The notes under the pieces: model-generated
What the model was told of the DNA's origin: nothing
Databases searched by the model: none
The model's input: the letters and a program-made list of their open reading frames with translations, nothing else
In this document: positions 1-25,280 of the stretch, one piece after another
How positions within the stretch are numbered: position 1 is the stretch's first letter
Layout: each line of letters opens with the position of its first letter
Virus record (IMG/VR): IMGVR_UViG_3300042448_000868
Location: 1 to 25,280 of that record
Reading direction: 5' to 3' (one strand)
DNA from: a virus
Length of the DNA: 25,280 nucleotides
Position numbers and translations under genes: made by a program

Positions 1-1
1 A

Positions 2-1333
2 GATCCTGATATTCCTGATGTTACTCGTGGTTGGCGCGACGGCTCATACGATGCTCGTGGTCGCTGGCAGGCTCGACAGCTTACGTTAAATGGTTCATTG
101 TTGCCGCATGACCCATCGTTGTTGCCTGCTGCTAGAGACACTCTTATTCGTGCAACTAACTTGGTCTACACAGGCGCATGGCTAAAGACACAAGAAAACC
201 CGACAAGAGCATCGTATGTTCGACTAAGCGGTAGGCCAAACATTGCTACTGTTAACGCTCGAGGACGTACTGACTTTTCAATTGGTCTTCGCGCTGCGGA
301 CCCTATTAAGTATTCATGGAATGAATCTGACCCAGATGGCTATGATCTTGCAACAACTGCTGCAAAAAAGCTTGGCACAGTAAATGTAATTAGCTACCCG
401 ACATTTGATCAACGCATAGCTGCCGGGTTGCCTGGAGATCTTTACCCTAACGGTGCGCCAATTCCTTTAGTAAAAGGAAACATTACTCTCACAAACAGAC
501 CGTTAGTTGCAAATTACGGTGTTGTAAGCACGCTGCTTGTGTACCGCTATAATGATGGATCTAATGAAGTTCTTATTCCGTTGATTGTTGGTGGCGCTAT
601 TGTTTCATCAGCAACTGCAATTTCTACCTACACTTCTACTGGGCAGCATCTTGGCAAGTTTGCGAGTGGAAACTGGCAAGAAGCTGACACATACGCCGCT
701 AATCTTCAGACTGTTCAAGATGACTGGTTAGAAGAAGTTAACTATACGTATGACGGTCAAACTGGCTCCGTTGTTGTAAACAACGTTGGTAACGTAAATG
801 TATCTATGTTCTTGGAAGTTACAGGCCCTATTGTTGGCGATGCGACTATTGTTAATGAGACTACTGGCGAAGTATTGGCGATTATTAGCTCGCTTCGCAG
901 CGCAGAAGCTAGAACAGTCACTACAAAGATTTTGACAAGTAATGTTGCAACATTGACATTTTCGTCTAATCACACGATTGTTGTTGGCGACTTCGTAACA
1001 ATTTCTGGTGTAGATTCAATTTTTAACGGCGAGTATGAAGTTACAAATGTTCCAGCTTCTAATCAAATTAGTTACCTTGTGACTGCAACAAATGTCCCGT
1101 CAACAGCCGCCACAGGCTCAGCTGTTCGAGCCGCTGACGTTCTTGAGATTGATACCTATGAGCGAGAAGTTGCGTACAACGGTTTGGTAGTTGGCTCAAG
1201 AGTAAAAATTGACACTCTCACAGACTGGCTAGTTCTTGCTGACGGTGAGAATACGATTGTGTTTACAGATGAAGGTAATACACAGTCGACAGCGTCTCTT
1301 AAAGTGTACTACAGATCCGGGTGGATCGGTTAG
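2..1333 (+). CDS. Distal tail (Dit-like) minor tail protein, 5' partial
   Basis: The frame is open from base 2, so the gene starts outside the window; the TTG at 98 is internal. The visible N-terminal part (RQLTLNGSLLPHD, then VRLSGRPNIATV and LRAADPIKYSW) follows the pattern of actinophage minor tail proteins of the distal-tail type, which join tail tube and baseplate. The last 65 residues (VLEIDTYEREVAYNG ... VYYRSGWIG) look like the closing beta-sandwich of the same family. Two modules interrupt this frame: bases about 404-735 (AAGLP..LYP, GNITLTNRP, NDGSNEV, GQHLGKFASG) and about 930-1130 (SNVATLTFSSNHTI ... FNGEYEVT). Both recur in the next gene. A 34-base gap separates it from that gene. 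The tail role is well supported; the exact tail position is inferred. Confidence 0.8.
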   Translation, partial: DPDIPDVTRGWRDGSYDARGRWQARQLTLNGSLLPHDPSLLPAARDTLIRATNLVYTGAWLKTQENPTRASYVRLSGRPNIATVNARGRTDFSIGLRAADPIKYSWNESDPDGYDLATTAAKKLGTVNVISYPTFDQRIAAGLPGDLYPNGAPIPLVKGNITLTNRPLVANYGVVSTLLVYRYNDGSNEVLIPLIVGGAIVSSATAISTYTSTGQHLGKFASGNWQEADTYAANLQTVQDDWLEEVNYTYDGQTGSVVVNNVGNVNVSMFLEVTGPIVGDATIVNETTGEVLAIISSLRSAEARTVTTKILTSNVATLTFSSNHTIVVGDFVTISGVDSIFNGEYEVTNVPASNQISYLVTATNVPSTAATGSAVRAADVLEIDTYEREVAYNGLVVGSRVKIDTLTDWLVLADGENTIVFTDEGNTQSTASLKVYYRSGWIG

Positions 1334-1367
1334 TATAAATGTATCGTAACGACGTGGAGATTTCAAG

Positions 1368-3848
1368 ATGCCAGTATTTGACCCGCTTGTAGCAGAGTAT
1401 CGCTATTTTGTCGCGGACTTTTTAACAAACGAAGTAATTGCAGAACTGCCAATTAAAGGTGTAAGCTATGAGCGCGCTCTCAAAGGCGCAGGTAGTTTTA
1501 GCGGCAGTATCCCAGTAATCACTAAAACAAACGCGTATAACCTGTATGAAAATACTATGCCTGGTAAGACCGCGCTGTACGTTGTTCGTAATGACGAGTG
1601 CGTTTGGGGCGGGCTAATCTGGAGTCGCTCATACTCTGTGCAAAACAGAGAGCTTAGCATTAGTGCATCCGAGTTTACAAGCTACTTCCATCACAGATAC
1701 ATTTGGAAAACATACACGAATGACTATACGGCTAGTTTAACTGCTGCAAATAACGTATGTGCTGTGACTATTGCAAATGGTTCGTTTGATTTTGCTGTAG
1801 GTATGCCAGTGCGATTGGTTTTTTCAGGTGAGAGTAGCTTTGACTATACTTCGTATGGGACAATTATTGCTCTTGGTGAGAATCCTACTAAACAATTTAC
1901 TGTGTCAGTCCCTGGTATTCCTAATGGTTCATACACCGGAGTTACAGCGTGTATTCGTGTAGACACGTTTGACTATGTTCGCCAGTTGTTAGACGAAATG
2001 CTAATTGACTTTACAAATATTGACTTCCCTAACGATGAGATTCAGCCTGGTGTTCAATATGCAGAAAATGTCACGAATAAGTCTTTAACAAATAATGTTG
2101 CTACACTAACGATTGGCTCTGGGCATGTTCTTACTCCAGGGCAAACTATTGACGTTGTAACTGTTGATTCTACTTTTAACGGAACTTACGAAGTTACGGC
2201 AGTCACTGACACAACAGTGTCATATACAAAGACTGCGTCTAACGTTGCACCCACTGCCGTCGCTGGAGCGTCTATTGGCATCACGCAGCGGTGGACATCT
2301 ATTGACTCTTTTACTCAGACTCCGCCTGTTGGTACAGGCTTTCTTCAAACTTCTGGCCCAGTGCCATTTACCGCAGGCCAAACTGTAAACATATCTGGCG
2401 TTGACGATCCGGCGTGGGAAAGTCCGTCATATAACGGCAGCCATGTTATTACTAGAGTATACACTGATGGTCCTCTTGCTCTTATAGGATTTCCGAACCC
2501 TGGCGAGCATGGTTTTGTCATCAACATACCAGCAACTACTCCAGAAGATATTGCTACAGTGTCTGGCACAGCGTCTCAAACGCCACTTGTTGTGTACGGC
2601 ACATACGGTTCGTACCCAGCAAACTCAGACTTTGGCCTTGAGTTTGCAACAAGTAGTTTTGTGCCTGTCTACCCGACATCGTCTGAAATTACTGCAGCAG
2701 GGTTACCGTCTAATCTTTATCCAGTGTCTGGGCCATTACCTGCTGTCGCCGGAAACATTACACTTACTGCACGCCCGATTGTGCCGAACTCGGAAGGTTC
2801 AGTAGACACACTGCTCAGCATTGTATTTAATGACGGCTCAAATGAAGTTGTAGCGCCGCGTATTGTTGGCGGCGAAGTGATTTCTGAAGCACGAGCAAAA
2901 ACGTATTACTTGTCTACTGACCAGCACCTTGGTAAGTTTGCAAGTGGCAGCAGTGCGAATGCACTAGCTTACGCGCAAAACATTGACACTATTCAATCTG
3001 CATGGCTTAATCTAATCACATACGAAAAGTCAGAAAGTCAGTACGGTGGCGTAAACGTAAGTACCTTTAATAAGATTTTACGAGGGTTTGAGCTTAAGTC
3101 TGTTGGAGAAGAGCTTGACTCGTACTCAGACGTTCTTAACGGATTTGAGTATCGCGTTGACTGCGCGTACGATACAGCAACTGCGTCTTTCTCAAGAACA
3201 TTTGTGATGATCCCAGTTAACTTCCCAGATCCACCTCCGCCAGGAGAAGCATCACCAATTACTCGATACGGCGCACAGAATCTTGTATTCGAGTATCCTG
3301 GAAATATTTCAGAAGTGACATTAGATGAGTCAGCTGAAGACGCCGCAACTCGTTTTTTTGTGACAGGTAATCAAGGAGAGCTTGGCGCTGACGCAAGCCA
3401 ACCATACTCAGCTGCGGCTGCAACAGATTTTCTTCTTGAAGGTTGGCCGCTGCTTGACCAGGCTGAAGCATTGGGTACCGGAGACATAGCAAGAGTTTCG
3501 CCAACAAGTACAGTGAATCCTGACAGTCTCTATGACGAAGATGTTTTGTATTCATACGCAAAACGGTATCTTGCTGAGTTCTTGCCGCCTGTATCTGATC
3601 TCAAGATTGTAGTTAATGGTTCACTGCAACCACAGATTGGCACATACAGCCCTGGCGATTGGTGCGCAGTGATTATCAATGACGACTTCGTAAATCTTCG
3701 TCTTGCGAGCAACCTTGAGCCAAGACCAGATCTTTTAGTTCGTAAGATTGAATCTATTAAAGTTACAGTTCCAGACAACCCTTCGTTCCCAGAACAAGTT
3801 GACTTAACCCTAATTACCGAGTGGGAGGTAGACAAGCGTGGCGAGTAA
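1368..3848 (+). CDS. Large minor tail protein (Gp37-like, baseplate/tail-tip)
   Basis: A protein of 826 residues. The ATG at 1368 is preceded by GGAGA at 1356-1360. The N-terminus (YRYFVADFLTNEVIAELPI, SFSGSIPV, then TALYVVRNDECVWGGLIW) matches the pattern of siphovirus Gp37-like tail proteins, which sit at the tail tip after Dit. The C-terminal part (YSYAKRYLAEF ... GDWCAVIINDDFVNLR) fits the end of that family. The centre is expanded with beta-rich inserts: bases about 2070-2285 (NNVATLTIGSGHVLTPGQ, FNGTYEVT), a looser version at about 2330-2575 (TAGQTVNISGVDDP) and a module at about 2679-3018 (AAGLPSNLYP, GNITLTARP, NDGSNEV, DQHLGKFASG). The first and last are homologous to modules in the upstream gene. 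The stop overlaps the next start by 11 bases. Confidence 0.8.
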   Translation: MPVFDPLVAEYRYFVADFLTNEVIAELPIKGVSYERALKGAGSFSGSIPVITKTNAYNLYENTMPGKTALYVVRNDECVWGGLIWSRSYSVQNRELSISASEFTSYFHHRYIWKTYTNDYTASLTAANNVCAVTIANGSFDFAVGMPVRLVFSGESSFDYTSYGTIIALGENPTKQFTVSVPGIPNGSYTGVTACIRVDTFDYVRQLLDEMLIDFTNIDFPNDEIQPGVQYAENVTNKSLTNNVATLTIGSGHVLTPGQTIDVVTVDSTFNGTYEVTAVTDTTVSYTKTASNVAPTAVAGASIGITQRWTSIDSFTQTPPVGTGFLQTSGPVPFTAGQTVNISGVDDPAWESPSYNGSHVITRVYTDGPLALIGFPNPGEHGFVINIPATTPEDIATVSGTASQTPLVVYGTYGSYPANSDFGLEFATSSFVPVYPTSSEITAAGLPSNLYPVSGPLPAVAGNITLTARPIVPNSEGSVDTLLSIVFNDGSNEVVAPRIVGGEVISEARAKTYYLSTDQHLGKFASGSSANALAYAQNIDTIQSAWLNLITYEKSESQYGGVNVSTFNKILRGFELKSVGEELDSYSDVLNGFEYRVDCAYDTATASFSRTFVMIPVNFPDPPPPGEASPITRYGAQNLVFEYPGNISEVTLDESAEDAATRFFVTGNQGELGADASQPYSAAAATDFLLEGWPLLDQAEALGTGDIARVSPTSTVNPDSLYDEDVLYSYAKRYLAEFLPPVSDLKIVVNGSLQPQIGTYSPGDWCAVIINDDFVNLRLASNLEPRPDLLVRKIESIKVTVPDNPSFPEQVDLTLITEWEVDKRGE

Positions 3849-4923
3849 TCTAAGAAGAAGTAAGCGCACAGTTGGTAAAAGAATTGTGGACATTGACCGT
3901 CGTGTATCTAGACTGCAGCGCACCCCACCAGCACGAAGAATCGGGCGAGGCGTAATTGCAGCGTCAAACATTGCGCAAAATGCTGTAAGCTATCCGCAGA
4001 TAGCTCCTGGAGTCATTACTGATATTTCAGGTGCGCAAGCTACCGCAGATGGAAAAAACACTATTTTTTATACTCCTAGTGTGCCAACCTCTACCAGAAT
4101 CGACGACATTTGGTTTGACACAGATGATGACCATAAGCTGTATCGTGCAAAGTCGGTAGGTGCAAATGCAATTGGCGTAGGTAAGTGGGAGCTGGCTGTA
4201 GTTAACGCCAGCAACTTAACAGTTGGCGAGCTTGATGCTAACCGGGTACTTGTCTCAAACCTTGACGCCGGCAAAATTACTGTTGGAACTCTTAGCGGCC
4301 GTCGAGTTACTTGCACCGAAACGTTTGTAAGCGAGCTAGGCATTACAAGAACAAGCGTCGCAGAGCTGCTAGCAAACGGCTCAATAAGTTCAAACTATAC
4401 GTACGTTGACGGTGTCAATTCTTTAAACTACTATACCAATATCGTTCTTAATAAATTGACAGATCAAGGATCTATAACTTGTGAAGGAACTGCCACCACA
4501 AATAATCCAGCAGAAGTAATGCAGACAAAAATACTGCCCGGGTACGTTTCAGTGGTGCAGCTATGGAACACCGTAGGCCGTACAATGACCCCCACTGGCG
4601 AGGGGCCTATATCGGACGCTAGACTTAAAGAGAATGTAGTTAATCTATCTGAGTCAGTAGACTTTACTGAAATTATTAACAATTTACGCCCAGTAGAGTT
4701 TAACTTTATCAAAGACAAAAATAAAGAAGTGCAACATGGCTTTATAGCACAAGAGGTGTTTGATGTCTACCCAAGAGCCGCTATGCAAGGTGGTGAAGAT
4801 CCGCAAGAAAAACCGTGGAGTGTATATTCATCGAATCTAATACCTGTTTTGGTTGGTGCACTGCAACAGGCTTTTGCTAAAATTAATGATCTTGAGACTC
4901 GTCTAGCGGCGCTTGAAAATTGA
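3838..4923 (+). CDS. Tail fibre/spike with C-terminal Peptidase_S74 chaperone
   Basis: A protein of 361 residues starting at GTG 3838, with GGAGGT at 3824-3829 inside the upstream gene. The N-terminus is basic (SNLRRSKRTVGKRIVDIDRR). The middle has short beta-repeat-like stretches (NLTVGELDANRVLVSNLDAG, KITVGTL) typical of fibrous tail proteins. The last 100 residues are an intramolecular chaperone of the Peptidase_S74 (endosialidase-tail) family: SDARLKENV with Ser259 and Lys264 placed as the self-cleavage dyad, then LRPVEFNF and HGFIAQEV, ending in a helical heptad stretch. In this family the domain trimerises the fibre and then cuts itself off. Position after the baseplate genes suggests host recognition. 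The receptor cannot be told from sequence. Confidence 0.85.
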   Translation: MASNLRRSKRTVGKRIVDIDRRVSRLQRTPPARRIGRGVIAASNIAQNAVSYPQIAPGVITDISGAQATADGKNTIFYTPSVPTSTRIDDIWFDTDDDHKLYRAKSVGANAIGVGKWELAVVNASNLTVGELDANRVLVSNLDAGKITVGTLSGRRVTCTETFVSELGITRTSVAELLANGSISSNYTYVDGVNSLNYYTNIVLNKLTDQGSITCEGTATTNNPAEVMQTKILPGYVSVVQLWNTVGRTMTPTGEGPISDARLKENVVNLSESVDFTEIINNLRPVEFNFIKDKNKEVQHGFIAQEVFDVYPRAAMQGGEDPQEKPWSVYSSNLIPVLVGALQQAFAKINDLETRLAALEN

Positions 4924-4956
4924 CAGTTCTAAGGTAACCATTGAAAAACCATTCCG

Positions 4957-4965
4957 TGATACTAT
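4957..4965 (+). promoter_or_regulatory. Extended -10 promoter, start of nucleotide/replication block
   Basis: TGATACTAT, a TG one base before a TANNAT hexamer, lies in the 78-base gap between the fibre gene and the next gene, 37 bases before ATG 5002. TTGAAA at 4941-4946 is too close (13-base spacing) for a classical -35. The same extended -10 layout occurs before several other gene blocks, which raises confidence. The rest of the gap shows no strong hairpin. Confidence 0.5.
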
Positions 4966-5001
4966 TTATTAAAGCACAGATTTCGCAGAAATGACAGAAA
5001 C

Positions 5002-5472
5002 ATGATTGAAGTAAAAGACGGCTCGAGAATTCTCAAGTTCAACGGCAAGCTGCTTGGCAAGTCCTCTTCCTGGCGCCGCGGCTCAAATCGTTGGATTGAA
5101 TTTGAACTCTACAAGACAGACAACGGTTCATACGTTTTGTCTCGTGTAGGTGTATCAGTTATTTACCACGGCGGCGCGTGTCACCTGGTTAAGAGATATG
5201 GCTTACAGGAAGTAAGCACTGATGACTTACGAGACGACGTAGTGCCTTGCGACGAGTGCCGTCCGTCTCTTGAGGCTGGGATGGTTTTCCCAGAAAAGTA
5301 TCGCTACTGGGCGCAAGTAAGCGAAGACCCGAACGCTGTGCTTGAAGCTCTCTACAAGTATGACAACGGCGGCGCTCGCTATTTGACACACGTTGCTCAA
5401 AGACTTCTCGAAGAATCATCTGAAACTGACAAAGGCATCGAGTCAGTTTACAGAATTGAAATGATCCCCTGA
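5002..5472 (+). CDS. Unknown protein with CxxC motif
   Basis: A protein of 156 residues that I do not recognise. Three cysteines and a histidine (His56, Cys60, and Cys83/Cys86 in VPCDECRP) could bind a metal such as zinc. The N-terminal half is beta-rich with many aromatic and basic residues (SSSWRRGSNRWIEFELY); the C-terminal half is helical and acidic. There is no signal peptide or membrane segment. It is the first gene after the tail block, with its own likely promoter, and the next promoter overlaps its end, so it may be expressed separately from the replication operon. The ATG at 4991 is followed at once by a stop, which leaves 5002 as the first usable start. Confidence 0.75.
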   Translation: MIEVKDGSRILKFNGKLLGKSSSWRRGSNRWIEFELYKTDNGSYVLSRVGVSVIYHGGACHLVKRYGLQEVSTDDLRDDVVPCDECRPSLEAGMVFPEKYRYWAQVSEDPNAVLEALYKYDNGGARYLTHVAQRLLEESSETDKGIESVYRIEMIP

Positions 5473-5478
5473 TATAAT
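5470..5478 (+). promoter_or_regulatory. Extended -10 promoter of the dNMP kinase operon
   Basis: TGATATAAT has a perfect TATAAT hexamer with the TG extension, 27 bases before ATG 5505. The TG overlaps the stop codon of the upstream gene. TTGAAA at 5456-5461 is only 11 bases upstream of the hexamer, so this looks like an extended -10 promoter without a classical -35. The genes from 5505 to 10292 overlap or abut and are probably transcribed together from here. Confidence 0.6.
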
Positions 5479-5504
5479 TAATCTCTAACAGAAAGACGAA
5501 CGAC

Positions 5505-6488
5505 ATGTTTATCGCTATTGAAGGCTCCGACGGTGCTGGTAAAAGCTCATTGATTGAGGCGATCAAGACTGAGCTGTCTACTCAGCAGCCAGATCTCCAG
5601 ATTACTGATCATCACAAGAGCAGACCGCCCGAGGAAACTCGCGAGTGTCTTCTTTACGAATACGCAACAAGTCTCGAAAACACAGATCTTTATACGTCAA
5701 CGCACATAGCAGACCGCTGGCATTGGGGCGAAAGAACCTATGCACCTATCAAGCGTCCTCACACTAATACCGACGGCTATGGCCTTCTCGGTAAGGCAGG
5801 CTGGCGCTGGGTAGAACTGTTTATGCAGTCACGCGGAATGGCTCAGTTTTTGTTATTCCAAAAGCTCGATGTAATCCGTGAGCGCGTCACAGAACGTGGC
5901 GATGACTACATTGATTCGTCAGAACTTGAGGCAATTTACAATGCGTATGTAGAAACATCTCAGGTTGCTATTCTGGCTGAGACAATTATGCCTGGCAACA
6001 CCGGTCTTGATAGTCTTCCGCAATTTGCGCGCCATATTATTGATGTAGCACGCGTGGCAGCCAAACGTGCCGAGTTCCTTCGGGCGTATCCGAACTACAT
6101 TGGCTCAGCACGACCGCAGCTCTTGATTGTAGGCGATGACAGAAGCGGTCACAATGAGTTCGCCAGCGCAACTAACCTGCCATTTGTGCCTACGGCCGAA
6201 AGTGATGCCGAGTTTCTTCTGAACTCTCTACCTGAAAATCTTTGGAAGCACGTCGGAATTGTCAGTACGAATGGTACTAGTGCAGATGAGCTATCAAATC
6301 TGCATAAGCAACTTGGCCGCCCAATGATTGCAGCTCTTGGCATTAAGGCAGAACGTCTCATTCTAAAAACTACAATCTACGTAAACGATTACGTCGGAAT
6401 TCGCGACCCGCAGTACGTGTGGAGCGACGCGCGTAATGAATATGGTTTACAGCTTCAGGAAATCAGCAAGAGAAAGAATACCAAATGA
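5505..6488 (+). CDS. Deoxynucleoside monophosphate kinase (thymidylate-kinase fold) with C-terminal glycosylase-like domain
   Basis: A protein of 327 residues. Residues 1-200 are a thymidylate-kinase-type P-loop domain: Walker A GSDGAGKS at 7-14, an ADRWHWGERTY substrate segment, and an arginine/acid-rich lid at ERGDDYID (about 130-137). It should transfer phosphate from ATP to a dNMP. Residues about 203-315 are not part of standard thymidylate kinase (about 210 residues). They read RPQLLIVGDD, PFVPTAESD, STNGTSADEL, GRPMIAALGIKAE and RDPQYVW, an order that recalls the uracil-DNA-glycosylase superfamily (VGD..., PFV, ALG..A, final xP motif). That assignment is tentative. Its stop overlaps the next gene (ATGA), which encodes a dCMP hydroxymethylase-like enzyme, so the substrate could be a modified dCMP, as for T4 gp1. 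Confidence 0.85.
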   Translation: MFIAIEGSDGAGKSSLIEAIKTELSTQQPDLQITDHHKSRPPEETRECLLYEYATSLENTDLYTSTHIADRWHWGERTYAPIKRPHTNTDGYGLLGKAGWRWVELFMQSRGMAQFLLFQKLDVIRERVTERGDDYIDSSELEAIYNAYVETSQVAILAETIMPGNTGLDSLPQFARHIIDVARVAAKRAEFLRAYPNYIGSARPQLLIVGDDRSGHNEFASATNLPFVPTAESDAEFLLNSLPENLWKHVGIVSTNGTSADELSNLHKQLGRPMIAALGIKAERLILKTTIYVNDYVGIRDPQYVWSDARNEYGLQLQEISKRKNTK

Positions 6489-7342
6489 GTGCATCTGCAA
6501 TCGAAATCGAGAATGGTGTCAACGGGTACGTAGACCTTGTTCAGTATGTTCTAAATAATGGCGAAGAGGCTGCTCCTCGCGGCATGAAGACACGCGAAAT
6601 TGAAGATGCGGTTATTCATATTGAAGATGTGTATCACACGCTGCCTTTAAAGGTTGGTCGTGGCACTGTCCCTGGCATCGGCGCAGTTGAAGCTTGCCAG
6701 CTTCTGTCTGGTACAAGTTTCCCTAAGACTGTTATTGCTGTCGGCCCTCAGTTTAAGAACTACACAGAAGACAATGGCGTATTCCATGGCGCGTACGGGT
6801 TGCGCACAAATGGCCAATATGACGCAGTCATTGACAAGCTCAAAAATGACTCCGACTCACGGCAGGCCGTTGTAACAATTTGGAATCCAGAGTACGACAA
6901 TCAGCCAAGCAAGCGCGACTACCCTTGCACTGTTCTTCATCAGTTCCGTATTCGCAACAACAAGCTCAACATGAGTGTCTACATGCGGTCAAACGATGTG
7001 TGGCTTGGCGCAGCATACGACTTCTTTCAGTTTACTCAAGTACAGATTGCATTGGCATCAGTTCTTGGCATCGAGCCTGGTAAGTACGCCCACCACGCTG
7101 GTTCACTTCATATCTACGAGCAACATTATGAAGCAGCTGAGAAGCTCACAAAGACCAATGAACTTGTCGACATCCCAAGCATTACCGGTGCAACATGGCT
7201 TGATGTTAAGGCGTCTGCAATGGCAGCTATCAACGCCGTCGATAACGGTACGATTCTTCCACGACTCAATGACGCAGAGGCATGGCACGCCAATGCTATG
7301 ATTACTGCGATTGAGAAGAACAAAAACAAGAAGGTAGACTAA
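6485..7342 (+). CDS. Thymidylate-synthase-fold deoxycytidylate (hydroxy)methylase
   Basis: A protein of 285 residues with the thymidylate synthase fold but the residues of dCMP hydroxymethylase. The catalytic cysteine, Cys148, is followed by Thr (DYPCTVLHQF), where thymidylate synthase has PCH. The base-reading asparagine of thymidylate synthase is Asp179 here (MRSNDVWLGAAYDFFQF). Cys148 and Asp179 have the same numbers as in T4 gp42. MRSNDV and GSLHIY also match the T4 enzyme (MRSNDV, GSLHVY), whereas thymidylate synthase has GD.HIY. Asp at this site selects cytosine over uracil in the family. Expected product: 5-hydroxymethyl-dCMP, or 5-methyl-dCMP if it acts as a methylase; sequence cannot separate these. 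It overlaps its neighbours by ATGA and TAATG. Automatic annotation would probably call it ThyA. Confidence 0.8.
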   Translation: MSASAIEIENGVNGYVDLVQYVLNNGEEAAPRGMKTREIEDAVIHIEDVYHTLPLKVGRGTVPGIGAVEACQLLSGTSFPKTVIAVGPQFKNYTEDNGVFHGAYGLRTNGQYDAVIDKLKNDSDSRQAVVTIWNPEYDNQPSKRDYPCTVLHQFRIRNNKLNMSVYMRSNDVWLGAAYDFFQFTQVQIALASVLGIEPGKYAHHAGSLHIYEQHYEAAEKLTKTNELVDIPSITGATWLDVKASAMAAINAVDNGTILPRLNDAEAWHANAMITAIEKNKNKKVD

Positions 7343-7527
7343 TGAGTGATTTTGACTTTGAAGAATCATCACCGCTGAAGGCAGCTTCTGTTGCAATGCA
7401 CGAATTGTACTCAACACTCAAGGATGCTGGTTTTTCACGACGCGACTCGTTAGAATTAGTTGCAAAGATCCTTACAGGCAGCATCTCAGATGCAATTGCA
7501 AACCAACAACAAGAAGACGATGAATGA
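7342..7527 (+). CDS. Small unknown acidic protein
   Basis: A protein of 61 residues, acidic at both ends, with a central helical stretch (MHELYSTLKDAGFSRRDSLE) resembling small proteins common in actinophage replication operons. No function is known to me. Its ATG overlaps the upstream stop (TAATG), with AGAAGG at 7330-7335 as ribosome binding site, and its stop overlaps the dCMP deaminase start (ATGA). This tight coupling and the even codon use support a real gene. Confidence 0.75.
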   Translation: MSDFDFEESSPLKAASVAMHELYSTLKDAGFSRRDSLELVAKILTGSISDAIANQQQEDDE

Positions 7528-8009
7528 CAGATACCAGACCATCTTGGGCTGAAACGTGGCTAGCTGTAGCCGAAACAATTGCTAGAAGATCGCGATGCTC
7601 ACGGGCACAGATGGGCGCAGTAATTGTCTCTAAAGACAATCATGTTGTAGCAACTGGCTACAATGGCCCAGCTGCTGATTGGCCAGAGCAAGGCGAGTGC
7701 ATGAATTGGTGCGAGCGAGCCCAAGGCAAAACAGCTCTTGATAATCTCTATGACGGCTGCCCAGCAATTCATGCTGAAGCAAATGCACTTTTATACGTTG
7801 ATAGATCGCGCAGTCTTGGCGGAACTATTTACATTGTCAGTGCACCGTGTATGCAGTGCGCCAAGCTAATCTCAAACTCAGGCATCGCTCATGTAGTCTG
7901 CAGATTAAAGAAAGCTGACATGCACCGAGACCCATACGGTGTGATAGAATACCTAATCCGATGCGGTATCGAAGTGACAACAATTAAGGACAAAGATGTC
8001 GACAACTGA
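7524..8009 (+). CDS. Deoxycytidylate (dCMP) deaminase family protein
   Basis: A protein of 161 residues, usual for the family. Zinc ligands and catalytic acid are clear: HAEAN with His83 and Glu85, and PCMQC with Cys109 and Cys112. The N-terminal ATGYNGPAADW segment matches the dCMP deaminase nucleotide-binding loop. The enzyme turns dCMP into dUMP, the precursor of dTMP. The TS-fold enzyme two genes upstream appears to use dCMP too, so the two would compete for one substrate. A separate thymidylate synthase is not in this window. ATGA overlap with the upstream gene and a 14-base overlap with the polymerase gene place it in the operon. Confidence 0.88.
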   Translation: MTDTRPSWAETWLAVAETIARRSRCSRAQMGAVIVSKDNHVVATGYNGPAADWPEQGECMNWCERAQGKTALDNLYDGCPAIHAEANALLYVDRSRSLGGTIYIVSAPCMQCAKLISNSGIAHVVCRLKKADMHRDPYGVIEYLIRCGIEVTTIKDKDVDN

Positions 8010-9819
8010 TTTATCAAGTGTTCAACTACATTTAGTTGATAACGCTCAAAAAGCAACTGAGTTTCTTGCATGGCTAAGCGAACGCCGTCCGCATAACGCT
8101 CTTGCAGTAGACACTGAAACTGGTGAGCTCTCAGGCAACCCACGTACAGACGCTTTTTCTCCGTGGCATGGGCGCCTTCGTCTTGTGCAGGTTGGTGATG
8201 GCCAGCAGGGTTGGTCAATCCCATGGGACGAATGGAAAGGTGTCTTCTACGAAGGCATGGACAAGTTTGACGGCCCAATCATTTGTCATAACATTGCGTT
8301 TGAAGCCCGCTGGTTTGCTGTTCAATCTCGATGGGAATTGCCATGGCATCGCGCACACGACACAATGATTATGGCGCACATTATTGATCCGCTTGGTTCC
8401 GGCGCGTTAAAGCGTCTTGCTGCGTTGAATATTGACAGCCGCGCTGTTGCATTGCAAGACACACTTGATACTGAACTTGCTAAGAATGGTTGGACATGGG
8501 GAACTGTTCCTGTGAACTTTCAGCCGTATTGGTCATACGGCGCGCTTGACTGCGTGTTAACCACTCGCTTGTGGGAAATGTTCTACAAGAAGTGCGGACC
8601 CGATGGCCCATACAATCGCCCATACGAACTCGAGATGGCAACACGCAGGATCGTTACTCGCATGGAACTAAATGGCGCACGAGTAGATCTTGACTACTCG
8701 AGGAGAAAGTTTGACGAGCTATCCGCGTACACAGAATCTGTAAAAGTCTGGGCAAGACAGAAGTATGGCGGAACTTCAATTACAAGTAATCAACAACTTG
8801 TGCGTTTGTTTGAAAGTCTTGGTGCGGAGATTACAGACTTCACTCCTTCTGGTCAAAAGTCATGCACAAAAGATCAGCTCAAAAAACTTCTTCTTGCTGA
8901 GAACAAGGAAGTTGCAAACCTTGCCGATACTGTTCTCAAGCAGCGCAAGGCGGACAAGCTTGCCAACACGTACTTCTCTAACTTCTTGACTGAGTCTATT
9001 GACGGTGTTGTTCATCCGTCAGTTCGTACACTCGGTGCGCGAACATCTCGTATGTCTATTACAAACCCAGCACTTCAAACATTGCCTAAGGGTGATGATG
9101 TTGTGCGTCGCGCTTTCATTCCCAAGGATGAGAATCATGTCATTGTAACAAGTGACCTTGACCAGGTTGAGTTCCGCATGTTCGCAAGCTTGTCACAAGA
9201 TGAAAACCTTGTCAACATGTTTAACCTTGCTGACTCGACAGGGTCTGACCCATTCACTGAGATTGGTCGTGAAGTTTACAATGACCCGTCAATGTCAAAG
9301 TCTGACAAACGCCGTGGTCTTATCAAGAGTATGATTTACGGTCGCCTCTACGGTGCTGGAGTGGCTAAGCAGGCGCTTACCGCTGGTGTTCATGAGGTAC
9401 AAATGAAACAGACATCGGACGCATTCGATGGTCGTTTCCCTGGAATGTCACACTTCCAACGCCAAATTGAAGACATTGGTATGCGCCGATTCAAAGGCGA
9501 AGGTCAGGGCTACGTCTACACATGGACTGGTCGTCGCATTCCTTGCGATGATAACCGAGTATACACGCTGGTGAATTACCTAATTCAAGGTGGAGCAGCT
9601 GAGGTGTTCAAGAGCAACCTTGTAAAGCTTGATCAAGCAGATTTGACAGAGTTACTCATCGTGCCAGTGCATGACGAAATTGTTCTTAACGCGCCGCGTA
9701 AAGATGCTGAAGAAATCATGCGTACTGTCAAGGAATGTATGACAACAACCGAAGGCTGGGCAGTTCCGCTTACCTCTGGAGTCGATGGTCCAATGGAGAC
9801 CTGGGGAGATAAGTACTAA
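7996..9819 (+). CDS. polA: Family A DNA polymerase with 3'-5' exonuclease
   Basis: A protein of 607 residues, the phage DNA replicase. Exonuclease motifs: VDTETGEL (Asp39, Glu41), CHNIAFEARW (about 98-106) and YGALD (181-185). Polymerase motifs: A, SDLDQVEFRMFA with Asp387; B, RRGLIKSMIYGRLYG (439-453); C, VPVHDEIV with His559 and Asp560. There is no 5' nuclease domain, as usual for phage polymerases. Tyr448 in motif B aligns with E. coli Phe762; Tyr here is the T7-like state and has been linked in viral surveys to virulent lifestyles. Motif A has DLDQVEFR instead of the common DYSQIELR. AAGGA at 7986-7990 precedes the ATG. The stop overlaps the RuvC-like gene (TAATG). Confidence 0.95.
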   Translation: MSTTDLSSVQLHLVDNAQKATEFLAWLSERRPHNALAVDTETGELSGNPRTDAFSPWHGRLRLVQVGDGQQGWSIPWDEWKGVFYEGMDKFDGPIICHNIAFEARWFAVQSRWELPWHRAHDTMIMAHIIDPLGSGALKRLAALNIDSRAVALQDTLDTELAKNGWTWGTVPVNFQPYWSYGALDCVLTTRLWEMFYKKCGPDGPYNRPYELEMATRRIVTRMELNGARVDLDYSRRKFDELSAYTESVKVWARQKYGGTSITSNQQLVRLFESLGAEITDFTPSGQKSCTKDQLKKLLLAENKEVANLADTVLKQRKADKLANTYFSNFLTESIDGVVHPSVRTLGARTSRMSITNPALQTLPKGDDVVRRAFIPKDENHVIVTSDLDQVEFRMFASLSQDENLVNMFNLADSTGSDPFTEIGREVYNDPSMSKSDKRRGLIKSMIYGRLYGAGVAKQALTAGVHEVQMKQTSDAFDGRFPGMSHFQRQIEDIGMRRFKGEGQGYVYTWTGRRIPCDDNRVYTLVNYLIQGGAAEVFKSNLVKLDQADLTELLIVPVHDEIVLNAPRKDAEEIMRTVKECMTTTEGWAVPLTSGVDGPMETWGDKY

Positions 9820-10292
9820 TGAAGCGCATTATTCTTGCAGTTGATCCTGGCAAAGCCACTGGTATTTCGTGCTTTGGCTGGGACAGTAAGGCTGGCGAAG
9901 AGCCTCACATGATTATGGCGGGAGAGTATCAGCCCAATGAGTTTGCTGCTCCTATTCGTCAAATTATTGCAAGTGCTCAAGAAGAGCAAGTGCATATTGA
10001 GATTGTTTGCGAACGCTTTACAATTAACGCACAAACAGTTCGTAACACGCAGGCACCGTACTCTCTTGAACAGATTGGCGTTCTCAAGCAAATTATGCGT
10101 GACTACGGCATTGATGAAAACCTTTTAAAGTTTCAAAGCCCTGCTGATGCTAAGCGCATGTTCCCTAATGAAGGAATTAAGAAGCTTGGGTACTGGCATA
10201 AAGGTGGAGAAGGCCACGCTATTGATGCAATCCGCCATGGATTACTGCACCTAGCAAAAAATGGCTGGACACCTTTAAGGTTGCTACAATAA
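9819..10292 (+). CDS. RuvC-like Holliday-junction resolvase
   Basis: A protein of 157 residues with the RNase H fold order of RuvC: AVDPGKATGIS with Asp9, VCERFTI with Glu65, and a C-terminal GHAIDAIRHGLLHL with Asp136 and His140. These are the expected metal-binding acids of a resolvase that cuts four-way DNA junctions during replication and packaging. It is shorter than bacterial RuvC (about 170) but typical of phage versions. It is the last gene of the operon that starts at 5505 and is followed by a hairpin and a new promoter. Confidence 0.85.
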   Translation: MKRIILAVDPGKATGISCFGWDSKAGEEPHMIMAGEYQPNEFAAPIRQIIASAQEEQVHIEIVCERFTINAQTVRNTQAPYSLEQIGVLKQIMRDYGIDENLLKFQSPADAKRMFPNEGIKKLGYWHKGGEGHAIDAIRHGLLHLAKNGWTPLRLLQ

Positions 10293-10304
10293 AACTTCTA
10301 AAAG

Positions 10305-10349
10305 ATACTAAGAAAAAACTTCTGCAGTTGTAGTTTTTCTGCTTAGTAT
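10305..10349 (+). terminator. Hairpin between replication and recombination operons
   Basis: The left arm at 10305-10320 (ATACTAAGAAAAAACT) pairs with the right arm at 10332-10349 (AGTTTTTCTGCTTAGTAT), with a 2-base bulge and an 11-base loop. The stem is long but AT-rich and is not followed by a clear T-run, so it is not a textbook terminator. It sits just after the RuvC-like gene and just before a promoter, which fits termination or attenuation of read-through. Confidence 0.45.
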
Positions 10350-10350
10350 A

Positions 10351-10359
10351 TGGTATAGT
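10351..10359 (+). promoter_or_regulatory. Extended -10 promoter of the recombination operon
   Basis: TGGTATAGT, the TG extension plus a TATAGT hexamer, lies directly after the hairpin and 31 bases before ATG 10390. No -35 at standard spacing is evident. The following gene has a good ribosome binding site (GAGGT at 10381-10385). Confidence 0.55.
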
Positions 10360-10389
10360 GATACCCAACGGAACGACAAAGAGGTAAGA

Positions 10390-12189
10390 ATGCCGGTAAA
10401 CGTAGAGCTCAACGAGACAGGTGAGCACATCCGTATTGAAACGGAATGGCGTTATAAAGAACTGTGTAAGAGCATCCCTGGCGCGTCGTGGAATGCTAAG
10501 GATCAAGTTTGGCGTTTGCCGCTGAGCTGGGCGTCATGCTTGGCACTTCGTGCAGTGTTTAAGGCAGAACTCAACATTGGGCCACGACTTACCGAGTGGG
10601 CGTCAAACGAATTAGCATCGCGTGTTGCGCCAGCAAATGCCTTGCGAGATCTTGACGAGTACGTAGATGAAACTAACGAAGATCTTTTTCCACATCAGCG
10701 CGCTGGCGTTGCCTTCTTGTCTACTGCCCGTCGCGCTTTACTTGCTGATGAGCCTGGCCTTGGTAAGACCGCCCAAACAATTCGCACTCTTAGAACCATG
10801 TCTAGAACAGAGCAAGTCTTCCCTGCGTTAATTGCCTGCCCTAACACTCTTAAGAAAAACTGGAAGCGCGAGTTTGGCATGTGGTGGCCCGAGGCACGCG
10901 TTCAAGTTATTGGCGGTTCCGCTGGTCAGCGCCGCAAACAGTTTGATACTGAAGCTGACGTTTATGTCATCAACTGGGAATCCTTGCGCTCACACTCGAA
11001 GCTTGCATCCTATGGTTCTATCGCGTTGGCACGTTGTACAGACTGCGGTGGCCACGATGAAAGTGTCACTCAGAACCGCTGTGAAGTTCACAAACGGGAA
11101 CTGAATGAAATTGATTTCAAGGCCGTTGTGGCGGACGAGATTCACCGCTCAAAGGATCCTAAGTCTAAACAAACCCGGGCATTGTGGGCAGCAACTGGAG
11201 ATGCAGACATCCGTTTTGCTCTTACAGGTACGCCAATTGCTAACAACGTTCTTGACCTATGGTCAATCTTGCACTGGCTGTCTCCAGATGAATGGCCAAG
11301 CAAGACACGATGGATTGACCGCATGATCGACACGATGCTGAATGCATTTGGCGGCATGATGGTTATTGGCGTTAAGCCTCACATGAATGATGAGTTCTAC
11401 GCAACAATCAATCCTCGTATGCGCCGTATGCTCAAGGCTCGAGTACTTCCGTGGTTGCCACCAGTACTTAAGGAACGCCGCGATGTCGAGATGTCAACCA
11501 AGCAAAAGAAAGCCTACAAGCAAATGCTTGAGGTAATGATTGCTGAACTCGAGGACGGCACAGCTGTTGTTGCACCTAGCGCACTTACACAGACCACTCG
11601 CCTTCTTCAGTTTGCCAGTTCGTACGCTGAAATCGACATCGACGAGATTACTGGCGAAATGCGCACAGTATTGACTGAGCCTTCGTGTAAAGTTGATGCA
11701 CTCATGGATGACATTAAGAGCGGCGACTTTGGTGATGACTCTGTTGCTGTCTGTGCAGTATCGCGACAGCTCATTGAGTTGTTGAGTAAGGCGCTGACAG
11801 ATGCAAAGATTCCTCACGGTCTTATCACTGGCGCGCAGAATGAAGATGAGCGTCAGAAAGCCGTTGACGACTTTCAATCAGGCAAGATTAAGTGGATCTT
11901 GTTTACAGCCCAGGCAGGCGGTGTGGGCATCACATTGACAGCAGCTCGCCGCATGGTGATGCTTCAGCGTCCTTGGTCATTAGTTGACTACAAGCAAGCA
12001 CTTGACCGTGTGCACCGTATTGGCAGTGAAATCCATGACTCAATTGTGATTATGGATTATGTCACCGAGGGCACTATTGAAGAACGAGTTATCCAAGTAC
12101 TTGACAGCAAGGCTGACAACTTTGAAAACATCGTAAGAGACAAACATCAACTGTTGCGTATGCTTCAGGAAAGTAAAGAAACACTGTGA
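10390..12189 (+). CDS. SNF2-family DNA helicase/translocase
   Basis: A protein of 599 residues with all main SNF2 motifs. Walker A is LLADEPGLGKTAQT (GLGKT at 123-127). Walker B is a DEIH variant at 249-252. LTGTPIANN follows as motif III, and the second lobe has FTAQAGGVGITL and QALDRVHRIGS (motifs V and VI). The first 60 residues (WRYKELCKSIPGASW ... QVWRLPL) look like a HARP-type annealing domain as in SMARCAL1-like proteins. A cysteine-rich insert (CTDCGGHDES, then CEVH) between the Walker motifs may bind zinc. Phage SNF2 proteins remodel or anneal forks and recombination intermediates. It overlaps the next gene by GTGA and begins the recombination operon. Confidence 0.93.
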   Translation: MPVNVELNETGEHIRIETEWRYKELCKSIPGASWNAKDQVWRLPLSWASCLALRAVFKAELNIGPRLTEWASNELASRVAPANALRDLDEYVDETNEDLFPHQRAGVAFLSTARRALLADEPGLGKTAQTIRTLRTMSRTEQVFPALIACPNTLKKNWKREFGMWWPEARVQVIGGSAGQRRKQFDTEADVYVINWESLRSHSKLASYGSIALARCTDCGGHDESVTQNRCEVHKRELNEIDFKAVVADEIHRSKDPKSKQTRALWAATGDADIRFALTGTPIANNVLDLWSILHWLSPDEWPSKTRWIDRMIDTMLNAFGGMMVIGVKPHMNDEFYATINPRMRRMLKARVLPWLPPVLKERRDVEMSTKQKKAYKQMLEVMIAELEDGTAVVAPSALTQTTRLLQFASSYAEIDIDEITGEMRTVLTEPSCKVDALMDDIKSGDFGDDSVAVCAVSRQLIELLSKALTDAKIPHGLITGAQNEDERQKAVDDFQSGKIKWILFTAQAGGVGITLTAARRMVMLQRPWSLVDYKQALDRVHRIGSEIHDSIVIMDYVTEGTIEERVIQVLDSKADNFENIVRDKHQLLRMLQESKETL

Positions 12190-13145
12190 CCGACATTACT
12201 CCAGTAGAGATCTCACCGCGAGGTCCAATACGAATCTCTAACTCAGAGATTCAGACATTCAAAGACTGCCGACGCAAGTGGTGGCTTAGCTACTACCGTA
12301 GACTACAGCCAGCAACCCAAAGCTTTACAGGCGCACTTGCGCTTGGTTCTCGAGTGCACGAAGCATTGGACATGTACTACTCTAAGAACATCCCACTTCT
12401 CGATGCTCATGCACAGTTAGTAGAAACCGACAAGCAGCTTCTCCGTGAAAGCTTCCGTGACACCATGGATCTTGAAAGTGAAGCAGAGCTTGGGCGCATC
12501 ATGCTCGAGGGTTATCTTGAGTGGGTTGAAGAAAATGGCATTGATGCCGAGCTTGAAATGATCTCGACTGAAGAAATTATTTCCATGCCGATGTTTGATG
12601 GTGCCGTAGAACTTCAAGGTAAACTCGACATGCGTGTTCGCCGCAAGGGTGACGGTGTGCGTATGTTCCGTGACTTCAAAACAGTCGGTGGTTCATTCAC
12701 AGAGTTTGCAAGTCTTGCTCACATGAACGAGCAGATCCTTACTTATATGATTCTTGAAGCCGCGCAGAACAAAGAAGGTGAACGCTCGGAAGGTGGCATC
12801 TTTACGATGCTTAGAAAAGTAAAGCGTACAGCAAATGCTAAGCCACCTTTCTATGAGCAGATGGAAGTTCGCCATAACACGTTTGCACTGCGGGCTTTTT
12901 GGAATCGTCTGCATGGCGCAGTATCTGACATGATGAGTACTCGCAAGGCGCTTGATGAAGGCGCAGACGTAAACTTCGTTGCATATCCACGACCCAGCAG
13001 AGACTGTAAGTGGAAGTGCCAATTCTTCGCTGTTTGCCCATTGTTTGACGACGGCAGCGCCGCCGAACAAGCAATCAGCGAACTTTATGTGGTGGATGAT
13101 CCATACGCATATTACAAAACAACAGAGATGAAAGGAAATGAATGA
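12186..13145 (+). CDS. Cas4/RecB-like PD-(D/E)XK nuclease with probable Fe-S cluster
   Basis: A protein of 319 residues. The N-terminus ISNSEIQTFKDCRRKWWLSY is the standard opening of RecB/Cas4-type nucleases, with His58 in LGSRVHEAL. The catalytic residues are Asp148 (GKLDMRV) and Asp163-x-Lys165 (FRDFKT), followed by the QILTYMI helix. Cys28 plus Cys274, Cys278 and Cys284 (CKWKCQFFAVC) form the four-cysteine set that holds a 4Fe-4S cluster in Cas4 and AddB. It probably resects DNA ends for the neighbouring Sak4-like ATPase and ssDNA-binding protein. The start is GTG 12186, overlapping the helicase stop. Confidence 0.9.
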   Translation: MTDITPVEISPRGPIRISNSEIQTFKDCRRKWWLSYYRRLQPATQSFTGALALGSRVHEALDMYYSKNIPLLDAHAQLVETDKQLLRESFRDTMDLESEAELGRIMLEGYLEWVEENGIDAELEMISTEEIISMPMFDGAVELQGKLDMRVRRKGDGVRMFRDFKTVGGSFTEFASLAHMNEQILTYMILEAAQNKEGERSEGGIFTMLRKVKRTANAKPPFYEQMEVRHNTFALRAFWNRLHGAVSDMMSTRKALDEGADVNFVAYPRPSRDCKWKCQFFAVCPLFDDGSAAEQAISELYVVDDPYAYYKTTEMKGNE

Positions 13146-13146
13146 C

Positions 13147-13935
13147 ATGTCAGAAGTACAGCGTTCACTAACTATCATGGTCTATGGCGAGTCAAAGGTT
13201 GGTAAATCAACCTTCGCCGTCACAGCACCATATCCACGTCTCATGCTCGACGTTGAAGGCGGACACCGTTTCTTGCCTATCAACGTTAAGTATTGGGATC
13301 CACTTCGCGAGGAGCCGCCAGCAGCTGACGGAACTTGGGACACATGCGTTGTCAACGTCACAGACTACGACACCGTACTCAAGGCGTATCAGTGGTTGCA
13401 ACTTGGTAGACACCAATTCAAGTCATTGATTATTGACTCGGTGTCTGAGCTCCAGGTTAAATGCGTCGACAACATCGCGGGTAAGAACCAGATGCAAATG
13501 CAACAGTGGGGCGAGCTTCTTCGTCACATGGGCGCACTGCTTCGTGATCTTCGCGACTTAACGATGCACGCAACAAATCCTCTTGAGGCTGTAGTTCTTA
13601 CCGCAATGGCTCGTCAAAGCCAAGACGGCCGCTACCGCCCGTATCTTCAAGGTCAGCTTGCCATTCAAGCTCCATACTTCTACGACATCTTGGGCGCAAT
13701 CAGCGTTGAAGAGTTCCCAAATCCAGACCCGACACAGCCGCCATTCAAAGCGCGTCGTATGTACGTTGAGCGTACAGCACAGTACGAAGCCGGTGAACGT
13801 GTTCAAGGTCGCCTTGGAAAAATCGTAGAACAACAAGATCTCGGTGTCGAGCGCATGCTTGATATCGTGTTTGGCCCAAAGCCAGAAGCAAAAACCAAAA
13901 CAACAAAAACAGAAGGACATGGTGAACAATCATGA
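13147..13935 (+). CDS. Sak4-like RecA-fold ATPase (single-strand annealing/recombinase)
   Basis: A protein of 262 residues. Walker A GESKVGKST (about 14-22) and Walker B FKSLIIDSVSEL define a compact RecA-fold ATPase of the phage Sak4 group, which works with an ssDNA-binding protein in recombination. MLDVEGGHRFL after the P-loop is typical. The C-terminal tail is lysine- and threonine-rich (KPEAKTKTTKTEGHG). Start choice: ATG 13138 is also in frame, but the AAAGGA element at 13130-13135 is only 2 bases away from it and 11 from ATG 13147, so 13147 is slightly preferred. It is flanked by the nuclease and the DUF669-like protein, the usual Sak4 setting. Confidence 0.87.
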   Translation: MSEVQRSLTIMVYGESKVGKSTFAVTAPYPRLMLDVEGGHRFLPINVKYWDPLREEPPAADGTWDTCVVNVTDYDTVLKAYQWLQLGRHQFKSLIIDSVSELQVKCVDNIAGKNQMQMQQWGELLRHMGALLRDLRDLTMHATNPLEAVVLTAMARQSQDGRYRPYLQGQLAIQAPYFYDILGAISVEEFPNPDPTQPPFKARRMYVERTAQYEAGERVQGRLGKIVEQQDLGVERMLDIVFGPKPEAKTKTTKTEGHGEQS

Positions 13936-14510
13936 GCACACTTAACTGGGGAGACCTTGTCAAGGAAGCCGGCGATGTCGGCAGTTACGATCCACTGCCG
14001 GACGGCGACTACGACCTTACAGTCGTAGAAGCTACCGCAAAGGTATCGCAGTCAGGCAAAACAATGTTTGCTGTAAAGGCACAGGTTCAGACCGGTGCTC
14101 ACGCAAAGCGTCTTGTGTGGGACAACCTTGTTGTTTCAACTGACAACCCAACAGCACTCGGAATCTTCTTCCGCAAGATGAACGCACTTGGTCTTGGCCG
14201 CGAGTTTTTTGCAACAAGCCCAAGCAACGCTCAGATTGAGCAAGCACTTAAGGGTCGCTCGTTCCGTGCACAAATCGGTTCACGTACCTGGCAGGGTCAG
14301 AAGAAAAACGAAATCAAGGCGTACTACAGCGTTGTTGGTGCAACTGCCGCTCCTGCAGCTCCTGTTGCAGCAGCCGCGCCTGCACCTGCACCTGCACCAG
14401 CGCCTGCAGCCGCACCAGCGCCTGCAGCCGCACCAGTTGCAGAAGCACCAGCCGTAGCACCAGTTGCAGAAGCACCAGCTGCTGCAGCACCTCCAGCAGC
14501 GCCTTTCTGA
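13932..14510 (+). CDS. DUF669-like ssDNA-binding protein with Ala/Pro tail
   Basis: A protein of 192 residues. Residues 1-135 (LPDGDYDLTVVEATAK, SGKTMFAVKAQV, then RSFRAQIGSRTWQGQKKNEI) resemble DUF669-type phage proteins, which act as single-stranded DNA-binding partners of Sak4-like recombinases. From about residue 138 the protein is almost only Ala, Pro and Val, encoded by GCACCTGCA-like repeats at 14341-14505. The tail ends in PPAAPF. Bacterial SSB ends in an acidic tip finishing with PF; here PF is kept but the acids are absent. It overlaps the Sak4-like gene by 4 bases (ATGA), supporting joint function. Confidence 0.83.
   Translation: MSTLNWGDLVKEAGDVGSYDPLPDGDYDLTVVEATAKVSQSGKTMFAVKAQVQTGAHAKRLVWDNLVVSTDNPTALGIFFRKMNALGLGREFFATSPSNAQIEQALKGRSFRAQIGSRTWQGQKKNEIKAYYSVVGATAAPAAPVAAAAPAPAPAPAPAAAPAPAAAPVAEAPAVAPVAEAPAAAAPPAAPF
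14341..14508 (+). repeat. Low-complexity Ala-Pro coding repeat
   Basis: Imperfect tandem repetition of GCACCTGCA and CCAGCGCCTGCAGCC units codes for the C-terminal linker of the ssDNA-binding protein. GTTGCAGAAGCACCAG occurs twice, at 14427 and 14463. It creates long false reading frames on both strands. Repeat number is likely to vary between relatives. Confidence 0.8.
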
Positions 14511-14528
14511 TAAAGTAAAAAAGGCATC

Positions 14529-14594
14529 GTCTTGTGTGCCAGAGCTGTATCTTTTAGGGTATAGTTCTGGCACACTGGCACATCTACACAAGAC
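14529..14594. promoter_or_regulatory. Promoter nested in two overlapping inverted repeats
   Basis: A -10 hexamer TATAGT (14560-14565) lies 37 bases before ATG 14602, here without the TG extension. An outer perfect 9-bp inverted repeat (14529-14537 GTCTTGTGT with 14586-14594 ACACAAGAC) and an inner perfect 10-bp one (14534-14543 GTGTGCCAGA with 14566-14575 TCTGGCACAC) share left-arm bases. CTGGCACA is also tandemly duplicated (14567-14582), so the left arm has alternative partners. The arms could be an operator or an RNA switch. The 91-base gap holds no other feature. Confidence 0.5.
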
Positions 14595-14601
14595 AGGTTT
14601 T

Positions 14602-15804
14602 ATGCGAATCTTAATGACAGGTTTCACTGCGCTTCAGATTAACACTGAAAGACGCACAATTCAAAAGATCGACGTACCCGCTTCAATTGTAAAGGCACTT
14701 GAAGAATGCGGGCACGAAGTTGACTGGAGACGAGTTACTCCAGGCGAAGATTTATCTATGTACGACGTTGCATGGGTAAACCTCGCACCACTAAACTCAC
14801 TCAACGGGCGCCAAGGTGCAATGGGAGCACTGTATGTGCTAGGCTCTGGTGTCCCAGCCGTTGGGTTTTTTGACGACTGGCAATTTAGTTCTGTGTTTAA
14901 CGGCTGCCGTGCTTTAAAGAATCACCCAGAACTTCTTTATAAGTATCTTCTTACTGGGCAGCGCGGCGATGAAGGCGCAACATACTTTAGTTACGCAGAC
15001 GCTGAAGCTGCAGTTGAGCGTATTCGTTTGACTGACCCAGAAGGTGCTGCAAAGTGCGGCATCGGAAGATACTTTTTCAACGACACTGATGAAAACATCA
15101 AACAATACGAAGGCCAGCTCGTTGCAGCAGCTACCTCAGTGCTCGAAGAACGCTGGGCGCAGGGAATGATTCCAGCGTGCCCAATGTACTCGTTTGGAGA
15201 TCGTTCGCTTGTTCGTAAGCGTATGCCAGCAGTTATGTCTGGCATTGAGGCACTTGACCCAAGCTCAACCATTTACGACATTCTTGCTACATCTGAACCT
15301 AAGGATGCAAGTCTTAAGGAACGCAAGTGGGTGCTTGGCGCTTTAATGCCACATGATACTTGGCTTGAAAAGAAAAAGCCTGAGTGGCCAGTTGAAATTA
15401 TTGGTAGTCGCAAGCTGATTAAAAAGTTTGGCGGACAGCGTCTTGACAGTGAAGCAGACGTTCTTTCGTTCTACAATGACTACTGGGGTATTCTTTCGCC
15501 TCCGTACCCTCACGCGGGCTCTGGATGGTGGAGGAGCCGGTTTATGTATGCTGCTAGGGTTGGCTCAATTCTTGTAACTGATAAAGGCGAAGGAAACCCA
15601 CTCGGCAAGCCATATAAGCTTACGATTAAAGAAGTAGAAGCTATGAGCGATATCGAACTTGCTGAAGCCGCAAAGGCGCAAGGAGATGCTTTACGCCCTT
15701 ACATGCCAGACTACAGTTCTTTTGTTGAACACTGCAATCGCATTGTTCATCGAGCTCTCGCTGAAGACAAGGGTTTGAAGTTTAACCCAGACGGCACAAG
15801 GTAG
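14602..15804 (+). CDS. Glycosyltransferase-like protein, paralogue 1
   Basis: A protein of 400 residues counted from ATG 14602. A longer frame back to 14464 runs through the Ala/Pro repeat of the upstream gene and across the promoter, so it was not used. The N-terminus MRILMTGFTALQ followed by SIVKALEECGHEVDWRRV and YDVAWVNLAP is the Rossmann opening of a GT-B glycosyltransferase. A conserved C-terminal stretch reads ILSPPYPHAGSGWWRSRF. The next gene is a diverged copy. No membrane segment or secretion signal is present, so it is cytoplasmic. With a dCMP hydroxymethylase-like enzyme in the genome, transfer of sugar to modified DNA bases is an attractive role but is inferred; surface or other sugar transfer remains possible. 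Confidence 0.75.
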   Translation: MRILMTGFTALQINTERRTIQKIDVPASIVKALEECGHEVDWRRVTPGEDLSMYDVAWVNLAPLNSLNGRQGAMGALYVLGSGVPAVGFFDDWQFSSVFNGCRALKNHPELLYKYLLTGQRGDEGATYFSYADAEAAVERIRLTDPEGAAKCGIGRYFFNDTDENIKQYEGQLVAAATSVLEERWAQGMIPACPMYSFGDRSLVRKRMPAVMSGIEALDPSSTIYDILATSEPKDASLKERKWVLGALMPHDTWLEKKKPEWPVEIIGSRKLIKKFGGQRLDSEADVLSFYNDYWGILSPPYPHAGSGWWRSRFMYAARVGSILVTDKGEGNPLGKPYKLTIKEVEAMSDIELAEAAKAQGDALRPYMPDYSSFVEHCNRIVHRALAEDKGLKFNPDGTR

Positions 15805-16817
15805 TGGCTACTGTACTTCTGACGGGTATGACATCTCCGCAATCATCGCGGCGACTTAATTCAAAGTCACTATCATTTGCTGGTGCACTTTCTTCTATTC
15901 TTGAAGAACATGGCCACAGTGTTGATTGGTTGTCACCGTCAGTTTTGCTTACTAAAAAAGATCTTGCTAGCTACGATGCCATAGTTCTTGGCGTTGCACC
16001 AGCATTGAGCATTACGTCTAACAAAGCGTATGGCGTACTAAGCATGATTGATTTGCTCAAGGATGATGACAGACTTGTCTTATTCATTGACGCACCGGAT
16101 CCGTCAAGAATCACTGCCAATCTTCGCGCTGTAGAAAAAGAAAGCGGTAAACTGTTTACTGCGTTTAACTCAATGCGCAAACAGTACGAGCATGTCATTC
16201 TTAATGAAAAAGCAAAGATATCAGTTCTAGGCGGAATTAGTTTTCTTGCGAATAGCGAATGGCCAACTACTTTGTACCCATCTATGCCGTGGATTACAAA
16301 TGAAACAGTCTCTGCTAAACTGCCTGCCGGCGCAGCTAATTCATTAGTTGGCGTATGCGTGGACTCTTACTATGTAGCTGACGGCATACCAAGAATTTCA
16401 CGTGACAAAGTACGACGCTGGTCAGTAGACACAGACGCTACTAAGTGGGCTACGTCTACACTTTCTTCTTTAAGTCTTCCATACGAAGGAATGAAAAGTA
16501 AAAGAAGTGCTGACGATAATGATGTGTTTGATCTCATATCAAAATCTATTGGCTCACTTCTCAGTCCTTCAAAGGACGGGCTGGTCTGGTGGAGTCATCG
16601 CTGGGTTCAATCATTGAATGCGGCTACACCAATCGCCAGTGAATGGCGTGTAACTTCTAAGGTGGGGTCCGCATGGTCACACCTTGCGGCTGGCATTGAA
16701 GAAATGTCATACATTGACATGTATGAATTGGCAGTGTCTCAAAAAGAAGAATTCATCGCGTCGATACCTTCGCGGGATACAGTAAAAGAAAAATTAGAAA
16801 CAACGTTAGGAATATAA
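15804..16817 (+). CDS. Glycosyltransferase-like protein, paralogue 2
   Basis: A protein of 337 residues. The GTG at 15804 shares its first base with the upstream stop (TAGTG), with AAGG at 15799-15802. It is paralogous to the preceding protein: VLLTGMTSPQ matches ILMTGFTALQ, ILEEHGHSVDWLSP matches ALEECGHEVDWRRV, YDAIVLGVAP matches YDVAWVNLAP, and LLSPSKDGLVWWSHRWV matches ILSPPYPHAGSGWWRSRF. The middle is shorter by about 60 residues. The first domain keeps the GT-B-like Rossmann pattern. The tandem copies have diverged strongly, so they may use different acceptors or sugars, or form a heterodimer. No membrane segment is seen. The catalytic role is inferred from the fold pattern only. Confidence 0.72.
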   Translation: MATVLLTGMTSPQSSRRLNSKSLSFAGALSSILEEHGHSVDWLSPSVLLTKKDLASYDAIVLGVAPALSITSNKAYGVLSMIDLLKDDDRLVLFIDAPDPSRITANLRAVEKESGKLFTAFNSMRKQYEHVILNEKAKISVLGGISFLANSEWPTTLYPSMPWITNETVSAKLPAGAANSLVGVCVDSYYVADGIPRISRDKVRRWSVDTDATKWATSTLSSLSLPYEGMKSKRSADDNDVFDLISKSIGSLLSPSKDGLVWWSHRWVQSLNAATPIASEWRVTSKVGSAWSHLAAGIEEMSYIDMYELAVSQKEEFIASIPSRDTVKEKLETTLGI

Positions 16818-16819
16818 AG

Positions 16820-17287
16820 ATGACAGTTCTATTTAACAAGTGGCTTCAAAAGACAATGCAACTTCAGAAAGATGTTTACAACGCAGACTACAGCAAGTTT
16901 CATGGCAACGAGCCAGAAGATCTCAATACATTAATTGAGTACATTCGCTGGAACATGCTTGCGATTGACGATGAACTTGCTGAGGTTCGTCAAGCTATTT
17001 CATGGAAGCCTTGGCAACACGATGAACCATACGCAGACCGCAAGGAAATTGTTAAGGAATGCGTAGATGTACTGCATTTTGTTGCAAACATTCTTTGTGC
17101 CGCTGGCGCAACTGACGCAGAGCTTGATGAAGAGTATCTCAAGAAAATGCAGAAGAATGCTGATCGTCAAAAGAACGGCTACCGAGTTCTTGATGAAGGT
17201 ATGAAGTGTTCAATGTGCTCGCGCGCGCTTGATGATTACGATGTTACTTCTTGTGGTGTCGCGGCTTGCCCGTCTAAGAGGCCGTAA
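16820..17287 (+). CDS. All-alpha NTP pyrophosphatase (dimeric dUTPase/dCTPase-like) with zinc-ribbon tail
   Basis: A protein of 155 residues. Residues 35-120 show the all-alpha pyrophosphatase pattern: DELAEV with Glu52 and Glu55, the ISWKPW segment typical of dimeric dUTPases, and EIVKECVDVLHFVANIL with Glu80 and Asp83, which together hold magnesium. MazG, dimeric dUTPase and T4 gp56 dCTPase share this fold. Such an enzyme removes dUTP or dCTP; in T4 it keeps plain cytosine out of DNA. The C-terminal 28 residues contain Cys130, Cys133, Cys145 and Cys150, a likely zinc-binding tail. It follows the two sugar-transferase-like genes after 2 bases. Substrate is not decidable by eye; MazG-like activity is an alternative. 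Confidence 0.75.
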   Translation: MTVLFNKWLQKTMQLQKDVYNADYSKFHGNEPEDLNTLIEYIRWNMLAIDDELAEVRQAISWKPWQHDEPYADRKEIVKECVDVLHFVANILCAAGATDAELDEEYLKKMQKNADRQKNGYRVLDEGMKCSMCSRALDDYDVTSCGVAACPSKRP

Positions 17288-17517
17288 TGGCAGAGTGGAT
17301 TGCAGCACATGCAACTAACACAAATGTTGGCGATGTAGTACGAGTTAAAGATGACGCGTTTTCTACTAAACTTGGAGAAGCTCACAATGGCAGAATCTGC
17401 GAAGTACTTGAGATTAGAGGCGGAGACTTTGTTGTCACTTCAATTGATGACAGAGATCCCACGCTCAAGCGCACGTATTACTCGCCGAACATTTTAGAGA
17501 AAAGAGTAGAAGAATGA
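17287..17517 (+). CDS. Small unknown beta-rich protein (possible KOW/SH3-like)
   Basis: A protein of 76 residues. NVGDVVRVKDDAF, NGRICEVLEIRGGDFVVTSI and TYYSPNILEKRV form a run of short beta strands that recalls small SH3-like barrels. The similarity is weak and no function is assigned. Its start overlaps the upstream stop (TAATG) and its stop overlaps the next start (ATGA), so it is translated with its neighbours. Confidence 0.65.
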   Translation: MAEWIAAHATNTNVGDVVRVKDDAFSTKLGEAHNGRICEVLEIRGGDFVVTSIDDRDPTLKRTYYSPNILEKRVEE

Positions 17518-17729
17518 GAATTGCAGTACAAATGAAAGTTTCTGGTTTCACACTTAGTGAGATTAAAGAAGAGGCTCTTAATGAGTGGAGAAAGTTTACT
17601 AATGATAGCTCTGCAGAAATGCCACTTGCTTGCGAAATCGACATAACACCGATCCCAACAGCGGCAGATAAAACTCAATACGAGGCTGTAGTTTTTGTCA
17701 GAACAAAGATTGATGAAAATGGCAACTGA
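17514..17729 (+). CDS. Small unknown protein
   Basis: A protein of 71 residues that I do not recognise. A helix (TLSEIKEEALNEWRKF) is flanked by strands (MRIAVQMKVSGF, and YEAVVFVRTKI), giving a ferredoxin-like beta-alpha-beta order, which is only a guess. ATGA overlap with the upstream gene and overlap with the downstream gene support real coding. Confidence 0.62.
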   Translation: MRIAVQMKVSGFTLSEIKEEALNEWRKFTNDSSAEMPLACEIDITPIPTAADKTQYEAVVFVRTKIDENGN

Positions 17730-18033
17730 AAAGAAAACAAAAAACGGTCGTCAAATCTGTCTTGAAGAAGCTGGGCGTATTGTTGACGGTGATCGTGACG
17801 CACAATACGGTGGGCCTGAAGATAACTTCTTACGTATTGCAAAAATCTGGTCAGTGATTCTTGGCATTGAAATCAATGAAGAAGACGTTGCAATGATGAT
17901 GGTCGGCGTTAAGGTTGCTCGCTACGCAAATAAGTCAGGATTTCAACCTGATACCTGGATTGATGTGTCTGGCTATGGCGCGTGCGGGTATGAAGTTGGC
18001 CGCAAATTGGCAGCTTCTTCGCAGCAAGCATGA
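17719..18033 (+). CDS. DUF6378-like protein
   Basis: A protein of 104 residues from ATG 17719; an ATG at 17713 and a TTG at 17695 are possible earlier starts. The core GRIVDGDRDAQYGGPEDNFL, IAKIWSVILG, EEDVAMMMVGVKVARYAN and TWIDVSGYGACG matches a small helical family common in phages and usually labelled DUF6378, of unknown function. It often lies near nucleotide-metabolism genes, as here. It is the last gene before the promoter of the methyltransferase gene. Confidence 0.8.
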   Translation: MATEKKTKNGRQICLEEAGRIVDGDRDAQYGGPEDNFLRIAKIWSVILGIEINEEDVAMMMVGVKVARYANKSGFQPDTWIDVSGYGACGYEVGRKLAASSQQA

Positions 18034-18039
18034 TACGAT
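18031..18039 (+). promoter_or_regulatory. Extended -10 promoter of the methyltransferase gene
   Basis: TGATACGAT overlaps the stop codon of the upstream gene, 36 bases before ATG 18075. It follows the same TG-n-TAnnAT layout as the other block starts. AGGTAGGT at 18060-18067 is the likely ribosome binding site of the next gene. Confidence 0.45.
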
Positions 18040-18074
18040 AAACATCTGCAATACTGATTAGGTAGGTAAAAGCA

Positions 18075-19340
18075 ATGTCTGATTTGACATTTATTGACTG
18101 TAATGGACTCGCAGGTTTCATGAGCTACGGCTTTGTGAAGTCTGGTATGGAGATGACCCTCCGCACAGGTACTTTGAACTTTGGCAACCCAGTTGCTGAA
18201 CTCAATAGAAAACACCTTGGTGACAACTGGTCATCGTTCTTCTCAAATAGTGAAGAAGAATGGCCAGTAATGAACGCTGACATTGTTATGGGTTGCCCAC
18301 CGTGCTCCGGTTGGTCGGTGTGGTCTGGCCCTGCCAACCGTGGACCTGAAGCTGCTGCACATGAGCATACGCGTGCGTTTATGCGATACGCTGCTAAGGT
18401 AAAGCCAAAAATGATTATCTTCGAATGCGTACAGCAAGCGTATACGCAAGGCCGTGAAAGTATGGTCAAGTACCGAGACATGGTTGAAGAACTTTCTGGT
18501 AAGAAGTACGACCTGTATCACGTCAAGATGAACAACCTCCAGGTTGGCGGATTCTCATATCGTGCTCGTTATTTCTGGACTGCCGTTGAGCAGGGAATGC
18601 CATTTGGCGCAGTTGCCACGACTCCTGAGAAGATGCCCACAATGATGGACGTCATTGGCGACCTCGAAAATTGTGAGATCATGTGGGAGTCGCAGTCGTA
18701 CAGCGGCGAAGGTACAGACTTTGTTAAAGATCTTCGCAATCAAAGCGGTACGGTAAACGGCCATATGGCAAAGAACAATATGAACTCCACACGCATTAAA
18801 GACATTTTTGACATTGTAGGCAACGATGGTTGGAAGCCGATGATGCCGCTTAACAAAGCACTGCGAAGTGCTGTTGACAAGAACAGTGGAAACTTCCCAC
18901 AGACATGGATTGGTCTTTCTGAAAAGATTATTGAGAATGATTTTTACATGGGTTTCTCAATGCCAAGCCGCTGGGACGGGAACTCATGGGCGCATGTTCT
19001 CACAGGTAGCGCTCTTGATCACGTAATTCACCCTACGCAACCAAGAACCATTACTCACCGAGAAGCCGCAAGAATTCAAGGTTTGCCTGACGACTGGGAA
19101 TTTGTAGAAGCAAAAGGATACTCAGCGTTGTCATCGACTTGGGGCAAGGCAGTTGCTGCACAAGCTGCTAAGTGGATTGGTGATGCTGCTGTTACTGCGC
19201 TGAAAGGCGAACCCAGTGGGCCATCTGGTGAACTTATCGGCGACCGCGAATACTTGATTGATACCGACAAGGGATTCAGCCGTAGCTACGTTGCTAAGGG
19301 CTGGTACCCAAACAAAGCAACCAAGGCTGACCGCGAGTAG
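18075..19340 (+). CDS. DNA cytosine-C5 methyltransferase
   Basis: A protein of 421 residues. Motif I is FIDCNGLAGFMSYGF, motif IV GCPPCSGWS with nucleophile Cys77, motif VI FECV (117-119), motif VIII SYRARYFW, motif IX THREAARIQGLPDDW, motif X WGKAVAAQAAKWI. This is a full set for an enzyme transferring methyl from S-adenosylmethionine to C5 of cytosine in DNA. Motif VI normally reads ENV; here Asn is Cys while the glutamate is kept. The variable region (about 190-320) sets the target sequence, which cannot be read off. The C-terminal 60 residues past motif X are extra. No cognate endonuclease is next to it, so it is probably protective. Its coexistence with a dCMP hydroxymethylase-like enzyme is unusual. 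Confidence 0.9.
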   Translation: MSDLTFIDCNGLAGFMSYGFVKSGMEMTLRTGTLNFGNPVAELNRKHLGDNWSSFFSNSEEEWPVMNADIVMGCPPCSGWSVWSGPANRGPEAAAHEHTRAFMRYAAKVKPKMIIFECVQQAYTQGRESMVKYRDMVEELSGKKYDLYHVKMNNLQVGGFSYRARYFWTAVEQGMPFGAVATTPEKMPTMMDVIGDLENCEIMWESQSYSGEGTDFVKDLRNQSGTVNGHMAKNNMNSTRIKDIFDIVGNDGWKPMMPLNKALRSAVDKNSGNFPQTWIGLSEKIIENDFYMGFSMPSRWDGNSWAHVLTGSALDHVIHPTQPRTITHREAARIQGLPDDWEFVEAKGYSALSSTWGKAVAAQAAKWIGDAAVTALKGEPSGPSGELIGDREYLIDTDKGFSRSYVAKGWYPNKATKADRE

Positions 19341-19354
19341 TCTCGATTACGAAA

Positions 19355-19409
19355 ATTGCATAGTCTGTTGTTATAATCAAAACAACGACACAAGGACAGA
19401 CTATGCAAT
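19355..19409. repeat. Perfect 14-bp inverted repeat spanning promoter and start codon
   Basis: ATTGCATAGTCTGT (19355-19368) is repeated in perfect inverted form as ACAGACTATGCAAT (19396-19409). The 27-base interval holds a -10 box and most of the ribosome binding site. The right arm contains the start codon ATG 19403. Confidence 0.75.
19369..19377 (+). promoter_or_regulatory. Extended -10 promoter of the glycosylase gene
   Basis: TGTTATAAT, the TG extension plus perfect TATAAT, lies between the arms of the inverted repeat, 26 bases before ATG 19403. Transcription would begin near 19384, so the RNA would include only the right arm. The ribosome binding site is AAGGA at 19392-19396. Confidence 0.6.
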
Positions 19410-19891
19410 CATTTCTTACTAGCACTGAGTCATTCGAACTCACTGCGTCTCATCTAGACAACAAGCGTCTTCACAAGCAGACCTTAGAAGCCTGGCAGTG
19501 CCTTCTCACAATGTGTGAGCTAGACCCTGACGGCAATGATCGTAAACCCAAGGGCTGGGCTAGTCATCCTGTTGTCAAAATGTGGAGAGGCCATGAGACA
19601 TTACTTGTTTCATATATCTCCGCTACGTATTTTGAGTGGCGTTCACGTGGCTATAAGTCTACGCTTCTTGAAAAGACCTATCGCACGTACGACCGTGCTG
19701 TTGATCTAGGCCGTATCTCGTCTGAGCTAACTCTCCCTTTTTGGATGCAAGATTGCCAGTACTTTGAAGATCTTTGTTCTACCCACCGCACAGCGCTACT
19801 TGTCAAAAACTATGACTGGTATAAGCAATTTGGCTGGGCTGAAGATTCAGGCGTTGTGCCGCCGACATACGATTACTTGTGGCCGGTTTAG
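19403..19891 (+). CDS. Pyrimidine-dimer DNA glycosylase family (Pyr_excise, MSMEG_6728-like)
   Basis: A protein of 162 residues. MQSFLTSTESFELTASHLD, then NKRLHKQTLEAWQCL, HPVVKMWRGHETLL, FEWRSRGYKST and a terminal DYLWPV follow the Pyr_excise family as found in actinobacterial MSMEG_6728-type proteins and actinophages. The family is named after T4 DenV, which removes UV-induced pyrimidine dimers, but this branch is distant from DenV and its activity is less certain. It has its own promoter inside an inverted repeat and stands alone between two regulatory regions. DNA repair, or handling of modified bases, are the possible roles. Confidence 0.8.
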   Translation: MQSFLTSTESFELTASHLDNKRLHKQTLEAWQCLLTMCELDPDGNDRKPKGWASHPVVKMWRGHETLLVSYISATYFEWRSRGYKSTLLEKTYRTYDRAVDLGRISSELTLPFWMQDCQYFEDLCSTHRTALLVKNYDWYKQFGWAEDSGVVPPTYDYLWPV

Positions 19892-19902
19892 CCAGACCTG
19901 TC

Positions 19903-20006
19903 GTAGTATCAGTTTAGAAGCCACTCAGAGCCGCTCTAATAACTTGTAAATAGAAACTGATATTTGTAGGTACTACCGTCTAGTAGCCGCCTGAGAGCCG
20001 CCTTAT
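19903..20006 (+). repeat. Two imperfect 37-bp direct repeats in intergenic region
   Basis: Unit 1 (19903-19940) and unit 2 (19970-20006) align as GTAnTAnC-n-GTnTAGnAGCC-n-C...AGAGCCGC with small gaps. Unit 2 ends just before the next -10 box. A 9-bp inverted repeat (TATCAGTTT 19907-19915, AAACTGATA 19954-19962) links unit 1 to the spacer. No reading frame fits. The 134-base gap otherwise shows nothing. They could be regulator-binding sites. Confidence 0.5.
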
Positions 20007-20010
20007 GGTG

Positions 20011-20016
20011 TATAAT
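20011..20016 (+). promoter_or_regulatory. -10 box TATAAT, possibly giving a leaderless mRNA
   Basis: A perfect TATAAT, preceded by GGTG, ends 10 bases before ATG 20026. Transcription starting 7-10 bases past the hexamer would fall at or next to that ATG. No ribosome binding site is present, which fits a leaderless message, a common mode in actinobacteria. Confidence 0.5.
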
Positions 20017-20025
20017 TATAAGAAC

Positions 20026-20364
20026 ATGCGGGACCTAAGAACCGGTGAGTGCCTGTGGTCTGAATGGACTGGAGATGGATTTAGTTCTGATTCTTCAGAG
20101 CCAATCTTCTTTACACAGGGGCACATCGATATTGAACATGAAGTAGTCAGTAGAGCACTGGCTTCTGCATTGCAGAGAGACGGTTCAGCAGTGACTTTGG
20201 GAGACGGGTTTCGACTTGTTGAACGAGCACGAGTGACTCACGGATTTGCTGGCATAGTTGACAGCGATGTTGACTTCGCAGTCTGTGATGAGCTTGGAGA
20301 GACGCGTGAAGGTGACGAAGTAGACGAGGTTTTAGAAATAACCTGGGTCGACTTCTATGTCTAA
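20026..20364 (+). CDS. Unknown acidic protein
   Basis: A protein of 112 residues from ATG 20026; an in-frame ATG at 20005 overlaps the promoter and is unlikely. It is acidic with a beta-rich pattern (GFRLVERARVTHGFAGIVD, VDEVLEITWVDFYV). I do not recognise it. The last strand and the lack of membrane segments suggest a small soluble protein. It overlaps the WhiB-like gene by 8 bases, so both are probably made from one message and it may assist or accompany that regulator. Confidence 0.65.
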   Translation: MRDLRTGECLWSEWTGDGFSSDSSEPIFFTQGHIDIEHEVVSRALASALQRDGSAVTLGDGFRLVERARVTHGFAGIVDSDVDFAVCDELGETREGDEVDEVLEITWVDFYV

Positions 20365-20884
20365 GTTTGGCGACATTTCGTGGCACGAAGATGCCGAGTG
20401 TAAGAAACCAGAAAATAAACGACTTAAACCTTTTTTCTTTTCAAGTGTTCTTAGCGAAAAGTATGATGCTAAGAATCTGTGCTTTAACTGCCCTGTAAGA
20501 CGCACATGTCTCAAGTGGGCACTTGACAACAAACAAATTTGGGGTATCTGGGGTGGAAAAGACGAGTCAGAACTTCGCCGTGCTCTTTCAGTTTCTCATA
20601 CAGGGCAAGAAATCCGCCGTCAACGTTTTCCAAATTGCCCGTACTGCGGAGCACGCCCAAGCAAATTAAGTGTCGAAATAAAAGACGCGCCTGGCGGTGG
20701 GCGTTGGACGACTATGAAATTGGTTGTCTGCTCAGAATGCGAATTCACATGGCGAAGTAGAACAAGTGCAAATGCTGTAAATGCCTACCACGCAAGTAGA
20801 AACGCTAAGAAGTCTAAGACTACTTCTCGTTCTCGGAGCTTGCCTGTTGTGTCAGCTCCTGAATCTGCGCCTGAAGTTGACTGA
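20357..20884 (+). CDS. WhiB-like Fe-S transcription factor fused to a zinc-ribbon
   Basis: A protein of 175 residues. Residues 8-75 are WhiB-like: cluster cysteines Cys15, Cys42, Cys45 and Cys51, the CPVRRTCLKWAL segment and the GIWGG turn (63-67) followed by a basic ELRRAL helix. WhiB proteins hold a 4Fe-4S cluster and act through the housekeeping sigma factor; phage versions can reprogram host transcription. Residues 92-132 add a second metal site with Cys94, Cys97, Cys125 and Cys128 (CPYCGARP ... CSECEFTW), like a zinc ribbon. The tail is basic then Ser/Pro-rich. Typical phage WhiB proteins are about 80-120 residues, so the extension is notable. The 3' end overlaps a minus-strand gene by 65 bases. 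Confidence 0.9.
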   Translation: MSKFGDISWHEDAECKKPENKRLKPFFFSSVLSEKYDAKNLCFNCPVRRTCLKWALDNKQIWGIWGGKDESELRRALSVSHTGQEIRRQRFPNCPYCGARPSKLSVEIKDAPGGGRWTTMKLVVCSECEFTWRSRTSANAVNAYHASRNAKKSKTTSRSRSLPVVSAPESAPEVD

Positions 20885-20972
20885 TTGCTGCACGAGCAAC
20901 TGAAAGCTGAAGAGTAAGCTGCTTGTTCTGCTCGAGAAGATCTTCAATTACGACTTGTGTATTGATTTCCAT
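20820..20972 (-). CDS. 50-residue coiled-coil microprotein
   Basis: Starts at ATG 20972 (minus) and ends at TAG 20820. The sequence begins MEINTQVVIEDLLEQNKQLT and continues LQLSVARAAISQLQAQIQEL, giving clear heptads of Leu/Ile/Val with Gln between: a coiled coil of about 40 residues. AGGAG lies 6 bases before the ATG and overlaps the stop of the upstream glycosyltransferase gene (TAGGAG), so translation is coupled. No function is known; a dimerising adaptor or anti-regulator is possible. Its last third is antisense to the 3' end of the WhiB-like gene. Small size would make it easy to miss. Confidence 0.8.
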   Translation of the reverse strand: MEINTQVVIEDLLEQNKQLTLQLSVARAAISQLQAQIQELTQQASSENEK

Positions 20973-20981
20973 GTGTAGCTC

Positions 20982-22049
20982 CTAGTTAAGGTATTCAAGA
21001 TCATACCAGCCCTTGTCCCACAAAGACTGCAATCTTGTAAAGTATCTATCGTACATCTTTGCTACAGCGTCAAGTCCGTATCTGTCTTTAGCGTATTTGC
21101 TAATAGCAGCACGATCTAAGCTTTTTGCATCTTCTGCCGCATTTATAAACTCAAGTAAAGTGTGACAGCGGTACCCGGTTATGCCGTCAATGACAGTTTC
21201 GGTAAACGCGCCCCAGTCGGTAGAGATAATCGGAGACCCGCAAGCCATTGCTTCAATCGCCACCGTCCCAAAAGGTTCAACGTAAATAGTTGGGGTAAAA
21301 GTAGCAATTGCACCGCCCATAAGTTTAGCGCGTTCTTCTGTGCCTACAACGCCGACGTATTCGCCGTACTCTGGCGGTGTGCCTTGCCCGGCGATAATAA
21401 GACGCTTGCCAAGTTGTTTGCAAACGTCTACGGCAATTTGATAGCCCTTGCGCTCAATCAAACGCCCAATGTACAAGTAGTAGTCGCTTGACTCTTCTTG
21501 AAGTGGAAAGTCTTTAGTATCAATGTAGCTTGGAATAACTGTGTCATAGAACTTACCGTCAAGAGCATGAGGGTCTGTAACTTTTGAGCCATAGCACGAG
21601 TGCATCCAAGCGTACGACTCAAAGACTTTGTACTGCGCAAATGAGCCGCCATAGCCAATACCGAACTCAACGCTTAGTTCCTGTGGAAATGCATCTGCAA
21701 TTGGCTTTGACGCGTAGCCAGCAATTAAACAAATAAAGTCTTTGTGTTCAAGACGTTGTTTAATTCCAGCAGTAACGTTTGCATTAAAGTTTTGCCAGTG
21801 CGGAAGATTCCAATCAAATGACGCTGCAGAGTAGTGACTATTTCCAACTGCAGCTAAACGTTCTTCTTCAGTAATACACGTAATGTGCTCATCACAAGGA
21901 GCTTCATTAAACTCGCCGGCGTATAAGAAAACAGCGTGCCCAAGACTTTTCATCATGATGCAGAACTTGCGGACTTTTTCTGTGTACGCACATGCGGTGA
22001 AATCTAAAGTGGTATTTGTATGCGGTAGACTAACTACGTGAAATCTCAT
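20982..22049 (-). CDS. Glycosyltransferase, GT4-like (GT-B fold)
   Basis: A protein of 355 residues from ATG 22049 (MRFHVVSLPHTN). An in-frame ATG at 22058 would overlap the upstream gene more; 22049 gives an ATGA overlap with its stop. The N-terminal Rossmann domain ends near residue 180. YIGRLIERKGY (193-203) opens the second domain, and EPFGTVAIEAMACGSPII is the GT4 E-x7-E nucleotide-sugar motif. The fold transfers sugar from an activated donor; the acceptor is unknown. It is more classical than the two plus-strand sugar-transferase-like proteins and not obviously related to them. Its GC content (34 of 60 bases in one sampled line) is much higher than that of the halogenase region upstream. 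Confidence 0.85.
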   Translation of the reverse strand: MRFHVVSLPHTNTTLDFTACAYTEKVRKFCIMMKSLGHAVFLYAGEFNEAPCDEHITCITEEERLAAVGNSHYSAASFDWNLPHWQNFNANVTAGIKQRLEHKDFICLIAGYASKPIADAFPQELSVEFGIGYGGSFAQYKVFESYAWMHSCYGSKVTDPHALDGKFYDTVIPSYIDTKDFPLQEESSDYYLYIGRLIERKGYQIAVDVCKQLGKRLIIAGQGTPPEYGEYVGVVGTEERAKLMGGAIATFTPTIYVEPFGTVAIEAMACGSPIISTDWGAFTETVIDGITGYRCHTLLEFINAAEDAKSLDRAAISKYAKDRYGLDAVAKMYDRYFTRLQSLWDKGWYDLEYLN

Positions 22050-22333
22050 TGGCCCCACCAGAAGTGTTTGAGGATAGAAAGACTAGCCAAGACAACCCAT
22101 GTAACGTTAAAAAGGATGATTGTTGGGAGAGTCTTGCGTGTGGATGTCCAAATCAAGGCAACGCTTGAAATGATAGCAAAAATATAAAGCCACCAGAACT
22201 GCTTGCCTAAAAGGAGACCAGGGAAAATAATCGCAATTTTTGTAGCAAAACCCCATGCCTCAACTGTGTTCACACGATTCCAGTAAGTTCTGGAACTCAT
22301 AGTTTTAACGGCGTCAACTATTTTTGATACCAT
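22046..22333 (-). CDS. Small membrane protein, three predicted helices
   Basis: A protein of 95 residues with hydrophobic stretches at about 27-43, 47-63 and 70-88, separated by short basic or polar turns. The first 25 residues are basic and amphipathic. A Trp-rich FWWLY and final HFWWGQ would sit at membrane interfaces. I do not recognise a family. It overlaps the upstream gene by 16 bases and the downstream glycosyltransferase by 4, so it belongs to the same operon and may anchor or supply substrate for the glycosyltransferase; that is a guess. Holin-like function is possible, but there is no lysin next to it. Confidence 0.72.
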   Translation of the reverse strand: MVSKIVDAVKTMSSRTYWNRVNTVEAWGFATKIAIIFPGLLLGKQFWWLYIFAIISSVALIWTSTRKTLPTIILFNVTWVVLASLSILKHFWWGQ

Positions 22334-23073
22334 TTTTTGTTTTTTGCTTCCGAATCGACTTTGATCTTTTTTCGCCTATACGGGCCAGAGGTCCCGCCAG
22401 ACGGAATTATATTCCCAAAACCAAAACCGCGAGACTCGACGTATTTGAATAACGATTCATCTTGAAACACTATGTTTGAAACGTCATCACTTCGTTTGAA
22501 TGGGATTATGTGAAGCATCGGGGTTCCGTATTTAATGGAAAAATCTGTATTTGTTTTTATGTTTAAAACAATATTTATAACATGGTAATAGTCTGTGTGA
22601 ACAACTGCTGGCAGAACATCATAATCAGGGCTTGGTTCCCAGTGAACTGGTAAAACGATGCATGACCACCCCGGCGCTGTCTCAATTCTCCAGGGTGTTG
22701 TTATTTTTGGATATGGCATTGTGTCTAAATTTCTATTTTTAGACACAGGGCATTCTCCTGTTGAGCCAAATGGAAATCCATCTATACTGATGTGTCTTAA
22801 TGGAGGACTCATTTGGTCTATGCGTGACTCCCACATGTTCACTTCAAAATTTGGCCTGAAATAAACATTTGTCCACAGAGGAACAGTAATTCCTGTCGTC
22901 AAATAGTCGCTTACGCCTGCGCACGATCTTATGGAGCCTTGTCCTTTTCTCATTCTTCTAAACCATGAAGGCATTGAAACTTGAGTGTTTATAAATGGAG
23001 GCATCTCCATAAGGCGATTATCTTCTGGTGTTATGCGAATTTCACCAGGTTTAATTTTTTTTCTAGAATTCAT
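22318..23073 (-). CDS. Unknown beta-rich protein next to halogenase
   Basis: A protein of 251 residues. Conserved-looking stretches are PSWFRRMRKGQGSIRSCAG, GITVPLWTNVYFRPN, TTPWRIETAPGWSCIVLPV (125-143), LPAVVHTDYYHVINIVLNI and GTPMLHIIPFKR (183-194). From memory, this order occurs in uncharacterised phage and bacterial proteins of about 230 residues. The beta-strand pattern with a proline-glycine turn hints at a cupin-like barrel, without a visible metal triad. The N- and C-termini are lysine-rich. It overlaps the halogenase gene by 11 bases, so the two are translated together; it may be a partner or process the halogenase product. AT-rich like its upstream neighbours. Confidence 0.72.
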   Translation of the reverse strand: MNSRKKIKPGEIRITPEDNRLMEMPPFINTQVSMPSWFRRMRKGQGSIRSCAGVSDYLTTGITVPLWTNVYFRPNFEVNMWESRIDQMSPPLRHISIDGFPFGSTGECPVSKNRNLDTMPYPKITTPWRIETAPGWSCIVLPVHWEPSPDYDVLPAVVHTDYYHVINIVLNIKTNTDFSIKYGTPMLHIIPFKRSDDVSNIVFQDESLFKYVESRGFGFGNIIPSGGTSGPYRRKKIKVDSEAKNKKWYQK

Positions 23074-24556
23074 CGTCTATTTCGTCTATCTCAAGTAGCG
23101 CTTGACGATGGTCAACAAGTTCGTGAGAGTGTCTACTGTTTCTAATGTCATGAACTTCTTTTGTAACAATTTCTCTAAGACCCATTCTGTCAATAGCAAC
23201 TGATGAAGGGGTGGTTGGAATCAAACCCTGGCCTTGCATGACGTGCACAAAGTGTGGGACATGAAACATCGTGTTATGTTTTCCTGAAATGTCGTACCGA
23301 GATGGTGGTTTTTCTGACCACAATTCAATAAGCTCTTGCAGTTCTGAATTTATCCGCATTTCTGCTTGCGCTTTCCAAAAAGGAGTATCTCTCCTATCGG
23401 AAATGTAGTGAAGACGAATCATCGTCAATATATTTCTCATCATTTCTGTCATGTTTTTATTGTATTTGTTTTGTATTTTTTCATATCCATGTTGATACGA
23501 AGAAAGACTTTCTATTATTGACTTTGCCTGAATGATGCTGCTACCAATACTTGTCGCCTCAAGAGGTTCAACAAAAGACGACGCAAGCCCAACCGCAACA
23601 CAATTTTTTACCCACTGGGTTTCTAAGAACCCGGCGTCAAACTTAAAAGTTCTGGGATTGTCTGGAACTTTGTATCCCGTCAGTTGCTGCACTTCGTTAA
23701 TCGCTTCATCTTGACTTATGTGAGCAGATGAATAAACATACCCATTTCCACGCCGTTCTTGAGTGGGAATTTCAAACACCCAACCGCTACTCATTGCACG
23801 TGCCCGTGTGTACGGCCTTATTTGCCCATTTGGGTCAGACTCCGTTGGGAATGCTATTGCGGAATCAGCAAGCAAGTACGGAGAAAAACTAGTCCACTTA
23901 GTATTCCCAAGAGATGTCATCAATACTCTGTTAAAACCACTAGCGTCAAACCAAAAGTCGGCAGAAATGCATCCGCTTAATTCTGTATCAACAGAGTCAA
24001 TACAACCATTTTCAAAGTTAAGATTAACTTTGCTTACAGAATCATCAATAAATCTAATCATCCTGCTAAAGCACAAGCTTGTCAAATAATCATTAAGTTT
24101 AAATGTGTCAAAATGAAATTGATTTGTTGTTCTATGCAGATTTTGTCTTGCTACTTGATTTCTTACTAATCCAATACTCGCTGTTTGAGAAGTGATTAGT
24201 TTTTCATTTTCTATAAAATGCAAGTAAGATGCAAATAGTCCGTGCGCAAAAATTTCATCAGGTCCGCTAACGCTATGAAAATAGTCCGGAATCTTCTCTG
24301 TCCAGTTTTCAAACCTAATCCCGTACTTGTGCGTTGCTGAAGTGTTTGAAATAAGTTCTTCTGTTGGGATATTGCATAGGTCCATAAACTGACGCCAATG
24401 CTCAGTCGAGCCTTCGCCAACACCAATGATTCCAATTTTTGAAGACGCTACGATTGTTATTTCTGAGCTTGGGAACGCTTTTCTTAGTGTTAACGCTGTG
24501 ATCAATCCAGCAGTACCAGAACCAACAATGCCAATAGACATATTTTTTGTTTGCAT
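23063..24556 (-). CDS. FAD-dependent halogenase (tryptophan-halogenase family)
   Basis: A protein of 497 residues, close to family length. The FAD site is GIVGSGTAGL (GxGxxG at 12-17), followed by IGVGEGSTEHW. Lys77 in ATHKYGIRFENW matches the catalytic lysine of PrnA-type halogenases (Lys79), which carries the active halogen. EPLEATSIG (330-338) is the conserved acidic segment. The WxWxIP signature is altered to WVFEIP (259-264), keeping IP but losing the second Trp, then RRGNGYVYS. These enzymes use reduced FAD, oxygen and halide to halogenate aromatic substrates. A cyanophage relative, VirX1, has been shown to iodinate small aromatics. AGAGAG before the ATG supports the start. No flavin reductase is seen nearby. 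Confidence 0.88.
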   Translation of the reverse strand: MQTKNMSIGIVGSGTAGLITALTLRKAFPSSEITIVASSKIGIIGVGEGSTEHWRQFMDLCNIPTEELISNTSATHKYGIRFENWTEKIPDYFHSVSGPDEIFAHGLFASYLHFIENEKLITSQTASIGLVRNQVARQNLHRTTNQFHFDTFKLNDYLTSLCFSRMIRFIDDSVSKVNLNFENGCIDSVDTELSGCISADFWFDASGFNRVLMTSLGNTKWTSFSPYLLADSAIAFPTESDPNGQIRPYTRARAMSSGWVFEIPTQERRGNGYVYSSAHISQDEAINEVQQLTGYKVPDNPRTFKFDAGFLETQWVKNCVAVGLASSFVEPLEATSIGSSIIQAKSIIESLSSYQHGYEKIQNKYNKNMTEMMRNILTMIRLHYISDRRDTPFWKAQAEMRINSELQELIELWSEKPPSRYDISGKHNTMFHVPHFVHVMQGQGLIPTTPSSVAIDRMGLREIVTKEVHDIRNSRHSHELVDHRQALLEIDEIDDEF

Positions 24557-24565
24557 TTAAACTCT

Positions 24566-25246
24566 CTATTTTTTAATACACAAAGCCAAAGACACTGTGC
24601 TGGCGTAATGGTACACATCGAAAAGGCCGCTATCAACGATTTCAGTCATCGCTGTTGTTCCTACGCTTATCTCCGACCGATATGCTGAGCCAAAATCAGA
24701 GGCATTGTGCATTATAAGAACACCGCCCGGTTTTACTCGTTCAAGAAGTTTTTGCAAAACATTTGGAAGATACGAACATATCCCTAAAAAACCAATAACT
24801 AAATCGTAGCTATCTTCGCCATCAAAAAATCTGTCATAAGAAATTGTTTCAACATTATTAGCATTGTAACCGTTTGGCGAACGCAAAAGCATCGCAGAAG
24901 TTAAATTGTTTAAAATATGAACATCTTCTATAAGCCCAATCGCTCTGTCTGTTGTGTAAATAGTTGACAAAACAAGAGCATTTGTAGGTTTTATCAATCT
25001 AATTAGCACTTCTATTTCTTCGGTAGCGGCGTCTATTAGTTCTGTAAGACCGTTGGTGTATCCATGAAAAGCATGATATTCATCAACTAAGAGAACTCTC
25101 TCTGGTTCAATCGAGGCAGACTCAATTATAGAATTTGCTTGAACTGTAAGTGCTGTAAGTTTTTCACGGGTATTTAACACTGATGAAGGCTCTGCATGCG
25201 AAGTAAATCGCAAGGACCATGAAGAAATAATGTCAGAAGTAATCAT
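24566..25246 (-). CDS. Class I methyltransferase-like protein
   Basis: A protein of 226 residues. SYDLVIGFLGICSYL (146-160) and LLERVKPGGVLIMHNASDFG (167-186) are the middle and post-motif strands of a class I S-adenosylmethionine methyltransferase. The expected glycine-rich motif I is weak (NALVLSTIYTTD), so catalytic activity is uncertain. GAGGA 9 bases before ATG 25246 supports the start. It lies 9 bases upstream of the halogenase, and the pair could modify the same small molecule or protein. AT-rich (18 of 60 GC in line 24901). Alternative: a degenerate, non-catalytic Rossmann protein. Confidence 0.72.
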   Translation of the reverse strand: MITSDIISSWSLRFTSHAEPSSVLNTREKLTALTVQANSIIESASIEPERVLLVDEYHAFHGYTNGLTELIDAATEEIEVLIRLIKPTNALVLSTIYTTDRAIGLIEDVHILNNLTSAMLLRSPNGYNANNVETISYDRFFDGEDSYDLVIGFLGICSYLPNVLQKLLERVKPGGVLIMHNASDFGSAYRSEISVGTTAMTEIVDSGLFDVYHYASTVSLALCIKK

Positions 25247-25248
25247 CT

Positions 25249-25280
25249 TTAGTTATCCTCTAGTTGCTCAGCAACTAATT
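25249..25280 (-). CDS. 3' end of an upstream minus-strand gene (partial)
   Basis: One minus-strand frame is open from the window edge to TAA at 25251-25249, encoding ...LVAEQLEDN. The other two frames close at once. The stop is 2 bases before the methyltransferase-like ATG and overlaps its ribosome binding region, as expected for an operon. Only nine residues are visible, so nothing can be said of function. Confidence 0.4.
   Translation of the reverse strand, partial: LVAEQLEDN

Follow-up and report, generated by a model that had tools for sequence, protein, structure and literature searches.

A predicted dCMP 5-hydroxymethylase, labelled thymidylate synthase, in a putative cytosine-modification operon of actinobacterial viruses

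Does a viral gene whose relatives are labelled thymidylate synthase (TS) in databases serve dTMP synthesis, or does it produce a modified cytosine nucleotide? The question is raised by an ORF at positions 6485..7342 (+ strand) of the window, i.e., the whole stretch of 25,280 nucleotides analysed here (positions 1 to 25,280 of IMG/VR virus record IMGVR_UViG_3300042448_000868). The ORF starts with ATG, encodes 285 aa and matches PF00303 (E=7e-28). An initial annotation had described its product as a TS-superfamily protein with a dCMP hydroxymethylase signature, and both the location and the superfamily assignment proved accurate. We refer to it below as a predicted dCMP 5-hydroxymethylase.

The key residues of the protein are Glu69, Tyr104, Arg126, Asp145, Cys148, Thr149, Arg168, Ser169, Asn170, Asp171, Asp179, His209 and Tyr211. 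In an alignment with T4 gp42, E. coli ThyA and SPO1 gp29, Glu69 corresponds to E. coli Glu58, and the pair Cys148 and Thr149 falls on T4 Cys148-Thr149 and on E. coli Cys146-His147. Asp179 aligns with T4 Asp179 and with ThyA Asn177; the alignment thus places Asp, and not Asn, at the base-reading site, as the initial annotation had claimed. It had also pointed out that both key residues carry the same numbers as in T4, which is correct but partly luck, since indels differ between the two proteins. Of the two motifs said to match T4 gp42, MRSNDV is identical, whereas GSLHIY differs from GSLHVY of T4 by a single conservative change. Asp145, the water-activating residue in T4, had been overlooked. 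This site is occupied by Asp here, in T4 and in SPO1, by Leu in E. coli ThyA and by Glu in the RB69 type. MilA, a Streptomyces CMP 5-hydroxymethylase (PDB 5jnh), too has Asp three positions ahead of its Cys.

Conservation was counted in 78 IMG/VR relatives, which form 37 clusters at 90% identity. Asp145, the catalytic Cys148, Thr149 and Asn170 are present in 78/78 relatives, and Ser169, Asp171, Asp179, His209 and Tyr211 in 77/78. The single exception (L077:602-1297) is a frame-shifted copy of the gene, resulting from either an assembly error or a broken gene. The full residue set was recovered in 36 of the 37 clusters. The same residues are found in four named actinophages, i.e., Gordonia phages GMA2, Phendrix and Forza, and Actinomycetia phage DSL-LC01; the Gordonia homologues, which are 38-39% identical to the window protein, keep the signature residues. 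Because the set is kept across 77 intact IMG/VR relatives and at such a distance in Gordonia phages, sequence comparison indicates that it is not a product of chance.

The premise that an Asp reading the base confers selectivity for cytosine is well supported for the TS superfamily (PMC5175136, PMC8670742, PMC6400193). The N177D substitution moves the preference of E. coli ThyA to dCMP, while T4 gp42 uses Asp179 and MilA uses Asp186 (PMC8670742, PMC6400193, PMC5175136). A genome-phenome analysis of phage metagenomes found that, among TS genes, two positions best indicated modified cytosine, namely the base-reading site and the residue following the Cys; Asp marks TS genes from contigs whose cytosine modification was established by experiment (PMC8670742). 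An ordinary thymidylate synthase needs Asn and Cys-His, as in E. coli ThyA. The dUMP hydroxymethylase SPO1 gp29 is 32% identical to the window protein and resembles it in having Asp at -3 and in being devoid of Ser94, yet it is of the uracil type, with one Asn that reads the base and another that follows the Cys. In contrast, all intact relatives have Asp179 and Thr149. Furthermore, the window protein missed all cut-offs of the NCBIfam ThyA equivalog models, giving sub-threshold scores only. The database label, the adjoining dCMP deaminase gene, whose product would furnish dUMP, and the failure to find ThyX in 11 IMG/VR relatives, some of which are fragments, are all compatible with an enzyme acting on dUMP. 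However, Gordonia phage GMA2 also encodes ThyX, and hence does not depend on its TS-like protein for dTMP. Both an ordinary thymidylate synthase and a dUMP hydroxymethylase of the SPO1 gp29 type were therefore rejected, and we consider such a function extremely unlikely.

Asp179 alone cannot separate a methylase from a hydroxymethylase, since L. casei TS becomes a dCMP methylase through a lone Asn-to-Asp change (Liu & Santi 1992, cited in PMC8670742). The initial annotation had left the product as 5-hydroxymethyl- or 5-methylcytosine. A dCMP methyltransferase making 5-methyl-dCMP, as in Xanthomonas phage XP12, would also be in keeping with the Gly that replaces T4 Ser94 in the window protein. 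However, Asp145 is invariant here and is replaced by Leu in E. coli ThyA; in T4, this Asp activates the water that gives the hydroxymethyl product, and the D145N mutant yields no product (PMC6400193). Among solved structures, the hydroxymethylase MilA is the closest relative, and two linked glycosyltransferases, described below, would require a hydroxyl acceptor. Within a comparison set made up of T4 gp42, E. coli ThyA, SPO1 gp29, MilA and RB69/Rgz1, which includes no natural dCMP methylase, these features favor the 5-hydroxymethyl part of the earlier proposal and make a 5-methyl product improbable.

A third route to modified cytosine has to be weighed, as a homologue from RB69-like phages was recently reported to make 5-hydroxy-dCMP instead of 5-hydroxymethyl-dCMP (PMC13390438). 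An enzyme of this kind in the window would imply a sugar joined directly to 5-hydroxycytosine in DNA. The RB69 enzyme also belongs to the TS superfamily, has Asp179 and the Cys-Thr pair with Thr149, and has partner glycosyltransferases; moreover, distant homologues of the first window glycosyltransferase in T4-like phages adjoin an arabinose-5-phosphate isomerase or a UDP-galactopyranose mutase gene. We derived discriminating features by reading two sequences, RB69 ORF048c and Morganella phage Rgz1_33: both have Glu in place of Asp145, MRSQN in place of MRSND, and Phe in place of Tyr211 (HVF versus HIY here). At all four sites where these two proteins differ, the window family has retained the residue of T4, and none of the RB69-type features is present. 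A 5-hydroxy-dCMP synthase of the RB69 type was rejected on this ground and appears very improbable, leaving 5-hydroxymethyl-dCMP as the best-supported product.

A profile comparison with T4 gp42 and ThyA had been suggested as a check. A family profile built from 23 relatives and compared with all solved chains had MilA as its best match (131 bits, E=4e-37), followed at a distance by the best thymidylate synthase (96 bits) and by the T4 dCMP hydroxymethylase (68 bits). Single-sequence profile scores against T4 gp42, E. coli ThyA and RB69 were roughly equal, so the hydroxymethylase assignment rests on the residues, the MilA match and the gene context. MilA has the Asp at -3, the Cys-Thr pair and Asp at the base-reading site in common with the window protein. 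It prefers ribose and has Ala176 and Lys133, whereas Ser169 and Arg126 of the window protein are equivalent to deoxyribose-type residues (PMC5175136). CMP hydroxymethylase activity of the MilA type was rejected because of these two residues; MilA functions in antibiotic biosynthesis and not in the modification of phage DNA.

The active site of T4 gp42 is the same with respect to Asp145, Cys148-Thr149, Asp179, MRSND and SLH-x-Y. The T4 signature Ser94-x-Tyr96 proposed in PMC6400193 is replaced by Gly102-x-Tyr104 across the whole family. The T4 S94A mutant retains about 25% activity (PMC6400193), and the SPO1 dUMP hydroxymethylase has Ala at this site; for these reasons, we count Gly102 as a departure from the T4 lineage and not as a loss of function. 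In a TS tree, T4 gp42 and the enzyme of Micrococcus phage Kurnik paired with 100/100 support and the window family fell outside this pair; branches are very long, and support is confined to the T4-Kurnik pair and extends neither to the deep order nor to a sister TS lineage. Since Ser94 is absent and the tree excludes the family from the pair, the window protein is best filed not as a gp42 orthologue, but as a separate lineage predicted to function like gp42.

The genes around the predicted hydroxymethylase occur in a single compact operon. In most IMG/VR loci, within the reach of each contig, the order is kinase, TS, small ORF, dCMP deaminase, family A polymerase, RuvC-like gene, helicase, exonuclease, RecA-like gene, ssDNA-binding-type gene, two glycosyltransferases (GT1 and GT2) and MazG. 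The first gene (5505..6488, + strand), which forms a conserved pair with the TS gene across loci, encodes a predicted nucleoside-monophosphate kinase with a thymidylate-kinase-like P-loop domain (residues 1 to ~190; phrog_761 thymidylate kinase, E=9e-14; best PDB profile match 2axp, an SPbeta P-loop protein, E=1e-15), and is a candidate 5-hydroxymethyl-dCMP kinase. Its C-terminal part (6096-6488, + strand) resembles the uracil-DNA-glycosylase (UDG) superfamily: PF03167 matches 9 of 16 homologues (best E=0.0017), though not the window copy itself. The motifs of this domain are LLVGD..., PF.P..GNSG, IVALGR.AE and PHPQYVRR, with PHPQ lost in the window copy. To our knowledge, a kinase-UDG fusion adjoining a nucleotide-modifying enzyme is an unfamiliar arrangement.

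Downstream of the hydroxymethylase gene lies a small conserved ORF of 61 aa with no known function (7342..7527, + strand; homologue in 68 loci), followed by a dCMP deaminase gene (7524..8009, + strand; PF00383, E=4e-19; phrog_174 dCMP deaminase) and a family A DNA polymerase gene (7996..9819, + strand). The latter has an 80% identical orthologue, called DNA polymerase I, in DSL-LC01, a phage of 129 kb from a lake that has been assigned to actinobacteria (PMC10611076). Together with the Gordonia phage relatives, this supports the earlier view of an actinobacterial phage with a family A polymerase. At the other end of the operon, the product of 16820..17287 (+ strand) is a MazG/dUTPase_2-type pyrophosphatase (PF08761, E=4e-11) related to T4 gp56 (27% identity across 118 aa, E=4e-7). 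T4 gp56 is a dCTPase-dUTPase that removes dCTP. The surroundings of the predicted hydroxymethylase would thus amount to a T-even-like toolkit of kinase, dCMP deaminase, gp56-related dCTPase and two tandem glycosyltransferases. Beyond the operon, the orthologue of 19403-19891 in DSL-LC01 (76% identity) is labelled pyrimidine dimer DNA glycosylase. A tryptophan-halogenase-like gene (22046-24556, - strand; PF04820, E=4e-102) is followed by two genes without assigned role and a GT4 glycosyltransferase gene (20982-22058); the matching position of DSL-LC01 is taken by a glycosyltransferase gene and a diverged halogenase gene.

GT1 (14602..15804, + strand) and GT2 (15804..16817, + strand) were identified as predicted glycosyltransferases by structure comparison, which was required because neither gave a usable Pfam match and PDB sequence searches with both found nothing. 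Homologues place the true start of GT1 at ATG 14602, and the longest-ORF start at TTG 14464 is wrong. The likeness of both proteins to T4 beta-glucosyltransferase (BGT) had been noted from sequence ahead of the structure work, and BGT then ranked first for GT1. AlphaFold2 models were built from alignments of the loci, leaving out one row from the annotated phage collection. The GT1 model (pLDDT 82.9, pTM 0.84) has a GT-B fold, and its top two Foldseek matches in the PDB are T4 BGT structures (1j39, E=6.6e-6; 1qkj, E=1.4e-5); BGT occupies ranks 1, 2, 5, 9 and 21, with a TM of only about 0.5. Taken over both glycosyltransferases, the fold matches are moderate (TM about 0.45-0.5). Sequence homology between GT1 and BGT was not significant (hhalign probability 0.3 with one BGT sequence), and hhalign of GT2 against one BGT sequence gave no informative match.

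The GT2 model (pLDDT 93.8) matched GT-B enzymes in the PDB, including LanGT2, the phage HY126 glycosyltransferase and T4 alpha-glucosyltransferase; its nearest match among viral models is a protein of Gordonia phage Phendrix. GT1 and the fast-evolving GT2 are homologous (hhalign 99.7%, E=2.8e-25). In this alignment, GT1 Asp91 pairs with GT2 Asp96, and by eye also with the catalytic Asp100 of BGT. GT2-type genes were found in 16 of 16 relatives tested and GT1-type genes in 15. These models lead us to predict that GT1 is a BGT-like glycosyltransferase that transfers a sugar to 5-hydroxymethylcytosine in DNA. The sugar may vary among relatives, as the corresponding slot of DSL-LC01 includes a diverged GT1, a UDP-galactopyranose mutase (L002:28954-30051) and GT2. 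This arrangement suggests a galactofuranose donor in DSL-LC01 and sugar swapping between relatives.

The module also includes an atypical C5-cytosine DNA methyltransferase homologue (18075..19340, + strand; PF00145, E=3e-22), which is present in 13 of 16 relatives and thus co-conserved. It keeps the catalytic PPC and R-x-R motifs, and its clade is unusual in having CPPCSGWS, E[CS]VQQAY replacing ENV, and an atypical motif I. Among 50,697 phage records, homologues were found only in DSL-LC01, Gordonia phage records and Micrococcus phage Kurnik. Its presence is odd and hard to square with fully C5-substituted DNA, since it should be without substrate if every cytosine carried a C5 substituent. 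Three explanations can be offered: substitution may be incomplete, the protein may act at an early stage or on different DNA, or its activity may be novel.

The first of these options is part of a reading in which the gene does encode a dCMP hydroxymethylase, but cytosine replacement is partial and GT1 and GT2 act on targets other than DNA, e.g., cell-surface or virion glycans. Apart from the retained methyltransferase homologue, this reading draws on other glycan-type genes, i.e., the GT4 enzyme of the window and the UDP-galactopyranose mutase of DSL-LC01, and on the fact that GT-B folds are common. On the other hand, GT1 and GT2 lie family-wide between the ssDNA-binding-type and dCTPase-like genes in a replication operon, and T4 BGT is the top fold match of GT1. 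We consider non-DNA targets with partial replacement unlikely. The last option would correspond to a distinct actinophage system of cytosine hypermodification, in which the own-lineage hydroxymethylase, the kinase-UDG-like fusion, two BGT-like glycosyltransferases and a specialised C5-methyltransferase homologue would act jointly, the last modifying or marking already modified cytosine DNA with no T4 counterpart. As an account of the whole module, this is speculative and doubtful.

A similar module in Micrococcus phage Kurnik bears on the function of the companion genes. Common to both modules are a kinase-like gene, the TS slot and genes for dCMP deaminase, a family A polymerase, a helicase and RecA, together with two glycosyltransferases, MazG and the C5-methyltransferase homologue. 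In the Kurnik module (L111, 16543-32180), the TS slot holds a T4-type dCMP hydroxymethylase, labelled thymidylate synthase, with the full signature (Ser94, Tyr96, Asp145, Cys-Thr and Asp179). The two Kurnik glycosyltransferases, one of them weakly GT25-like, are unrelated to GT1 and GT2. Since a true T4-type gp42 occupies the TS slot of this module, the same companions also accompany an enzyme readily identified as a dCMP hydroxymethylase, which points independently to hydroxymethylcytosine as the purpose of the module. Cultured Gordonia phages likewise carry TS-like, glycosyltransferase and methylase genes. We found no literature on modified DNA in these phages, the GMA2 paper only naming methylases and glycosyltransferases as possible protection.

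From the way the sequences are related, the residues seen in the active site, the order of the genes and the folds predicted for their products, we infer the reactions, the degree of substitution and the sugar as follows: the gene probably encodes a dCMP 5-hydroxymethylase that feeds 5-hydroxymethylcytosine DNA, to which GT1 and GT2 then add sugars. The enzyme would convert dCMP, methylene-tetrahydrofolate and water into 5-hydroxymethyl-dCMP, and the adjoining kinase would begin its phosphorylation toward the triphosphate. Meanwhile, the gp56-like pyrophosphatase would clear dCTP and dCMP deaminase would turn excess dCMP into dUMP, and the family A polymerase would make DNA with 5-hydroxymethylcytosine replacing most or all of the cytosine. 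GT1 and GT2 would add one or two sugars to the hydroxymethyl groups, like the beta- and alpha-glucosyltransferases of T4, and this sugar coat would shield the viral DNA against host nucleases.

The companions are of the same kinds as the gp42/gp56/gp1/glycosyltransferase set of T4: a gp56-related dCTPase, a kinase, dCMP deaminase and two GT-B glycosyltransferases. Unlike in T4, the predicted hydroxymethylase is of a separate TS lineage with Gly for Ser94, the polymerase is of family A, the hosts are actinobacteria, the genes form one compact operon, GT1 and GT2 are without significant sequence match to BGT, the kinase is fused to a UDG-like domain, and there is an additional C5-methyltransferase homologue. 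A dCMP hydroxymethylase with two glycosyltransferases was already predicted in the actinophage LuckyBarnes (PMC6588365), and Asp-type TS genes were known to mark modified phage DNA (PMC8670742). LuckyBarnes is a Brevibacterium phage, a 50.8-kb singleton siphovirus, likened here by description. What is new is that the lineage is separate, that the operon is intact throughout a large freshwater group and has counterparts in cultured Gordonia phages, that residues exclude the route through 5-hydroxycytosine, that the glycosyltransferases form a BGT-like pair and that a methyltransferase homologue is linked.

If this interpretation is correct, hydroxymethylated and probably glycosylated cytosine would be present in a large group of freshwater actinobacterial viruses, as well as in Gordonia phages already in culture, and a key gene of these viruses would be misfiled as thymidylate synthase. 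Asp145, MRSND and Tyr211 would offer a quick sequence test to distinguish makers of hydroxymethylcytosine from makers of hydroxycytosine, and the co-conserved C5-methyltransferase homologue presents a concrete puzzle. These viruses would also be a source of new DNA glycosyltransferases, and their DNA would bear on escape from host nucleases and on the readability of phage DNA by bisulfite and nanopore sequencing. T-even-like DNA modification would, in this case, extend to actinophages with a family A polymerase.

Follow-up and report, generated by a model that had tools for sequence, protein, structure and literature searches.

Organization of the Locus

The window analyzed here comprises a complete IMG/VR virus record of 25,280 bases, a 25-kb fragment from a phage of freshwater Actinobacteria related to Actinomycetia phage DSL-LC01 from Dishui Lake (the AAA gene is 90% and PolA 80% identical). 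Its features are collected in Table 1. The 400 residues of GT1 are counted from an ATG, and a longer open reading frame with a TTG start opens at position 14464. The start of GT2 overlaps the stop codon of GT1 by one base. The pair is immediately followed by a MazG-like gene that shares the Pfam family PF08761 with gp56, the T4 dCTPase, and corresponds to the dCTPase-like neighbor of the original prediction. The absence of membrane segments from both proteins, claimed in that prediction, is borne out by hydropathy (the highest 19-residue Kyte-Doolittle means are 1.44 for GT1 and 1.37 for GT2). No membrane or polysaccharide gene adjoins the pair in the window, where the neighbors are replication and nucleotide enzymes. 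We recognized no sugar-nucleotide gene in the 25-kb window, and UDP-galactopyranose mutase (UGM) is likewise absent there. The C5-cytosine DNA methyltransferase homolog that travels with the cassette keeps its motif IV Cys and motif VI Glu in 66 of 66 cases; such intact catalytic residues would be odd if every C5 were already hydroxymethylated.

Table 1. Position and assignment of the window features discussed in the text
Feature	Position	Strand	Basis or remark
GT1, 400 aa; phrog_14998 glycosyltransferase with a GT-B fold, proposed to act as the first DNA sugar transferase	14602..15804	+	predicted
GT2, 337 aa from a GTG start; GT-B glycosyltransferase paralogous to GT1, proposed to act as the second DNA sugar transferase	15804..16817	+	predicted
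MazG-like/dUTPase_2 all-alpha pyrophosphohydrolase, dCTPase-like	16820..17287	+	PF08761, E 4e-11
dCMP hydroxymethylase-type thymidylate synthase homolog (6485 enzyme)	6485..7342	+	D179 at E. coli TS position 177, Thr at 147
P-loop (deoxy)nucleoside monophosphate kinase-like protein, possible hm-dCMP kinase	5505..6488	+	weak dTMP-kinase matches
dCMP deaminase	7524..8009	+	
C5-cytosine DNA methyltransferase homolog	18075..19340	+	
GT4-type glycosyltransferase (separate from the pair) with tryptophan halogenase	20982-24556	minus	

GT1 and GT2 Are Paralogs Distinct by Sequence from the T4 and RB69 Enzymes

In a single BLASTP comparison GT1 and GT2 are 19% identical over ∼380 columns (E 1e-7), and profile-profile alignment relates them with an E value of 3.2e-42 and a probability of 100% over 323 columns. 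This alignment takes in the blocks shared at either end, ILMTG/VLLTG near the N terminus and WW near the C terminus. GT1 and GT2 are thus paralogs, homologous end to end, which agrees with the proposal that an adjacent pair with a common opening and WW block arose by duplication.

The original prediction could not place the pair in a known family, and indeed the Pfam and NCBIfam models leave both proteins without a glycosyltransferase assignment. PF09198, the T4 β-glucosyltransferase (β-GT) family, has no match to GT1 or GT2 at E values up to 1 with the HMMER filters on; T4 β-GT itself matches the model at 9e-98. Neither protein matches PF11440, which does detect its own T4 α-glucosyltransferase (α-GT). 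GT1 matches phrog_14998 at 1.3e-17, as do all 17 GT1 members of alignment A1, but this PHROG is labeled as of unknown function; GT2 has no match to a PHROG or to any other family searched. By HMMER and hhalign, the GT1 and GT2 profiles show no significant similarity to T4 α-GT, T4 β-GT, RB69 ORF003c, or the RB69 cluster proteins (hhalign probability ≤8% to T4 β-GT and ≤2% to ORF003c), and the GT1 profile matches no PDB chain below an E value of 1.6. As far as sequence can tell, the GT1/GT2 family is distinct from T4 α-GT, T4 β-GT, and RB69 ORF003c. Our literature search found no description or assay of the family, although some T4-like members may already be treated.

Both Proteins Are Predicted to Adopt a Full-Length GT-B Fold

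AlphaFold2 models made solely from the window and its IMG/VR relatives are confident, with a pLDDT of 89.0 and a pTM of 0.88 for GT1, and of 94.7 and 0.91 for GT2. Each model contains two Rossmann-like domains and aligns to GT-B enzymes over nearly its whole chain, so that both proteins are predicted to be full-length GT-B folds, as anticipated. When VIA-align was applied to the top 1000 PDB chains of the Foldseek ranking, the best match of both models was a T4 DNA β-GT structure, 1nzd (Z 17.8 over 303 residues at 4.0 Å for GT1; Z 18.7 over 295 residues at 3.7 Å for GT2). T4 α-GT, also a GT-B enzyme, is a weaker structural match, with Z scores of 15.8 and 15.4, respectively. In the Foldseek ranking T4 β-GT stands first for GT1 (E 6e-6), whereas for GT2 the phage HY126 glycosyltransferase is fourth and T4 α-GT fifth.

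The lead of T4 β-GT over cellular GT-B enzymes is only ∼1 Z for GT1 and ∼2 Z for GT2: SenB reaches a Z score of 16.8 with both models, and PimA reaches 16.5 with GT1 and 15.9 with GT2. The fold alone therefore does not settle the acceptor. The models do set the pair apart from the Tet-associated glycosyltransferases (TAGTs), which are described as second glycosyltransferases acting on sugar-bearing phage DNA bases (PMC13390438, PMC13216743) but have a GT-A fold (PMC13216743).

An Invariant Aspartate and Contrasting Evolutionary Rates

Asp92 of GT1 is kept in 124 of 124 GT1 sequences and Asp96 of GT2 in 87 of 87 GT2 sequences. Both pair with Asp100 of T4 β-GT in a low-probability local hhalign alignment with full extension; the global run produced a meaningless alignment. 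Asp100 serves as the catalytic base of T4 β-GT, and 1nzd is the Asp100Ala mutant of that enzyme. A second pairing, of the C-terminal GT1 R313 or GT2 R266 with T4 R269, was obtained with alignments A1, A2, and A4 but not with A3, and we therefore give it no weight. The conserved Glu of the two proteins (GT1 E330 and GT2 E299) is only suggestive of a nucleotide-sugar pocket.

GT2 diverges much faster than the neighboring genes. In 226 pairs of loci in which the AAA gene is 90%–95% identical, the median identity is 78% for GT1, 77% for MazG, and 71% for the C5-methyltransferase, but 41% for GT2. Between loci L018 and L024, dS is similar for GT1 and GT2 (0.69 and 0.73), but dN rises from 0.014 in GT1 to 0.051 in GT2. 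This divergence would be compatible with GT2 being a degenerate duplicate, retained as a non-catalytic partner of GT1 for binding or regulation, and GT2 also carries WWSxR in place of the GWWRxR pattern of GT1 and keeps Arg266 in only 74 of 87 sequences. Against this, Gly8, Gly63, Trp263, Trp281, and Glu299 of GT2 are, like Asp96, invariant in all 87 sequences, and dN/dS is ∼0.06–0.14 in the four informative pairs with a GT2 dS below 1. GT2 is still under purifying selection, and we regard loss of catalysis as very improbable indeed, favoring two active transferases. In DSL-LC01 it is GT1 that is the most divergent (30% identity, versus 91% for the neighboring SSB gene). Together with the rate of GT2, this divergence suggests that the sugar step is exchanged or diversified among phages.

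Gene Order Is Conserved across IMG/VR Loci

A pattern scan of IMG/VR with GT1 returned 169 relatives, of which 80 were kept. Among these 80 loci, GT2 lies directly 3′ of GT1 in all 75 whose downstream sequence runs to 350 nt or more, and MazG is the next gene after GT2 in 65 of 65. The GT1-GT2-MazG order is not due to chance. Cultured Gordonia phages, among them GMA2 and Sixama, have nearly the order of the window: GT1, further glycosyltransferases, GT2, MazG, the C5-methyltransferase, and WhiB. We added 21 IMG/VR loci with a DSL-LC01-like GT1 and 19 with a marine C48C1-like GT1. An IMG/VR query with the GT2 of DSL-LC01 gave zero matches, which indicates that the pattern method reaches close relatives only.

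Among 50,697 phage records, GT1 has matches in 59 and GT2 in 14. All 14 records that match GT2 also match GT1, and 45 of the 59 GT1 records have no GT2 match. Most other GT2 loci were reached through GT1, and the apparent dependence of GT2 on GT1 is accordingly biased except in this phage-record search. A scan of 84,980 species genomes found three GT1 loci, on two MAG contigs only, with patterns whose sensitivity is limited by their derivation from one conserved block. Both MAG contigs pair GT1 with UGM, and one carries a dCMP-type synthase and a dCMP deaminase within 4 kb.

The 6485 Enzyme Resembles T4 dCMP Hydroxymethylase

The 6485 enzyme has Asp179 at the position of E. coli thymidylate synthase Asn177 and Thr at position 147, as in T4 gp42, and shares with gp42 the catalytic Cys of PCT. 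Asn occupies position 177 in four td-type synthases and in the dUMP hydroxymethylase of SPO1. Positions 177 and 147 are described as those that best separate modified from unmodified contigs in the MetaGPA association study (PMC8670742). The enzyme aligns to the CMP 5-hydroxymethylase MilA over residues 29–221, compared with ∼108–220 for the best true synthase. It scores 90.3 bits against the NCBIfam thymidylate synthase equivalog, below the cut-off of 174.55, and falls under the cut-offs of the other seven NCBIfam synthase models as well; its counterpart in DSL-LC01 is annotated as a thymidylate synthase. The Asp and Cys assign the gene to the dCMP hydroxymethylase type, with 5-hydroxymethyl-dCMP, rather than its 5-methyl or 5-hydroxy counterpart, as the putative product, in keeping with the earlier claim that such an enzyme is encoded in the same genome.

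A related chemistry has to be weighed. Mosigvirus phages such as RB69 are reported to use a 5-hydroxy-dCMP synthase, a homolog of dCMP hydroxymethylase (PMC13390438), and if the 6485 enzyme were a synthase of this kind, as in RB69 and Mosigvirus NP, GT1 would place its sugar on O5 of 5-hydroxycytosine. Morganella phage Rgz1 and Providencia phage PSTRCR_127 do combine an RB69-type synthase with a GT1 relative. The active-site motifs of the 6485 enzyme, however, are RSNDVWLG and GSLHIY, where T4 gp42 has RSNDVVFG and GSLHVY, and RB69p048 and Rgz1 gp33 have RSQNCAVV or RSQNCAIV and VSAHVF. Judged by these motifs the 6485 enzyme is nearer to T4 gp42 than to RB69p048, and we consider a 5-hydroxycytosine acceptor improbable in the window; 5-hydroxymethylcytosine is preferred.

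The RB69 system has parallels of its own with the pair. RB69 is described as encoding a GT-B candidate DNA glycosyltransferase, the putative DNA arabinosyltransferase ORF003c, together with an arabinose sugar-supply cluster (PMC6024577). In Rgz1 the GT1 relative is flanked by genes for an arabinose-5-phosphate isomerase and an NTP-transferase, at the position of the RB69 arabinose cluster. Unlike in RB69, the synthase of the window is of the T4 type. Identity of GT1 with the known RB69/LC53 arabinosyltransferase is not supported, as the GT1 profile matched none of eight phages with an RB69-type synthase (RB69, Serratia LC53, Thanatos-2, and five others). LC53 is reportedly the model phage of Mahler et al. 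The profile also matched nothing in T4, SPO1, or PTm5, and the pre-chosen positive control, Rgz1, was alone in matching.

GT1 Relatives Co-occur with Routes to Hydroxymethylated Bases

We searched 24 GT1-bearing records in full, hand-chosen rather than random (10 phage records spanning the groups and 14 from IMG/VR). A dCMP-type (Asp) synthase is present in 17 of them. Five have a match above the Pfam cut-off to a TET/JBP dioxygenase, which offers an alternative way to form a 5-hydroxymethyl base. For comparison, the TET query matches nine of the 50,697 phage records. One of the 17 (G010) has sub-threshold TET/JBP matches as well. Neither gene is found in a 14-kb fragment or in Vibrio phage D484, a 253-kb jumbo phage with a partial GT1 match and only an Asn-type synthase. 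Relatives found mainly in phages lacking dCMP hydroxymethylase would have spoken against the original prediction; among the chosen records the reverse is seen.

These contexts bear on whether the pair modifies DNA at all. GT-B is a general fold on which cellular SenB and PimA score almost as high as T4 β-GT, and the minus strand of the window encodes a GT4-type glycosyltransferase with a tryptophan halogenase, so that a tail or capsid protein, a host surface glycan, or a small molecule could be the target. The adjoining genes, however, point to replication and nucleotide metabolism; the relatives lie beside TET/JBP in one lineage and occur with dCMP-type synthases in most others; and the species genomes, scanned with the limited sensitivity noted above, yielded only the three loci on MAG contigs. 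On this evidence from neighbors, relatives, and species genomes we reject a surface-glycan role as the main reading and judge any non-DNA target to be quite unlikely, with phage DNA the preferred acceptor.

UGM Accompanies GT1 in Several Lineages

UGM is present in 10 of the 24 chosen GT1 records, in lineages that are unrelated: DSL-LC01-like, Erwinia and Aeromonas T4-like, and C48C1-like phages. Wherever a C48C1-like locus extends far enough to tell, TET is found on the upstream side of GT1 (17 of 17) and UGM is the immediate downstream neighbor of GT1 (17 of 17). The 21 DSL-LC01-like loci are divided: UGM adjoins GT1 in L096–L100, L105, and L107 and is not next to GT1 in L094, L095, L101–L104, and L108–L114 (L106 was left out); the 83-kb record of L103 has no UGM. 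Since close DSL-LC01-like GT1 relatives occur with and without an adjoining UGM, this gene is ruled out as a strict marker of GT1. In the literature the UGM of DSL-LC01 is taken as a cell-wall gene (PMC10611076), and that of an Agrobacterium phage likewise (PMC6630229).

A Proposed Model for Sequential Glycosylation of Hydroxymethylated DNA

Considered together, these data support the original proposal that the pair decorates modified DNA: GT1 and GT2 are probably duplicated DNA glycosyltransferases that act after replication on 5-hydroxymethylcytosine in phage DNA. In the pathway outlined here we infer the substrate, product, sugar, order of action, and protective role. The MazG-like enzyme would remove dCTP by converting it to dCMP, which the 6485 enzyme would convert to 5-hydroxymethyl-dCMP; the candidate kinase and the host would then yield hm-dCTP for incorporation into DNA. 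GT1 would move a sugar from a nucleotide-sugar donor onto the hydroxymethyl oxygen, with Asp92 as the likely catalytic base, and GT2, using Asp96 as its base, would add a second sugar to that of GT1 or decorate the remaining bases. The resulting sugar coat may shield the DNA from host restriction and other defenses.

We favor GT1 acting first and GT2 second because, in the phage records, GT1 is often found alone and GT2 never without GT1. Alternatively, the two enzymes could work in parallel, each glycosylating the same hydroxymethyl base with a different anomer or sugar and thereby conferring resistance to different defenses. T4 α-GT and β-GT share 5hmC in this way, and T4 is reported to need its second glycosyltransferase when several defenses meet (PMC13216743), which is a precedent for keeping two. 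The fold and invariant Asp retained by GT1 and GT2 would be consistent with such a division of labor, and the fast evolution of GT2 would fit a defense-facing role. The asymmetry of the phage records, however, is better explained by dependence of GT2 on GT1, and we think parallel action rather unlikely, preferring the sequential order.

Viewed against T4, the proposed system is both familiar and distinct. T4 β-GT is the best solved match of both proteins, is encoded in a genome that also has dCMP hydroxymethylase and dCTPase-type genes, and has an Asp that pairs, if weakly, with theirs; T4 too has two glycosyltransferases. β-GT is, however, a single gene rather than a tandem of paralogs, lacks significant sequence similarity to GT1 and GT2, and differs from them in that their relatives carry UGM or TET.

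We tentatively extend the model beyond the window, with rather less than even confidence. GT1 and GT2 may represent one more independent group of DNA glycosyltransferases with the GT-B fold. In many lineages this group would transfer UGM-made furanoses (galactofuranose or arabinofuranose) to hydroxymethyl bases supplied by dCMP hydroxymethylase or TET/JBP, and in actinobacterial phages the fast-diverging GT2 may build a second, variable sugar layer. We found no report of furanosylated DNA among the sources retrieved by a literature search on galactofuranose, bacteriophage, and hydroxymethylcytosine. If the model is correct, a family now labeled as of unknown function, for which one IMG/VR scan gave 169 close relatives, would become a set of testable DNA-sugar enzymes spanning freshwater actinobacterial, Gordonia, T4-like, and marine TET-bearing phages. 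It would provide enzymes for labeling 5hmC with new sugars, adjoining UGM genes would predict furanosylated DNA, and hypermodified phage DNA would be expected in lakes and seas.

Gene Content Around the Glycosyltransferases

A C5-cytosine methyltransferase homologue is encoded in the window beside the predicted glycosyltransferase genes' cassette and is present in 15 of the 24 GT1 records, with none among the five that bear TET. Its catalytic Cys and Glu are intact in all sequences compared (66/66). Such an enzyme is puzzling where C5 of the DNA would already be substituted.

The dTMP kinase similarity of the window's kinase-like protein is confined to its N-terminal part, with no convincing match beyond residue ~150. 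The window also carries a separate minus-strand cluster. Phage DSL-LC01 has a glycosyltransferase and a halogenase at the same place, and there the pair adjoins collagen-like genes.

Locations of genes and clusters in the window and in GT1-bearing loci
Feature	Location	Strand	Match
Kinase-like protein	window 5505-6488		dTMP kinase, N-terminal part only
C5-cytosine methyltransferase homologue	window 18075-19340		
Separate gene cluster	window 20982-25246	minus	
GT4-type glycosyltransferase	within window 20982-25246	minus	phrog_3408
95-aa ORF	within window 20982-25246	minus	
251-aa protein, no function given	within window 20982-25246	minus	
Tryptophan halogenase	within window 20982-25246	minus	PF04820, E 4e-102
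226-aa ORF	within window 20982-25246	minus	none in Pfam search
Further glycosyltransferase gene(s), Gordonia phage	L002 9065-10315		
Further glycosyltransferase gene(s), Gordonia phage	L003 9451-10638		
Further glycosyltransferase gene(s), Gordonia phage	L004 8972-10938		
Partial GT1 relative, Vibrio phage D484	L008 6386-7309		
dCMP-type synthase, dCMP deaminase, GT1, UGM	L166 6144-10087		

Possible Variation in Base and Sugar

In marine phages (L009, L115-L133), GT1 co-occurs with a TET/JBP dioxygenase and UDP-galactopyranose mutase (UGM). JBP acts on thymine. Since a PF00145 search of five whole marine records with this combination found no C5-methyltransferase, TET might likewise act on thymine, yielding a sugar-bearing 5-hydroxymethyluracil. 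Jumbo Vibrio phages carry a partial GT1 relative; in Vibrio phage D484 it adjoins a QueC-like gene, and the whole record contains neither dCMP-type synthase nor TET. Its acceptor is possibly a different base.

L166, a contig catalogued as a Bacteroidetes MAG, holds all four of its listed genes inside 4 kb, a compact cassette that may be self-sufficient. On a 186-kb MAG contig labelled "Hyphomicrobiales", the same GT1-UGM stretch lies close to each end (L167, L168), an arrangement that resembles a terminally redundant phage genome.

In Gordonia phages, one or two additional glycosyltransferases adjoin GT1 and its paralogue GT2 and hint at longer sugar chains linked to the DNA of these phages.
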